Source: an uncultured Coriobacteriaceae bacterium
Lineage (GTDB): Bacteria; Actinomycetota; Coriobacteriia; Coriobacteriales; Eggerthellaceae
DNA: 50,061 bases
Assembly: GCA_902768975.1 (NCBI GenBank)
Contig: CACXMZ010000010.1
Location: 1-50,061 of the forward strand
Direction of reading: 5' to 3'
In this document: positions 1 to 50,061 of the stretch, one piece after another
Layout of the letters: each line of letters opens with the position of its first letter
Numbering within the stretch: position 1 is the first letter of the stretch
Program-made: the position numbers and the translations under genes
Notes under the pieces: generated by a model
Seen by the model: the letters and a program-made list of their open reading frames with translations, nothing else
Databases searched by the model: none
Told to the model about the DNA's origin: nothing

Positions 1-73
1 TTAATCCCTATTAATGTTGCTTATAAGTACTCCTTGGGGTTAGAGGTTTTACTCAGTTACAGAGGGGGTATTT

Positions 74-733
74 ATGGGTAAGCTTCTAAGTAGGTATCTA
101 TATTCTCGCCTTAGTTTGTATGCCCTTGTTCTTGCCCTCAATGTTTCACTTTTACTAAATCTAGCAACTATTGCGCTTGGTAGTCCCGCTTTGCCGCTTT
201 GGGCCCTAATTGCCTGCGCGATAGTATTTGTTCTTCTTTTGCCACTTACTGTTAGCTTGTTTGCACGCGAGTTGAGTTCTTTTACGCTAATCAATCCACC
301 TGAAAAGCTTGGTACTAGTATGTTTTTCAAGAAAGCAAGCCTAGGTGTTGGCTATGCTTTTCTGCTTCTTGTAGTTTTTTGTACGGTATGCGGTGCCGTT
401 GGCCTGGCGGTATCCCTTACCGCCTTGCCAACTTTAGGCATTCAGAGCGCTCGTGACATTATTATGCTTGCTGCGCAAGTCCTTGCTGTGCTTGCCATTC
501 CTATTCCTGTCATGCTTCTTGTTCGTTATGTGCTTATTCGCAGGCGTGAGCATCCTGTTGTGGCTCTTTCAAGCTATAAGGGCGTGGTGTGGCCGCTTTT
601 AGCATTTGGTTCTGCAATCTTTTTTGGTGTAGGCTGGCTTCTTGCTACTTTTCTTCCAACTGCACTTTCTGGGGTATTTTGGCTCCGTATGGCTTCTCTA
701 TTGCACGATTGTATGCGTGAGCTGCTCAAGTAG
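74..733 (+). CDS. multi-pass membrane protein of unknown function
   Basis: The product is 219 residues, almost entirely hydrophobic. About five membrane segments can be seen, near residues 12-38, 40-64, 88-116, 126-153 and 168-190, with short basic loops such as RRRE between the fourth and fifth. I do not recognise a family or catalytic motif. The ATG is chosen because an AGAGGGGG Shine-Dalgarno lies 6 bases upstream, and a possible -10 (TATAAG) is at 22-27. The 3' end overlaps or abuts the start of the giant Rhs gene, so the two are probably co-transcribed. The sequence does not say whether this protein helps export the toxin or has an unrelated membrane role. It is a confident gene of unknown function. 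Confidence 0.75.
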   Translation: MGKLLSRYLYSRLSLYALVLALNVSLLLNLATIALGSPALPLWALIACAIVFVLLLPLTVSLFARELSSFTLINPPEKLGTSMFFKKASLGVGYAFLLLVVFCTVCGAVGLAVSLTALPTLGIQSARDIIMLAAQVLAVLAIPIPVMLLVRYVLIRRREHPVVALSSYKGVVWPLLAFGSAIFFGVGWLLATFLPTALSGVFWLRMASLLHDCMRELLK

Positions 734-3700
734 TGATTGCGAGATCACGGCCGACCTTAAACTTGATATAGAACTTTTACAGAGGCGCTCGCACAAGGTG
801 GCAAATAGCGCAGTGGCCTGCTTGCTTAGCGCAGCTTTGGCAATTTGTATGGTAAGTACCGATTCCATTGCTTACGCAATTGAAGTAGCCGCGGAAGCAC
901 TTGAGCAAGCTGAGGCGCAAGCGGCGCAAAACCAAGAACAAAAGATTCAAGAGCAAGGACAGGAACAGGAAGAGGGATTATCAGATTCGGTTGATGATCC
1001 ACAACAAGATAGCGAGCCAATTGATAAAGATAAGGCTCAAGAGCAAGATATTAGCGAGCCCGAAGCTGACGGGACTTCTAATAAAGAGGCAGATGCTGAC
1101 AAGACTGAAGACGAAGCAGATAAACAAGAGCCCCCAGAGCCTGTAGAGCCTGAAGACTACTATGAAGTGGAAGAGCCTGAAGGCATACCTGTTGCTATAG
1201 AAGACGAAGCCACCATCTATCAAATTGACGAGACGCACTTTACTACCATCATTGGTGGGGTGGACACAGCCTATATTGATGAAGAGGGCACAATCCAAGA
1301 AATTGACAACACACTTGAGCCTTATCGCGACGGCTCTGAGATTGTCTATGAAAATGCATCAAATGCCTTTACTGCTCAAGTACCAGCGCTAATGGACGGC
1401 AAAACTCAGGGTATTACAATTTACACGCCTGATGGCTGGCCTATAGAGCTTATTCCTCTTGACGGTAACTTTGAAACGAGCGTAGCAAAAGAAAGCGCCA
1501 TACGCTTTACAGAAGTGCGCGAACATGTCGACTATCAATACACTCTTGTTGGTTCGCTTATTAAAGAAGATATTATTCTCACCGAGCCTGTTGAGCCCCA
1601 AGAATTCAAAACCTTGCTTAACTTACCTGATGGCCTTTTGGCGGCACTTGAAAATGGCATTATCTCCATTCGTGATACAGACAACAATGAAGTCATGGCG
1701 CTCGCTGCACCTCTTATGGAAGACGACGCTGGAAAACTCTCAGATGAAGTTGAGCTTAAACTTGAACAAACAAGTCAAGGCCCCGTAATTGCTATTGAGC
1801 CGAATTGGGATTGGGTTTTATCAGACGAGCGTGTCTATCCAATTCGTATTGACCCAACGGTCAATATTGCTTCTTCTGCAGTAAGGGTTGCTTGTGTTGA
1901 GCAAAGTTGGCCCGACCTTGTTATTGGTGAAAACGGTTATGCTTACGTGGGCTTTGATGATGGTGTTAAAAGTGGTACGGGGGACTTCAACTATGGTGTG
2001 GGACATGGTCGCTGTCGCATATTTGTAGCTATCAACTATGACTTTACCTATATTATGAGTGAGGCGCGTATTGACTCAGCCACGTTTTGGCTCTACCAGC
2101 GCCGTGCGTACTCAGAGGGTAGCACCGAACTTCAACTCTACCGCATTACCCAGTCGTGGAATTTCGACAACCTTTGCTGGAATACTCAGCATGCAGGTGG
2201 CGCCACCGAGTTCGTTGATTCACAAATGGCAAAGTCAAGTCCTGGCTGGGTTGGCTGGGATGTGCGTGATGTGGTGGTTAACTGGGTGGCCGGGGCTTAT
2301 GCTCAGTACGGCTTTTCCCTCTGGGCGAAAAATGAAGGCTGGGCACAAGCTGAAATCTTTGACAACCGTTTTGATACCCATCCGCCAGAGTTTCAAATTG
2401 ATTGGTCTATTCCAGACCCCGTAGATGAAAACTATTCGCTTAATGACACTAGCATTGAAGTGCGCCCCATGGTTGAGCGCAGCAAAAGTGGACTTACGGT
2501 GTTTGACGGTGCATTTTCAGATGGTCTGGCAACGCCTCGCGCAAATGTAGATTGGGAGCTCAAGCCAGGTGACAAAAGTGGTCAGGCATATGCTTCGCGT
2601 TCCTATAAATATCCTGATTCAACTGACTTTGAAGAAAAGTTTCCCAATTCAACAAAATATCGAGACAAGCTTTCTAACTGGCAATCTGGCATGGTGGTGG
2701 GTCTTGATAAAGACAAGATTTATCACTTTGAAGCGACGGCAAGTCTTGATGGGCAGGTGGGCAATACTGCCAAATCAGATACGTTTTTGGTTTACACCGT
2801 AAAAGCAACTGATACGCTTCCTTCTGTAGCAAGCTACTATGGTGTGCCCTTAAAGACTATTGCCAAAGACAATAAAGTACAGGATATGCTCATTGTTAAT
2901 GGCGAAACTTTATTTGTAAGAAACCCCAAGACAAGCAAAGCTTATTCCCCTAAGAATCTTTCAACTGACCAAAAGAAACAAATTGACTCAGCGCTTATTG
3001 GCCGAGGTCTTCACTGTGAATATGGCTTCGAGCCTGTCAATATGAACACAGGTAACTTTGTACTTGAAGCAGTAGATGCCACCATTCCTGAAACTGAAGG
3101 TAGCTTTGACTTAAGTCGTACCTATAACTCTAAGGCGGTAGCCTCACCTTCTGCTTTTGGACGTGGCTGGTCATTTGCATGGGGGGATAGCCTTTCAAAA
3201 ACTGAAGACGGGCAGTATGTCTATGCGGCATCTGATGGCAAAGTCTTATTCTTTGAAGCGCAAGGTGACAGTTTTTCTTGTGCGCTTAACCCAGACCTTG
3301 AACTAAAGGTCATTAAGAAAAAAGATAAGCCAGACACTTACGTCATTGAATCGCGTGATGGTAGTGCTATGGCTTTTAATGCCTGGGGACTTCTTGAGTC
3401 AACTACTTCACCTCTAGGGCTTAAAACTACTATCAAGCGCAATGAAGAGATGCAGGTAGAAAGTGTTAGCTCTCCTAATGGTTATAGCTACTCATTTGAA
3501 TACGGTGATTTTGGGCTTATTAAGCAAGCAACACTTCCTGACGGCACAACGCTTAAGTATGCCTACGACGATGACGCAAACCTTGTATCAGTAACAGATC
3601 AGTGTGGTGGCGTGGTGACGTATACCTATGACGGGGCTGGTCTGATGAAGGCGTGGTACGACGCTGATGGCAACCTCGTCTGTGAAAACACCTATGACAA

Positions 3701-6700
3701 AGACGGGCGCGTTACTGCCCAACTTGATGGTAACGGGGGAGTATCGAGCCTTAGCTATTCAGAGGGTCAAACACAAGCAACGGATGCCAATGGCAATACG
3801 ACTGTCTATACCTATGACAGTCTTATGCGCACTACAAGCATTACCTATCCTGATGGCTATGTGGCCACAAAAGCATATGATGGCAACTCTAACTTAATCG
3901 AAGATGACGGCTGGACCTATACGTATGACGAACGTGGTAATTGCACAAGCAAAACGTCCCCTGATGGTATCAGCACTACTTATTCTTTTGATGACAAGAA
4001 TCGTATTTTGCAAACTGTCTATGCCGATGGTGAAGTAGTTGCCAATACGTACAACGATGCTGGCGACTTAATTGAAGTAGCAAGTTCAACAGGGGCTCGC
4101 ACTTCTTATTCTTATGACAACATGCACCGCAAAACGAGTGAAGTAGACGTTGATGGTGTGAGCTTAAGTTATACCTATACAGGCTCCCAGGTGGCAAGCA
4201 TGACAGATGCGCTTGGCAATACCGCGAGCTTTAGCTATGACCAGATGGCGCGCAACACCTCAGCTACCGACGGGGCTGGCAATACAACGTCAATTACCTA
4301 TGATGCCTGTGGTCGTATTGTTGCTGAAACTGATGGCGCAGGAGCTACCACAAGTTATGCGCTTACCAAGGCAGGTCTCGTGTCTGCCATTACTGACGCT
4401 AACGGCAACACTACGTCTTTTGGCTATGATGCCATGTATAACGTCACGTCTATGACAGACGCTGCGGGCAATAGCTCCTCAATCACCTATGATGCGCTCA
4501 AAAACGCACTAAGCGTTAGTTCGGCAACAGGTGCGCAACTAAGTTACGCCTATGATGCGCGCAGTAACCTTATCTCTATAGTTGATGCTAACGGCAATGA
4601 AACCGTGCGCACCTACGATGCCCACGGCAATGTAACAAGTGTGACCTATGCCAATGGCGCTACGCAAAGTATTGCCTATGACGCAACCTTCTTTAAGCCC
4701 ACTAGCACAACCGATGTTTTGGGCAACGAGCAAACCTATGTCTATGACGCACGCGGGAATCTTACCTCTACTACCTTGCCCAACGGCGCAACTATTCAAT
4801 ATACAATTAACCCAGGCTCTCAACTTGCAGCTACGACAGATGCACGTGGTACCACAACAAATTATGCCTACACTACAGCAGGCCGTGTCAGTGAAATAGA
4901 CGTCGCTGGCAGGGCAGCGTCTATTGCCTACGATGCTTCAGGAAACATTGCAAGTATTACTAATGAACTTGGTCTTGTTACAAGCTTTACTTACGATGGC
5001 GCTGGACGCATGCTGAGCATGACCGATTCTGAGGGGCGCACGACAAGCTATGCCTATGATGGCGCAGGCCGCCTTATCTCAGAAACCGATGGTGAGGGTA
5101 ACACGACGACATATACCTATGATGGGCTAGGAAACCTCACTAGCACAACCGATGCTAATGGCAATACGACTACCTATGTTTACGACGTACTTGCTCAGCT
5201 TATTTCCCAAGTAGATGCCTTAGGTGGCACACAAAGCTTTAGCTATGACGCTGGTGGCAACCTCATTAGTGCCACTGATGAGCGTGGCAATACTACAAGT
5301 TATACCTATGACTTAGTTGGCAATCGCTTGAGCGAAACTGATGCTGCAGCAAGCACCTGGAGCTATACCTATGATGCTATTGGAAATGTGGTGGGCACCA
5401 CACTTCCTACGGGGGAAGTCGAGACTGCCACTTATGACGCTGCGGGCAATATGCTTACGCTTACCGATGCCGCAGGTCTCTCCTTTGAGATGACCTATGA
5501 CGAGTTGGGCAACCTTACTTCAATTACAGATTCGTATGGAGCGCATGAAACCTATACCTACGATGAAGTTGGCAACGTAATAGCTGAAACTGACTCGCTC
5601 GGTAGACAGGCAAGCTATACCTATGACGCGTGGGGCCAGCTTATAGAAGAAACAGGTCTTGATGGTGCAACGACTTCCTATGAATACGACGCAGCCGGAA
5701 ACCTCTTGTCCACAACTGACGCGCTTGGCGCCAAAACCAGTTATACCTATGACGGCTCTAAGAACGTTGTAAGCGTAACTGATGCGCTAGGAGCTAGCAC
5801 ACTGTATGAATACGACAAGGCAAATCGCTTAACGAAAGAAACCAATGCGCTTGATGCAAGTATTACCTATGGCTATGACCCGGCAGGAAACATTGTTGGT
5901 CTCACTGACGAAGATGGCTATGAGTGGGCCTATGCATTTGACGCATTAAACCGCCTTGTCCAAGAAACAAATCCCTTGGGTAATGCAACGGCGCTTACCT
6001 ATGATGCCACTTCAAACATTACCTCAATTACTCGTCCTGAAGGTGATGTGTCAAGTTACACCTACGATGCACTGGGCCGTCTCATAAGCACAACCGATGG
6101 CACAGGAGCTACGTGGTTAGCAAGCTATGACGCTTATTCAAATGTAGTAACATCAACTGATCCTTTAGGTGCTACCACCACTAATACCTACGACTTGCAC
6201 GGAGCACTTTTAAGCTCCACAGATGCGCTCGGAAATGCTACCACCTACACGGTGGATGCCCATGGCAATACGACTTCGCTTACACGTGCAAATGACTCAA
6301 GTTATACCTATGCTTATGACGTAGCTGACCGCCTGACAAGCTTAGAGACTCCTTTAGGTTATATTCGCAGCCTTGAGTATGACGCGGCAGGCAATGTTGT
6401 CAAAGAATCAGATAACTTAGGGCGCCTGCAAACCTATACGAGTGATGCGCTTCATAACTTAACTCAAGTAACTGATGCCAAGGGTGGCGCGTCCACTTAC
6501 ACCTATGACCTTTTAAGTCAGCTTACGAGCACAACTGACGCTCTTGGCAATAAGACTAGTGTGACGTATGACCCGCTAGGCCGCATTACCGCTATCCGGG
6601 ATGCTCAAGAGGGTAATACTTCTATCCAATACGACAACCGTGGCAACATCCTTCGGCAAATCACTCCTGAAGGTCGCTTTACTACGTATTCTTACGATGG

Positions 6701-9700
6701 GGTAGGAAATGCCATAAGTGCCTCTGATGGCTTAGGTAACACCTATAACTATAGCTATGACAAAAACTCTCGATTAACCGAAGTAACTGACCCGTTAGAG
6801 CATGTGCAAGCAAAGCTTGTTTATGATGCTACAGATAACATTACAAGCGTCACTGATGCATTAGGCCATGCAACAAGCTATACCTATGATGGGCTAGGAA
6901 ACACCACAAGCATTACTGATGCTTCAGGGCATACTACCACCTATACCTATGACGTGCTTGGCCAGCTCACAAAGGCGGAGCTTCCCAGTGGAGCTGCTAG
7001 TACTTATACCTATGACGTGGTGGGAAACCTCACTTCTGTAACTGATGCACTGGGCAACACTACAAGCTATGCCTATGATGCAGAAGACAACCCCATCTCA
7101 AAGACAAGCCCTGCGGGTGCTATCGAACAAATTGAATATGACCTTGCAAGCCGCGTGAGCACCATTACCGATGCAGCTGGCAACGCCACCCGCTACTCAT
7201 ACGATGAGCTCAACGAAGTGGTTGAGAAATCCTATGCAGGGCCTACAACTGATGAGCCGGTACTCTACACCTATGATGCACTCTCACAAATGACAGGACG
7301 CGCTGATGCAACAGGTAAGGCAACACGCACCTACGATGAGCTTGGGCGCACCATAGAAGAGACAGATGGGGCAGGCAATACCTTAAGCTATGCCTACGAT
7401 GCTGATGGCAATCTTTCCAAGGTAAGCTACCCCGATGGGGAAGTGGCAAGCTACACCTACGATAAGGCAGGAAATCTCACAGAAGTTAAAGCATCAGATG
7501 GTACCTACACCTATGAATATGATGCTGCCACCAACCCCATCAAGCTTACCCGCCCTGATGGCTCAACGACAACCTACGCTTATGATGATGCCAACCAAAT
7601 AACTAAGCTTGTCAACACTGATGCAGCTGGCAAAATCATATCAAGTTATGCCTACACCTACGATGAAGTAGGCGACATTGTCAAAGAAGACATTCAAGAA
7701 ACAGATACACAAGGCAAACTTACCAAAGCAAAGCGTACCTATACCTATGACGATGACAGTCGCCTTATTAGCTTTACCGAAGAAGGGGATGCGGGCAAGC
7801 TTTCTCGCGCTTACGAATATGATGATGTTGGCAACCGCACTCGCGAAATCCGTGAAGATGATACGGGCAAAGACATAATCACCTATGCCTATAACGACGA
7901 CAATATACTCATTGAGGCTAAGAGTACGGTAGGCGGCACCACAACCTATGCTTATGACGATGCCGGCAAACTCACTTCAAAGCAAGTAGATGGCCAAGAA
8001 GAGATCACTTATGAGTATGGTGTCGAAGAGCGCCTTGTTGCTGTTAAAGAAGGTGGGCGTCTGGTAATGGCTGCCACCTACGATGGTGACTCTAATCGTG
8101 TCTTTCAGATGAGTAGACATCGCACCATCACAGTTGACCCAGAGACCAAGTCCCTTCCCAAGACAGCAGATACACCTACTCTTATTACTTTTGCTATTGC
8201 CATGGGCGCTGTTTCTGCCTTAGGCTTGGGAAGCCCTGCTGCAGTGGCTTCTGGCGCTAATGCGGTAGCAGCTCTTTTCTTCCCGCTTGGCCCGACTGAT
8301 TCAAGTTTTCCTGTATCTGATAAGGACGTAAAGACATATGCCAACTCAGCTCTTCGCAATGGCTGGGGCACTATACCGCTTTCTCGCATTCATGTAGAAA
8401 CCGACTTTGAGTCTATTGCTTATGTCAACTCAAGTCTAGGCGAAGTCACACAGGTCTTTGCCCAATCTAGTAGCTATACAGGGGCTTCTAACCACCTATA
8501 TGGGCTAAGTCGTCTTGCAAGCATTAATAGTGGCACGTCCACCTATCACCTACTTGATGGTCGTGGTTCAACGACGGCTGCTATCCAGGGCACAAGTGTT
8601 ACTGCCAACTATTCTTGGGGGGCATATGGTGAGCTTCTTCGTGGTACGTATACCGAGTCGCCCTTCTATGGATATGATTCAGAAGACTATAGCCCCGCCA
8701 CCGGCACTCTCTACCTGCGTGCTCGCTATCTTAATATGACAGAAGGCTCATTTGGGGTGGAAGACTCCTATCTCGGCGACACCTTTACACCCCAATCCTT
8801 AAACCTTTATGCCTATGCATATGGCAACCCTGTCAGTTATGTGGACCCCACAGGACATTGGGGCCAGTGGTTTAGCAATGTGGTAAGTGGCGTTAAGTCC
8901 TTTGCCTCAAATGTTGTCTCGTCAGTTAAAAGCTTTGCGACAAGTGTCTACAACACGGCAAGATCTGTCGCATCATCTGCCTATACGGCTGTGAAAAATA
9001 CTTACAACGCGGTTAAGAGCTGGGCTACCTCAACGGTTAGCTCATTTACGAATTCATACCGAGCTACTACTGTGCGGGCAGCATCAACCTATATCTCTTC
9101 GCAGCAATCCTATGCTTCGTCGGGCGGTTCATATTCTTATAATCCTGTATCGGCTGCGCAAGCAGGTATCTATAGCTTGTTTACTCCAGTTGCGGCTAAA
9201 GCCCTTAACTTTACGGTTGGCTTTGCGCAAAAGATTTATGAGAGTTGTTGTGTTGGCAAGCAATACCTCAAAGACCATGCCGAAGAAGCAAAGACCATTG
9301 CTCATACTGCGCTTGATGTTGTAAGTATGGTCCCTCTTGTAGGAACTGTTGCAAGTGGCATTAATGCAGTGTGGTATGCCGCAGAAGGCGACTATGCCAA
9401 CGCAGGTCTTTCAGCTGTATCTATGATTCCAGGCGTTGGTACAGCAGTTAAGGGTGGCACACTGGCAGTGAAAGCTACGAGTGCTGCTATGAAGCTCGCA
9501 CCTACCGCTGCCAAAGCCATTTCAGGACTTGTTAAAGCTGCTCCTAAAGTTACTTCTGGCATTTCAGAGGCTATTTCAAATACCGTTTCTGTTGTTTCAG
9601 GTGTGAAGAGGGTCGGCAATGCCGCAAAAACTATTTCACCTTCAGTAAATCAAGCAACGCAGTCCATTAAGAAGAAAAGCATTACCGAGAAGCGAATTGA

Positions 9701-10043
9701 AATACTGGCTCAAAATAGGGCGAGAGGTAGGGCATATGAAATCGAGAAGTTTAGTGACTTAAGGAGCCGCATCGCCAATGCCGAAGAGCAGATTACTCTT
9801 GTAACCCCTTCAGGCGGTAGAGTAAGAGTTGATGGTATTGCTCAAAAAGCAGACGGGACTATCGTTATCGAAGAATATAAATCCTCGCCAACAGCATCTT
9901 TGTCAAAAAATCAGGAGAGGGTTTTTGAACAGATTCGTATAGAAGGCGCACGAGTTGTTGGAAAAGGGAAAGGTGATATCTTTACAGAGGGTTTTGAGAT
10001 TCCTCCTGGAATAAAAGTCAGAGAGATAAGACCAGGTAGTTAA
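717..10043 (+). CDS. giant secreted WapA/Rhs-type polymorphic toxin
   Basis: A protein of about 3,100 residues. Order by nucleotide position: signal-peptide-like segment (hydrophobic core near 805-875), Glu/Gln-rich low-complexity stretch (895-1200), WapA-like N-terminal region with a DNRLRE-like module (about 1860-2405), LysM-like module (about 2790-2925), DUF6531-like start of the Rhs shell (about 3010-3290), YD repeats (3481-8115), LPKTA followed by a hydrophobic stretch (8154-8230), Rhs core ending in YVDPTGH near 8860, then a variable tip. The last ~120 residues have VDG...EEYK, the D...ExK arrangement of PD-(D/E)xK nucleases, so a DNase tip is likely. Family knowledge: WapA-like proteins are Sec-exported and deliver C-terminal toxins to neighbouring cells. 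The start is uncertain. GTG717 keeps basic residues (RRSHK) before the hydrophobic core, while GTG798 has a better Shine-Dalgarno (AGAGG). A TTG at 642 is open but unlikely. Immunity-like genes follow directly. Confidence 0.9.
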   Translation: MSCSSSDCEITADLKLDIELLQRRSHKVANSAVACLLSAALAICMVSTDSIAYAIEVAAEALEQAEAQAAQNQEQKIQEQGQEQEEGLSDSVDDPQQDSEPIDKDKAQEQDISEPEADGTSNKEADADKTEDEADKQEPPEPVEPEDYYEVEEPEGIPVAIEDEATIYQIDETHFTTIIGGVDTAYIDEEGTIQEIDNTLEPYRDGSEIVYENASNAFTAQVPALMDGKTQGITIYTPDGWPIELIPLDGNFETSVAKESAIRFTEVREHVDYQYTLVGSLIKEDIILTEPVEPQEFKTLLNLPDGLLAALENGIISIRDTDNNEVMALAAPLMEDDAGKLSDEVELKLEQTSQGPVIAIEPNWDWVLSDERVYPIRIDPTVNIASSAVRVACVEQSWPDLVIGENGYAYVGFDDGVKSGTGDFNYGVGHGRCRIFVAINYDFTYIMSEARIDSATFWLYQRRAYSEGSTELQLYRITQSWNFDNLCWNTQHAGGATEFVDSQMAKSSPGWVGWDVRDVVVNWVAGAYAQYGFSLWAKNEGWAQAEIFDNRFDTHPPEFQIDWSIPDPVDENYSLNDTSIEVRPMVERSKSGLTVFDGAFSDGLATPRANVDWELKPGDKSGQAYASRSYKYPDSTDFEEKFPNSTKYRDKLSNWQSGMVVGLDKDKIYHFEATASLDGQVGNTAKSDTFLVYTVKATDTLPSVASYYGVPLKTIAKDNKVQDMLIVNGETLFVRNPKTSKAYSPKNLSTDQKKQIDSALIGRGLHCEYGFEPVNMNTGNFVLEAVDATIPETEGSFDLSRTYNSKAVASPSAFGRGWSFAWGDSLSKTEDGQYVYAASDGKVLFFEAQGDSFSCALNPDLELKVIKKKDKPDTYVIESRDGSAMAFNAWGLLESTTSPLGLKTTIKRNEEMQVESVSSPNGYSYSFEYGDFGLIKQATLPDGTTLKYAYDDDANLVSVTDQCGGVVTYTYDGAGLMKAWYDADGNLVCENTYDKDGRVTAQLDGNGGVSSLSYSEGQTQATDANGNTTVYTYDSLMRTTSITYPDGYVATKAYDGNSNLIEDDGWTYTYDERGNCTSKTSPDGISTTYSFDDKNRILQTVYADGEVVANTYNDAGDLIEVASSTGARTSYSYDNMHRKTSEVDVDGVSLSYTYTGSQVASMTDALGNTASFSYDQMARNTSATDGAGNTTSITYDACGRIVAETDGAGATTSYALTKAGLVSAITDANGNTTSFGYDAMYNVTSMTDAAGNSSSITYDALKNALSVSSATGAQLSYAYDARSNLISIVDANGNETVRTYDAHGNVTSVTYANGATQSIAYDATFFKPTSTTDVLGNEQTYVYDARGNLTSTTLPNGATIQYTINPGSQLAATTDARGTTTNYAYTTAGRVSEIDVAGRAASIAYDASGNIASITNELGLVTSFTYDGAGRMLSMTDSEGRTTSYAYDGAGRLISETDGEGNTTTYTYDGLGNLTSTTDANGNTTTYVYDVLAQLISQVDALGGTQSFSYDAGGNLISATDERGNTTSYTYDLVGNRLSETDAAASTWSYTYDAIGNVVGTTLPTGEVETATYDAAGNMLTLTDAAGLSFEMTYDELGNLTSITDSYGAHETYTYDEVGNVIAETDSLGRQASYTYDAWGQLIEETGLDGATTSYEYDAAGNLLSTTDALGAKTSYTYDGSKNVVSVTDALGASTLYEYDKANRLTKETNALDASITYGYDPAGNIVGLTDEDGYEWAYAFDALNRLVQETNPLGNATALTYDATSNITSITRPEGDVSSYTYDALGRLISTTDGTGATWLASYDAYSNVVTSTDPLGATTTNTYDLHGALLSSTDALGNATTYTVDAHGNTTSLTRANDSSYTYAYDVADRLTSLETPLGYIRSLEYDAAGNVVKESDNLGRLQTYTSDALHNLTQVTDAKGGASTYTYDLLSQLTSTTDALGNKTSVTYDPLGRITAIRDAQEGNTSIQYDNRGNILRQITPEGRFTTYSYDGVGNAISASDGLGNTYNYSYDKNSRLTEVTDPLEHVQAKLVYDATDNITSVTDALGHATSYTYDGLGNTTSITDASGHTTTYTYDVLGQLTKAELPSGAASTYTYDVVGNLTSVTDALGNTTSYAYDAEDNPISKTSPAGAIEQIEYDLASRVSTITDAAGNATRYSYDELNEVVEKSYAGPTTDEPVLYTYDALSQMTGRADATGKATRTYDELGRTIEETDGAGNTLSYAYDADGNLSKVSYPDGEVASYTYDKAGNLTEVKASDGTYTYEYDAATNPIKLTRPDGSTTTYAYDDANQITKLVNTDAAGKIISSYAYTYDEVGDIVKEDIQETDTQGKLTKAKRTYTYDDDSRLISFTEEGDAGKLSRAYEYDDVGNRTREIREDDTGKDIITYAYNDDNILIEAKSTVGGTTTYAYDDAGKLTSKQVDGQEEITYEYGVEERLVAVKEGGRLVMAATYDGDSNRVFQMSRHRTITVDPETKSLPKTADTPTLITFAIAMGAVSALGLGSPAAVASGANAVAALFFPLGPTDSSFPVSDKDVKTYANSALRNGWGTIPLSRIHVETDFESIAYVNSSLGEVTQVFAQSSSYTGASNHLYGLSRLASINSGTSTYHLLDGRGSTTAAIQGTSVTANYSWGAYGELLRGTYTESPFYGYDSEDYSPATGTLYLRARYLNMTEGSFGVEDSYLGDTFTPQSLNLYAYAYGNPVSYVDPTGHWGQWFSNVVSGVKSFASNVVSSVKSFATSVYNTARSVASSAYTAVKNTYNAVKSWATSTVSSFTNSYRATTVRAASTYISSQQSYASSGGSYSYNPVSAAQAGIYSLFTPVAAKALNFTVGFAQKIYESCCVGKQYLKDHAEEAKTIAHTALDVVSMVPLVGTVASGINAVWYAAEGDYANAGLSAVSMIPGVGTAVKGGTLAVKATSAAMKLAPTAAKAISGLVKAAPKVTSGISEAISNTVSVVSGVKRVGNAAKTISPSVNQATQSIKKKSITEKRIEILAQNRARGRAYEIEKFSDLRSRIANAEEQITLVTPSGGRVRVDGIAQKADGTIVIEEYKSSPTASLSKNQERVFEQIRIEGARVVGKGKGDIFTEGFEIPPGIKVREIRPGS
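3481..8115 (+). repeat. tandem YD (Rhs) repeats inside the toxin gene
   Basis: This coding stretch consists of back-to-back units of about 20-21 codons built around a Tyr-Thr-Tyr-Asp core (TACCTATGAC-like at DNA level) followed by Gly-Asn-Leu/Val and Thr-Asp-Ala. Length divided by period gives roughly seventy units. YD repeats form the beta-strand shell of Rhs/Tc cages that encloses the toxic tip. Neighbouring units share short near-identical DNA runs, so recombination between them and assembly collapse are both plausible. Confidence 0.9.
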
Positions 10044-10074
10044 TGTGCTCTAGAAAGAGTTTAGGGAGTTTTGG

Positions 10075-10659
10075 ATGAGTAGGGATGATGATAATAAGCT
10101 GGATAAAGCAATCGTTAAAGAAGGCGTGAGTCGCGGATTCAAAACTGTTGCAGGTTTTCTTTGGAGAAGTGACGGTGATCGATTTGATACTATCATTGCT
10201 TCGACTGTGAATAGAAGAAATAGAATCACTTATCTAATTAAGCAAAAGAAAATGTCTTACGACGACCTGTTCTGGGATATCATGGGTATGCATTCTAATC
10301 GAAATGAGCGTATGTCGCTTAGAGCTAATGGCGCTTTCGCTTCTCCTTCATACACAATCGAGCATGGTCAGATTGAGAATGTAATCCCATTTACGCCAGA
10401 GTCGGTTTCCGCTCTTGTTGATAGGCTTGAATCATCTTTATCATTCTTTACGCAAACCCATTTAGATCTAAGTCGTTATATTACAGATCATCCTGACCAT
10501 GCGCTTAATAATGAAGAATTACGCTGTCTTGCATACCTTGATATGGGAGATATTGATGGGGCTAGGCAACTTGCTTTGGCGAATTTAGGCAATGAAGGCT
10601 TCGCCAATGAAGGGAAAGGCTTTTTTGAAAGATTATTACTAATATATGGGGGGGTGTAG
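10075..10659 (+). CDS. probable immunity protein to the Rhs toxin (copy 1)
   Basis: A 194-residue soluble protein with no signal peptide or membrane segment. It starts 31 bases after the Rhs stop with an AGGGAG Shine-Dalgarno. It is a clear paralogue of the next gene: both share LWRS-x-G near residue 30, a Y-x-I-x(3)-K-x(2)-YDD-x-(F/Y)W-x-IM block near 60, an F-x-(S/T)PSY-x-IE block, LSRYI followed by PD, and LAYLDM-x-D near the C-terminus. Polymorphic-toxin loci nearly always encode the cognate immunity protein directly downstream, so that role is inferred from position. I do not recognise a named Imm family. Confidence 0.75.
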   Translation: MSRDDDNKLDKAIVKEGVSRGFKTVAGFLWRSDGDRFDTIIASTVNRRNRITYLIKQKKMSYDDLFWDIMGMHSNRNERMSLRANGAFASPSYTIEHGQIENVIPFTPESVSALVDRLESSLSFFTQTHLDLSRYITDHPDHALNNEELRCLAYLDMGDIDGARQLALANLGNEGFANEGKGFFERLLLIYGGV

Positions 10660-10666
10660 TGTGTAA

Positions 10667-11269
10667 ATGGATTGGCGAAGTATAGAAGAATCAATTATCG
10701 AGGAAGCTGAAAAATATGGTTTTGAGTTTGACCAAGTTTCGCTATGGCGTAGCAATGGTATTCATTATGAAAGCGTATCAATTGAAGACTGGCGTGCCAC
10801 AGGAAACCTTACCTATATAATCGAACGGAGAAAGCTGGTCTATGATGATATGTATTGGAATATCATGGATATAGAACCAGAGCAGTACGTAGACTGTCAG
10901 TCCGAAAACAACGATGCGTTCTCTACCCCTTCTTACAGAATAGAGCGTGCAACCATTAATGGTGCAGCCGCATTTACAAAAAACTTTATTTCTGAAGTAG
11001 TTAATCGTTTTGATTTATCCTTACTGGCTTTTCAGAAAAAAACACCAGAATTAAGTCGATATATTATCGAATATCCCGATGATTATATGGATGGCAATAT
11101 ACCTCTTCGCGTGCTTGCCTATTTGGATATGAGGGATTTTAAGGCAGCAAAGTCGCTAGCGAGGAAAAGCATTAGGGAAGACGATAAGGTATTAGGTAGA
11201 CAAAATATGTTTACCCCGCTTTCCCGTGCAGATAGATTCTTTCTTGAGAGGTTTCTTGAACGACAATAG
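10667..11269 (+). CDS. immunity-like paralogue (copy 2)
   Basis: A 200-residue paralogue of the preceding gene, starting 7 bases after its stop. The GGGGGG run at the end of copy 1 can act as its Shine-Dalgarno. The shared blocks listed for copy 1 are all present but overall sequence has diverged considerably, so this is an old duplication, or copies acquired with different toxin tips. It may protect against a related toxin tip from neighbouring strains. No catalytic motif or membrane segment is visible. Confidence 0.75.
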   Translation: MDWRSIEESIIEEAEKYGFEFDQVSLWRSNGIHYESVSIEDWRATGNLTYIIERRKLVYDDMYWNIMDIEPEQYVDCQSENNDAFSTPSYRIERATINGAAAFTKNFISEVVNRFDLSLLAFQKKTPELSRYIIEYPDDYMDGNIPLRVLAYLDMRDFKAAKSLARKSIREDDKVLGRQNMFTPLSRADRFFLERFLERQ

Positions 11270-11299
11270 GTGGCACAGGAACGCGGCACTGTCGCGTTT

Positions 11300-11510
11300 G
11301 TGTATGAAAGAGCTAAAACGAGATTGGAAGGCCCCCCATTTTTCTGCCTAGCTTCTTTTAGAGAGCGGGGTAGACATACGCTATATCCAGCTTCTTTTGG
11401 GGCACAGTTCTATTTTGACAACTGAGATTTATACGCATGTAACTTCTGCGAAGCAGCGTGAGTTGCTGCGCCTCCATAATCCTCGAAATGCAATCAATGG
11501 AGGAGGATAG
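11300..11510 (+). pseudogene. 3' remnant of a tyrosine recombinase
   Basis: From 11352 to the TAG at 11508-11510 one frame encodes about 52 residues that match the C-terminus of the intact recombinase at 19389-20297. Shared strings include GVDIRYIQ, LGHSSI, TTEIYTHV, AKQRE and LRLHNPRN-x-INGG. Upstream of 11352 the similarity continues weakly with an in-frame TAG at 11349-11351 and damaged Arg-His-Thr-Phe-Ala codons, and no N-terminal or central part remains. The last ~50 codons look well preserved, nucleophilic Tyr included. It sits just after the Rhs toxin/immunity genes, so a second recombinase unit once lay here. Confidence 0.85.
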
Positions 11511-11516
11511 GCTGCG

Positions 11517-11540
11517 CGCATTACAAATAATAGTAATGCG
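11517..11540. repeat. 8-bp inverted repeat after the recombinase remnant
   Basis: CGCATTAC, an 8-base spacer AAATAATA and GTAATGCG form a perfect stem just downstream of the remnant's stop codon. It is followed by GTGTCTTTCT, which is a poor U-run, so terminator function is possible but weak. It could instead be a remnant of a recombination site. Confidence 0.4.
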
Positions 11541-11649
11541 GTGTCTTTCTAGATTCGCCAAAGGGTTTGCGGTTGTTACGCGAGCTCTGTCTTGTTGGTA
11601 CTATATCCCCATGATAGTTGTTGTCCATTGTAATGTTAAAGGAGCATAT

Positions 11650-11877
11650 ATGGACCCAGCAATAGTTTCTGCAATGATTGGTGGAGTTGCTGTAATAATA
11701 GCTGCGGTAATTGACGCAGTTATTACAGTTAAAGGGAATTCGAATTATTTCGGGGAGACAGCGCGTCAAGAGGATGATTGTGTTGCCAAGGAATTACGTG
11801 AAGCTATTGAAGAAAGAATGCGTAAGCAGTTTCGGCCAATGAGCAGGGATGAGATAATGAGTATTCTTTCAAAGTGA
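11650..11877 (+). CDS. small single-pass membrane protein, unknown function
   Basis: A 75-residue product: N-terminal hydrophobic helix (residues 3-27, rich in Ile, Val and Ala) followed by a charged helical tail of about 45 residues. The start ATG11650 is preceded by AAAGGAG at 6-8 bases; the longer open frame upstream lacks a ribosome site and overlaps the recombinase remnant. The next gene also begins with a hydrophobic helix and a strong Shine-Dalgarno 70 bases on, so the two may act as a membrane pair. I do not recognise the family. A small membrane immunity or toxin partner is conceivable in this toxin-rich context, but nothing proves it. Confidence 0.6.
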   Translation: MDPAIVSAMIGGVAVIIAAVIDAVITVKGNSNYFGETARQEDDCVAKELREAIEERMRKQFRPMSRDEIMSILSK

Positions 11878-11947
11878 GCATACGTATATATCTATTAAGT
11901 TAAAGTTTGAAATTGGATAAACGGCTGTTCTGAAAAGGAGGTGAGGA

Positions 11948-12748
11948 ATGCGAGATCTAATCCCAGTTGTTTTCGGCGCAGCTTTGGGCGTTGGATTTGA
12001 TCGGCTTTTCTTATTCATACAAAAAGTGGTCAAGAGGTGTAACCCTCTTGAGATAGTTGTTAGTCGAGTTGAATCTCCGCCTGCATGGTATATTACAGAT
12101 AAAGAAGTCCCGATACCTAGGGACAAGAGCACGTCTTTTAATGATGAGGTGTGCGCCAACTCACCCTTCTGTGGGTTTGCTAAAGTAAGAGTTTCTATTG
12201 CCAATAAAGCTAGTGAGACTGTTTATTTGAACGACATTCGTGTGCAGAAAAAAGGAACGAAAATTACTGCAAGAACAAGGGTGCGCACTGTTCCGCAAGG
12301 AGGAGCCCCCGCAGTGCGCCTTTTTTCGTTTCTAGATAGTGATAGGCCTTTGTTATATAAAAATCTTTTAGATTGTGACGGCATTGCCAAACCGTGCTTC
12401 TCGGATGATTATCGAGTGGTTATTGATCCAGGGAAGAATGAGATAATCAACCTTGTTTTCGTTACGTTAGAAAACGATTGGGAATTTAATATTTCACTTG
12501 ATTATGAGATAGCGGGTAAAAAGCGTTCCATAAATAATATATTCGAGAAGGATATGGAACTCGTTGCTTATAGGCCGAACGAGCTGGAAGATGATTACTG
12601 TTTGTTTATGGAGAAAGTTGCTCCGGGTTACCCGCTTTTTGAAGACTCAAAGTATTTTACGGACGAAATGCGGGGGAGAAAAATAGCTATGAACTATGGG
12701 GAGCCAATGTCTTCGCTCGAATACATTCAGAGATTAACTTCAGTATAG
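11948..12748 (+). CDS. N-terminally membrane-anchored protein of unknown function
   Basis: A 266-residue product with a short hydrophobic N-terminus (residues 4-25, then KKVVKR) and a mainly beta-strand-like soluble remainder. A near-perfect AAGGAGGTGA Shine-Dalgarno precedes ATG11948, so translation should be efficient. Part of the sequence (about residues 75-180) reads like an immunoglobulin/beta-sandwich fold, with alternating hydrophobic residues and DPGKNE-type turns, but I cannot name a domain. It follows the small membrane protein gene in the same direction. It lies between recombinase debris and orphan immunity genes, so it is probably recently acquired cargo. Confidence 0.65.
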   Translation: MRDLIPVVFGAALGVGFDRLFLFIQKVVKRCNPLEIVVSRVESPPAWYITDKEVPIPRDKSTSFNDEVCANSPFCGFAKVRVSIANKASETVYLNDIRVQKKGTKITARTRVRTVPQGGAPAVRLFSFLDSDRPLLYKNLLDCDGIAKPCFSDDYRVVIDPGKNEIINLVFVTLENDWEFNISLDYEIAGKKRSINNIFEKDMELVAYRPNELEDDYCLFMEKVAPGYPLFEDSKYFTDEMRGRKIAMNYGEPMSSLEYIQRLTSV

Positions 12749-12964
12749 CTATTTCTGTTCTATGCAAGCTTTTTTCAACGATGTGTTATTCAATGTTGAG
12801 GCCTTATATAATTTCATAAATTCGCTTGCATGACGCGAAGAGTTCGTCTTTGGCCTCAGCCTTGAGCTTGGCTAACACAGCCTAGTACTATATTGAGTCG
12901 CCTAGAGAGTGCTACAGAGGGCGGTCTTGAAGTGGTTTTTATGCAGGCATAAGGATGGTAGTTG

Positions 12965-13426
12965 ATGAGTTTACCCAAATGGCAACATATTAATCTCATG
13001 CTTTTTTTTGCAGCTGGGTGTACTCGTAGTCTTGTTGGTTCGGCTGGGCTATTGGTTTGTTTCTTTTCAAACATTGAAACGGTTTTTGGCAAAGAAGAAG
13101 CAGTAGCATCCTTCCCTATTATTATGTGCGAGCTTTATGAAGGAAGGGTTGTCGCTTCAAACGTTCAAGCCGCACTCAAAGAACTCGATATAATTGAAAG
13201 CATATTTAAGTCTAGTAAATCCAGTGAACTTGTTATGCCCGAGATACTGACGCATGGCGATATTGCCTATTTTGGCGAGATTAATGAAAATGCTAGCAAT
13301 CTCTTACAGTGTTTCAGAACGAATGATGGTCAATTGCTTACAATGAGGCTTAGAAGTGCTTTTAACGAAGCATTATTTTTTAAGGTCGATATCATAATTC
13401 AGGATCTTCTAGGGACTGAACTTTAA
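12965..13426 (+). CDS. divergent Imm70-like orphan immunity protein
   Basis: A 153-residue product alignable by eye with the next gene. SFPIIM...LYEG...ALKELDII here matches RFPVLM...FYFDQL...DELIIV there, and the C-terminal SNLLQCFRTNDGQ...LRSAFNEA matches SNYFVTSDGKD...LRKALEEA. The tryptophan/proline-rich middle (WDFENP...PPWG in the neighbour) is missing or replaced, so this copy is degenerate. ATG12965 is used; GGATGG is a modest Shine-Dalgarno, and an in-frame TTG at 12962 is an alternative. The 216 bases between the previous gene and this one hold no feature I can support. No cognate toxin is adjacent, so it looks like an orphan immunity gene. Confidence 0.6.
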   Translation: MSLPKWQHINLMLFFAAGCTRSLVGSAGLLVCFFSNIETVFGKEEAVASFPIIMCELYEGRVVASNVQAALKELDIIESIFKSSKSSELVMPEILTHGDIAYFGEINENASNLLQCFRTNDGQLLTMRLRSAFNEALFFKVDIIIQDLLGTEL

Positions 13427-13448
13427 GACTCGTTGAAGGCGGGAACCG

Positions 13449-13868
13449 ATGGCAACAATATATTTTAAGGTATCAGACTCTTTTTATGAAGTGGGGACAC
13501 CTAGTTATCTTTACTCCTTCTTTTCTACCGTTGCAAAAAACCTTGAGTCTAGCGACTGGGGTTCACGATTCCCCGTATTAATGCATGATTTTTATTTTGA
13601 TCAATTGTTGCCACAACAAGTTGATGATTTGTATGATGAACTCATAATCGTTACAAAAGAATTAAAGCAATATGGACCAGGAAAAGTAGTATGGGATTTT
13701 GAAAATCCCAGTAAGCTTCCACCTTGGGGCAATGATATAAGTAGCGATATAACGGATTTGTCAAACTATTTCGTAACCAGTGATGGCAAAGACTTTCTAA
13801 CTGTATTACGGAAGGCTCTTGAGGAAGCAAAGATAAAGTCTTCCGAAATAGTTATTGAACTGATATAG
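13449..13868 (+). CDS. Imm70-family immunity protein (orphan)
   Basis: A 139-residue soluble protein. Features I associate with the Imm70 family are V-G-x-PSYLYSFFST near the N-terminus, GSRFPVLM near residue 38, WDFENP and PPWG near 80-95, and DLSNYFVTSDGKD near 105. It begins 22 bases after its divergent paralogue. Imm70 proteins neutralise C-terminal toxin domains of polymorphic toxins. No toxin gene adjoins it, so it probably guards against tips carried by other strains or left from a displaced cassette. Family assignment is from memory of the motif pattern, not a search. Confidence 0.65.
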   Translation: MATIYFKVSDSFYEVGTPSYLYSFFSTVAKNLESSDWGSRFPVLMHDFYFDQLLPQQVDDLYDELIIVTKELKQYGPGKVVWDFENPSKLPPWGNDISSDITDLSNYFVTSDGKDFLTVLRKALEEAKIKSSEIVIELI

Positions 13869-13999
13869 GGCAACATTGCAGCCAACGATACTAGCGCTCG
13901 ACTTAGGGATTGGTATGTTTTGCGATTATTCAGTAGAGAAGATTCTTAAGGGATTTGCAAAACTTTTCTACATCTCCCAACGCCATCATTGTGGTCGTT

Positions 14000-14023
14000 C
14001 CGGCAGTCCGGCTCAGTTTTTTT
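14000..14023 (+). terminator. weak possible terminator after the Imm70-like gene
   Basis: CCGG-CAGT-CCGG followed after five bases by seven Ts. The stem is only 4 bp, so this is a weak candidate. The rest of the gap 13869-14048 holds nothing I recognise. Confidence 0.3.
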
Positions 14024-14048
14024 ATTGTTGTGCTATACATTTGTTCTA

Positions 14049-14077
14049 TTGACAAGAAAAAGAGCATTACTTATCAT
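14049..14077 (+). promoter_or_regulatory. strong sigma70-type promoter
   Basis: TTGACA (14049-14054), a 17-base spacer and TATCAT (14072-14077) nearly match the housekeeping consensus. The predicted start is near 14084. No gene start lies within 130 bases, so it drives the short RNA below and, by readthrough, the NYN-DUF262-HEPN genes. Confidence 0.75.
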
Positions 14078-14083
14078 TTAGGA

Positions 14084-14198
14084 TGCTCTCATTACGAGAG
14101 TTGTTTTAATAGAATGGGTGGCTTTGACTTGTGATAGCATTGCCGCTCAGCCATTATAGCTTGAGGGTCGAACGGGGATTTAGGTCGGCCCTCTTTTT
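14084..14198 (+). ncRNA. candidate small RNA or attenuated leader before the NYN gene
   Basis: A transcript starting near 14084 and ending at the intrinsic terminator at 14163-14199 would be about 115 nt. It contains a perfect CTCTC-ATTAC-GAGAG hairpin near its 5' end (14086-14100), a weaker middle hairpin (TGGCT...AGCCA, about 14116-14155) and the GC-rich terminator stem. No open reading frame with a ribosome site is visible. It does not match tRNA, 6S, SRP or tmRNA consensus that I can recall. It could be an independent small RNA (RNA antitoxin or guide of the neighbouring nuclease cassette) or a leader that attenuates the operon. The promoter-terminator pair is seen in the sequence; the function is inference. 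Confidence 0.5.
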
Positions 14199-14199
14199 C
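14163..14199 (+). terminator. intrinsic terminator/attenuator upstream of the NYN gene
   Basis: GAGGGTCG (14163-14170) pairs with CGGCCCTC (14186-14193) with one G-U pair across a 15-base loop, followed by TTTTTCT. It lies only 16 bases before the NYN start codon, and the NYN Shine-Dalgarno (AAGGAG) follows it, so it would control readthrough into the operon. Confidence 0.75.
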
Positions 14200-14214
14200 T
14201 ATTAAGGAGCTGCT

Positions 14215-14823
14215 ATGCGTAAGGCAATGGTTTTTATTGATTATGAAAACTTTGATATCGCGAGGCAAGAGCTGTATAAGCCAGATTATGCCCCCCGACT
14301 TGATTTTCCCTCGTTTCCATTGAAGCTTTGCAAAAAAATATCTACTGACCTAGATTTAATAAAGACATTCTTATTTATCCCGAAGCCTGATTCGTATCTC
14401 ATGCAGCAAGAATGGCGAAAAAAGAGGTACGTGTTCTTAAAAGGATTAGAAAATATCAATTACTTTTCGGTCATTGAGGGGCGTCATTGCGTAAGACCGG
14501 CATCAGGTGGCTTCGATACGATTGATATCAGAAAAAAAGATACATACTATGTCAATGAAAAAGGTACCGATATTAATATAACTGCACAGTTATTGACCAA
14601 GGCGTTTCATAATAGCTACGATACAGCTATCGTGATTAGCGGCGATACAGACTATATTCCAGTATTTGATTTAATTAATACACTTGGGAAGACTGTAATT
14701 TCGGTAGGTGTAGAGGGTCAAAACCTGCAACGTTTTAGAACGCACACAGATCGACAATACACCCTTTATCGTGATTTTTTGGATGAATGTGTTCAGAAAA
14801 AAGAATCCGAAGAACGAGCTTAG
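14215..14823 (+). CDS. NYN (PIN-like) ribonuclease
   Basis: A 202-residue protein of the NYN/LabA-like (DUF88) group of PIN-fold, metal-dependent RNases. The acidic residues expected for the active site are visible: D9 in FIDYEN, D119 in KGTDIN, and D144 and D146 in SGDTDY, followed by the IPV strand. Length fits a single-domain NYN protein with a helical insertion (residues 50-100) that may recognise substrate. ATG14215 has an AAGGAG Shine-Dalgarno. The gene is first of three closely spaced genes with DUF262 and HEPN proteins and lies directly behind the candidate small RNA. A defence or toxin role is inferred from that company; a housekeeping RNA-decay role is possible. Confidence 0.85.
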   Translation: MRKAMVFIDYENFDIARQELYKPDYAPRLDFPSFPLKLCKKISTDLDLIKTFLFIPKPDSYLMQQEWRKKRYVFLKGLENINYFSVIEGRHCVRPASGGFDTIDIRKKDTYYVNEKGTDINITAQLLTKAFHNSYDTAIVISGDTDYIPVFDLINTLGKTVISVGVEGQNLQRFRTHTDRQYTLYRDFLDECVQKKESEERA

Positions 14824-14851
14824 ATTGTTTTGTTATTAGGTGGTAATTTAC

Positions 14852-15952
14852 ATGGATAATAGTATTAAAGATGACATTTTTTCCCTCGAAGAGGAGAAAT
14901 TATTCGTAGAGGCGGATAGTCCGGAAGTTCCTCCAGCTGACATTGTAGCTTTTTCGGAGTTGCGTTCTGTCGCCGATTTAGCACGGATGCGCTCTAATGG
15001 GCAGTTGGTAATTGACCCAGATTTTCAACGGGAATTTGTTTGGAGGTCTCCTGAGCAGACGCGGTTTATAGATTCTCTAATTAAGCAATTACCTATTCCT
15101 AGTATATGTCTCAGTCTTGATTATAAAACTCAGACATGGCAGGTTATTGACGGTCTTCAGAGGATATCTACGGTGGTACGGTTTTTAGATATCAGCAGCG
15201 GGTGGCGTTTATCGAGACTTGATGATATCAATCAAGATATATCAGGACGCTTGGTATCCGAGTTTTGCGACGATGGTACTCAGCTAGGGATGTATAGAAG
15301 AATAGTTGAGAATACAACTATTCCCATCAATGTGTTGCGCTGCGATTATTCCAATGTTGAGCATCAAAATTATATATTTGAGATTTTTCACAGGCTTAAT
15401 TCCGGCGGAAGGCCTCTTTCAAACCAAGAGATTAGGAATTGTATATACTCAGGGTCTTTTAATACGCTCATTAATACTCTTAACAAGAACGAGAAGTGGC
15501 TTCGTGTTAGCAAATTGAAGACACCTGTTTCGCATAGATATAAGGGTCAAGAAATGATACTGCGCTTTTTTGCTTTCTTTGGTTCATACGAAGAATACAC
15601 TGGAAGGTTGGCCAAATTTTTAAATACTTACATGAGCGAGCATAAAAATGAGAGTTCAGATTGGCTGAATGGCAGAGAGGAAATTTTTAATCGTACTATT
15701 GACGTAGTCAATGATTCGCTTGGAGAAGAGGCGCATGGCAAGTCTCTCGCATTATTTGAAGCATTTCTTGTCGGAATTGCACGAAACATAGAAAGGGCCG
15801 AGGGCCTGCCGGTAGGCAGGCTGCAAAGTGGCTTTGCCGAGCTCGATCAGTCTCCAGTTTTTAGCCAGGAAAGTCTTAGTGAGGGGCTAGCTTCACGTGA
15901 AAAGCTGGTTGCTAGGCTGAAGACAGCAGAGCAGGTAATAAGAAATGTTTGA
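14852..15952 (+). CDS. DUF262 (GmrSD-N / ParB-like) protein
   Basis: A 366-residue protein with DUF262 hallmarks: IDPDFQREFVW near residue 54, IDGLQR with D100 and R104 (the DGxQR nucleotide-processing motif of the ParB/Srx-like fold), and an FHRLNSGG block near 180. DUF262 forms the N-terminal half of the type IV modification-dependent enzyme GmrSD and is frequent in antiphage systems, where it binds or hydrolyses nucleotides. The usual DUF1524 HNH nuclease domain is absent, so the nuclease must be supplied in trans. ATG14852 follows AGGTGG; an in-frame start 12 bases earlier has no ribosome site. The stop overlaps the HEPN gene by 8 bases, which implies translational coupling. Confidence 0.85.
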   Translation: MDNSIKDDIFSLEEEKLFVEADSPEVPPADIVAFSELRSVADLARMRSNGQLVIDPDFQREFVWRSPEQTRFIDSLIKQLPIPSICLSLDYKTQTWQVIDGLQRISTVVRFLDISSGWRLSRLDDINQDISGRLVSEFCDDGTQLGMYRRIVENTTIPINVLRCDYSNVEHQNYIFEIFHRLNSGGRPLSNQEIRNCIYSGSFNTLINTLNKNEKWLRVSKLKTPVSHRYKGQEMILRFFAFFGSYEEYTGRLAKFLNTYMSEHKNESSDWLNGREEIFNRTIDVVNDSLGEEAHGKSLALFEAFLVGIARNIERAEGLPVGRLQSGFAELDQSPVFSQESLSEGLASREKLVARLKTAEQVIRNV

Positions 15953-16469
15953 TTCCGAAAGAATCAGTCAGCGACTGCAGAGCCTTAATGAACTATATAA
16001 TGATGCATTCGCCGATAATCTTGAGTTAGCAGAGCTATATTCGAAGATTGCAGTTATTGAACTTGGAGGTTGGTCAGAAGAAGTGAGAGACTATCTTTCG
16101 TTACTTCTTTTCAACAAAATATACTGCGATAGTTCAAATGAATATTACAGTAAAATGTTTGAAAGACCGGTTTCTGGATTTGATTATAAAAAGCACTTTA
16201 GAAATCGAGTCTTTGAGAAAATGATTGGCGTTCATGGCGCTGATGAAATTGAGAGATGTATTGATACTGGCGTGTTGGAACAGTTTCGGGGTGCGCTTGG
16301 GCAGCTTTGGGAAATGCGAAATAAATGCGCCCATCAAACGCTTGAGAACACAATGGGAAGTCAGCAAGCTCCGTCAATGACAATTAGTCAGTTTGCTAAG
16401 ATTAGGCGCGGATTCGAAGAGTTCGAAAAAGCGATTGATTCTCTGGAGCGCGTGGTTATAAGACTTTAA
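15945..16469 (+). CDS. HEPN-like nuclease partner of the DUF262 protein
   Basis: A 174-residue all-helical protein. It carries R125-N126-K-C-A-H130, the Rx4-6H signature of HEPN ribonucleases (usually RN-x(3)-H), placed between two long helices as expected. It resembles the MAE_28990/MAE_18760-type HEPN proteins often paired with DUF262, which I know from general annotation rather than from a search. The ATG lies inside the end of the DUF262 gene (8-base overlap), so the two proteins are probably made in fixed ratio. An AAAGTT-N5-AACTTT hairpin at 16509-16525 follows the gene but lacks a U-run. Confidence 0.75.
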   Translation: MFDSERISQRLQSLNELYNDAFADNLELAELYSKIAVIELGGWSEEVRDYLSLLLFNKIYCDSSNEYYSKMFERPVSGFDYKKHFRNRVFEKMIGVHGADEIERCIDTGVLEQFRGALGQLWEMRNKCAHQTLENTMGSQQAPSMTISQFAKIRRGFEEFEKAIDSLERVVIRL

Positions 16470-16558
16470 ATTATGTTCAAGCAGGATATAACGATGGTCT
16501 AAGCCCCTAAAGTTAATCCAACTTTGGTATGAGGGCAAAAAATGGGGGTCATTTAATA

Positions 16559-16617
16559 CAACGAAAAAATATCGTTGCAATATTATAGCAGTGAAAATGC
16601 CATGTTTATTCCATGGC
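16559..16617. repeat. two 19-bp inverted repeats with 7-bp spacers
   Basis: CAACGA-N7-TCGTTG (16559-16577) and GCCATG-N7-CATGGC (16599-16617) are perfect 6-bp-arm repeats. They lie 27 to 85 bases upstream of the -35 of the invertible-cassette promoter. Their 6-7-6 geometry matches the GATAA-N7-TTATC core inside the 33-bp repeats, but the arm sequences differ. They may be operators for a regulator or accessory recombinase sites. Confidence 0.5.
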
Positions 16618-16643
16618 TGAAAAGTGGCAGTTTTAAAAGTGCT

Positions 16644-16672
16644 TTACAGTCTCACAAAATAAGCTTATATAT
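16644..16672 (+). promoter_or_regulatory. promoter firing into the invertible cassette
   Basis: TTTACA (16644-16649), a 17-base spacer and TATATA (16667-16672) lie just outside the left inverted repeat, predicting transcription from about 16679. Whichever end of the cassette sits here would be transcribed. In the present orientation that is the ATP-grasp gene. Confidence 0.7.
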
Positions 16673-16693
16673 TTCTGGTGTAAAATCTACCTA

Positions 16694-16726
16694 ATGATAA
16701 TCAGCAGTTATCGGAGGTTACGTGTG
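16694..16726 (+). repeat. left 33-bp inverted repeat (recombination site, SD and start)
   Basis: Identical to the reverse complement of 19299-19331. It contains GATAA-TCAGCAG-TTATC (16696-16712), a typical crossover core with an asymmetric 7-bp spacer, then GGAGG (16713-16717), six bases and GTG (16724-16726), where identity ends. Just outside, ATCTACC is also shared with the right side apart from a 1-base length difference. Confidence 0.9.
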
Positions 16727-17866
16727 GCTCCAATTATTTACATAGGACGATATGCTAGTGATATTTATAGGAGCAACCTATTTTCGGGCTCTATTGTTTT
16801 CCAGGGAATTACGAATCGAAATAAAGGGGATTTTTCCTATTGTTATGACCACAAAAGACTTGTTGAAAGCAATGAGGATAAAGAAGAAAAAACAGCTTAT
16901 ATAAGAGATAGAATTAATTATTTTCTTCACTATAACCCAGAAACACGATTTATGTTTTTCGCCCAAAACTATTTTGAAGAGTTTCTGCCGGATTTAGACA
17001 GAAACTTATTTGTAGGCCTAAATGAAAAGTCAATTAATAGCCTGCTTGATTCAAAAGTTTTTTCACGTTTATGGATGAGAAACTACGTTCCGTCCCTCCA
17101 CTATTACGTAACTACATATGCAGATGTATCGATTAAAAGAATTAATCAGGTTTTTAATAAAAGCAATGCTTTTATTATTCAAGCAGATAACGGGCGCGGC
17201 GGTGATGGATCGTATATATTCCGTAACACAAGAGAGCTCGATTCCTTTATGAAAAATACGCAAACTTCAAAGGTGCGGTTTTCAAGAATGATTGTCTCAC
17301 CATATTACGAAGACTCTATACACATCAATCAACATATCATAATTTTTGATTCCTTGATTATAGCTCTCCAGCCCTCAATTGAAATATTAGTCGAAAAAGA
17401 ATGCCGACTTCACTATTTAGGCGCCGACTATGCGCAGTTCAACGATTGGGATCAAGCTGTTCAAGCAAGAAAAGATATTAATAAGAAGAGCGTTTCTATT
17501 GCCAAGGCAATGCAGAGGGCAGGATTTAAAGGAGTAGCTGGCATAGACTATCTATACACCAATAATGAGCTATTCTTTATCGAAATTAACCCTAGATTTC
17601 AGGGCTCAAGCCCATTGCTATCTTGGGAGCTGTCAAAGAAAAACCTCCCAGACTTATACATGCTCAACTATCGTGCTTTTACTAATAAACCTCCCAGTAA
17701 TAACGAGAAGGATGAGCTTGAACGGCTGGTATTGAATAAAAAAATTGAAAAAATATACGGTGACCCTGAACGTGCCAATGCTGCAACCATAGACAAACTA
17801 GATGGCGCGCTAGAAGAGTATTTGTATTGCTCTCCGAACGCTCGGCTTGGATACAGAATTACTTAG
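16724..17866 (+). CDS. ATP-grasp ligase, expressed arm of the inverton
   Basis: A 380-residue protein with an ATP-grasp fold: a nucleotide-binding loop near residues 150-165 (QADNGRGGDGSYIF), a central domain, and the metal-binding EINPRFQGSS motif near residue 286. It therefore likely ligates a carboxylate to an amine or thiol with ATP; the substrate is unknown. It resembles peptide- or natural-product-modifying ATP-grasp enzymes more than a primary-metabolism member. GTG16724 is preferred because GGAGG lies 6 bases upstream. An in-frame ATG at 16694 would add ten residues encoded by the repeat but has no ribosome site and only a ~15-base leader. The C-terminus overlaps the opposing gene by 8 bases. 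Confidence 0.8.
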   Translation: MAPIIYIGRYASDIYRSNLFSGSIVFQGITNRNKGDFSYCYDHKRLVESNEDKEEKTAYIRDRINYFLHYNPETRFMFFAQNYFEEFLPDLDRNLFVGLNEKSINSLLDSKVFSRLWMRNYVPSLHYYVTTYADVSIKRINQVFNKSNAFIIQADNGRGGDGSYIFRNTRELDSFMKNTQTSKVRFSRMIVSPYYEDSIHINQHIIIFDSLIIALQPSIEILVEKECRLHYLGADYAQFNDWDQAVQARKDINKKSVSIAKAMQRAGFKGVAGIDYLYTNNELFFIEINPRFQGSSPLLSWELSKKNLPDLYMLNYRAFTNKPPSNNEKDELERLVLNKKIEKIYGDPERANAATIDKLDGALEEYLYCSPNARLGYRIT

Positions 17867-19301
17867 GCAACTCATCGCTATGCTGCTGCAAAGAGCTTTT
17901 GTTATGAGGACTGATATCCACGATGAATAACGGGGTATTATACGGATAGGCTTTTGAGAGCTTCTTATCGAGCGCCATAACAACGCCCGCAGCAATTAGA
18001 TTATCCAATATTGAGCTGATATGGGATTGTATTGAGTCAATATTGCTACACACGATGTTGAATAGTATCGGATTAAAAATCAAAACAGCGTCACTTGGCA
18101 AAAGATTTTGAAGTATCTCGAAAAAGATTAGTATCTGTTCTGGAGAAAGCAATGGGATAATACTTGTAAATAAAAGCGAGTTCGTGCTTCTACGTACCTC
18201 AAAACTAATTCCCTGCTCCTCCAGCTCGCTAATAATCCTTTCTTGCAATTCTTTATAGTTTTCATTTTCTTCTGGATACAGCTCAGCATCAAATGATAGG
18301 AGTGCAGGACCTTTTTCTCCATAACGAATCCTTAAAGCATCACGAATAGGCTCAATGTATGAAAAACCGAGGAGAACACGCGAACGAGCAAAACTATTAT
18401 TCGATTGTGCGGTACTCACAATGGACTGGGTAATAATGTTTAGTAGTCTGGAACGCATTTTGCTATCCACGCTGCTATTCGGTATATTATTCAACAATTT
18501 CGCAAGCAGCTCTGCCCTCCTGTATTGGCCATGCAGCGCGAAAGATTGGAACGCCTCAAAAAGAATGTCATCAGGAATTGCTTCATTTAAAACAATATGC
18601 GTATTGAACAAAGGAAAATACTCCCATGCTTCCCTAAACTGATCTTTGTATTCCCCTAATACCGACACTATTTCGTTTCCAGTACAAGGGTTTTGCTGTT
18701 CTGCAACAAAACTAATGCCATTACAAGATAAAAGGTATTGCGCCGAATAAGAATAAAGGGTCTGGCGCAGTGATAACTCGCAACTTTTGAATGTGCAATT
18801 TATGAATGTTGAATAATCAAAGGCCATATCTCTCATAGAGCATGACAAAAAAGAACACTCGTCAAAAATAGCCTCTTCGAAGACTGTATGAAGGAATGAA
18901 GAGTTGGCAATTTCGCAGTTATAAAACCTCGTACCCACAAAATCGCAGGTAACAGCAGATATGTTCGATATTTTGCAATTTACGAAGCTTGCGTAATTGA
19001 AAAAGCAGGATTCGACGCCGCCGCTAAATTTTATATTGCAATTCGAAAAAACTGTATGTTGCATATTAGAGTCCAAGAGGGCAACATCTTCAGAGGATAA
19101 AGTAATAGAGCAGTCGGAAAACACCGCACCTGTACAAGATATTCCAACAATGCGGCCTGAAATATCACAATTGATTAGTGTCATTCCCGAATAAACATTA
19201 CCGCGTACATCAATGTCGCTACCATATTCAATTCTTGCCCCGTCTAATTCCACACGTGGATGATACTTTGCTCCACATAGTTGTGATAAATCAAGACTCA
19301 C
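17859..19301 (-). CDS. pentapeptide-repeat protein, silent arm of the inverton
   Basis: A 480-residue protein. Residues about 20-190 have irregular pentapeptide repeats (A-x-F-x-x-C / S-x-F-x-N-C style, unusually cysteine-rich), which would fold as a right-handed quadrilateral beta-helix. Residues about 200-480 are helical with no recognised motif. GTG at 19301-19299 lies 6 bases after GGAGG inside the right inverted repeat, exactly as for the ATP-grasp gene, and an ATG 30 bases upstream is also in frame. The flank beyond the right repeat has only a poor promoter candidate on this strand (TATAAG without a fair -35), so the gene is probably off here and on after inversion. Function unknown; pentapeptide proteins include DNA mimics and defence sensors. 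Confidence 0.75.
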   Translation of the reverse strand: MSLDLSQLCGAKYHPRVELDGARIEYGSDIDVRGNVYSGMTLINCDISGRIVGISCTGAVFSDCSITLSSEDVALLDSNMQHTVFSNCNIKFSGGVESCFFNYASFVNCKISNISAVTCDFVGTRFYNCEIANSSFLHTVFEEAIFDECSFLSCSMRDMAFDYSTFINCTFKSCELSLRQTLYSYSAQYLLSCNGISFVAEQQNPCTGNEIVSVLGEYKDQFREAWEYFPLFNTHIVLNEAIPDDILFEAFQSFALHGQYRRAELLAKLLNNIPNSSVDSKMRSRLLNIITQSIVSTAQSNNSFARSRVLLGFSYIEPIRDALRIRYGEKGPALLSFDAELYPEENENYKELQERIISELEEQGISFEVRRSTNSLLFTSIIPLLSPEQILIFFEILQNLLPSDAVLIFNPILFNIVCSNIDSIQSHISSILDNLIAAGVVMALDKKLSKAYPYNTPLFIVDISPHNKSSLQQHSDELPK

Positions 19302-19331
19302 ACGTAACCTCCGATAACTGCTGATTATCAT
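19299..19331 (-). repeat. right 33-bp inverted repeat
   Basis: Perfect reverse complement of 16694-16726, with the same core, GGAGG and GTG on the minus strand. It ends 57 bases before the start codon of the recombinase gene. Confidence 0.9.
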
Positions 19332-19388
19332 CGGTAGATGTTATTAAAGTATTCTTTATTGCTTATATGGGTAAAGAGGAGGTCCCAA

Positions 19389-20297
19389 ATGCGGCTAAAC
19401 TATAATCATGTTGTTGCTTTTCTTGATTACTGCCAAAAAGAAAAATGTTTAAGCTTAAATACTATTCGTGCATACAGAAACGATTTGAATCATTTCTTTG
19501 AATGGCTGAGAAGTGAAGAGCATTGTAACGTTTGTGATAGCGTTTCCTCATTGTACTTAAAATACTTGAATGAGCATTATTCTCCTAGAAGCGTAAGGCG
19601 AAAGATGGCATCTTCATGTGCAATGTTTAACTATCTTATCGATGCTGGGTCGCTCAATCTGAATCCGTTTTTAAGGGTAAATTATAAGATTTGCATGCCG
19701 CGTATGCTTCCTAAAACAATCTGTATGGGAGATCTTGAGGCGCTCTTCTCTTTTGTTAAATGGCGACACGATTCCTTGTATACTCGAGATAAGGCAATTA
19801 TTGAATTATTGATTGCAACAGGTCTTCGAGTTTCAGAATTAGTTGCTCTTGATGTATCGGACTATGATTCCAAGACGAGCACATTGAGAGTGTTTGGTAA
19901 GGGATCTAGGGAGCGCGTCATCCAGGTTGAGAGTAATGCTGCGATTTATTCACTAAAGCATTATATGGGTATATGTGACAATCGGCTTGGGGTTAACTGC
20001 GATAGGCCGCTTTTTTTGAATCGATTTGGAAAACGCTTAAGCGATAGGGCGGTACGCGATATTGTTAACAAGCGCGCTAAAGAAGCTGGTGTTCAAGCGC
20101 ATATTACTCCATATATGTTTCGCCATACATTTGCAACCCTACTCTTGGAGGAAGGAGTTGATGTACGTTATATACAGCATTTTTTAGGGCATAGCTCTAT
20201 TAAGACAACGGAAATATATACTCATGTCTCTGTGGCAAAGCAGCGTGAAGTGCTCCGTCTGCATAACCCGCGTAACGTAATTAATGGAGGGAGTTAA
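19389..20297 (+). CDS. tyrosine recombinase, probable invertase of the adjacent cassette
   Basis: A 302-residue XerC/D-like site-specific recombinase. The N-terminal SAM-like core-binding domain (residues 1-85; LDYC...NTIRAYRNDL) is followed by the catalytic domain with R147 in ATGLRVSEL, R245 in YMFRHTFAT, H268 in LGHSS and nucleophile Y277 in TEIYTHV. The first His of the HxxR box is Tyr here (YMFR), a substitution I believe occurs in some family members. ATG19389 has GAGGAGGT 6 bases upstream; an in-frame ATG at 19338 has none. Adjacency to the 33-bp repeats makes it the obvious invertase. A truncated relative lies at 11300-11510. The 269 bases downstream (20298-20566) hold no feature I can support. 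Confidence 0.9.
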   Translation: MRLNYNHVVAFLDYCQKEKCLSLNTIRAYRNDLNHFFEWLRSEEHCNVCDSVSSLYLKYLNEHYSPRSVRRKMASSCAMFNYLIDAGSLNLNPFLRVNYKICMPRMLPKTICMGDLEALFSFVKWRHDSLYTRDKAIIELLIATGLRVSELVALDVSDYDSKTSTLRVFGKGSRERVIQVESNAAIYSLKHYMGICDNRLGVNCDRPLFLNRFGKRLSDRAVRDIVNKRAKEAGVQAHITPYMFRHTFATLLLEEGVDVRYIQHFLGHSSIKTTEIYTHVSVAKQREVLRLHNPRNVINGGS

Positions 20298-20566
20298 ACA
20301 GATTTGAGGATGATGACAAAATGTTTGACCAGTGTCAGAGTCATGTTGATGCAGCATGTAGTCGTTGATTGTTGTGGGGTGGAAAAACAGCAAATCATTT
20401 TAGTGTCCTGGGTTTTAGGGAATGCGTGTATTGCGCAGATTCTTTCTTTGTAATTGACTGTTTGAGGCAAGAGTCTTCCCGATAATGACGCTATATGGTA
20501 ACTAGTGTTTGGAGCAGAACTATTTGATTGACCCGATAGGTTGTTCTTCTGAATTGGGGGCATGCA

Positions 20567-21589
20567 ATGGATGACAGGTTTGCAGATCTATCACCGATTA
20601 CACTGTATGAGTACGAAACGATAGGTTGTTTAGCATTCAGCTTTTTTAATCCTTTTAAAAACAGGGAAATTAGGGAGGACATGGGATTGCCCCAATACGA
20701 TTGTATTACCCCATTTTCTGGTCTTGAATTTATACAATACCTAGAAAAGATTATTGGCGGAGACTACGAAAGGAAGATACATAAGATAAAAAAGATATTG
20801 AAAATGATGGAACATGCTGGGCTATTAACGCATCAAGGGCGCCTAGCAAATGCAATATTTGGAGATTGCTATTATGCTTTGAAGGAGCTAACGCATCTTC
20901 AACAAGGTAATATGCTTTGGCTGGGCGAAGCGTTCGGCATTTCATTTTTGCAGAAAATACTTGAAGGGAATGTTGTACATATTACGGGCGTCAATAGTCA
21001 AGGTGAGATTGGGAATGGAACAGGTTTTCTGCTTAATAATAAAACCGTTCTTACATGTAAGCATGTAATTGCCGATATGACCCCTAATAAACGATTGGAA
21101 ATTCAAGGAAATGATTATGCGTATGAAACTTACTCTTCTAAAGAATTAGATATTGCTGTATTGGTTCTTGATGGAATTGTCGATGGAGCAAAGGTATTCC
21201 CTGTTTTTAATGATGTTGATGTACTCGATGAAGTATTAGTTATGGGTTACCCTCCTATACCTGGATCAGATAGAGATTATCTTTTATCGCAAAGGGGAGA
21301 GGTGAACGCTATTGTTTCTAGCTACTTGAATGGAGCTAAGAATCTTGTTCTTTCATCGGTGACAAGACCGGGAAGTAGTGGTGGGCCAGTAATATCGCGG
21401 GATGGTTATCTTGTTGGAATGGTAGTACAGCAGAACAGTTTTGAGCAGTCTATCGGCCTTGATTTACCAAGTATTGATAGGCACATGCATCACTCTTCAT
21501 TTTATTTGGCCGTGGAAGGAAGAAATCTTTTTGATGAGATAAAAAAGATTTCTCCAGAAATCGACATTTACTTTGAAGATTATAGATAG
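20567..21589 (+). CDS. trypsin-like serine protease with helical N-terminal domain
   Basis: A 340-residue protein. Residues about 1-130 are charged and helical, including a possible winged-helix-like stretch (KMMEHAGLLTHQGRL). Residues about 135-320 form a chymotrypsin-fold protease with H166 in TCKHV, D195 in ELDIAVL and S271 in RPGSSGGPV, so a complete catalytic triad. There is no signal peptide, so it should act in the cytoplasm, unlike secreted housekeeping HtrA proteases, and no PDZ domain is seen. Cytoplasmic trypsin-like modules are known in bacterial defence and conflict proteins. The Shine-Dalgarno is a weak GGGGG run. It stands alone between the recombinase and a gene on the opposite strand. 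Confidence 0.8.
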   Translation: MDDRFADLSPITLYEYETIGCLAFSFFNPFKNREIREDMGLPQYDCITPFSGLEFIQYLEKIIGGDYERKIHKIKKILKMMEHAGLLTHQGRLANAIFGDCYYALKELTHLQQGNMLWLGEAFGISFLQKILEGNVVHITGVNSQGEIGNGTGFLLNNKTVLTCKHVIADMTPNKRLEIQGNDYAYETYSSKELDIAVLVLDGIVDGAKVFPVFNDVDVLDEVLVMGYPPIPGSDRDYLLSQRGEVNAIVSSYLNGAKNLVLSSVTRPGSSGGPVISRDGYLVGMVVQQNSFEQSIGLDLPSIDRHMHHSSFYLAVEGRNLFDEIKKISPEIDIYFEDYR

Positions 21590-21650
21590 CACAGGTAGTA
21601 GTTGATTTAATTACTCTTGTTTATATTGCAATGTGCAGCATAGATTGTCG

Positions 21651-22439
21651 CTATAAATTAGTAGATACATTATCAACATGAGATTCGAGAGTCTTTAACA
21701 GGATATCGTTTAAATAAGCCTGAGGATTATCATCGGCACCATAAAATACACCTTCAGCAAATACTGATTCTGAAAACTGTTCCTGCAGATAATTATGTGT
21801 TGATGCACTACTGGAGAATCCTTCAATTATGTTAGAAAAATTTGAAGAAGGATTATTGCTGTTATGCGCCATTAGGATTAAGTCTGATTCGCCGCGTTCG
21901 CGTGAAGATCCATTAGTATTAAAGTATGTTGCATAGCTAAAATTGCTTGACCCAATTACAATAGCGTTCACCTGGATATGTAGTAGCCATTGTTTGGCGT
22001 CGTCAAGCGTTAAAGACATGCTTGGATAATATATTGTAGGTGCTAAGTTCTTGTTTCTATAAGAGTAGATAAAAATCATTTTTCGATGATCTTCAGAAGC
22101 ATTCTTTAAATGAAAAACCGGACCATAAGATAGTGGGCATGTAGCACTATTTATTTTTTTTTCGTGGCACGACAAACGATTGAAATAATCCCCTTTGCCC
22201 ATTCCGCGTAAGAAGCCTATGGAGTAGTGATTCCTAAATCCATTTGTGGCTGAGGCCAAAGAATCAATAAAACTATCTGTGGTGTTATATGTTGCCGATA
22301 AGAACCCAGGAGAGACAAGAAGATTATTTGCGCCTTTCGTCATGGTAAGTATTGCCCCAATCGCTTCTGGAAGGGGGCTAGGATAGGAAGAATGTCCGCC
22401 AGGTTTCTGGAGATACCATAGGTACATTTTTGTGGTCAT
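21651..22439 (-). CDS. possible PLD-like protein, function uncertain
   Basis: A 262-residue product starting at ATG22439, preceded by AGAAGGAAG; an upstream in-frame start at 22493 has no ribosome site. About residue 150 onward contains H-x-Q-V-N...VIGSSNFSYATYF...ESDLILM, which resembles the second half of phospholipase D-like nuclease domains. The expected HxK lysine is not present, so it may be inactive or a different fold. No signal peptide. The gene is convergent with the protease gene and divergent from the toxin-antitoxin operon. Alternatives are a restriction-like effector or a wholly unknown protein. Confidence 0.55.
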   Translation of the reverse strand: MTTKMYLWYLQKPGGHSSYPSPLPEAIGAILTMTKGANNLLVSPGFLSATYNTTDSFIDSLASATNGFRNHYSIGFLRGMGKGDYFNRLSCHEKKINSATCPLSYGPVFHLKNASEDHRKMIFIYSYRNKNLAPTIYYPSMSLTLDDAKQWLLHIQVNAIVIGSSNFSYATYFNTNGSSRERGESDLILMAHNSNNPSSNFSNIIEGFSSSASTHNYLQEQFSESVFAEGVFYGADDNPQAYLNDILLKTLESHVDNVSTNL

Positions 22440-22604
22440 AGGCTTCCTTCTGGTTTTGTGGTAGCAGCGTATAGAGGCTGGTCTACCACACACTAATAAT
22501 GTACTTCTCTATATTATATTTGAGTGTTGGAAGTAAGCTTGTGGTGTTGTGGATTATTCGGCAAACGACAGACATATTGTTATTTTTCTCATAATTAAAA
22601 AAGC

Positions 22605-22645
22605 TTGCCATAGTCACAAATATATGTGATAAAATATCACATATA
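22605..22645 (+). promoter_or_regulatory. toxin-antitoxin promoter with perfect operator palindrome
   Basis: TATATGTGAT-AAAAT-ATCACATATA (22621-22645) is a perfect 10-bp-arm inverted repeat. It covers the likely -10 (GATAAA or TAAAAT, 22628-22635) that follows TTGCCA at 22605-22610. This is the classic arrangement for autorepression by an antitoxin. The gene's GAGAGGAG Shine-Dalgarno follows. Confidence 0.75.
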
Positions 22646-22664
22646 AATATGAGAGGAGTAGCTT

Positions 22665-23036
22665 ATGGTAGCCCCCGAAATGCTCCTTGAGCAAACAAAT
22701 GACATTCGCACTCGTGTTGCGCCTCAGACTCGCGTCTCCGTGACTGACCTGGCGCGTTCGACAGCTTGGCGTAAGTCCCTGAAGAAAGATAAGGTAATGG
22801 AAGTAATCGACCGAGGGAATCAAGTGGGTTGGTTGCTTTCATCTGAAGGGATGCAGGCCATGCTTGACACCATGGATTACTTTGAAACTGAACTAGAGCG
22901 CGTTCAAGTGGCCTATATCTGCGCACTGCGTAATAGGCAGGACGACTGGGCCAGCGGAGTCGAACTCTCCGCAAGTGCGCTTACGTATTTGGATAACAAT
23001 TATGACGACATTCAGGCGGTCTTTGATGCCCATTAG
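22665..23036 (+). CDS. type II antitoxin (Phd-like)
   Basis: A 123-residue protein. The N-terminal half has the pattern of Phd/prevent-host-death antitoxins: VSVTDLARS near residue 24, then V-x-EVIDRG-N-Q-V-G-W-L-L-S near 44-58, i.e. a DNA-binding beta-alpha fold. The acidic C-terminal helix would wrap the toxin. It is longer than a typical Phd (about 80 residues). The palindrome at 22621-22645 is its probable operator. The stop overlaps the next gene's start by 11 bases, which indicates translational coupling. Subfamily is inferred by eye. Confidence 0.65.
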   Translation: MVAPEMLLEQTNDIRTRVAPQTRVSVTDLARSTAWRKSLKKDKVMEVIDRGNQVGWLLSSEGMQAMLDTMDYFETELERVQVAYICALRNRQDDWASGVELSASALTYLDNNYDDIQAVFDAH

Positions 23037-23403
23037 TAAGGAGCTCATTGCATACGCCATCCAGGCTATTGCAGCGGTGCCGCGTGTGCAAATGTCGCCG
23101 CAAAGCCTTGCTGAGGACGCGATTCTGCTCTCATACGCTTTTACCATGGAAGAAGATTACTTGGCGGCAGTTGCAAGCACATGCAGGGCACTCTCTCAGA
23201 TTGAGCAAAAGCTTGTAACAACGGTTGATTTGAAATATCAATTTGCTACCTGGCAGTGCTATCACTATCAGCATAAGGTAGCGCAAGGGCAGCGTGCAAA
23301 TATGCGCATTGTTTTTAGGCGGACTAAAGAAGGTATTCAAGTACGAGCGTTTGGTCACCGTAGGCTCCCACATGATTTTTATGATCTGCTCGTGTCGAGG
23401 TAA
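23026..23403 (+). CDS. type II toxin, RelE/ParE-like
   Basis: A 125-residue protein. The C-terminal ~50 residues (MRIVFRRTKEGIQVRAFGHR then DFYDLL) fit the terminal beta-sheet of RelE/ParE/HigB toxins, with the usual GHR and basic residues. The N-terminal ~60 residues are helical and longer than usual for the family. ATG23026 lies 11 bases inside the antitoxin gene. If RelE-like it would cleave ribosome-bound mRNA, and if ParE-like it would poison gyrase; the sequence does not decide. It could also be an inactive relative. Confidence 0.6.
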   Translation: MPISKELIAYAIQAIAAVPRVQMSPQSLAEDAILLSYAFTMEEDYLAAVASTCRALSQIEQKLVTTVDLKYQFATWQCYHYQHKVAQGQRANMRIVFRRTKEGIQVRAFGHRRLPHDFYDLLVSR

Positions 23404-23409
23404 TGCGTA

Positions 23410-23700
23410 TCACTTTAGGGGTTGCATGTCGGGGTGGGCGGCTTCGAGTTCTTGTTCTTTTTTGCGAATGGCTTCGTTAAAACCTTTGAGCGGTTCAAAA
23501 GGTATGAAGATTTTTGCCCGCTGTTCCAGAGGCATGCGCCCTTTGGGTGGCATGGGCGGCCAGTTGCCGCCACGCGTGTAGGGCAGGAAGGGGTCGGCCG
23601 AAGCGTGAGCCTGCGTTGAGTCCTGCGCTTCGAGCTGTGTGGCGCCTTGCGTTGTGCCCTGCGCGGCGTTCAACGCTTCGTGGCGTGGCTTATTCTCCAC
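23410..23700 (-). CDS. YolD-like protein
   Basis: A 96-residue product with the YolD pattern RMPLEQRAKIFIPFEPLKGF near its C-terminus and a low-complexity Gln/Ala/Thr-rich N-terminal half. YolD-like proteins are encoded beside Y-family polymerases in Gram-positive bacteria and mobile elements and are thought to modulate them. The GTG start overlaps the end of the polymerase gene by 11 bases, so the pair is one transcription unit. A longer in-frame start inside the polymerase gene is less likely. Confidence 0.75.
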   Translation of the reverse strand: MENKPRHEALNAAQGTTQGATQLEAQDSTQAHASADPFLPYTRGGNWPPMPPKGRMPLEQRAKIFIPFEPLKGFNEAIRKKEQELEAAHPDMQPLK

Positions 23701-24979
23701 TTTTGTGCCCCCCAATCTGGCGGTTACGTTCCATCTGCGTGGCTTCGGGAAGCAGGTCGATGCCGCGCACAACGGCATTTTTCCCAAAGCGTTTTTTCAC
23801 ATTGAGCACGGCACCTTCCCGTGCGGCTTCAGCTTCGAGTTCGGCTTGCTCCATGCCAGTTGGCACGTCGAAAAGGCTTAACTGACCTGCGCCTTCTTTC
23901 ATAACATTGTTACCAACAATATAGACATGGCGCACTTTATAGTCTTTGTCTACGCAGCGGTCGAACACTTCAAGCGCGGCGGCAACCAAGGCGACTTTGG
24001 AATTGGTGGGCGCGCCGCAGTGGCCAGTACCGTGGGCATGGTGGGGCACATAGCCATGTTCGTTTTTTTCGTAATTAATGCTTATGGTGACGCTTTCGCA
24101 AAGGAGCTTTCTGTCGAGCAATTCAAAATGCAAGGCGTCCGCCATTTCGCTTACGATGACGCGCGCTTCCGCAAAACTATAGCCGCGGGAAAGCACTTGC
24201 CCGATGGTAACCGAATGGGTGGCCGACTCGTAGTTTTTTATATGGTGCATTTCCACGGGCTCTATGCCCCAGGCGTGGTCGATAAGAATTTCGGCGTCGA
24301 TACCAAATTCCGCATAGAGCTTTTCAGGGTAGGGGTACAAGGCAAGTTGCGCCATGGTTTCAATGCCCAGCCTTGCTAGGTGCGCCTGCGTGCGTTTGCC
24401 TATGCGCCAAAAGTCGCTTAAGGGCTTATGGTTCCACAGCGTTTCCTTGAAGCTTTGTTCGTCCAGTTCGCCAAAGAAATCTGCCGAATGCTTGGCGCTA
24501 ATGTCGAGTGCTACCTTTGCCAGAAACATATTCGTGCCCACGCCGCAGCTGGAAGGAATGCCCGTTGTTTTAAGCACGTCGGCACGAATACGTTCGCCCA
24601 GTTCACGCGCGGTGCACTGGTAGAGGGGCAGGTAGCTCGTAACGTCCATAAACACTTCGTCGATGGAATAGACGTGAATGTCTTCCTTGGCCACGTACTT
24701 TAAATAGATGGCGTAAATTTCAGCCGAATAGTCTATGTAGCGCTGCATGCGCGGTGGCGCCATGAAGTAGTCGAAGTTTTTAGGAATTTCAAACACGCGG
24801 CACCGGTTGCGCACCCCCTTGGCCTTGAGGCTGGGGGAAACTGCCAGGCAGATGGTTTTTTCCGTGCGTTCAGGGTCGGCCACCACCAGGTCGGTCGTCA
24901 TAGGGTCGAAGCCCCGCTCAACGCATTCCACGGAAGCGTAAAACGATTTCAAGTCTATGCACAGGTAGTATTTCTCCAT
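23690..24979 (-). CDS. Y-family DNA polymerase (UmuC/DinB type)
   Basis: A 429-residue translesion polymerase. D9 in CIDLKSFYASVE, YSIDEVFMD near residue 104 (the catalytic DE pair), the SCGVGTN-x-FLAKVA helix-hairpin region near 138, and a C-terminal little-finger domain are all present. It copies past DNA damage with low fidelity. The downstream YolD gene and the UmuC-like CLAVSPSLKAKGVRNRCRVFEIP stretch (here split: CLAVSPSLKAKG, then VRNRCRVFEIP) place it nearer the Gram-positive UmuC/UvrX group than classic DinB. Transcription starts almost at the ATG, with a palindrome overlapping the promoter, so damage induction is likely. Confidence 0.9.
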   Translation of the reverse strand: MEKYYLCIDLKSFYASVECVERGFDPMTTDLVVADPERTEKTICLAVSPSLKAKGVRNRCRVFEIPKNFDYFMAPPRMQRYIDYSAEIYAIYLKYVAKEDIHVYSIDEVFMDVTSYLPLYQCTARELGERIRADVLKTTGIPSSCGVGTNMFLAKVALDISAKHSADFFGELDEQSFKETLWNHKPLSDFWRIGKRTQAHLARLGIETMAQLALYPYPEKLYAEFGIDAEILIDHAWGIEPVEMHHIKNYESATHSVTIGQVLSRGYSFAEARVIVSEMADALHFELLDRKLLCESVTISINYEKNEHGYVPHHAHGTGHCGAPTNSKVALVAAALEVFDRCVDKDYKVRHVYIVGNNVMKEGAGQLSLFDVPTGMEQAELEAEAAREGAVLNVKKRFGKNAVVRGIDLLPEATQMERNRQIGGHKSGE

Positions 24980-24985
24980 GTTTGT

Positions 24986-25008
24986 ATTATAGCGTACAAA
25001 TGTTTGTA
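24986..25008 (-). promoter_or_regulatory. polymerase promoter with LexA-like palindrome
   Basis: On the minus strand TATAAT (24991-24986) is only 6 bases from the ATG, which predicts transcription starting at or next to the A of the start codon, i.e. a leaderless mRNA. TACAAA-N2-TTTGTA (24995-25008) lies directly upstream, between -10 and -35, where a repressor would block polymerase. SOS control by LexA is inferred from gene function and position; the sequence is not the canonical Bacillus box. Confidence 0.6.
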
Positions 25009-25080
25009 TATTACGAAAACTTTTGGAACTAAAGCATGGTAGTATTAGCAGGATACAAAAAATGCAGGAAGGCGAAGGAA

Positions 25081-26007
25081 ATGGATAGGCTACAAACCGA
25101 AAGCATTGTTGCGGGTATTGCAGAAAATTACCAGGCGCGCGAACTTTGTTTCGACTGCATAGACAGGCATTTCCCCAGCCGTGGGGCAGTCATTGGGCTC
25201 ATTAAGGACCTCCGCGCGGTCATGTTCCCGCGTTATTTCAGCGAAGCCCTGGTTGCAGCCACCAAGCCCGAATACTTCATTGGCCAGCTGGTTACCCAGA
25301 TTGAAGACAGCCTGCGCACGCAGGTGCGCGAAGCCCTGCTGTTCCGCGACCCCATTATGTCGGCCGACGAAACCCACAACCAGGTCGAACATATTGTCGA
25401 GACTTTCTTGACCAAGCTCCCTGAAATCCAGCGCGTGCTCCTCACCGACGTGCAGGCTGCCTTCGACGGCGACCCAGCAGCGCAAAGCAAGGAAGAAATC
25501 ATCTTTAGCTATCCGGGCTTCTTCGCCATTTTTGTCTACCGCTTGGCGCACGAACTGTATTTGCTGAACGTGCCGCTTATTCCACGCATCATGAGCGAAT
25601 ATGCCCACGTGCATTCGGGCGTCGACATTAACCCCGGTGCCACCATCGACGAATACTTCTTCATTGACCATGCCACGGGTGTGGTTATTGGCGAAACGAC
25701 CATTATTGGCAAGCACGTAAAGATTTACCAGGGCGTGACTTTGGGCGCCCTGTCCACCCGCGCGGGCCAGGGTCTGCGCGGCGTGAAGCGCCATCCCACC
25801 ATCGAAGACAACGTCACCATCTATTCCAATGCGAGCGTCCTTGGTGGCGAAACGGTCGTGGGCGAAGGCAGCGTTATTGCCGGTTCGGTGTTCGTGACGT
25901 CTTCAGTGCCGAAGAATGCGCGCGTGAGCCTGGCCAACCAGGAAGTGGTGGTGCGCGTGGTGGACGCCCCGCGCGACCCGCAGGAATTTGAAACGTTGGA
26001 CGACTAG
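25081..26007 (+). CDS. cysE: serine O-acetyltransferase
   Basis: A 308-residue enzyme that acetylates L-serine with acetyl-CoA, the committed step of cysteine synthesis. A helical N-terminal domain (residues 1-165) precedes a left-handed beta-helix of hexapeptide repeats. Visible elements are HSGVDINPGA, IDHATGVVIGET and IGKHVKIYQGVTLGALS (about 175-225), with the catalytic His residues in FIDHATG and in HP of the KRHPTIED segment. The long N-terminus matches the SatA/EpsC-like anaerobe form. ATG25081 has GAAGGAAA upstream; the earlier in-frame ATG at 25036 would add 15 residues but lacks a ribosome site. No cysK is adjacent. Confidence 0.9.
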   Translation: MDRLQTESIVAGIAENYQARELCFDCIDRHFPSRGAVIGLIKDLRAVMFPRYFSEALVAATKPEYFIGQLVTQIEDSLRTQVREALLFRDPIMSADETHNQVEHIVETFLTKLPEIQRVLLTDVQAAFDGDPAAQSKEEIIFSYPGFFAIFVYRLAHELYLLNVPLIPRIMSEYAHVHSGVDINPGATIDEYFFIDHATGVVIGETTIIGKHVKIYQGVTLGALSTRAGQGLRGVKRHPTIEDNVTIYSNASVLGGETVVGEGSVIAGSVFVTSSVPKNARVSLANQEVVVRVVDAPRDPQEFETLDD

Positions 26008-26040
26008 GCATGTGCCCGCGGCGCGTTTGCTGCAGGGCTA

Positions 26041-26049
26041 TGGTATAAG
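26041..26049 (+). promoter_or_regulatory. extended -10 element before enolase
   Basis: TGGTATAAG at 26041-26049 fits an extended -10 (TGnTATAAT). No good -35 is seen. AAGGAG (26081-26086) is the enolase ribosome site. Confidence 0.45.
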
Positions 26050-26053
26050 CTAA

Positions 26054-27382
<1,329 letters not shown>

Positions 27383-27384
27383 TT

Positions 27385-27406
27385 CCGCCGTCCTAGCGAA
27401 CGGCGG
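27385..27406 (+). terminator. GC-rich hairpin right after enolase
   Basis: CCGCCGT-N8-ACGGCGG begins 2 bases after the enolase stop. It lacks a U-run, so it may serve as an mRNA-stabilising 3' hairpin or weak terminator. The better terminator lies at 27622-27653. Confidence 0.5.
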
Positions 27407-27442
27407 AGTGTTCGCTGCTGCGGTTAGATAGCGCTTTACTCG

Positions 27443-27546
27443 AGCCCCTTCTTTTGCCCCTCGTGTACTCAAAGTACACGTCGGCGCAAAGGGCGGGGCT
27501 ATAGTTTTGCGCTCTTTGCCCTCGCTGCCTCTTCGACAAGCGAGGG
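27443..27546. repeat. nested palindromic intergenic element
   Basis: CGTGTACT-CAA-AGTACACG (27462-27480) is a perfect 8-bp stem with a triloop. It is enclosed by AGCCCC (27443-27448) and GGGGCT (27495-27500) and partial TTTGC/GCAAA pairing. A second stem CCCTCGCT-N12-AGCGAGGG follows at 27519-27546. Such compound palindromes in an intergenic gap suggest a genome-wide repeat family or a structured RNA; copy number cannot be judged from one window. Confidence 0.55.
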
Positions 27547-27621
27547 TATCTTCATATTTATCCCACTTTATGCCACTCGGGGAATGGGGCATTATACCCA
27601 CTACATATTGTGGTTGGTAGG

Positions 27622-27653
27622 AAGTCTACACATAATGTAGGCTTTTTTGTTTT
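27622..27653 (+). terminator. intrinsic terminator of the enolase unit
   Basis: AAGTCTACA-CATAA-TGTAGGCTT, a 9-bp stem with one G-U pair, followed by TTTTTGTTTT. It separates enolase from the dcw promoter. The remaining gap to 27710 has nothing else I can support. Confidence 0.8.
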
Positions 27654-27710
27654 CCCAGCTTGGGGCAAATAAACGAAAGGGGGAGCAGAAGGGAAGAAAA
27701 AAGGCATAAA

Positions 27711-27742
27711 GTGTTGCGAAGTGGGATGAAATGTTCTAGAAT
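27711..27742 (+). promoter_or_regulatory. dcw promoter with MraZ-box-like repeats
   Basis: TTGCGA (27714-27719), 17 bases and TAGAAT (27737-27742) form the promoter. Three direct repeats with 10-base period overlap it: GTGTTGCGAA, GTGGGATGAA, ATGTTCTAGA. MraZ is known to autoregulate by binding TGGGN repeats spaced by 5 bases upstream of mraZ, which fits this arrangement, although only the middle repeat matches fully. Confidence 0.7.
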
Positions 27743-27777
27743 GTAGCACGCAAGCCAAACGAGACTTGGAAAGGTAT

Positions 27778-28227
27778 ATGGAACAGACCCGCAAAAGAGT
27801 CGACTTAAACGGTGACTTCCGCTTTAAGGTGGACGCCAAAGGGCGTGTGTCCTTGCCTTCCAAATTCCGCAAAGTCTTGCAAGGAGATCTGGTAGTAACC
27901 CCAGACGTCGAAGGCAAGCACCTCATGGTGTTTCGTCAGGAAGACTTCAATGAATGGGTCGACGAACTGTTTGTCGACCGTTTCGGCGAATACAAGCCTT
28001 CCAGCAAGACGCACCAAGATCTTCGCCGCGCGTTGAAAGGTCGTTCCGACGACATCGAAATCGACAAGGCGGGGCGCATTTTGCTTCCTGCCGACCAGCG
28101 CGAACTGGTGAAGATCGAGCGCAACGTAGCCATTATTGGCAACACGGGTTACATCGAGATCTGGGACGCAGAAAGTTACGACGCTCGCAACGACCAGGTG
28201 GACATCACCGTTTTGCTGAGCAAGTAA
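27778..28227 (+). CDS. mraZ: transcriptional regulator MraZ
   Basis: A 149-residue protein with two SpoVT/AbrB-like halves, each with the DxxxR motif: DAKGRVSLP near residue 22 and DKAGRILLP near 95. MraZ forms a ring that binds the dcw promoter and represses the cluster. ATG27778 follows GGAAAGG; an in-frame TTG 12 bases upstream is not needed. First gene of the cluster, 9 bases before rsmH, so co-transcribed. Confidence 0.95.
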   Translation: MEQTRKRVDLNGDFRFKVDAKGRVSLPSKFRKVLQGDLVVTPDVEGKHLMVFRQEDFNEWVDELFVDRFGEYKPSSKTHQDLRRALKGRSDDIEIDKAGRILLPADQRELVKIERNVAIIGNTGYIEIWDAESYDARNDQVDITVLLSK

Positions 28228-28236
28228 CTAACGCGT

Positions 28237-29220
28237 ATGGGAACCGTGACAAACGAATATCGGCATACTCCGGTCCTGCTCGCCGAGTGCCTCGAGCAAT
28301 TACAACTAGAATCGAAGCACACGTTCGTGGACGCAACACTCGGCGGGGCGGGGCATTCGTTCGAAGCTGCCAAGCAGCTGGGGCGGCAAGGGGTGCTCAT
28401 CGGTATAGACCAAGACGAAGCGGCGCTCGAAGCCGCACAAACTCGGCTTCTTGGTATTCCCGAAGAAATGCGCCCTGACCTGCACCTTTTGCATGGAAAC
28501 TTCGGGCAACTTGACGAACTCCTTCTGGCGCTCGACATCCCTGGGGTGGACGCTTTTTTGTTCGACCTTGGCGTTTCGTCGCACCAGATTGATTCACCGA
28601 CTCGCGGCTTCTCCTTTAAGGAGGTGGCCCCCCTTGATATGCGGATGGATCCGGGGAAACAAACCCTAACCGCAGCAGAGATCTTGAACTCCTACAACGC
28701 AGCAGATCTCACCCGGATCATCCGTAATAATTCAGACGAAAAATGGGCCAGCCGCATAGCCGACTTCATCGTTGAAGCACGCAAAACGCGCCCCTTTGAA
28801 ACCAGCGACCAGTTGGTCGACTGCATTAAGGCGGCCATTCCTGCGAGCGCCCGGCGTGAAGGCGGCCATCCTGCTAAGCGTACCTTCCAAGCTTTACGCA
28901 TAGAAGTAAATGCGGAACTGGACGTACTGCATAGCGGGCTCGAGGCAGCCATTCGTTGGCTGAACCCGGGGGGTCGGATCGCAGTTATTAGCTACCATTC
29001 GCTCGAAGACCGCATTGTCAAGAATTGTTTTGCACAGCATGCCCAGGGCTGCACCTGTCCGCCCGACATGCCGGTATGCGTGTGTGGAAATGTGCCGATA
29101 TTGGATTCTATAACCCGCAAGCCCATTGTGCCAACTGAAGAAGAAGTTGAACGCAATGCGCGGGCGAGGAGTGCAAAGTTGCGCGTGGCAGAAAAACGCG
29201 CCGAAGCACAGAACTTGTAA
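28237..29220 (+). CDS. rsmH: 16S rRNA m4C1402 methyltransferase RsmH
   Basis: A 327-residue SAM-dependent enzyme (MraW) that methylates N4 of C1402 in 16S rRNA. The SAM-binding DATLGGAGHS is near residue 30, the FDLGVSSHQ and PTRGFSF motifs near 110-125, and SYHSLEDR near 250. Start ATG28237 follows mraZ by 9 bases. The cysteine-rich CTCPPDMPVCVCG near the C-terminus is typical of family members. It probably uses the mraZ promoter. Confidence 0.95.
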   Translation: MGTVTNEYRHTPVLLAECLEQLQLESKHTFVDATLGGAGHSFEAAKQLGRQGVLIGIDQDEAALEAAQTRLLGIPEEMRPDLHLLHGNFGQLDELLLALDIPGVDAFLFDLGVSSHQIDSPTRGFSFKEVAPLDMRMDPGKQTLTAAEILNSYNAADLTRIIRNNSDEKWASRIADFIVEARKTRPFETSDQLVDCIKAAIPASARREGGHPAKRTFQALRIEVNAELDVLHSGLEAAIRWLNPGGRIAVISYHSLEDRIVKNCFAQHAQGCTCPPDMPVCVCGNVPILDSITRKPIVPTEEEVERNARARSAKLRVAEKRAEAQNL

Positions 29221-29269
29221 AAATTTGCTTGCGCAAAACGAAGCTTAAACGAAGGAGGGTGCGCAAGAC

Positions 29270-29716
29270 ATGGCGAATGCCGCTCGTGCATATTCCTATA
29301 CCGCAGCTCCCAAGCGCGGTTCTTCGCTTCGTGTTGTCCCAGGTAGACGCACCGATTCGGGAATTTCTCCCCACATTTTGCGTGCGGTGAGCTTCTTCAT
29401 GATTGCACTCGCCATCTTCGCTGTGGTGGCCTTTGTTCGCATTGGCTTTGCGTCTGCCACCGTAACGACTTCCCTTGAAACCGAACGTCTTAATGCACAG
29501 GTTGAGCAAGTGCGTTCGGGCAGCGCGAGCCTCGAAGTTACTGAAAGTTCCCTTGCTAACCCTACGGTGGTCAAGGAAACTGCGGTGAAGAAGTTTGGCA
29601 TGTCGGCTCCCTATGAAGTGGAAACTATCAGGCTGGATTCCGACATCATCGCTTTTGACGAAGCTGGCAATCTTTCGCTCGCACGCACCCTCAGCAATAC
29701 ACCTGCTGCCCGTTAG
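29270..29716 (+). CDS. ftsL: cell division protein FtsL-like
   Basis: A 148-residue bitopic membrane protein: basic cytoplasmic N-terminus (about 38 residues), one membrane helix (near 42-64) and a short extracytoplasmic coiled-coil-like region (70-100). The fold, size and position between rsmH and ftsI identify it as FtsL, which with FtsB and FtsQ activates septal peptidoglycan synthesis. Sequence itself is poorly conserved in this family. GGAGG lies about 11 bases upstream of ATG29270. Confidence 0.8.
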   Translation: MANAARAYSYTAAPKRGSSLRVVPGRRTDSGISPHILRAVSFFMIALAIFAVVAFVRIGFASATVTTSLETERLNAQVEQVRSGSASLEVTESSLANPTVVKETAVKKFGMSAPYEVETIRLDSDIIAFDEAGNLSLARTLSNTPAAR

Positions 29717-29724
29717 GAAATACT

Positions 29725-31458
29725 ATGGCGGCCAGGCAGACACGAGCCAAAAAATCCAAGGGCTCCAGTTCTTCGCGTGGCCGCTCCACCACCATCCCGA
29801 CTTCATTCGACCCCCGTGGGCGGCTTTCATTTATACTGCTTGCCTTTTTGTTTATAGCCGCCGTGCTTGCCCTTCGCTTGGTATGGCTGACCATAATCGC
29901 AGGACCAGGCAATGCTGAAAAAGCCCAGGCCACACGCACTATTTCTATTGAACTTCCCGCCAAGCGCGGCACGATTTACGACCGCAATGGCGTCGTTCTT
30001 GCCACAAGCGTAGACGCTATGACCATCTACTGTAACCCCTTTGAAGTTACCGACGTTGCGGGCGAATCTGCCCAACTTGCTGCCATCTTGGGCGGCAATT
30101 CTACCGACTACATAGACGTGCTTTCCACCCCCGACACGTCCTTTGCCTACGTGTATCGCAAGGCGGAAATGGACCTCGCCGAAAAAGTGAAGAGTCTTGA
30201 ACTCGACGGCATCTATATGCTGGAAGACTCAAAGCGTGTATACCCCTCTGGCAGGACTGGCGGCCAAGTGGTGGGCATCTGCGACGTAGATGGCAACGGC
30301 CTTTCGGGCCTCGAACTGTACTACGACGACCTTCTGGGCGGCGAAAACGGTTCGATAAACATGGAACGCGGCGCCAACGGTTACCCCATAGCAGGGGGGA
30401 CCAATGAACACATAAGCCCGCGCGACGGTGAAGACATCGTTATTTCTATCGATCTTGAAATGCAAGAATTCCTTGAAAACCGCCTGGCCCAATGCGTTAA
30501 CGACATTCAAGGCAAGTCTGGCAACGCTGTGCTCTACGACGGTGGCACGGGCGAAATCATTGCTATCGCTTCCACGCCTTTCCTCAATCCTTCCGACCGC
30601 GACCATATTAAGGAAGGTGCAACGGAACTAAAAAGCATTACGACCGCCTTCGAACCAGGCTCTATTTTCAAGACCGTTTCTGCTTCTGCTATTTTGGAAG
30701 AAGGCGTCATGCAAACAACCGACAAGGTCTTCTGCCCGGCCGCTCTTCCCGCCGACGAATACTTTGTCACCGACGCCCACGACCGCGGCGACGAAACCAT
30801 GACCTTCCGTCAGATTATCCAGAATTCGTCGAACGTTGGCATTTCCCTTTCAACTGAAAAAATGGGCTTCGACAAGCTCTACCAATACATCAATAAATAC
30901 GAACTCAACGAACCAACGGGCGTCGACTACCCAGGTGAATCGGCTGGTTTCTGCGCCGACGTGAGCGACTGGTCGCATATCCAAAGCTATAACGTAAGCT
31001 TCGGGCAGGGTATTACGGTAACGCCTTTGCAGATGGCGCGTTTCTATGGTTCGCTTGTTAACGAAGGCGTGGCTTGCACCCCGCACCTGCTGCTTTCAAA
31101 GCCCCAAACAGGCGAAATTCCCGAATATCCCACAAAGCAATTTATTGAAAATACGGACGCCATTGAACCGCTCACCAGCATGCTGAAAAGCGTAGTTGAA
31201 GAAGGTACGGGTATGGACGCCCAGATTGACGGCTTTAGCCCAGCTGGTAAGACAGGTACGGCCGAATATGCCAGCGGCGACGGCACCTATGTGGTGGGTT
31301 CCTACAATATTAGTTTTGTGGGCTATCTGCCCAATACTAATTCGAAACTCGTGTGTTTTGTAGGTGTGTCGGAAGTTCCTGGCGACCGCATAACCACCCC
31401 TGCCTTTAGCGATATAATGAGTTACGCCATCGAACACTATAGAATTGCTACGCAGTAA
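29725..31458 (+). CDS. ftsI: septal transpeptidase FtsI (class B PBP)
   Basis: A 577-residue division-specific penicillin-binding protein. Cytoplasmic basic tail (1-32), membrane helix (33-58), dimerisation domain with RGTIYDRNG near 90, and transpeptidase domain with S313-I-F-K316, S368-S-N370 and K509-T-G511. It cross-links septal peptidoglycan together with FtsW. There is no C-terminal PASTA domain, unlike the sporulation or Spx-type relatives. It begins 8 bases after ftsL. Confidence 0.95.
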   Translation: MAARQTRAKKSKGSSSSRGRSTTIPTSFDPRGRLSFILLAFLFIAAVLALRLVWLTIIAGPGNAEKAQATRTISIELPAKRGTIYDRNGVVLATSVDAMTIYCNPFEVTDVAGESAQLAAILGGNSTDYIDVLSTPDTSFAYVYRKAEMDLAEKVKSLELDGIYMLEDSKRVYPSGRTGGQVVGICDVDGNGLSGLELYYDDLLGGENGSINMERGANGYPIAGGTNEHISPRDGEDIVISIDLEMQEFLENRLAQCVNDIQGKSGNAVLYDGGTGEIIAIASTPFLNPSDRDHIKEGATELKSITTAFEPGSIFKTVSASAILEEGVMQTTDKVFCPAALPADEYFVTDAHDRGDETMTFRQIIQNSSNVGISLSTEKMGFDKLYQYINKYELNEPTGVDYPGESAGFCADVSDWSHIQSYNVSFGQGITVTPLQMARFYGSLVNEGVACTPHLLLSKPQTGEIPEYPTKQFIENTDAIEPLTSMLKSVVEEGTGMDAQIDGFSPAGKTGTAEYASGDGTYVVGSYNISFVGYLPNTNSKLVCFVGVSEVPGDRITTPAFSDIMSYAIEHYRIATQ

Positions 31459-31470
31459 GGATGTGCGTAT

Positions 31471-32949
31471 ATGGGTATGACGGTTCGTGAACTTTTTGCT
31501 GGCATTGACTGCACCATTATTGGGAATGCCACCTGTGAAGTTTCGGGTTTGCAATATCGCAGCGACCAATGCAAGGCGGGTGACGTCTTTTTCTGCATTG
31601 TGGGCATGACGGTCGACGGGCATTCCTTTGCCCAAGACGCCATCGACCATGGCGCTAAGGTTCTGGTCGTTGAACGCAAGGTATATCTGGCCGACGCAAC
31701 GGACGTTACTGAAGTCGTTGTGAGCGACTCGCGCAAAGCCATGGCGGCCGCTGCAGCGAACTTCTATGGCCAGCCTTCCCAGGCATTTTCCCTTGTGGGT
31801 ATTACGGGCACCAACGGTAAAACAACCACAACTTACCTGGTTGAACACATTGCGCGCGTTGCTGGAAAAAAGACGGGCGTTATTGGCACCGTGGGCGTGA
31901 AAGTGGGCGACGAAGTTGAAAAGTCTGCTCGCACGACGCCAGAATCTTCGGACTTGCAAGGCATCTTTGCACGCATGCGCGACGCGTCCTGCGAAGTGGT
32001 TGCCATGGAAGTGAGCTCCCATGCGCTCGACCTAGAGCGTACTTGGGCTACCACGTTTGCGGTAACCGCTTTTTCAAACCTGACGCAGGACCACCTGGAC
32101 TACCACAATACCTTTGAAGCCTACTTTGAAGCGAAGGCGCTGCTCTTTTCGCCGAACTACCCAGCCAAGCGTGTTATTTGCATAGACGACGACTGGGGGA
32201 GCGAACTCATGCGCCGTTGTACGGCCGCAGGTGAAGACGTGCTTTCCACAGGCTTTAATGCCGAGGCCCAGATCCACCCCATTTCGGTTGAATACGCGGC
32301 GACGCATACCTCCCTTGAACTGGACGTACAGGGCACAAGCTATGCCTTCGACTACCCGCTTGTTGGGCGTTTTAATGTCTCTAACGTTATGCTCGCTTTC
32401 GGCATTGCCTTGGCTTTGGGCATTCCTGCCCAAACCATTGTTTCTGCCCTCGAGTCGGCACCCCAGGTGCCGGGGCGCTTGCAGCGTGTCGACGGAGCTG
32501 CTGGCCAACCCGCCGTTTTCGTTGACTATGCCCACACGCCCGACGCCCTTGAAAAGGCCATCGCTTCGGTGAAGGCTCTCACGCCCGGGCAGACCATTGT
32601 CGTCTTTGGCTGCGGCGGCGACCGCGACGCAAGCAAGCGGCCCATTATGGGCCAGGCGGCCCTGAGCGCCGACTATGCCGTGGTCACGTCGGACAACCCC
32701 CGCACGGAAGACCCGCTTGCCATCATCGAAGCCATCGTGGCAGGTATGGCCGAAGCACCTGAACGCTTTATGGTTGAACCCGAAAGGCAAAGTGCCATTG
32801 CGGCTGCGATTGCGCGGGCACATTCCGAAGACAGCATTCTGGTGGCGGGCAAGGGCCATGAAGACTACCAGATTATCGGCACCGAAACCCGTCATTTTTC
32901 AGACGCGGAAGCAATCGCCGAAGAACTCGCAAAGGCTGCGCAGGCATAA
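31471..32949 (+). CDS. murE: UDP-MurNAc-tripeptide synthetase MurE
   Basis: A 492-residue Mur ligase adding the third amino acid to UDP-MurNAc-L-Ala-D-Glu. ATP loop GTNGKTTTT near residue 112, EVSSHAL near 177, and the substrate-selecting DNPR at 408-411, which in this family means meso-diaminopimelate; lysine-adding enzymes have DDNPA-type sequences. Start ATG31471 is 12 bases after ftsI. An ATG two codons downstream is also possible. Confidence 0.96.
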   Translation: MGMTVRELFAGIDCTIIGNATCEVSGLQYRSDQCKAGDVFFCIVGMTVDGHSFAQDAIDHGAKVLVVERKVYLADATDVTEVVVSDSRKAMAAAAANFYGQPSQAFSLVGITGTNGKTTTTYLVEHIARVAGKKTGVIGTVGVKVGDEVEKSARTTPESSDLQGIFARMRDASCEVVAMEVSSHALDLERTWATTFAVTAFSNLTQDHLDYHNTFEAYFEAKALLFSPNYPAKRVICIDDDWGSELMRRCTAAGEDVLSTGFNAEAQIHPISVEYAATHTSLELDVQGTSYAFDYPLVGRFNVSNVMLAFGIALALGIPAQTIVSALESAPQVPGRLQRVDGAAGQPAVFVDYAHTPDALEKAIASVKALTPGQTIVVFGCGGDRDASKRPIMGQAALSADYAVVTSDNPRTEDPLAIIEAIVAGMAEAPERFMVEPERQSAIAAAIARAHSEDSILVAGKGHEDYQIIGTETRHFSDAEAIAEELAKAAQA

Positions 32950-32958
32950 GGTGGTTCG

Positions 32959-34407
32959 GTGCTTCTTCAGGCGGCAGACATAGCACAGTATTGCGAAGGC
33001 GAACTCATCGCTGGTTCGCCCACGCGTGAAGTGCGCGGCATGAGCTGGGACTCACGCACCATCACGCCCGACTGCCTGTATGTGGCACTCCTGGGCGAAC
33101 GTTCAGACGGCCACGACTTCTGCTTCGATGCAATCAATGCTGGTGCCGCCGCCTTGCTTGTTTCGCGTGAATTAAACGCAGAAACTATGGCCGCAGTTGA
33201 ACAGGCGGGTGCCTGCGTCATCCGCGTGGCAGACACTGCGACAGCCCTCACTGCGCTTGCTGCTGCATGGCGTAGGCGCTTGAAGGGTCACGTCATTGCC
33301 CTCACCGGTTCTTCGGGCAAAACAACAACCAAAAACCTCGTGCGCGACGTGCTTGCCAAAGCAGGCACCGTAGTGGCAACTAAGGCCAACCAGAACAACG
33401 AACTCGGCGTACCTGCCACCTTGCTCGCCGCTGAAGAAGATACCGACTTCGTGGTGGTTGAAATGGGCATGCGCGGCCTTGGTCAGCTTGAAGAACTGTG
33501 TGCCTTCGTCCGCCCAGAAGCCGCCCTCGTTACCAATGTGGGTACGAGCCATATGGAACTTCTGGGAAGCCGCGAAGCCATCGCACAGGCCAAGGCTGAA
33601 GTCTTTGCGACCCTTGAAGCAGGGAAGGGCACGGCATTCGCCAACGCGAGCGAAGGTATGCTCGAAAGCCTGCTTTCCTATGGCGGCATCACCGACCGTG
33701 AAATCGCTACCATCTTCTTCGATGGGTCGGGCGCAGCCCCCGAAAGCTATGCTGCCCATAAACCTTCGGTCTATGCAAGCGAAATCAGCTTCGATGCTTC
33801 GGGTAACCCGCACTTTACTATCAACACGGAAACCTCGCAGGCTTCCTGCACCCTGCAACTTGCCGGTGCTCACAACGTGCATAATGCCATGGCTGCTGCT
33901 GCCCTTGGCGCTTTCTATGGCTTGACTGCCGCACAGATTGCCGAAGCGCTTGAAACGTCCGCCCCCGCGGAAGGCCGCCAAGCGGTTCTGCATACTCCTG
34001 CCGGCGCTACCGTTATCGACGACAGCTACAACGCCAACCCCGACTCCATGTGCGCTTCGCTTGCGGCATTCCGCACCCGCGAAGTGGCGGGGAAGCGCAT
34101 TGCTGTCCTGGGCGACATGGGCGAACTGGGCCCCTATAGCGAAGAAGGCCATGCCATCGTGGGGCGCGAAGCGGCAGCTAGTGCCATCGACAAGCTCATT
34201 TGTGTGGGCCCCTTGGCCCAAGGTATCGCCCGCGCTGCACAGGACGCCGGCATGGAAGCTCAAGCTATCGTGTGCGTTGAAGGTGCCCCTGCGGCGCTTG
34301 AAGCGGCTACTCAACTTATTGAACCGGGCGACTGCGTGCTCGTGAAAGCTTCGCACTCCGTCGGTCTGGACGCTGTTGCAAAAGGCCTGGTGAACGCCTG
34401 TGTTTAG
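32959..34407 (+). CDS. murF: UDP-MurNAc-pentapeptide synthetase MurF
   Basis: A 482-residue Mur ligase that adds D-Ala-D-Ala to complete the pentapeptide precursor. GSSGKTTTKNLV near residue 115, NNELGVP near 147, EMGMRGLGQ near 172 and DDSYNANPDSM near 355 are MurF signatures. GTG32959 follows AAGGTGG and murE by 9 bases. Its stop overlaps the mraY start by 8 bases. Confidence 0.96.
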   Translation: MLLQAADIAQYCEGELIAGSPTREVRGMSWDSRTITPDCLYVALLGERSDGHDFCFDAINAGAAALLVSRELNAETMAAVEQAGACVIRVADTATALTALAAAWRRRLKGHVIALTGSSGKTTTKNLVRDVLAKAGTVVATKANQNNELGVPATLLAAEEDTDFVVVEMGMRGLGQLEELCAFVRPEAALVTNVGTSHMELLGSREAIAQAKAEVFATLEAGKGTAFANASEGMLESLLSYGGITDREIATIFFDGSGAAPESYAAHKPSVYASEISFDASGNPHFTINTETSQASCTLQLAGAHNVHNAMAAAALGAFYGLTAAQIAEALETSAPAEGRQAVLHTPAGATVIDDSYNANPDSMCASLAAFRTREVAGKRIAVLGDMGELGPYSEEGHAIVGREAAASAIDKLICVGPLAQGIARAAQDAGMEAQAIVCVEGAPAALEAATQLIEPGDCVLVKASHSVGLDAVAKGLVNACV

Positions 34408-35434
34408 TGTATTTTCGTCATACCCCACATCCTTGGTATTCCTTTCCATCGTGGTGGCAGCTGCCCTGTGTATTGCCTTTACGGGCCCGTGGATTAAGGT
34501 GCTTCGCCGCGACAATATTGGCCAGCAAGTGCGCGACGACGGGCCAGAAACTCACTTCTACAAGCAGGGAACACCCACCATGGGTGGCGTTATGATTCTG
34601 CTCGCCGCCACCGTAACCATGTTGCTCTTAGCACCCTGGCGCGCAGAACTAGCGCTGCTTCTGATGGCTACCTTGTTCACCGGTGTCCTTGGTTTTATCG
34701 ACGACTATTCCAAGGTGGTCGAAGCAAATACCGCTGGCGTTTCACCACGCGCGAAGCTGACGGTCCAGTTTGTTATTTCGATCGTGTTCTGCTTGCTGGC
34801 AGTGAATTGGCTCGGCATAGCGCCTACGGTTAAGTTCCCCTTCCTGCCAACGCTTGACTTGGGCATTCTTACTACGACCATCAATGGCTTTGACATCCCA
34901 TGGCTCTATGTCATTTTTGTTTCCATTCTGCTGGCGGGCATGAGCAACGCCGTTAACCTCACCGACGGCCTCGACGGCTTGGCAGCGGGAACGGTTATGG
35001 TCGTGCTCATTGTTATGGCCATGATTGCCTACCGCCTCGACATGCTCGATGCTTCTATCTTTGGTGGCGCCCTCGCTGGCGCCTGCATCGGCTTTTTGTG
35101 GTACAACGCGCACCCCGCCGACATTTTCATGGGCGACACGGGTTCGCTCGCCTTGGGCACCGCCATTGGTTGCATGGCGGTGGTGACCAAGACCGAATTG
35201 GTTTCGCTTATTATTGGCGGCCTCTTTGTGGTGGAAGCCCTTTCCGTTATGATTCAGGTCTTCCATTACAAGCGCACCCACGAACGCATCTTCCTCATGG
35301 CGCCGCTCCACCATCATTTTGAAAAGAAGGGCTGGAGCGAAATCAAGGTTGTGCTCCGCTTCTGGATTATTTCAGGTTCCCTCGCGGTGCTCGGCTTCTT
35401 CCTCTACTTTACCGACGCACTCCTCAATTTATAG
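34400..35434 (+). CDS. mraY: phospho-MurNAc-pentapeptide transferase MraY
   Basis: A 344-residue polytopic enzyme that transfers phospho-MurNAc-pentapeptide to undecaprenyl phosphate, making lipid I. About ten membrane helices; GTPTMGG near residue 57, GFIDDYSK near 98, NLTDGLDGLA near 185, and APLHHHFEKKGWSE near 302 are family signatures with the catalytic Asp and His residues. The GTG start lies inside the end of murF, suggesting coupled translation. Confidence 0.97.
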   Translation: MFSVFSSYPTSLVFLSIVVAAALCIAFTGPWIKVLRRDNIGQQVRDDGPETHFYKQGTPTMGGVMILLAATVTMLLLAPWRAELALLLMATLFTGVLGFIDDYSKVVEANTAGVSPRAKLTVQFVISIVFCLLAVNWLGIAPTVKFPFLPTLDLGILTTTINGFDIPWLYVIFVSILLAGMSNAVNLTDGLDGLAAGTVMVVLIVMAMIAYRLDMLDASIFGGALAGACIGFLWYNAHPADIFMGDTGSLALGTAIGCMAVVTKTELVSLIIGGLFVVEALSVMIQVFHYKRTHERIFLMAPLHHHFEKKGWSEIKVVLRFWIISGSLAVLGFFLYFTDALLNL

Positions 35435-35442
35435 GGGCACCA

Positions 35443-36975
35443 ATGGAAAACGCAGCTCAAACGAAACTCATCGAAACTAAGAAACATGCCGCCGCCCAAC
35501 TCGGGCACGTCTTAGTTTTGGGCTTAGGCGTTTCAGGGACGGCCGTGCGCAATTATTGTTTGGATTTGTTTGATGCGCCAGCTGCGCCCGCTGTGGCGCC
35601 AGCGCCGCAACCGTCTGAATTGCACACGGCGCGCATTGCCGCACTTTCCGTTCTAACGGGCACCGAAGAAGCTGGCTTCGACCTTGAAACTACCAGGCCA
35701 GAAGGTGCCACTACTCAGCATTTCGCAAGCCTTTCAGGCATGGCTGAACGGGTAGGGAAGGCCTTCGACCTCTGCATTGCCTCGCCCGGCATTTCCCAGT
35801 TCAGCCCCTTGTATGAAACGGCAGCTTCGCTTGCCAAAGAAACCGTAAGCGAAGTTGAATTTGCGTGGCGCGAAAGCGCGGCGGATTCGAAATGGGTCGC
35901 CATTACGGGCACGAACGGCAAGACGACGACCACAGCCCTCACGGCCCATCTGCTGCGCGAAAGCGGCATGAAGGCGGCTGCCGTGGGCAATATAGGTGAC
36001 ACCTGCATTACGGCTGTAGCAAATGGCGAAACCGAAGTCTATGTGGCGGAAGTTTCTTCCTACCAGTTGGCGTCGTGCACGCTCTTTGCTCCCGACTGCG
36101 CCCTGCTGCTCAACATTACGCCTGACCATTTGGCTTGGCATAAAAGCTTTGAAGCCTACGTGGAAGCGAAAGGGAAGGTCTTCGCCAACCTGCGCGCCTG
36201 CGCAGAAAACTACGCGGTCATCGATGCAACCAATGAAGAGTCACGCAACTTTATTAAGACCATACGCGAAGAAGGGCGTTGCGCCTATATTCCCGTGGGA
36301 ACGGCCGAAGGGCTTGGAGGCGACATGCGTGCCCGCTGTGGCAGCACCAATGCCGCCTCCATGCGTGAAGACGGCATGCTTGTCGTTGCCTTGGACGGTA
36401 CGGAATATGAATTAATCCCTGCAGAAAGCATGCTTTTGCAAGGCCAGCACAACATCAATAATGCCCTTATGGCGGCAAGTGCTGCCCTGTGCCTGCATGC
36501 GCCTGTTGAAGCTATCCGCCAGGGCCTGGCAAGCTTTGCACCGCTCGAACACCGGCTTGAACCCTGCGGCACCGTGAATGGGGTAGCCTGCTACAACGAC
36601 TCGAAGGCAACCAACCCCGAAGCGAGCTTGGTGGCCCTCGCGGCCTTCAAGAACAAAAAACCTATCGTGCTGTTGGGGGGCGACGACAAAGGTACGTCAC
36701 TCACTGAACTTGCCAGCTGCGCAGCCCAGACGTGCCAGGCGGCCGTGTGCTTTGGTGCGGCGGGCCCTCGCTTTGCCGACGCCATGGCCCAAACAGCGCT
36801 CCCGTATAAGCTGGTAGCTAATCTTGAAGAAGCCCTTGACGCGGCGCTGGCTATGGCGCAAGCAGGGGGGACGATCCTCCTTTCGCCCGCCTGCGCGTCC
36901 TTCGACGAATTCGACAATTTCGAACATCGCGGCCGCGTTTTCAAACAATTGGTTGCTGCAAGGCAGGCACACTAG
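35443..36975 (+). CDS. murD: UDP-MurNAc-L-Ala:D-Glu ligase MurD
   Basis: A 510-residue Mur ligase adding D-glutamate. The Rossmann start GLGVSGTA is near residue 28, the ATP loop GTNGKTTTT near 165, EVSSYQL near 203 and NDSKATNPEA near 385. It is 50-60 residues longer than usual. The extra length sits near 40-85 as a Pro/Ala-rich stretch plus ordinary sequence, apparently an insertion in the UDP-binding domain. Lies 8 bases after mraY. Confidence 0.95.
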   Translation: MENAAQTKLIETKKHAAAQLGHVLVLGLGVSGTAVRNYCLDLFDAPAAPAVAPAPQPSELHTARIAALSVLTGTEEAGFDLETTRPEGATTQHFASLSGMAERVGKAFDLCIASPGISQFSPLYETAASLAKETVSEVEFAWRESAADSKWVAITGTNGKTTTTALTAHLLRESGMKAAAVGNIGDTCITAVANGETEVYVAEVSSYQLASCTLFAPDCALLLNITPDHLAWHKSFEAYVEAKGKVFANLRACAENYAVIDATNEESRNFIKTIREEGRCAYIPVGTAEGLGGDMRARCGSTNAASMREDGMLVVALDGTEYELIPAESMLLQGQHNINNALMAASAALCLHAPVEAIRQGLASFAPLEHRLEPCGTVNGVACYNDSKATNPEASLVALAAFKNKKPIVLLGGDDKGTSLTELASCAAQTCQAAVCFGAAGPRFADAMAQTALPYKLVANLEEALDAALAMAQAGGTILLSPACASFDEFDNFEHRGRVFKQLVAARQAH

Positions 36976-36994
36976 GCTCGGCGCTACGAAAGGT

Positions 36995-38251
36995 ATGGTA
37001 AGCACAAAGAGTATGGCACGGTCCCAAACAGCAAAAACCAGCTTCTTCGGCTCCTTCTTTGCCGGTTCAACTGAAGTGGCCTTGCCGCGCCTCGTTTTAG
37101 TGGTTGCCATTTTCTTTCTTTCAGTATTTGGCCTGGTCGTTGTCTTTTCCGCTTCGTCCGTAGAAGCCATGAACGAAGACCTTCCGTCTTCCTTCTATGT
37201 GGTGCGCCAACTTATATTTATGGTTGTGGGCACCTTGATTTGTTTTGCGATTCTCATTTTTGCTCCGTATGACATATGGCACACGCGATTCCTCGACTTT
37301 TGCTGGATTGGCACCATCGTCCTTATGCTCATGACCGCCGCCGTGGGCGACGCCGCCCTCGGTGCGCAGCGTTGGCTTACCATTGGCGGTATTACGGGGC
37401 AGCCCTCCGAATTTGCCAAGGCTGCTTTTGTCCTCATGGCAGCGCGCATTATGTACAACGCACGTTACGAAAAAATGGATACCAATAGCTTCCTTATTCA
37501 GATAGGTCTTCTTATTGTGCTCCCTTTGGCGGTGCTCTATGTGACTCAGTCGGACCTAGGCACGACGCTTATTTGCTTGGTTGGTATTTTGGCCGTGGTC
37601 TATTTGTCGGGTATTCCCGTAAGGACCATGCTTCTCCTCACGCTTGCCTTAGGGCTCTTCGCCGTTGCGGCCGTTCTGTTCAGGGGCTACCGCAGCGACC
37701 GCCTGACCAACTTGCTCAACCCCGAAGACGACTATTACGGTTCAGGTTACCAGCTCGTGCGGTCCTTCTATGCCTTTGGCGAAGGCGGCCTCTTTGGCGT
37801 GGGCCCCGGTAATTCAACGGAAAAATACCTCTATCTTCCCGAAGCGGAAACAGACTTTATTTTTGCCATCGTTGGCGAAGAGTATGGCCTCATTGGTGCC
37901 CTGCTGGTTGTGGCTGCCTTCTTCGCCATTTTGTGGGCTGGTTTAAGTATTGCCAAGGGCGCCCCCGACCTGTTCGGGACCCTTGTTGCGGGCGGCTGCA
38001 CGGTCACTTTGGTGTTCCAGGCCTTCTTGAATATGGCCTGCGTAACGGGCGTGCTGCCTACCACGGGTAAGCCCCTGCCTTTTATGTCGGCAGGCGGCTC
38101 TGCCATTGTTGGTGCCTTCATATTACTAGGTATAATCTTGTCGGTTTCGCTTGCCCAAGACGGCAAAAGCCCCATGTATGAAAGGCGCCGAAATGACCTT
38201 AAGGTGGTGCGCGCTTCTGGGCAATCGCAGCGTAAGAAGGGTAAAAAGTAA
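36995..38251 (+). CDS. ftsW: septal peptidoglycan polymerase FtsW
   Basis: A 418-residue SEDS-family protein, about ten membrane helices, which polymerises lipid II at the septum with FtsI as partner. Family signatures are GAQRWLTIGG near residue 128, QSDLGTT near 187, the catalytic Asp region, YQLVRSFYAFGEGGLFGVGPGNS near 245-270 (split here as YQLVRSFYAF and GEGGLFGVGPG) and the C-terminal PFMSAGGSA. The start ATG36995 is chosen over a long upstream extension inside murD; ATG37013 is an alternative. A basic tail RKKGKK ends it. Confidence 0.95.
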   Translation: MVSTKSMARSQTAKTSFFGSFFAGSTEVALPRLVLVVAIFFLSVFGLVVVFSASSVEAMNEDLPSSFYVVRQLIFMVVGTLICFAILIFAPYDIWHTRFLDFCWIGTIVLMLMTAAVGDAALGAQRWLTIGGITGQPSEFAKAAFVLMAARIMYNARYEKMDTNSFLIQIGLLIVLPLAVLYVTQSDLGTTLICLVGILAVVYLSGIPVRTMLLLTLALGLFAVAAVLFRGYRSDRLTNLLNPEDDYYGSGYQLVRSFYAFGEGGLFGVGPGNSTEKYLYLPEAETDFIFAIVGEEYGLIGALLVVAAFFAILWAGLSIAKGAPDLFGTLVAGGCTVTLVFQAFLNMACVTGVLPTTGKPLPFMSAGGSAIVGAFILLGIILSVSLAQDGKSPMYERRRNDLKVVRASGQSQRKKGKK

Positions 38252-38263
38252 AGAGGCTTTGTT

Positions 38264-39403
38264 GTGAATATCGTATTGAGTGGCGGGGGAACCGCGGGCC
38301 ATATTAATCCTGCTTTGGCGCTTGCCGAAGAACTGACCGAACGGGGGCATAAGGTCTACTATGCTGGCACGCCTCAGGGTGTTGAAGCGCGCCTCGTGCC
38401 CGAAGCGGGCATCCCGTTTACGCCCTTTGAAGCAACGGGCTTTAACCGTAACCATCCTTCCACCATCTTTCGCGCCCTGCGCCTCATTGCCGCTTCCACG
38501 CGCAAAGCTAAGGCCTGGTTTGCAGAAATCAAACCCGACTGCGTCGTGGTATTTGGCGGCTACGTGTGCATTCCCGTAGGGCGCGCCGCCGAAGCTCTGG
38601 GTGTCCCGGTGCTTATACATGAACAAAATTCGGTTATGGGCATGGCCAATAAATACCTCGCGAAGCGCGCAAAGCAGGTGGCGCTTACCTATGCAGACGC
38701 CGGTGCGGCCGTTGCCGACCAGTCCAAGTGCGTTGTCACGGGCAACCCGGTGCGCAAGAGCATGTTCACCACAACGCGTGAAGAAGGGCGTGCCTACTGC
38801 CAGGTACCACATGACGCGGTTATGCTGCTTATTTTTGGGGGAAGCCTGGGGGCCCGCCACATCAACACGGCGGTTTGCCGTGCCAAAGAACGCATCCTGG
38901 CCTGCGAAAACGTTTACGTTCGCCATATCACAGGGCCCAAGGAATACGAAACGGTAGTCGCCGACCTGGCGCTTACCAGTGAAGAAGCCCAGCGCTGGCA
39001 GGTAGTGCCTTACGAAGACCATATGGCCCAAGCATTGGTGGCAAGCGACGCGGCTGTTTCGCGCGCCGGTGCCAGTTCCTTAGCCGAAATTTCAGCCTTA
39101 CAAATCCCGGCGCTTCTGGTGCCCTTCCCTTACGCCACGGCCGACCATCAAACGGCCAATGCTCGGTCCTATGTGGAAAGTGGAGCCGCCTTCCTCATTC
39201 CCGACAATGAAGTTGAAGGCGAAGAATTTGTCCAGACCCTGCTTGAAATAATTTCGCACAGCAAAACGCGTGAAGCCATGCGCACGGCTGCGGCTGCTTT
39301 TGGAACCCAGAACGCAGCGGCGAAGCTTGCGGACCTGGTTGAGCAGGCTTGCGGGAAAACTGTTCAAGCCTTACGTTTCCCACCCGTCAATAGGGTAGAA
39401 TGA
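38264..39403 (+). CDS. murG: lipid II GlcNAc transferase MurG
   Basis: A 379-residue GT28 glycosyltransferase that adds GlcNAc to lipid I at the inner membrane face. SGGGTAGHINPALA at the N-terminus, GFNRNHP near 60, FGGYVCIPV near 95, HEQNSVMG near 120, FGGSLGARHIN near 193 and SRAGASSLAEI near 267 are all present. GTG38264 follows AAAGAGG by a short spacing after ftsW. Confidence 0.96.
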   Translation: MNIVLSGGGTAGHINPALALAEELTERGHKVYYAGTPQGVEARLVPEAGIPFTPFEATGFNRNHPSTIFRALRLIAASTRKAKAWFAEIKPDCVVVFGGYVCIPVGRAAEALGVPVLIHEQNSVMGMANKYLAKRAKQVALTYADAGAAVADQSKCVVTGNPVRKSMFTTTREEGRAYCQVPHDAVMLLIFGGSLGARHINTAVCRAKERILACENVYVRHITGPKEYETVVADLALTSEEAQRWQVVPYEDHMAQALVASDAAVSRAGASSLAEISALQIPALLVPFPYATADHQTANARSYVESGAAFLIPDNEVEGEEFVQTLLEIISHSKTREAMRTAAAAFGTQNAAAKLADLVEQACGKTVQALRFPPVNRVE

Positions 39404-39437
39404 AAGCAGAAACGTATTGAAGCTGAGGTGGGCTTTC

Positions 39438-40850
39438 ATGACTGACGAAACAATCAAACGTGTTCACTTTATTGGCATTGGTGGCGTGGGTATGAGCGGC
39501 ATTGCCCTGGTTGCCCACGACCAAGGGCTTGAAGTATCTGGTTCGGACTTACGCGCGAGCCGCTACACGGAACAGCTCCTTACCGCGGGCATTTCTGTCT
39601 GCATTGGCCACGATGCTGAAAATATCCCAACGGACCCTCTGCCCGACGTCGTGGTGGTTTCCACGGCCATCCTGGAAAACAACCCCGAATTGGTGGCGGC
39701 AAAGGAACGCGGCATTCCCATTTGGCACCGCGCGAAAATGCTGGCCCAGCTCGGCCACGGAAAGCGCACACTGGCCTGTGCGGGCACCCATGGCAAGACC
39801 ACGACGTCTTCCATGCTGGCTTCCACCCTCGACGGCATGGGGCTCGATCCAAGCTTTTTGATCGGCGGCATTGTGCGCGCCTATGGAACCAACGCCCATT
39901 CGGGCAAGGGCGGCTACTATGTGGTCGAAGCCGACGAAAGCGACAAGAGCTTTACCTACCTCGACCCCTTTGCGGTGATCGTTACCAATATTGAAGCGGA
40001 CCACCTGGACCATTACGAAGGCGGCATTGTTGAAATCGAGCAGAAGTTTTCTGAATTCATGTCACAGGTGCCCGAAGACGGTCTGATTGTGGTCTGTGGC
40101 GAAGACGCGCGCCTGCTCGAACTTGCTCAAGCAACGGGGAAGCGCGTGCTCAGCTATGGCGAAGGCGAAGGCTTCGATGCGCGCATCCTTTCATGGCAAC
40201 CCGCCGGCGTGGGGAGCACCTATAGCCTTGCTCTGCCCGACGGCACCACGGTGGACGCTTCCATCATGCAAAACCCTGGGCGCCACAACGTGCTTAATGC
40301 CGCTGCGGTCCTCACGCTTTTGTGGGGCATCGGCGAAGACGTGCAGGCCGCCAACGAACAGCTTGCCCAATTCGCGGGCGTAAAGCGCCGCTTCGACCTC
40401 GTGGGTGAAGCAGCGGGCATTACGGTAATCGACGACTATGCCCATCACCCCACGGAAGCCGCCGCTACCATTGCGGCAGCCAAGAAACTCGACTTCAACA
40501 AGGTGCATGTCCTTTTCCAGCCGCACCGCTATTCACGTGTGGGCCTTTTCACGGAAGTGCTCCACGACGAATTTGCCCACGCCTTTGACCTGGCGGACAC
40601 GGTTACCTTCATGGACGTATATTCCGCAGGTGAAACCCCTGTCCCTGGCATTTCGGGCCAAACTTTTATGGAAGTTGTGGAGTCTTCGGACGCCCACCCG
40701 CCCTTGACTTATGTGCCTCATCGCCTGGACGTGGTGCCGCACCTGGCTGGCATTGCTGGCGAAGGCGACATGGTTATTACCATGGGCGCAGGTGACGTAA
40801 CATCTATTGGCCCTGAATTGTTAGCTTACCTGCAAGGGGCTTCTGCATAG
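39438..40850 (+). CDS. murC: UDP-MurNAc:L-Ala ligase MurC
   Basis: A 470-residue Mur ligase that adds L-alanine, the first residue of the stem peptide. HFIGIGGVGMSGIA at the N-terminus, AGTHGKTTTSSM near 116, EADESDKSF near 166 and DDYAHHPTE near 333 are diagnostic. ATG39438 has GAGGTG upstream; seven more codons are open upstream without a ribosome site. Confidence 0.96.
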   Translation: MTDETIKRVHFIGIGGVGMSGIALVAHDQGLEVSGSDLRASRYTEQLLTAGISVCIGHDAENIPTDPLPDVVVVSTAILENNPELVAAKERGIPIWHRAKMLAQLGHGKRTLACAGTHGKTTTSSMLASTLDGMGLDPSFLIGGIVRAYGTNAHSGKGGYYVVEADESDKSFTYLDPFAVIVTNIEADHLDHYEGGIVEIEQKFSEFMSQVPEDGLIVVCGEDARLLELAQATGKRVLSYGEGEGFDARILSWQPAGVGSTYSLALPDGTTVDASIMQNPGRHNVLNAAAVLTLLWGIGEDVQAANEQLAQFAGVKRRFDLVGEAAGITVIDDYAHHPTEAAATIAAAKKLDFNKVHVLFQPHRYSRVGLFTEVLHDEFAHAFDLADTVTFMDVYSAGETPVPGISGQTFMEVVESSDAHPPLTYVPHRLDVVPHLAGIAGEGDMVITMGAGDVTSIGPELLAYLQGASA

Positions 40851-40852
40851 CC

Positions 40853-41797
40853 ATGGCAGCCAAGCACGTACGCAATGGTTCTTCTGCGCCCACGCCGTCC
40901 AAGCGCGTGAGCATGCCAAAGGCTAACCCTCGCAGCAAGTATACGGGTAAGGCAACGCCTCAGCTTAGTACGGTGCGCGTGGGGGACTTGCAGCAGCGCC
41001 CACCAGCCCGTCGTAATTCCAAGTCGTGGGTTGCGCGCTTTCTGGTCTTCTTGCTCGCGGTTGGCCTACTGGTAATGGGCGCGGTGTACGTGTATTCGTC
41101 CGACCTCTTAAGCATCGACGAAGTGCGCGTTTCAGGTGTAGACCATCTTACGTCTGAAGAAATGTCACAGCTTGCCGCCGTGCCTGCTTCCGCTACGCTT
41201 TTGCGCGTGGACACCGAAGCGATCGAAGAGCGCCTCAAGACTAATTCATGGGTGGAAGACGCCCAGGTCAAACGCGTATTTCCCCATACTTTGGAACTGA
41301 ACATAACCGAACGGGGGATCGCAGCCGTTGTTGAAGTCACGTCCGTTGAAGCCCAAGCCATTGAAACCTGGGCCATGTCGAAGGACGGCATGTGGCTCAT
41401 GCTCATCCCTTCAGAAGGAAGCGAAGAATCTGAAGGTCTGAGCACCAAAATCTACGAAGACGCCAAGCAGGTACTTCATATTACGGAAGTGCCGCTCGAC
41501 GTGCACCCTGAAGCTGGAACGCCCTGCACCGACACCAGCGTGCTCAATGCGCTTGCCATTGTTTCAGGTTTTACCACCAACCTGGCCGACCAGGTGAAGG
41601 TGGTTTCTGCGACGGACACGGCCAATACTATTCTTACGCTCGAAAACGGCATTCAAATTGCCTTTGGAACCGCCGACGATATTCGCGACAAAGAACGCGT
41701 GTGCCTCAAGCTTATGGAAGAATACCCGGACCAAATTTCTTACATTAATGTGCGCGTCGTCGACAAACCCACCTGGCGTGCCGTCGGCTCCTGGTAA
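40853..41797 (+). CDS. ftsQ: cell division protein FtsQ/DivIB
   Basis: A 314-residue bitopic protein: a long basic cytoplasmic tail (1-58), one membrane helix (59-80), a POTRA domain starting LLSIDEVRVSGV near 84 and an FtsQ beta domain near 155-310. It links FtsL/FtsB to the divisome. The long basic tail is typical of actinobacterial FtsQ. It starts 2 bases after murC and closes the mraZ-ftsQ run; ftsA is absent, as usual in actinobacteria. Confidence 0.9.
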   Translation: MAAKHVRNGSSAPTPSKRVSMPKANPRSKYTGKATPQLSTVRVGDLQQRPPARRNSKSWVARFLVFLLAVGLLVMGAVYVYSSDLLSIDEVRVSGVDHLTSEEMSQLAAVPASATLLRVDTEAIEERLKTNSWVEDAQVKRVFPHTLELNITERGIAAVVEVTSVEAQAIETWAMSKDGMWLMLIPSEGSEESEGLSTKIYEDAKQVLHITEVPLDVHPEAGTPCTDTSVLNALAIVSGFTTNLADQVKVVSATDTANTILTLENGIQIAFGTADDIRDKERVCLKLMEEYPDQISYINVRVVDKPTWRAVGSW

Positions 41798-41810
41798 TTA
41801 AAACTGCGGC

Positions 41811-41895
41811 TGGAACAGGGGACGGGTTTTTGTTCCATTTTTCTCGAAATTCTGTAAACGCTCAAAAATGAAACAAAAACCCGTCCCCTGTTCCA
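41811..41895. repeat. 32-bp near-perfect inverted repeat (REP-like), ftsQ-ftsZ gap
   Basis: Arms 41811-41842 and 41864-41895 match at 31 of 32 positions around a 21-base loop. The outer 27 bases of each arm carry the unit TGGAACAGGGGACGGG followed by TTTTTGTTCCA. The same unit recurs once at 48332-48358. The hairpin begins 13 bases after ftsQ, so it may also terminate or stabilise the upstream transcript. Confidence 0.8.
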
Positions 41896-41920
41896 ACTAT
41901 GCAAAGGCGCAGTTCTCGTG

Positions 41921-41957
41921 TACAATTTTCACAAAAGTGGCCAGGGGGCTACTTTTG
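41921..41957 (+). promoter_or_regulatory. ftsZ promoter -10 and leader hairpin
   Basis: TACAAT (41921-41926) is a plausible -10; the -35 is weak. An 11-bp stem CAAAAGTGGCC-AGGG-GGCTACTTTTG (41932-41957, one G-U pair) follows, within the predicted 5' leader. No U-run follows, so it is a leader structure or operator, not a terminator. AATAGGAG precedes ftsZ. Confidence 0.55.
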
Positions 41958-41992
41958 GTGTGCAAATAAAAACGCAGCAATAGGAGTTAAAA

Positions 41993-43153
41993 ATGTCCGA
42001 TTACAATGCACCTTCCTTAAATCGCAGCGGTTTTGCCGGCGGCGACAACCTGGCAGTTATCAAGGTTGTTGGCGTTGGCGGCGGTGGCACTAACGCGGTT
42101 AATCGCATGGTTGAAGCCGGCATCAAAGGTGTCGAATTCATCGCTATCAATACCGACCATCAGGCCCTGCTCAAGTCCGACGCGGACCGTACCGTTCACA
42201 TCGGTGAAGAACTTACCCGCGGCCTTGGCGCTGGCGCTAACCCTGAAGTGGGCGCCCAGGCAGCCGAAGAATCCCGCGCAGAAATTCGTGAAATCCTGGC
42301 AGAAGCCGACATGGTTTTCGTTACGGCAGGCGAAGGTGGCGGCACGGGCACGGGCGCTGCTCCTATCGTTGCTGAAATTGCGCGCGAAGAAATTGGCGCA
42401 CTCACCGTAGGCATCGTGACCAAGCCCTTCTCGTTTGAAGGCCCCGTTCGTCGCAACCAGGCCGAACAGGGCATAGACCTGCTCGCAAGCAAGGTTGACA
42501 CCCTTATTGTTATTCCGAACGAACGCCTCTTGAGCATCGTTGAAAAGAAGACGAGCCTGCGCGACGCCTTCCGCATTGCCGACGACACGCTGCGCCAGGG
42601 CATCCAGGGCGTAACGGACCTCATTACCGTTCACGGCCTTATCAACCTCGACTTCGCCGACATCCGTGCCGTCATGAAGGACGCTGGCACGGCCATGATG
42701 GGCATCGGCCTTGGCTCGGGCGAAAACCGCGCCCTCGAAGCCGCTCAGGCTGCCATCAATTCCCAGCTCCTCGAAACAGGCATCGCGGGTGCAACGCGCG
42801 TCCTGCTTTCTATTGCTGGTGGCGAAGACCTTTCGCTGTTTGAAGTTAACGAAGCAGCCCAGATCGTCGAACAGTGCGCCGACGAAAACGCCAACATCAT
42901 CTACGGTCAGGTTATCGACGAGCGCATGGGCGACCAGGTCCGCGTTACCGTTATTGCGACGGGCTTCAAGCCAGAAGCTCCTCAGCCCAAGCAGGGTTTT
43001 GTGCGCGACGACCTCTTTGCTCCCACGGCTGAAGTTGCCCCTGCAGCAACCCAGGCCTATAGCACGGGTTACCAGCCGGCACCTTCGGGCACTGCCACAG
43101 GGCGCTTCGACGACGAAGACTACATTCCGGACTTCCTCAAGCGTCAAGACTAA
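41993..43153 (+). CDS. ftsZ: tubulin-like division protein FtsZ
   Basis: A 386-residue GTPase that polymerises into the Z-ring. [16 protein letters not shown] near residue 24, the tubulin signature [10 protein letters not shown] near 115, the T7-loop region NLDFADIR near 216, and the C-terminal peptide [12 protein letters not shown] that binds SepF. The linker between core and tail is short (about 60 residues). AGGAG lies 8 bases upstream of the ATG. It has its own promoter after the repeat element. Confidence 0.98.
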
Positions 43154-43176
43154 ATCCCGACCATTCTTTTGCTGCT

Positions 43177-44091
43177 ATGAATACGGCCGCAGGACTTCCT
43201 CTTCCGAAGTTGTCCCGCGGCCGTTTTGTGCATGACTACTCTAGCGAAGCGGGGCAGGACCATATCTTTGCCTGGACCGACGAAGCGCTCTATGAAGCCT
43301 GCGGCGTGCGCATTGCCTTTACTGAACGAACAGGCGGCGTAAGCGCGCTACCCTACGACAGTCTCAACCTCAAGGTGCCCGGCTACAGCGACACCCTGGA
43401 AGAACCCTTCAGCCCCGACCCATTCGTCGCTACCAACAGGCGCATTCTTACATCTGCCCTGGGTTGCGAAGGCATACCTATTATTACGCCCAATCAGGTG
43501 CATAAAGACACCGTGGTTTCGGTCTTTTCTTCGACTGAAGCGAGCATTGCGCGCGCCATGAGCGAAGCTGCCGCAGGTGCAGACGCCGTAATGCTCGACT
43601 GCACCGGCCTTGCTGCACTCGTGTGTTCGGCAGACTGCGTGTCCCTTGCTTTTGTCGCCCCAACGTGCGCCTTTACACTGCTCCATTGCGGTTGGCGTGG
43701 CGTGGCCATTCACCTGGCGCCAAAGGCCTTCACCCAGCTGGTGAATCATGCGTCGTGTCTGCCAGGCGACATTAATATTTATTTTGGTTCCTACATTCAT
43801 CAAGAATGCTTTGGAGTAAGCGAAGACACGGCGGATATTTTTGTGCAAGAGTTTGGGAGCGGTGTTCTACGGGAGCCCATGCAGGAAAACCTGAGTGAAT
43901 ACCATGTCGACCTTGGCGCGGCCCTGCGGCAAGACCTTATGGGGGCTGGGGCTAAGCCTGAGCGCATGGCCGACATTGACATATGCTGTATGTGCCATAG
44001 CGACCAATTTTTCAGCTATAGAAAAAGCGCGGGGGTGTGCGGCCGTCATGGCACCTTCGCTTTTCGCACAGACCTACAAGGAGAACAATAA
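43177..44091 (+). CDS. pgeF: PgeF/YlmD laccase-domain protein
   Basis: A 304-residue member of the YfiH/DUF152 family, now known as polyphenol-oxidase-like purine nucleoside phosphorylase/adenosine deaminase and, in E. coli, an editor of peptidoglycan stems. RIAFTERTGGVS near residue 48, QVHKD near 109, CSADCVSL near 150, LHCGWRG near 169 and the zinc-site CCMCHS...FSYR...CGRHG at the C-terminus are present. The start is unclear: ATG43177 lacks a ribosome site and its first 17 codons lie in a terminator-like hairpin; GTG43228 directly after it is an alternative. Confidence 0.85.
   Translation: MNTAAGLPLPKLSRGRFVHDYSSEAGQDHIFAWTDEALYEACGVRIAFTERTGGVSALPYDSLNLKVPGYSDTLEEPFSPDPFVATNRRILTSALGCEGIPIITPNQVHKDTVVSVFSSTEASIARAMSEAAAGADAVMLDCTGLAALVCSADCVSLAFVAPTCAFTLLHCGWRGVAIHLAPKAFTQLVNHASCLPGDINIYFGSYIHQECFGVSEDTADIFVQEFGSGVLREPMQENLSEYHVDLGAALRQDLMGAGAKPERMADIDICCMCHSDQFFSYRKSAGVCGRHGTFAFRTDLQGEQ
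43183..43227 (+). terminator. ftsZ terminator-like hairpin inside the pgeF 5' end
   Basis: ACGGCCGC (43183-43190) pairs with GCGGCCGT (43217-43224), with further GGAC/GTCC pairing inside, followed by TTTT. It lies 30 bases after the ftsZ stop, where a terminator is expected, yet overlaps the annotated-length pgeF frame. Confidence 0.65.
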
Positions 44092-44774
44092 TGAGCACTG
44101 CCGAACAATATAAGAAGTTCCGCGAAGAAGTGGACGAGGTATGCCGCAACTGCGGGCGCGACCCGCGCGACGTCATGGTGGTTGCCGTTTCAAAGACCGT
44201 GGACACAAACGCTGTTCTTGAAGCTTCGCAGGCAGGTGCTTACGACTTTGGCGAAAACCGCCCCGACGGCCTGCTCGAAAAGTACGACGCGCTGCCACAA
44301 GCGCGCTGGCACTTCATAGGCAACATCCAGTCGCGCCGCATTCCCGACATTGTTCCCAGGTCCTTCCTCATTCATTCGGTGTATAAGGTCGACCATCTTG
44401 CAAAGATCGACGCAGCTGCCAAAGCGGCCGGCAAAATACAAAACATTTTGCTCGAAATTAATTCGGGTGAAGAAGCCAAGGACGGCGTGGCGCCCGACAT
44501 GTCTTTCGGGGTTTTGGCTGCGGCTCGCCGCCTGCCCAACATTCGTATCTGTGGCCTTATGACCATGGCGCCCCAGGGCGACCTCGAAGTAGCCCGTTCC
44601 TGCTTCGCCCAGTTGCGTGAATTGCGCGACGAAATCCAGGCCATGGGCCTCGTGGACGACATCTACTTTAATGAACTGTCTATGGGCATGACCGAAGACT
44701 GGCGTGAAGCAATCGAAGAAGGCGCAACCATTATTCGTGTAGGTCGGGCAGTATTCTCGAGTGATTTTGCCTAA
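44091..44774 (+). CDS. yggS: PLP homeostasis protein YggS/YlmE
   Basis: A 227-residue pyridoxal-phosphate-binding protein of the COG0325 family. VMVVAVSKTV near residue 24 contains the PLP-lysine, FGENRPDG near 52, WHFIGNIQSRR near 72, and ELSMGMTEDWREAI near 192 completes the TIM barrel. It buffers PLP and affects amino acid pools. ATG44091 overlaps the pgeF stop (TAATG) and has AAGGAG, so it is coupled to pgeF. Confidence 0.92.
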   Translation: MSTAEQYKKFREEVDEVCRNCGRDPRDVMVVAVSKTVDTNAVLEASQAGAYDFGENRPDGLLEKYDALPQARWHFIGNIQSRRIPDIVPRSFLIHSVYKVDHLAKIDAAAKAAGKIQNILLEINSGEEAKDGVAPDMSFGVLAAARRLPNIRICGLMTMAPQGDLEVARSCFAQLRELRDEIQAMGLVDDIYFNELSMGMTEDWREAIEEGATIIRVGRAVFSSDFA

Positions 44775-44777
44775 AGT

Positions 44778-44795
44778 GGCACATATGGCACATAT
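44778..44795 (+). repeat. tandem 9-bp repeat before sepF
   Basis: GGCACATAT occurs twice head to tail right after the yggS stop, 73 bases upstream of sepF. It could be an operator or chance; no good promoter is evident around it. Confidence 0.35.
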
Positions 44796-44867
44796 TGTGG
44801 TAGAGTTCATAAGGATGTACAAGAGCATGGGCTTTGCAAACGAAACGGAAAAGAGGTAGGTGAAACC

Positions 44868-45704
44868 ATGGCATTTCTCGACGAAATAAAAGACCGTCTT
44901 GGCTTTGGTGCTAACGAAGAAGAAGAATTCGACGAAGAACTCTATGGCGAAGACTACGACGAATACGCTGAAGAGTTTGAAAACGACTACGAAAATGGCG
45001 AATCGGCCGACTCTGGCTATGCTGGTTTTAACCCAGTAAGCACCCGTTCTTCTTCACGTCGCGGGCGTTCTTCTAGCCGTTCAACGGCTGGTCGTACGAG
45101 CGGCCCTCAGCTGGTAAGCATTGACGACGTGCGCTCCACTACGCGCGTGCCCGACTCTTTGCAGCGTGACCCGCTGCCGCCGCGCCGTGGCGACAATAAT
45201 GGCCGCAATTCCGTTGGCCGCGCAAGCGACTTCGCCCTTTCCGGTTCCGAAGCGGGGAGTGCAGCGTCTTCGCCGTCGCGCAGCGCCGGTTTCAATTCCT
45301 TGTTCGACGAAAACACCAGCACGCAGGCAGCGGCAACTCAGTCTGCTTCCACGGCGGACGCGGGTGTTCAGGCTGCGTCGAGCGGCTACGATCCTTACCG
45401 CGTGTATGAAGCGGGTGGCGCAACAAGCCACAAGCCCACACGCAGCATCAGTGTTATTTCACCTGTTTCTTACAACGAAGTAGAAAACGTGGCACGCATG
45501 CTTCGTGCGGGCGACGCCGTGGTGCTTACGCTGCGCAATACGCCTTCGCAGCTTTCCAAACGCATCTTGGACTTCAGCTTTGGCGTGGCGAGTGCCCTCG
45601 ACGCTACCGTGGACTGCATCGCCGACAAGGTGTTTGCTATTACGCGCGTTTCTAACCTTAACGAAGACGAACTGGCTCGCTTGCGCAACCAGGGTGTGAT
45701 CTAG
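44868..45704 (+). CDS. sepF: cell division protein SepF
   Basis: A 278-residue protein, longer than typical. The N-terminal amphipathic membrane anchor MAFLDEIKDRLGF and an acidic stretch come first, then a long Ser/Arg/Ala-rich disordered linker (55-180), then the SepF domain (near 190-275; VISPVSYNEVENVARML, then DFSFGVASAL with the conserved dimer Gly). SepF tethers FtsZ to the membrane in bacteria without FtsA, which fits this cluster. GTAGGTG precedes the ATG. Confidence 0.92.
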   Translation: MAFLDEIKDRLGFGANEEEEFDEELYGEDYDEYAEEFENDYENGESADSGYAGFNPVSTRSSSRRGRSSSRSTAGRTSGPQLVSIDDVRSTTRVPDSLQRDPLPPRRGDNNGRNSVGRASDFALSGSEAGSAASSPSRSAGFNSLFDENTSTQAAATQSASTADAGVQAASSGYDPYRVYEAGGATSHKPTRSISVISPVSYNEVENVARMLRAGDAVVLTLRNTPSQLSKRILDFSFGVASALDATVDCIADKVFAITRVSNLNEDELARLRNQGVI

Positions 45705-46544
45705 GTGCCTTTGTACCAGACTTCATTCAATCGCGTTGCCATTATCGGCGGCGGCAAAATGGGTGAAGCTATTCTGGCTGGTTTATTGCGCGCCCGAACG
45801 GGCCCAACGGCAACTCTTCTGCCCGAACACCTTACGGTGGTAAACCCTGGGCTTGAACGCCGTGCCTATCTACAGGAAACCTACAGCGTTCCATGCATTG
45901 AACGCGTGGCTCAGCTTGAAGCCTGCGACCTTGTTGTATTAGCCGTAAAGCCCCAGGTCATGCCTGAAGTGCTTTCTGAACTTGCCAACTGCAGCTGGTT
46001 GGCGCAGGCCTATGTGCTCAGCATTGCTGCAGGCATTTCAACCGCTACCATCGAAGCCGCCCTTCCTTCTGGTGCGAAGGTGGTGCGCGCCATGCCCAAT
46101 ACGCCGCTTACGGTTGGCCATGGCATAACGGCCGTATGTGCGGGTTCGCGGGCAAGTGCCAATGACGCCCATGTCGCCCAAGAACTGTTTGAAGCTTTGG
46201 GTGAAGCCGTCGTGGTCGAAGAGTCGCAAATGGACGCCGTAACGGCCGTGAGCGGGAGCGGCCCCGCCTACGTGGCTGCCTTCATAGAAGCCATGACGCA
46301 AGCCGGCGAAGAACTCGGCCTGGACGCCAGCGTTGCCGAAAAGCTCGCGACAGCAACGGTTGAAGGCACGGCCGTTTTGCTGCGTGAAACAGGGCAGGGT
46401 GCCATCCAAACGCGCCTGGACGTGTGCAGTCCTGGCGGTACCACCTTGGCGGCACTTAATGCTATGGAAAACGCGGGCTATTCAAAAAGCATTATGGCGG
46501 GTGTTCATGCAGCAGCCGCACGTTCGAAGGAGCTTTCACAATGA
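45705..46544 (+). CDS. proC: pyrroline-5-carboxylate reductase
   Basis: A 279-residue NAD(P)H-dependent enzyme making L-proline. Rossmann VAIIGGGKMGEAI near residue 11, AVKPQVMPEVL near 78, RAMPNTPLTVGHGI near 125 and AVSGSGPAYV near 180, with the C-terminal SPGGTT. GTG45705 follows the sepF stop without a gap. ProC commonly lies between sepF and yggT in Gram-positive dcw regions. Confidence 0.95.
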   Translation: MPLYQTSFNRVAIIGGGKMGEAILAGLLRARTGPTATLLPEHLTVVNPGLERRAYLQETYSVPCIERVAQLEACDLVVLAVKPQVMPEVLSELANCSWLAQAYVLSIAAGISTATIEAALPSGAKVVRAMPNTPLTVGHGITAVCAGSRASANDAHVAQELFEALGEAVVVEESQMDAVTAVSGSGPAYVAAFIEAMTQAGEELGLDASVAEKLATATVEGTAVLLRETGQGAIQTRLDVCSPGGTTLAALNAMENAGYSKSIMAGVHAAAARSKELSQ

Positions 46545-46801
46545 GCCTGGGTTATATTCTGCAGACGCTTGTAAGCCTGTATACCTTTATCATTTTTGTT
46601 TACTGTATCTTTTCTTGGTTCCCCATTCCGCGCGACGGCATTCTGGCCGACGTTGACTCCTTCCTGGCTACGCTGTGCGACCCATTTTTGGACATATTCC
46701 GCAAAATTGTGCCCACAATTGGTGGGGCGGTGGATATTAGCCCCATCGTTGCTATTCTTGCGTTACAATTAATCGTCGGATTTTTAGCAAGGTTTTTATA
46801 G
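46541..46801 (+). CDS. yggT: YggT-family membrane protein
   Basis: An 86-residue protein with two hydrophobic helices (residues 5-25 and 63-85) and the family's FSWFPIPRDG and CDPFLDIFRK motifs between them. Function is not firmly known; it is linked to division and osmotic or salt tolerance. The ATG overlaps the proC stop (ATGA), so translation is coupled. Confidence 0.92.
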   Translation: MSLGYILQTLVSLYTFIIFVYCIFSWFPIPRDGILADVDSFLATLCDPFLDIFRKIVPTIGGAVDISPIVAILALQLIVGFLARFL

Positions 46802-46863
46802 CGCAGGCCAGGCCGCATACTGTGCGGGCCAGCGCTGGTAAATACGAATGAAGGGAATTGAAG

Positions 46864-47646
46864 ATGCCGCTTACTTCAAACGATGTTAATAACGTAAGCT
46901 TTTCGGTAGACCGCAAAGGCTATAACGTAGACGAAGTCGACGTGTTCTTGGAGCAGGTCGCCGACTCTATCGACGAACTGTATGCCCAGGCAGACGCCCT
47001 GCGCGAACAGCTTCAGGCCGCTGAAGAAAATGCTGCTGCCGCCGCTGCTCCTGCAAGCGTAGACGGTGAAGTGGTTACTGTGGCAGAACTCGAAGCACGC
47101 GACTCCCGCATTGCTGAACTGGAAGCCCAGGTTGCCGACCATCGCGCCGACGACTCTGCCATCGCTCAGGCTCTTATTATTGCCCAGCGTTCGGCCGACG
47201 AAATCATTGCTAACGCTAATAAATCAGCTGAAGGCACCAAGCAAGACGCTGAAGACGAAGCTCAGCGCATTCTGGACAAGGCCAATGCTGAAAAGTCGCG
47301 CGTTATCGACGAAATTCGCAAGCTCGAAGCCGACCGCGAAGACGCTCGCGCTCGTTTCTCCGACATGCTCAATGAATTCATCGCAAGCTCTGAAGGCATC
47401 TTGGGTGAACTCGACGCCCATGCGCGCCGCGGTTCCATGCGCGGTATGTATTCTGCCGTTTCGCCCGACGAAGACGTGACGAGCGAATTCGAAGAAATCG
47501 TGCCCGACAGCGTAACCGCTACCTACACCACGCCCACTTCGGGTGGGGCACCTGCTCCTGTTGCTCCTACGCCTTCCAAGGTTGAAAAGGACTTCAGCGG
47601 CTTTGGCGACACGGACGACGGTTTCGATGTCGATGATTTAGATTAA
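46864..47646 (+). CDS. divIVA: DivIVA-family polar/septal coiled-coil protein
   Basis: A 260-residue protein. The N-terminal membrane-curvature domain LTSNDVNNVSFSVDRKGY then VDEVDVFLEQV (residues 3-36) is followed by coiled coils (40-75 and 85-190) and an acidic tail. In actinobacteria it marks poles and directs cell wall growth. ATG46864 is used; a TTG 6 bases upstream is also open. Confidence 0.93.
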   Translation: MPLTSNDVNNVSFSVDRKGYNVDEVDVFLEQVADSIDELYAQADALREQLQAAEENAAAAAAPASVDGEVVTVAELEARDSRIAELEAQVADHRADDSAIAQALIIAQRSADEIIANANKSAEGTKQDAEDEAQRILDKANAEKSRVIDEIRKLEADREDARARFSDMLNEFIASSEGILGELDAHARRGSMRGMYSAVSPDEDVTSEFEEIVPDSVTATYTTPTSGGAPAPVAPTPSKVEKDFSGFGDTDDGFDVDDLD

Positions 47647-47652
47647 CAAGAA

Positions 47653-47680
47653 AGGGCGGCCAACAGGTCGCCTTCTTATT
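47653..47680 (+). terminator. attenuator-like hairpin between divIVA and yggU
   Basis: AGGGCGGCC (47653-47661) pairs completely, with two G-U pairs, with GGTCGCCTT (47666-47674) over an AACA tetraloop, followed by CTTATT. It ends at the yggU start codon, so it may lower yggU expression or hide its ribosome site. Confidence 0.5.
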
Positions 47681-47980
47681 ATGGAAGGTAAAAGTACACT
47701 TGCCGTTTATGTTACGCCTCGTGCAAATAAAGATGAGGTGTTGGGTTTGCGTATTGCAGAAGACGGTACACAGGAAGTTGCCGTACGGGTTACGGCGGCG
47801 CCAGATTCCGGAAAGGCAAATAAGGCGGTGTGCAAGCTCATTGCGAAGGAGTTGGGCATTCCTAAGTCTGCCGTGGCTCTAAAGCGCGGCGAAACGTCGC
47901 GCCATAAACTGCTGGAATGCGAAGCCACTTCCGCCAATCTTGAATCCTGGATTTCGTCGCTCCCTGCGCTGGGCGTATAA
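47681..47980 (+). CDS. yggU: DUF167 family protein YggU
   Basis: A 99-residue protein with the DUF167 core: VTPRANKDEV near residue 10, VRVTAAPDSGKANKAV near 35 and LKRGETSRHKLL near 68. Function unknown in the family. No good Shine-Dalgarno precedes ATG47681. The stop codon TAA lies within the -10 of rnpB. Confidence 0.9.
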   Translation: MEGKSTLAVYVTPRANKDEVLGLRIAEDGTQEVAVRVTAAPDSGKANKAVCKLIAKELGIPKSAVALKRGETSRHKLLECEATSANLESWISSLPALGV

Positions 47981-47981
47981 T
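47976..47981 (+). promoter_or_regulatory. rnpB promoter -10, overlapping the yggU stop
   Basis: A perfect TATAAT covers the yggU TAA stop (47978-47980). Seven bases later is the start of the RNase P RNA helix. The -35 region (TTCGTC near 47953) is poor and lies within yggU. Confidence 0.7.
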
Positions 47982-47987
47982 AAAACG

Positions 47988-48330
47988 CGGAGTGGGCTGG
48001 ACAACCGCGTGTTCACACGAGGAAAGTCCGGGCTCCTGCGAGCAGGATGCCAGCTAACAGCTGGGCGGGGCAACCCGACGGATCAGTGCCACAGAAAAGA
48101 AAACTCCCGGCGCCTGTGCGCCTGGAAAAGCTGAAACGGTGCGGTAAGAGCGCACCAGCGTACAGGTAACTGTGCGGCTTGGTAAACCCCATCCGGAGCA
48201 AGCGCAAATAGGGACGCCATACGGCTGCTCGCCCGTGCGTTCGGGTTGCGTGCTCGAGGCGCCAGGTGACTGGCGTCCTAGATAAATGGTTGTCTTCAAC
48301 GACAGAACCCGGCTTACAGGCCCACTCCAT
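47988..48330 (+). ncRNA. rnpB: RNase P RNA (type A, actinobacterial)
   Basis: The catalytic RNA that matures tRNA 5' ends. Terminal helix P1: GGAGTGGG (47989-47996) with CCCACTCC (48321-48328). Conserved core strings include GAGGAAAGTCCGGGCTCC, CAGTGCCACAGAAAAGA, GGTAAACCCC, and the 3' ACAGAACCCGGCTTACAGG pieces. Length near 343 nt is normal for type A. Two convergent-strand open frames across it are artefacts of its GC-rich structure. Confidence 0.97.
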
Positions 48331-48364
48331 TTGGAACAGGGGACGGGTTTTTGTTCCAAAATGG
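48325..48364 (+). repeat. third copy of the 27-bp repeat, forming a hairpin at rnpB 3' end
   Basis: 48332-48358 is identical over 27 bases to the outer unit of the ftsQ-ftsZ repeat. Together with flanking CCATTT and AAATGG it folds into a 12-bp stem with one bulge. The location directly after P1 suggests it now serves as the rnpB terminator or processing hairpin. Confidence 0.75.
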
Positions 48365-48392
48365 CAAGGGACATTAAAGGCGGAAGACCAAG

Positions 48393-49061
48393 ATGAAAGT
48401 AGCACTTGTAGGCGCCATAGATTTTAACCTGGAGCATTTTAAAAGCATGGACTTCGACCTCGTGCTTGCGGTCGACGCAGGCTGGAAGTCATGTGAACGC
48501 GCGGGCGTCAAGCCCGACATTGCCATCGGCGACTTCGATTCGCTGGGTTTCACGCCCGAAGGGGTAGAGGTCATAAGCTTTTCCAGCGTAAAGAACGAAA
48601 CCGATCTTGAATTGGCCTATCTGGAAGCCCACAGGCGGGGTGCGCAAGAACTCTACCTCTATGGTGTGCTGGGTGCGCGCCTCGACCATACCCTGGCCAC
48701 CTTGCAGGTAATGGCAGCGAGTGCCCTGAAGGGTTTAAAAACCTTCGCCGTTGCCCCCGACTATGCGGTTGCAGCCCTGGCTTCGGGGGGCAAACTCAAC
48801 ACGCTCGCCTTCGATGCCTTCGACCCCAGCTTACTTACGGGTAGCTATGCGCCCCATATTTCGCTCATGGCATTCCTGGGCACCGTTGCGGGCCTTTCCA
48901 TTGAAGGCCTTGCCTACACGCTTGAAAACTACGATCTTGACTCCACGGTTTCGCGGGGGCTCTCCAATGAATTTACGGGCAGCGCTGCCACCATCCATTT
49001 TGAAGATGGTGTGCTTATTGCCCTTTTCCCCTTGGAAGCGCTTCCTTTCGCACGCCTCTAG
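48393..49061 (+). CDS. thiN: thiamine pyrophosphokinase
   Basis: A 222-residue enzyme that transfers pyrophosphate from ATP to thiamine, making thiamine diphosphate. DAGWKSC near residue 28, KPDIAIGDFDSLG near 40, KNETDLELA near 67, GARLDHTLATLQ near 93 and the C-terminal GLSNEFTG thiamine-binding region. The TPK family in Gram-positives is ThiN/YloS. No other thiamine gene is adjacent. AAGACCAAG precedes the ATG, a weak ribosome site. Confidence 0.92.
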   Translation: MKVALVGAIDFNLEHFKSMDFDLVLAVDAGWKSCERAGVKPDIAIGDFDSLGFTPEGVEVISFSSVKNETDLELAYLEAHRRGAQELYLYGVLGARLDHTLATLQVMAASALKGLKTFAVAPDYAVAALASGGKLNTLAFDAFDPSLLTGSYAPHISLMAFLGTVAGLSIEGLAYTLENYDLDSTVSRGLSNEFTGSAATIHFEDGVLIALFPLEALPFARL

Positions 49062-49115
49062 CGCAAGCTTGCGTTAATATGAATGTGAAAGAAAACGCTG
49101 CGCAAGGAGAAACTC

Positions 49116-49928
49116 ATGCAATGCCCCAACTGTGGTGCTGAAGCTGAAAATGGTCAATGGTTCTGCAAGGACTGCGGAATCCGTTTAACTCCTGCGCTTG
49201 AAAAGGACGACACCACTTCTGAACTTGAAGCTACCGAAGAAGTAGCTCCCGTAGAAACTGAAGCTACCGAAGAAGCAGCTCCCGTCGAAGAAAGCGCGGA
49301 AAGCCCCAAGGACTTGCGTGAAGCCGAACGTGAAGCCCGCGAAGCGGAACGTGAAGCGCGTGAAGCAGAAAAAGCAGCCCGCGCCGCTGAAAAGGAAGCG
49401 CGCAAAACCGCCAAGGCCAACTTGAAGGAAGCGAAGGCGGCGTATAAGGCGGCACGTCAGGCGGCGGGGAAGTCGCCCACGGGCAGAATTGTTGGCATCC
49501 TTATTTTGGCCTTTGCCTGCGCCATCGCCGGCGCGGCAGCCATGTGGTATTACATGGACGGCAAGCATCAGGCCGAAATAAAAGCCATAGAAGAACGCAG
49601 CGCCAACCTTGCCCAGGAAGCGGCTGAACAGGCCGAAGCCGAAAAGCAAGAAGCGGTTGAAGAAGCTGCCAGGAATGCAGCGGCCGAACAACGCGCGAAA
49701 GACAAGCAGGAACAGGTCGACAAGGAAGCCGCTGCCAGTTCAGCAGCATTGAGCGAAGCAGCGGACGGAATCCTCTCGTCTTCGAGCAGCAGCACTGGCT
49801 CTACTTCCACCTCCAGCTCAAGCCCCAGCTCGAGCTCGAACAGCTCCAGTTCCAGTTCAGGCAGTTCTGGCTCAGGCAGCCCCAACAGCAGCTTATCGAG
49901 CTCCTCTTCGTCATCGAACTCTATCTAG
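49116..49928 (+). CDS. zinc-ribbon single-pass membrane protein with Ser-rich tail
   Basis: A 270-residue protein. N-terminal zinc ribbon with C3-x2-C6 and C17-x2-C20, then Glu/Ala/Thr-rich low-complexity sequence, a highly charged EARE/AEKE-type coiled coil (about 65-115), one membrane helix (127-148), a second charged coiled coil (155-205) and a C-terminal Ser-rich tail of about 60 residues. The helix orientation would put the zinc ribbon in the cytoplasm and the Ser tail outside. Function unknown; AAGGAG precedes the ATG. The remaining 49929-50061 holds no recognisable feature. Confidence 0.8.
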   Translation: MQCPNCGAEAENGQWFCKDCGIRLTPALEKDDTTSELEATEEVAPVETEATEEAAPVEESAESPKDLREAEREAREAEREAREAEKAARAAEKEARKTAKANLKEAKAAYKAARQAAGKSPTGRIVGILILAFACAIAGAAAMWYYMDGKHQAEIKAIEERSANLAQEAAEQAEAEKQEAVEEAARNAAAEQRAKDKQEQVDKEAAASSAALSEAADGILSSSSSSTGSTSTSSSSPSSSSNSSSSSSGSSGSGSPNSSLSSSSSSSNSI

Positions 49929-50061
49929 ATCCAGCTCCAGCTGAAGTTATCGTGCCCCATACTTTGTTCCGCGGCCATGGCCCTGCTTATGGATAAGCTT
50001 TCGGTCGATTAGTGAATTGAGAGATCGAATTACCCTATCTTTACTTATTCCGATTACGGAT

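Follow-up and report, generated by a model that had tools for sequence, protein, structure and literature searches.

The closest described relative of the toxin analysed here is WapA of Streptococcus suis, which has the same domain order and whose gene lies downstream of genes for a SecF-like protein and a class B sortase (SrtB) (PMC12704120). Deletion of srtB blocks WapA killing and SrtB binds the LysM/DNRLRE part of the toxin; the sorting signal was not identified in that study, and its authors considered the data insufficient to confirm the anchoring reaction (PMC12704120). Edman sequencing placed the N-terminus of WapA-CT1 at VTSYVNDLY, which defines a cut at D↓VTSYVNDLY (arrows denote cleavage throughout) (PMC12704120). 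Among substrates of class B sortases, AbpA is anchored by the oral streptococcal SrtB via LPKTS-AVK with no hydrophobic tail and with a cut at T↓S, the residues L, P and T of this motif being essential and S being variable (PMC4974636). The Clostridioides difficile SrtB cuts (S/P)PXT↓G and leaves LPETG uncut (PMC4155245), and IgA1 metalloproteases carry an atypical LPXTG at the N-terminus (PMC9637739).

How Gram-positive Rhs toxins of more than 300 kDa are displayed on the thick wall and released from it is the question addressed here, using an Rhs locus of an uncultured Coriobacteriaceae bacterium. The whole stretch of DNA that was analysed, hereafter the window, comprises 50,061 nucleotides (GCA_902768975.1, contig CACXMZ010000010.1). 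An original prediction made from its letters had pointed to a sortase-like LPKTA signal with a hydrophobic stretch inside the Rhs shell, whose cleavage might separate a wall-anchored shell from the core and toxin.

Organisation of the Rhs locus

The Rhs ORF covers positions 642-10043 of the forward strand, on which all features of the locus described below are located, and encodes 3133 amino acids when counted from TTG 642, with the true start probably lying further downstream. The Sec signal peptide, with a predicted cleavage site ...LQRRSHKVANSAVACLLSAALAICMVSTDSIAYA↓IEV (774-878), is the top hydrophobic segment in the whole protein. It is followed by a DNRLRE domain (aa 441-569, 1962-2348; NF033679, 62.8 bits), a LysM-like wall-binding domain that scores under the curated cut-off (aa 718-756, 2793-2909; PF01476, E 0.0012), a DUF6531 lid (aa 797-871, 3030-3254; PF20148, E 4.9e-17) and a YD-repeat shell matched by PF05593 in 37 stretches and ending in YDGDSNRVF (3279-8105). 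A variable insert, delimited by homologue alignments, reaches from the last YD repeat to the YVN strand (8106-8408) and precedes the Rhs-associated core (aa 2661-2739, 8622-8858; TIGR03696, 39.2 bits), whose end DPTGH↓ would be an autocleavage site by analogy. The variable C-terminal domain (9669-10040) is assigned as the toxin by its position and gave no match in a Pfam search; its tip contains a D...E-Y-K pattern, which we take to be reminiscent of PD-(D/E)XK nucleases. Judged by this architecture, with a Sec signal, DNRLRE, a weak LysM, DUF6531, YD repeats, the Rhs core and a variable C-terminus, the protein qualifies as a predicted WapA-type Gram-positive Rhs polymorphic toxin. Two of the cleavage sites mapped in S. 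suis WapA-CT1 have counterparts in it, namely E↓PVNMNTGNF at the start of the DUF6531 lid for the first site and E↓SIAYVNSS (8409-8435) for the middle site, D↓VTSYVNDLY (PMC12704120).

Downstream of the toxin, two small genes (10075-10659 and 10667-11269) resemble each other by eye and are without a Pfam match; by their position and mutual similarity they are likely immunity genes. Directly upstream, an ORF at 74-733 encodes a multi-pass membrane protein of 219 amino acids without a match in Pfam and NCBIfam searches, which in position, size and hydrophobicity only may correspond to the SecF-like gene of srtB-secF-wapA loci, since a sequence comparison with the Lactococcus SecF-like protein detected no similarity. 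In the window and in Firmicutes this upstream gene stands apart from the Rhs gene, and in several other coriobacterial and termite-gut homologues (L005, L006, L009, L010 and L011) a multi-pass stretch is contained in the Rhs ORF itself, before the Rhs signal peptide. No sortase gene adjoins the Rhs gene in the window, which begins at the contig edge (nt 1), 73 bases upstream of the membrane-protein gene.

The LPKTAD motif and the helix of the variable insert

As originally described, LPKTAD (aa 2505-2510, 8154-8171) and the hydrophobic run TLITFAIAMGAVSALGLGSP behind it (aa 2513-2532, 8178-8237) are in frame and located about 630 residues from the C-terminus, between the last YD repeats and the Rhs core, with no basic residue behind the run. 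In trials with composition-shuffled versions of the protein, LPxT[GA] occurred anywhere in 12% and LPxT[GA][DGE] in 2.7%. The combination of LPxT[GA] with a hydrophobic segment behind it was obtained in 0.08%, a figure that is not usable alone because the hydrophobic segment has a separate, older explanation. The wider class-B-type pattern [LSNP]PxT is present three times in the protein, and the bare tetrapeptide is therefore weak evidence unless it is conserved. When compared with a classical LPXTG signal, the pentapeptide is there, with A in place five, and the C-terminal location and the basic tail are absent, the hydrophobic run being homologous to a helix that is not part of a sorting signal. 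A search of the bacterium's own genome with the TIGR01167 profile left the LPKTAD site unlisted even at E 10.

The older explanation of the run comes from the homologues. In other Eggerthellaceae, other Coriobacteriia, Propionibacteriaceae and Clostridia, a variable insert is found between YDGD[GS]NRVFQ and the strand Y[VL]N[DS], with lengths from 45 residues in one Lachnospiraceae protein up to more than 200 in others. A helix of the pattern x-x-F-x-Y-G-F-x-x-G is present in most of the longer inserts, with F in 13, Y in 14 and G in 15 of 18 sequences. As F-x-Y-G-x-x-x-G the helix is seen in lactic-acid bacteria as well as in Rhs proteins of Coriobacteriia, Propionibacteriaceae and Clostridia. 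The run of the window aligns to this helix without gaps, with a replacement of Y by F and retention of the second G and of the P twenty residues on. Over 19 residues its mean Kyte-Doolittle value is 1.70, as compared with 2.00 in the same-genus homologue (G032), whose run contains a Lys, and with 0.48-1.88 in the others, most of the homologous helices being clearly less membrane-like; the C-terminal anchors of its own genome, at 1.91-2.96, lie just above it. A PDB sequence search returned solved Rhs/teneurin structures that match both flanks, and among the matches listed none of the best stretches was in the insert. By these alignments, the run is an inherited, ancestral insert helix, grown unusually hydrophobic in this genus, with LPKTAD located ahead of it in the variable N-terminal linker of the insert, and the proposal that it serves as the membrane part of a sorting signal had to be abandoned.

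A classical sorting signal, in which the run would halt Sec transport in the membrane and a sortase would cut LPKT↓A, thereby freeing the shell from the core and the toxin, is hence regarded as very unlikely. Its hydropathy just under that of the genome's own anchors and the occurrence of N-terminal LPXTG motifs in IgA1 proteases are compatible with such a signal, but it would have to operate without a basic tail, with a Lys inside the corresponding run of G032, with a helix that is mostly less membrane-like in homologues and at a site that TIGR01167 does not recover. In addition, a stop-transfer segment would strand the core and the toxin inside the producer, and thus the release originally envisaged from cutting such a signal would be defeated. 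This stranding would not arise with a class B sortase that works on a soluble site after export.

Conservation of the motif in relatives and in sortase-linked WapA proteins

The sole homologue from the same genus, G032, is 64% identical over the segment and reads ALSPKTAD-ALLLVVFGMKLG, with the motif before the same helix. The five codons of PKTAD are identical between the two (15/15 nt), with 57% of the conserved residues of the segment being synonymously changed, and the length of this identity is judged to be that expected by chance in such an alignment. Among 17 further inserts of other homologues, LPxT[GA] or P[KN]T[AGS]D was not found in any, and at the five coriobacterial loci whose upstream DNA is readable (L106-L110), which lack the motif in their inserts as well, no adjacent sortase is present. 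Conservation of LPxTA is thus not general in coriobacterial Rhs proteins, and what holds of it is SPKTAD in G032 and, at the same place, KSPxT in sortase-linked WapA proteins. By the criterion set in the original prediction, the limited conservation would count heavily against it, but these sortase-linked toxins are the more telling comparison.

Such loci were found by a plasmid search in Lactococcus raffinolactis (L125), Enterococcus raffinosus (L126) and a Streptococcus plasmid (L129), with a Streptococcus phage (L128/L132) in addition, and at all four an adjacent class B sortase gene and a membrane-protein gene are present, the order in L. raffinolactis being class B sortase, a membrane protein of 221 amino acids and WapA. 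The inserts of these loci read RKSPKTSPNGEENSLFWYGF, RKSPNTYTKGDGNSLFWFGF and [RK]KSPYTAP[SA]GEENS[LI]FWYGF, and that of a viral contig (L131) repeats RKSPKTSPNGEENSLFWYGF. K-S-P-x-T is invariant in E. raffinosus, L. raffinolactis, the Streptococcus plasmid (three copies), the Streptococcus phage (two copies) and the viral contig, always ten residues ahead of the helix F, and the linker before it is indel-rich and variable in length. A substrate of a class B sortase would be expected to conserve [LSNP]PxT in homologues linked to such a sortase, and KSPxT is indeed present in all such WapA proteins read; in a scan for [LSNP]PxT the insert KSPxT was the only position common to all sortase-linked proteins scanned. 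Overall, the insert helix is preceded by [LS]P[KNY]T both in this genus and in all readable sortase-linked WapA proteins. The sortase-type motif of the original prediction is thereby retained as one that is not unique to the window, separated from the classical sorting signal in which it had been placed.

The weight of this co-occurrence depends on its independence. The Firmicute sequences are mutually 68-73% identical over the segment and therefore represent about one lineage, so that the independent evidence amounts to about two lineages in all. Wider searches, covering Actinomycetota, the order, the class of the Clostridia locus, viral contigs, and phage and plasmid collections, yielded few further relatives, and the class B sortases encoded by other plasmids (Butyrivibrio, Niallia) or by one viral contig had no WapA adjacent to them. 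Shuffling of the linkers gave [SLN]PxT in 2-9% of trials per sequence.

These figures also bear on a reading in which LPKTAD is a look-alike, namely a chance or structural (turn or helix-cap) motif in a proline/threonine-rich linker before the ancestral helix, with no sortase action, the protein being held by its LysM-like domain and processed solely by Rhs autocleavage. Taken by itself this reading is a real possibility, somewhat under an even chance, and it is nearly as likely as that of a sortase site. The helix needs no sorting to explain it, the 17 other inserts lack the motif, linker shuffles produce such tetrapeptides at the above frequency, a LysM-like domain is present and no adjacent sortase is known. 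A look-alike would, however, leave it as coincidence that KSPxT is invariant in the otherwise variable linkers of four loci adjacent to class B sortases with none in five unlinked loci, and that [LS]PKTAD is common to the members of the genus. A further argument in favour of a look-alike comes from the sequence [ND]PKT[NTS] right behind LysM, which resembles the class B sortase motif NPxTN and is found in the window as NPKTS (aa 761-765, 2922-2936), as a conserved LysM-end sequence, and in L005, L006, L007 and L010. This NPKT-type motif recurs in unlinked coriobacterial and Lachnospiraceae Rhs proteins and is absent at that place in sortase-linked WapA proteins; its conservation in unlinked proteins means that P-x-T motifs can be kept for other reasons.

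A class E sortase-like LAxTG in the linkers of four inserts (L005, L006, L010 and L052; nominal P = 0.005 against shuffles) was dropped as post hoc, and it also failed on its uneven spacing to the helix and its absence from the later inserts L114 and L119.

With the S. suis-type srtB-secF-like-wapA loci the window shares the Sec signal peptide, DNRLRE, LysM, the DUF6531 lid, the YD shell, the Rhs core and the variable toxin, together with a membrane-protein gene directly upstream and the same insert, whose helix has F-W-Y-G in the relatives that were read. It differs from them in that no adjacent sortase gene is known, in having [LS]PKTAD as compared with KSPxT, and in a 219-aa upstream protein without detected sequence similarity to the Lactococcus SecF-like protein. 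In the Streptococcus plasmid (NZ_CP135437.1, 453-23694), the N-terminal wall-binding part of WapA and the Rhs shell are separate ORFs, and behind them come several displaced Rhs C-terminal cassettes in which copies of one insert recur. The Streptococcus phage record (OP662532.1, 59522-75941) carries the whole class B sortase/SecF-like/WapA cassette and a second Rhs cassette, and hence such loci can travel on phage-like elements.

Sortases and wall anchors of the genome

The genome to which the window belongs encodes three sortases on other contigs (C4 and C7), one of them of class B (TIGR03064, 179.8 bits as compared with a cut-off of 153.75). Its predicted C-terminal anchors read SPNTAD, TPKTAD, TPKTSD, GPKTSD, TAKTGD and AAKTGD, behind which come a hydrophobic segment and an Arg run, and the internal LPKTAD fits this local anchor dialect. 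Most predicted C-terminal wall anchors of this genome (on contigs C2, C4, C6, C8 and C9 of G000) have [xP][KN]T[ASG]D or AKTGD in place of LPxTG, and the pilin-type LPSTG is seen only in two proteins of C7, near a class C sortase.

A candidate internal class B sortase site

LPKTAD is tentatively read as a class B sortase site inside the protein, through which the shell would be tethered while the core and the toxin are held non-covalently, a reading to which a little less than an even chance is given. Following Sec export, a class B sortase would recognise the motif as an exported, soluble site and, by analogy with known substrates, cut between T2508 and A2509. The N-terminal part, comprising the LysM/DNRLRE region and the shell, would then be joined to peptidoglycan, and the C-terminal part, with the rest of the insert, the Rhs core and the toxin, would stay in the shell non-covalently until delivery, like other cleaved Rhs pieces; any role in release would likewise follow from such a cut. 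The hydrophobic helix may be a part of the insert fold or a contact with the target membrane, not a stop-transfer anchor.

Known substrates offer partial precedents. AbpA shares the LPKT core, its fifth residue is variable, and it is recognised by the oral streptococcal class B sortase without a classical membrane tail, but its motif is C-terminal with cleavage demonstrated, whereas that of the window is internal and a candidate. The C. difficile SrtB substrates share the S-P-K-T core with G032 and Enterococcus, and the C-terminal anchors of the window genome also have P(K/N)T, although those substrates are C-terminal, with a hydrophobic domain, a charged tail and G at position five. With the IgA1 metalloproteases the likeness is a sortase motif far from the C-terminus (PMC9637739), the difference being that theirs is N-terminal and in an unrelated protein. 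Further points argue against a sortase site: its first residue is L in one member of the genus and S in the other, the C. difficile SrtB does not cut LPETG (PMC4155245), the fifth residue is other than G, and in S. suis SrtB bound the LysM/DNRLRE part and the mapped middle cut is at the YVN strand (PMC12704120).

The last point leads to another account, in which it is autocleavage at [DE]↓xxxYVN, a short distance downstream, that makes the functional cut near the insert and parts the shell from the core, leaving the upstream motif irrelevant. The Edman-sequenced N-terminus of S. suis WapA-CT1 at VTSYVNDLY supports it (PMC12704120), as do the acidic residue that 17 of 19 homologues have ahead of the corresponding strand and E↓SIAYVNSS in the window. 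This account is nevertheless considered improbable, in view of a site mapped in one protein only, an assignment not fully consistent with the TDPSG site named in the same study (PMC12704120), and the conservation of KSPxT, which it leaves unexplained. Either or both of the cuts, at the sortase site and at the YVN strand, could separate the shell from the core.

More cautiously still, the sortase-site reading may be extended to Sec-exported Rhs/WapA toxins, in which the loop that joins shell and core would contain an internal site for a class B sortase, [LS]PxT, that lacks a functional membrane tail. Through this site the shell would be fastened covalently to the wall, with the core and the toxin attached only non-covalently, and it would be the missing signal behind the need of WapA killing for srtB. 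KSPxT/[LS]PKTAD offers a single, precise candidate signal where the srtB study found none (PMC12704120). If this holds true, class B sortase chemistry would extend to an internal site that has no tail and lies within a folded shell.

A putative invertible switch elsewhere in the window

Elsewhere in the window, a perfect 33-bp inverted repeat (16694-16726 and 19299-19331) spans the start codons of two convergent genes within 16694-19331, which encode an ATP-grasp protein on the forward strand and a pentapeptide-repeat protein on the reverse strand with the common N-terminus MIISSYRRLRV. A tyrosine recombinase gene (19338-20297) begins a few bases past the inverted repeat, and the segment 16694-19331 looks like an invertible switch that would select between two alternative proteins.

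Follow-up and report, generated by a model that had tools for sequence, protein, structure and literature searches.

The window (the whole 50,061-nt stretch of DNA that was analysed) contains a low-GC island (38-41%, compared with 53-58% to its right) in which a 2.6-kb segment is enclosed by inverted repeats. This segment consists only of two alternative genes and a common leader. Directly upstream of it (14840-16469) lies a defence gene pair resembling PD-T4-2 A/B, encoding a GmrSD-N and a HEPN protein and matched by PADLOC, and the island also holds a gene for an NYN protein. The island further encodes a 3,133-aa RHS-repeat protein (642-10043); small genes follow, among them one for an Imm70 immunity protein (13449-13868). 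Directly downstream of the recombinase gene, at 20567-21589, is a gene for a trypsin-like protease that has additional sequence at its N-terminus and resembles the proteases of defence systems. The features of the segment and its surroundings are:

16643..16671, plus strand: candidate fixed promoter TTTACA-N17-TATATA (consensus match), outside the segment on the left
16694..16726, plus strand: left inverted repeat, comprising the core, Shine-Dalgarno GGAGG (16713-16717) and GTG (16724-16726)
16696..16712, no strand: left 17-bp recombination core GATAATCAGCAGTTATC / GATAACTGCTGATTATC, half of a genome-unique pair; motif also present at relatives
16724..17866, plus strand: ATP-grasp ligase-like gene (Pfam; fold similar to biotin carboxylase/PurK), facing the candidate promoter in the assembly
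17859..19301, minus strand: pentapeptide-repeat protein gene (Pfam; homologs at loci L126, L131, L136 and L070)
19299..19331, minus strand: right inverted repeat, comprising the core, Shine-Dalgarno and GTG start
19313..19329, no strand: right 17-bp recombination core GATAACTGCTGATTATC, the other half of the genome-unique pair
19389..20297, plus strand: Xer-type tyrosine recombinase gene, proposed invertase (Pfam, alignment and tree; residues R147, K171, Y242, R245, H268 and Y277)

Repeats, promoter and arm genes

The two repeats (33 nt each, 2,572 nt apart) are 100% complementary, and by simple counting we estimate the chance of a perfect 33-bp inverted pair in 50 kb at about 1e-11. Such repeats around two convergent genes had been noted in the first-pass annotation of this DNA, and both elements were confirmed, the open reading frames matching Pfam families. 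Read inward from either end, each repeat is composed of a dif-like, near-palindromic core of 17 bp, a Shine-Dalgarno sequence and a start codon (ATGATAATCAGCAGTTATC-GGAGG-TTACGT-GTG). The GTG, six bases 3' of the Shine-Dalgarno sequence, forms the last three bases of the repeat and is in frame with both genes; identity between the arms ceases exactly there. The starts, earlier placed at outer-end ATGs, are more likely GTG 16724 and GTG 19301, each closing its repeat. The convergent open reading frames share 8 bp at their 3' ends and fill the segment from arm to arm, whereas a promoter inverton would carry an outward promoter within it. The segment is instead bounded by inverted recombination sites, as in inversion switches of tyrosine recombinases, and its convergent genes have their leader and start within the repeats, as in whole-gene swaps of the Mu G or Ureaplasma type.

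The core occurs twice in the whole 1.89-Mb genome, both times in the repeats, and it resembles the central portion of dif sites (ATAA...TTAT). It is also close to the XerC repeat of Ureaplasma, ATAATTTAAATTATC (PMC3599477). A candidate third core at position 21720 of the window (a match to CTGAGGATTATCATCGG) was rejected, the other half-site being absent. The exact repeat had no match in the genome contig and viral contig collections.

A promoter had also been proposed to the left of the segment. The sequence TTTACA-N17-TATATA is indeed present there, but in so AT-rich a stretch its agreement with the consensus does not exceed chance (z 0.44; 12 promoter-like sites in the region, 13.4 expected). 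The case for it thus rests on position and on relatives. It lies on the same side of the core, and at a similar distance, as the conserved promoter-side flank of related S. salivarius plasmids, and in both it is at the opposite end from the recombinase. Across the relatives, the mean promoter z within 80 bp outside the cassette is 1.37 at one end versus 0.14 at the other, and the arms themselves have no promoter enrichment (0.02 and 0.38). Extended -10 elements, for example TGTGGTAAAAT and TTGGTATAAT, occur from a few to about 25 bases ahead of the core in relatives.

The product of the promoter-side gene matches ATP-grasp_3 (3e-8) and CPSase_L_D2 (1.8e-7), and that of the opposing gene matches Pentapeptide_4 (2.7e-8), its predicted structure being of low confidence (pLDDT 57). 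Neither protein matches an anti-phage system catalogued in PADLOC. Among 138 genomes of its own family, a search for close relatives of the ATP-grasp protein recovered only the protein itself; close relatives of it were not found in plasmids or viral contigs, nor was the pentapeptide protein found in plasmids.

The first-pass annotation regarded the two proteins as unrelated. However, the pair is present in three Clostridia invertons (L126, L131 and L136), in which the ATP-grasp relatives carry a fused radical-SAM domain (L131, 1e-40; L136, 3e-37; L126, 5e-33) and the opposite arm encodes pentapeptide relatives (L131, 2e-11; 97% probability and E 1e-10 in profile comparison). This recurrence indicates that the partners are not arbitrary, and we describe them as a conserved pair. 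The promoter-side arm encodes the pentapeptide protein in L131, where the promoter is strong, and in L126, where it is weaker, unlike the window, where it encodes the ATP-grasp protein. Thus, both states of the pair are seen, in different species. In L136, ambiguous bases (N) occupy positions 5850-5926, just within the left arm of the ATP-grasp/pentapeptide cassette, possibly reflecting mixed orientations in the metagenome.

Recombinase family and cassette inversion in relatives

The gene to the right of the segment encodes a tyrosine recombinase, as originally called (Phage_integrase, 1e-41). Relatives with 38-47% identity are found in its own order and at 80 loci of named genomes, mostly from Lachnospiraceae and other Clostridia but also from Collinsella, Enorma, Desulfosporosinus, Paenibacillus and Arcobacter. 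At 48 of these 80 loci the recombinase gene has the motif GATAAY-N5-RTTATC no more than 700 bp away (0.02 expected by shuffling); beside 28 further tyrosine recombinases from the host's family, the Eggerthellaceae, it never occurs. A complete inverted pair of cores surrounds a cassette at 25 of the 80 loci, nearly always enclosing two convergent transcription units. Relatives from IMG/VR with an identity of about 31-33% (L159-L165) have no core, and the signature therefore belongs to the nearer clade. In the recombinase tree, the window protein groups with relatives from Coriobacteriia, within the core-associated clade.

Related switches occur widely among gut bacteria and often carry genes of virus-defence type. 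Most of the cassettes examined have an enzyme on one arm and a defence-type protein on the other, and partner pairs are conserved across phyla. In addition to ATP-grasp with pentapeptide, the recurring pairs are GT2 with a TIR-like protein, AAA-STAND with SHMT or an aminotransferase, AAA-STAND with a D-Ala-ligase-like ATP-grasp protein, a kinase with TIR, and ThsA with a ThsB-like TIR. The window copy is a member of a widespread class of invertible cassettes that can be swapped and that mostly combine an enzyme with a defence-type protein. Variants of the layout also occur. Two Collinsella-type loci (L052:10321-16240 and L069:11240-14540) have a sister recombinase next to convergent genes whose inverted repeats are long (over 70-122 bp) and extend into an apparent signal-peptide region; several sister contigs terminate within this repeat, and the two loci are probably a form of the switch that acts on surface proteins. 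At L073:6404-10224 and L126:10932-16895, two or more core-like sites stand in tandem in the arms, which suggests multi-site shuffling.

Inversion is directly visible in this recombinase family. Two plasmids of Aliarcobacter cryaerophilus, pACRY43158 and pM830MA, carry one 3,458-bp cassette at 99.9% identity in opposite orientations:

L142:6942-10399 versus L144:969-4425, opposite orientations: inverted Aliarcobacter cryaerophilus cassette

The flanks on both sides, 99.9% identical, are not inverted; the breakpoints coincide with the 17-bp repeats, and the recombinase WP_105918336.1 is encoded in both plasmids. The long AAA gene of the cassette is annotated as two open reading frames in L144. 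The TIR cassettes of L076 and L091, homologous to each other, likewise have opposite orientations relative to their homologous recombinases. Contig ends fall within 60 bp of a core in 16 of 77 cases in the family, nine of them within 5 bp, compared with 1% for random positions. Breaks at cores are the outcome expected of an assembler when a sample holds both orientations, and other causes are possible.

The same sites also border exchanged cassettes. Aliarcobacter faecis has the backbone of the A. cryaerophilus plasmids with a different cassette, and five streptococcal plasmids have a common recombinase, PezAT and promoter flank around three different two-gene cassettes, with breakpoints at the repeats. 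Thus, the sites seem to serve exchange as well as inversion. The S. salivarius platforms have repeats made up of core, Shine-Dalgarno and start codon; their cassettes vary, between constant flanks on the promoter side and the recombinase side. The streptococcal megaplasmids L145, L149, L150, L151 and L152 have one promoter-core / core-recombinase-PezAT platform.

A proposed two-state switch and its alternatives

We consider it likely, from sequence comparison, that the locus is a two-state DNA-inversion switch in which whole genes alternate behind a fixed outside promoter. The recombinase encoded at 19389-20297, or a relative acting in trans, would recombine the inverted 17-bp cores and flip the 2.6-kb segment. 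The promoter would remain outside on the left while the repeats supply the ribosome-binding site and start codon, so that in each orientation a common promoter, leader and start codon would be joined to a different whole coding sequence: that of the ATP-grasp protein in the assembled orientation and that of the pentapeptide-repeat protein when flipped. Judging from the genes that accompany such cassettes, the role may be a heritable either/or choice, bet-hedged or timed, between two stress or anti-phage proteins. The assembly presents one orientation, and we infer inversion of the window copy and exclusive expression of its genes from the relatives. A swap of whole genes was already proposed in the first-pass annotation; relatives lend it strong support through the core site, the recombinase family, the cassette seen in both orientations and the conserved flanks, and one catalytic residue of the window recombinase is unusual.

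That residue is the catalytic His-II, which is Tyr242 in the window protein (codon 20112-20114); each of the 94 relatives and 28 controls compared has His at this position. The recombinase may therefore be slow or dead, and the switch could be locked: the class would invert, while the window copy would be frozen in the state that always expresses the ATP-grasp gene and never the pentapeptide gene. The uniqueness of Y242 favours this reading, as does an assembly that continues through the locus without a break. We nevertheless hold it to be unlikely, since the remaining catalytic residues, the two open reading frames and the arms are intact, the arms retaining 100% identity over their 33 bp. 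The substitution is a single C-to-T change in the codon, which could be an assembly error. In addition, pNOB8-type archaeal integrases naturally have a YXXR motif (PMC8371274), and activity of a Y242 recombinase is therefore possible.

The Thoeris-like relatives bear on what alternation would achieve. At L077:5934-9749 and L083:10962-13326, the inverton has a single promoter, which lies outside, and its two arms encode ThsA (SIR2-STALD) and a ThsB-like TIR respectively; the two would thus not be driven by this promoter together. The window cassette is not itself Thoeris, but these genes sit in the same kind of inverton. Thoeris needs both parts, and these two loci, whose arms encode parts of one system, therefore fit simple alternation poorly. 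What would fit them is a system that is whole only immediately following a flip. To our knowledge, Thoeris genes have not been described as inverting, and the ThsA of L083 was not found in viral contigs.

By extension, the arms could generally form one two-part system that works only in just-flipped cells, the old protein persisting as the other starts. The Thoeris arrangement and the conservation of partner pairs across phyla speak for such timed activation; against it, both arms are inherited together in the cassette, so that a pairing can persist mechanically. We regard it as a doubtful explanation. Equally tentative is the proposal of a widespread class of exchangeable immune cassettes with two states, between which inversion deliberately divides the partners of one defence system (ThsA and TIR, and probably ATP-grasp and pentapeptide), the full system being present only after a recent flip.

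Less probable still is that the locus serves mainly as a platform for cassette exchange, its sites acting to take up two-gene cassettes and pass them between elements, with inversion as a by-product. The constant backbones and differing cassettes of the Aliarcobacter and S. salivarius plasmids, with breakpoints at the cores, are what such a platform would leave. However, the repeats are inverted and supply each of the two convergent genes with a ribosome-binding site and a start codon, an arrangement required only if the genes take turns behind a promoter, and in A. cryaerophilus a cassette has flipped between unchanged flanks. It is very improbable that the locus is a common type of promoter inverton or a mobile element with terminal repeats that simply enclose two genes and exert no control over their expression: short terminal inverted repeats beside a recombinase also occur in mobile elements, but here the recombinase lies outside the repeats, the repeats end at start codons, the arms of relatives lack promoter enrichment and a relative's cassette has flipped in place.

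Significance and relation to known systems

If the two-state switch operates as proposed, phase variation gains the whole-gene alternation of defence-type genes, and hidden heritable heterogeneity of the anti-phage state is predicted in clonal populations. The modular platform (promoter-core / cassette / core-recombinase) extends over Bacillota, Actinomycetota, Campylobacterota plasmids and phage contigs, and offers a simple sequence signature for finding such switches. A two-part system such as Thoeris split across the arms is a puzzle open to direct test. A literature search, the largest inversion catalogues apart (Milman et al. 2023 may include some of the loci), returned no description of the recombinase-site class, of Thoeris cassettes in such invertons, of an exchangeable platform or, in agreement with the first-pass annotation, of an ATP-grasp/pentapeptide inverton. 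Gene content, modular cassette exchange and breadth thus appear undescribed.

Whole-gene switching has precedents in Ureaplasma XerC and the phage Mu G segment. In the latter, alternative convergent gene sets are flipped by Gin behind a fixed outside promoter; unlike in the window, the recombinase is a serine recombinase, the genes encode tail fibres and a common N-terminus lies outside the segment. Like the proposed switch, pneumococcal hsdS inversions driven by PsrA (PMC7096588, PMC4948785) use a tyrosine recombinase and inverted repeats to alter the coding sequence behind a promoter, but they swap specificity domains of one protein family by intragenic recombination. The window has no hsdS, the arms being ATP-grasp and pentapeptide genes, and the segment is thus not an hsdS shufflon. 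The RecV switches of Clostridioides difficile (PMC5386303, PMC5903667) also combine a tyrosine recombinase, short inverted repeats and phase variation, but mostly invert short upstream regulatory segments rather than whole genes, with one recombinase for several sites. In Ureaplasma, the UU172 element and the mba locus are inverted by XerC (PMC3047005, PMC3599477). As in the window, the recombinase is of Xer type; the inverted repeats contain ATAATTTAAATTATC, close to the GATAAY-N5-RTTATC core, and two opposed open reading frames are alternately expressed behind one putative promoter, as proposed for the window segment. The Ureaplasma repeats, however, lie within coding sequence or spacer, surface antigens are switched and the xerC gene is elsewhere, whereas the window has repeats that stop at the start codon, an adjacent recombinase gene, and arms encoding ATP-grasp and pentapeptide proteins.
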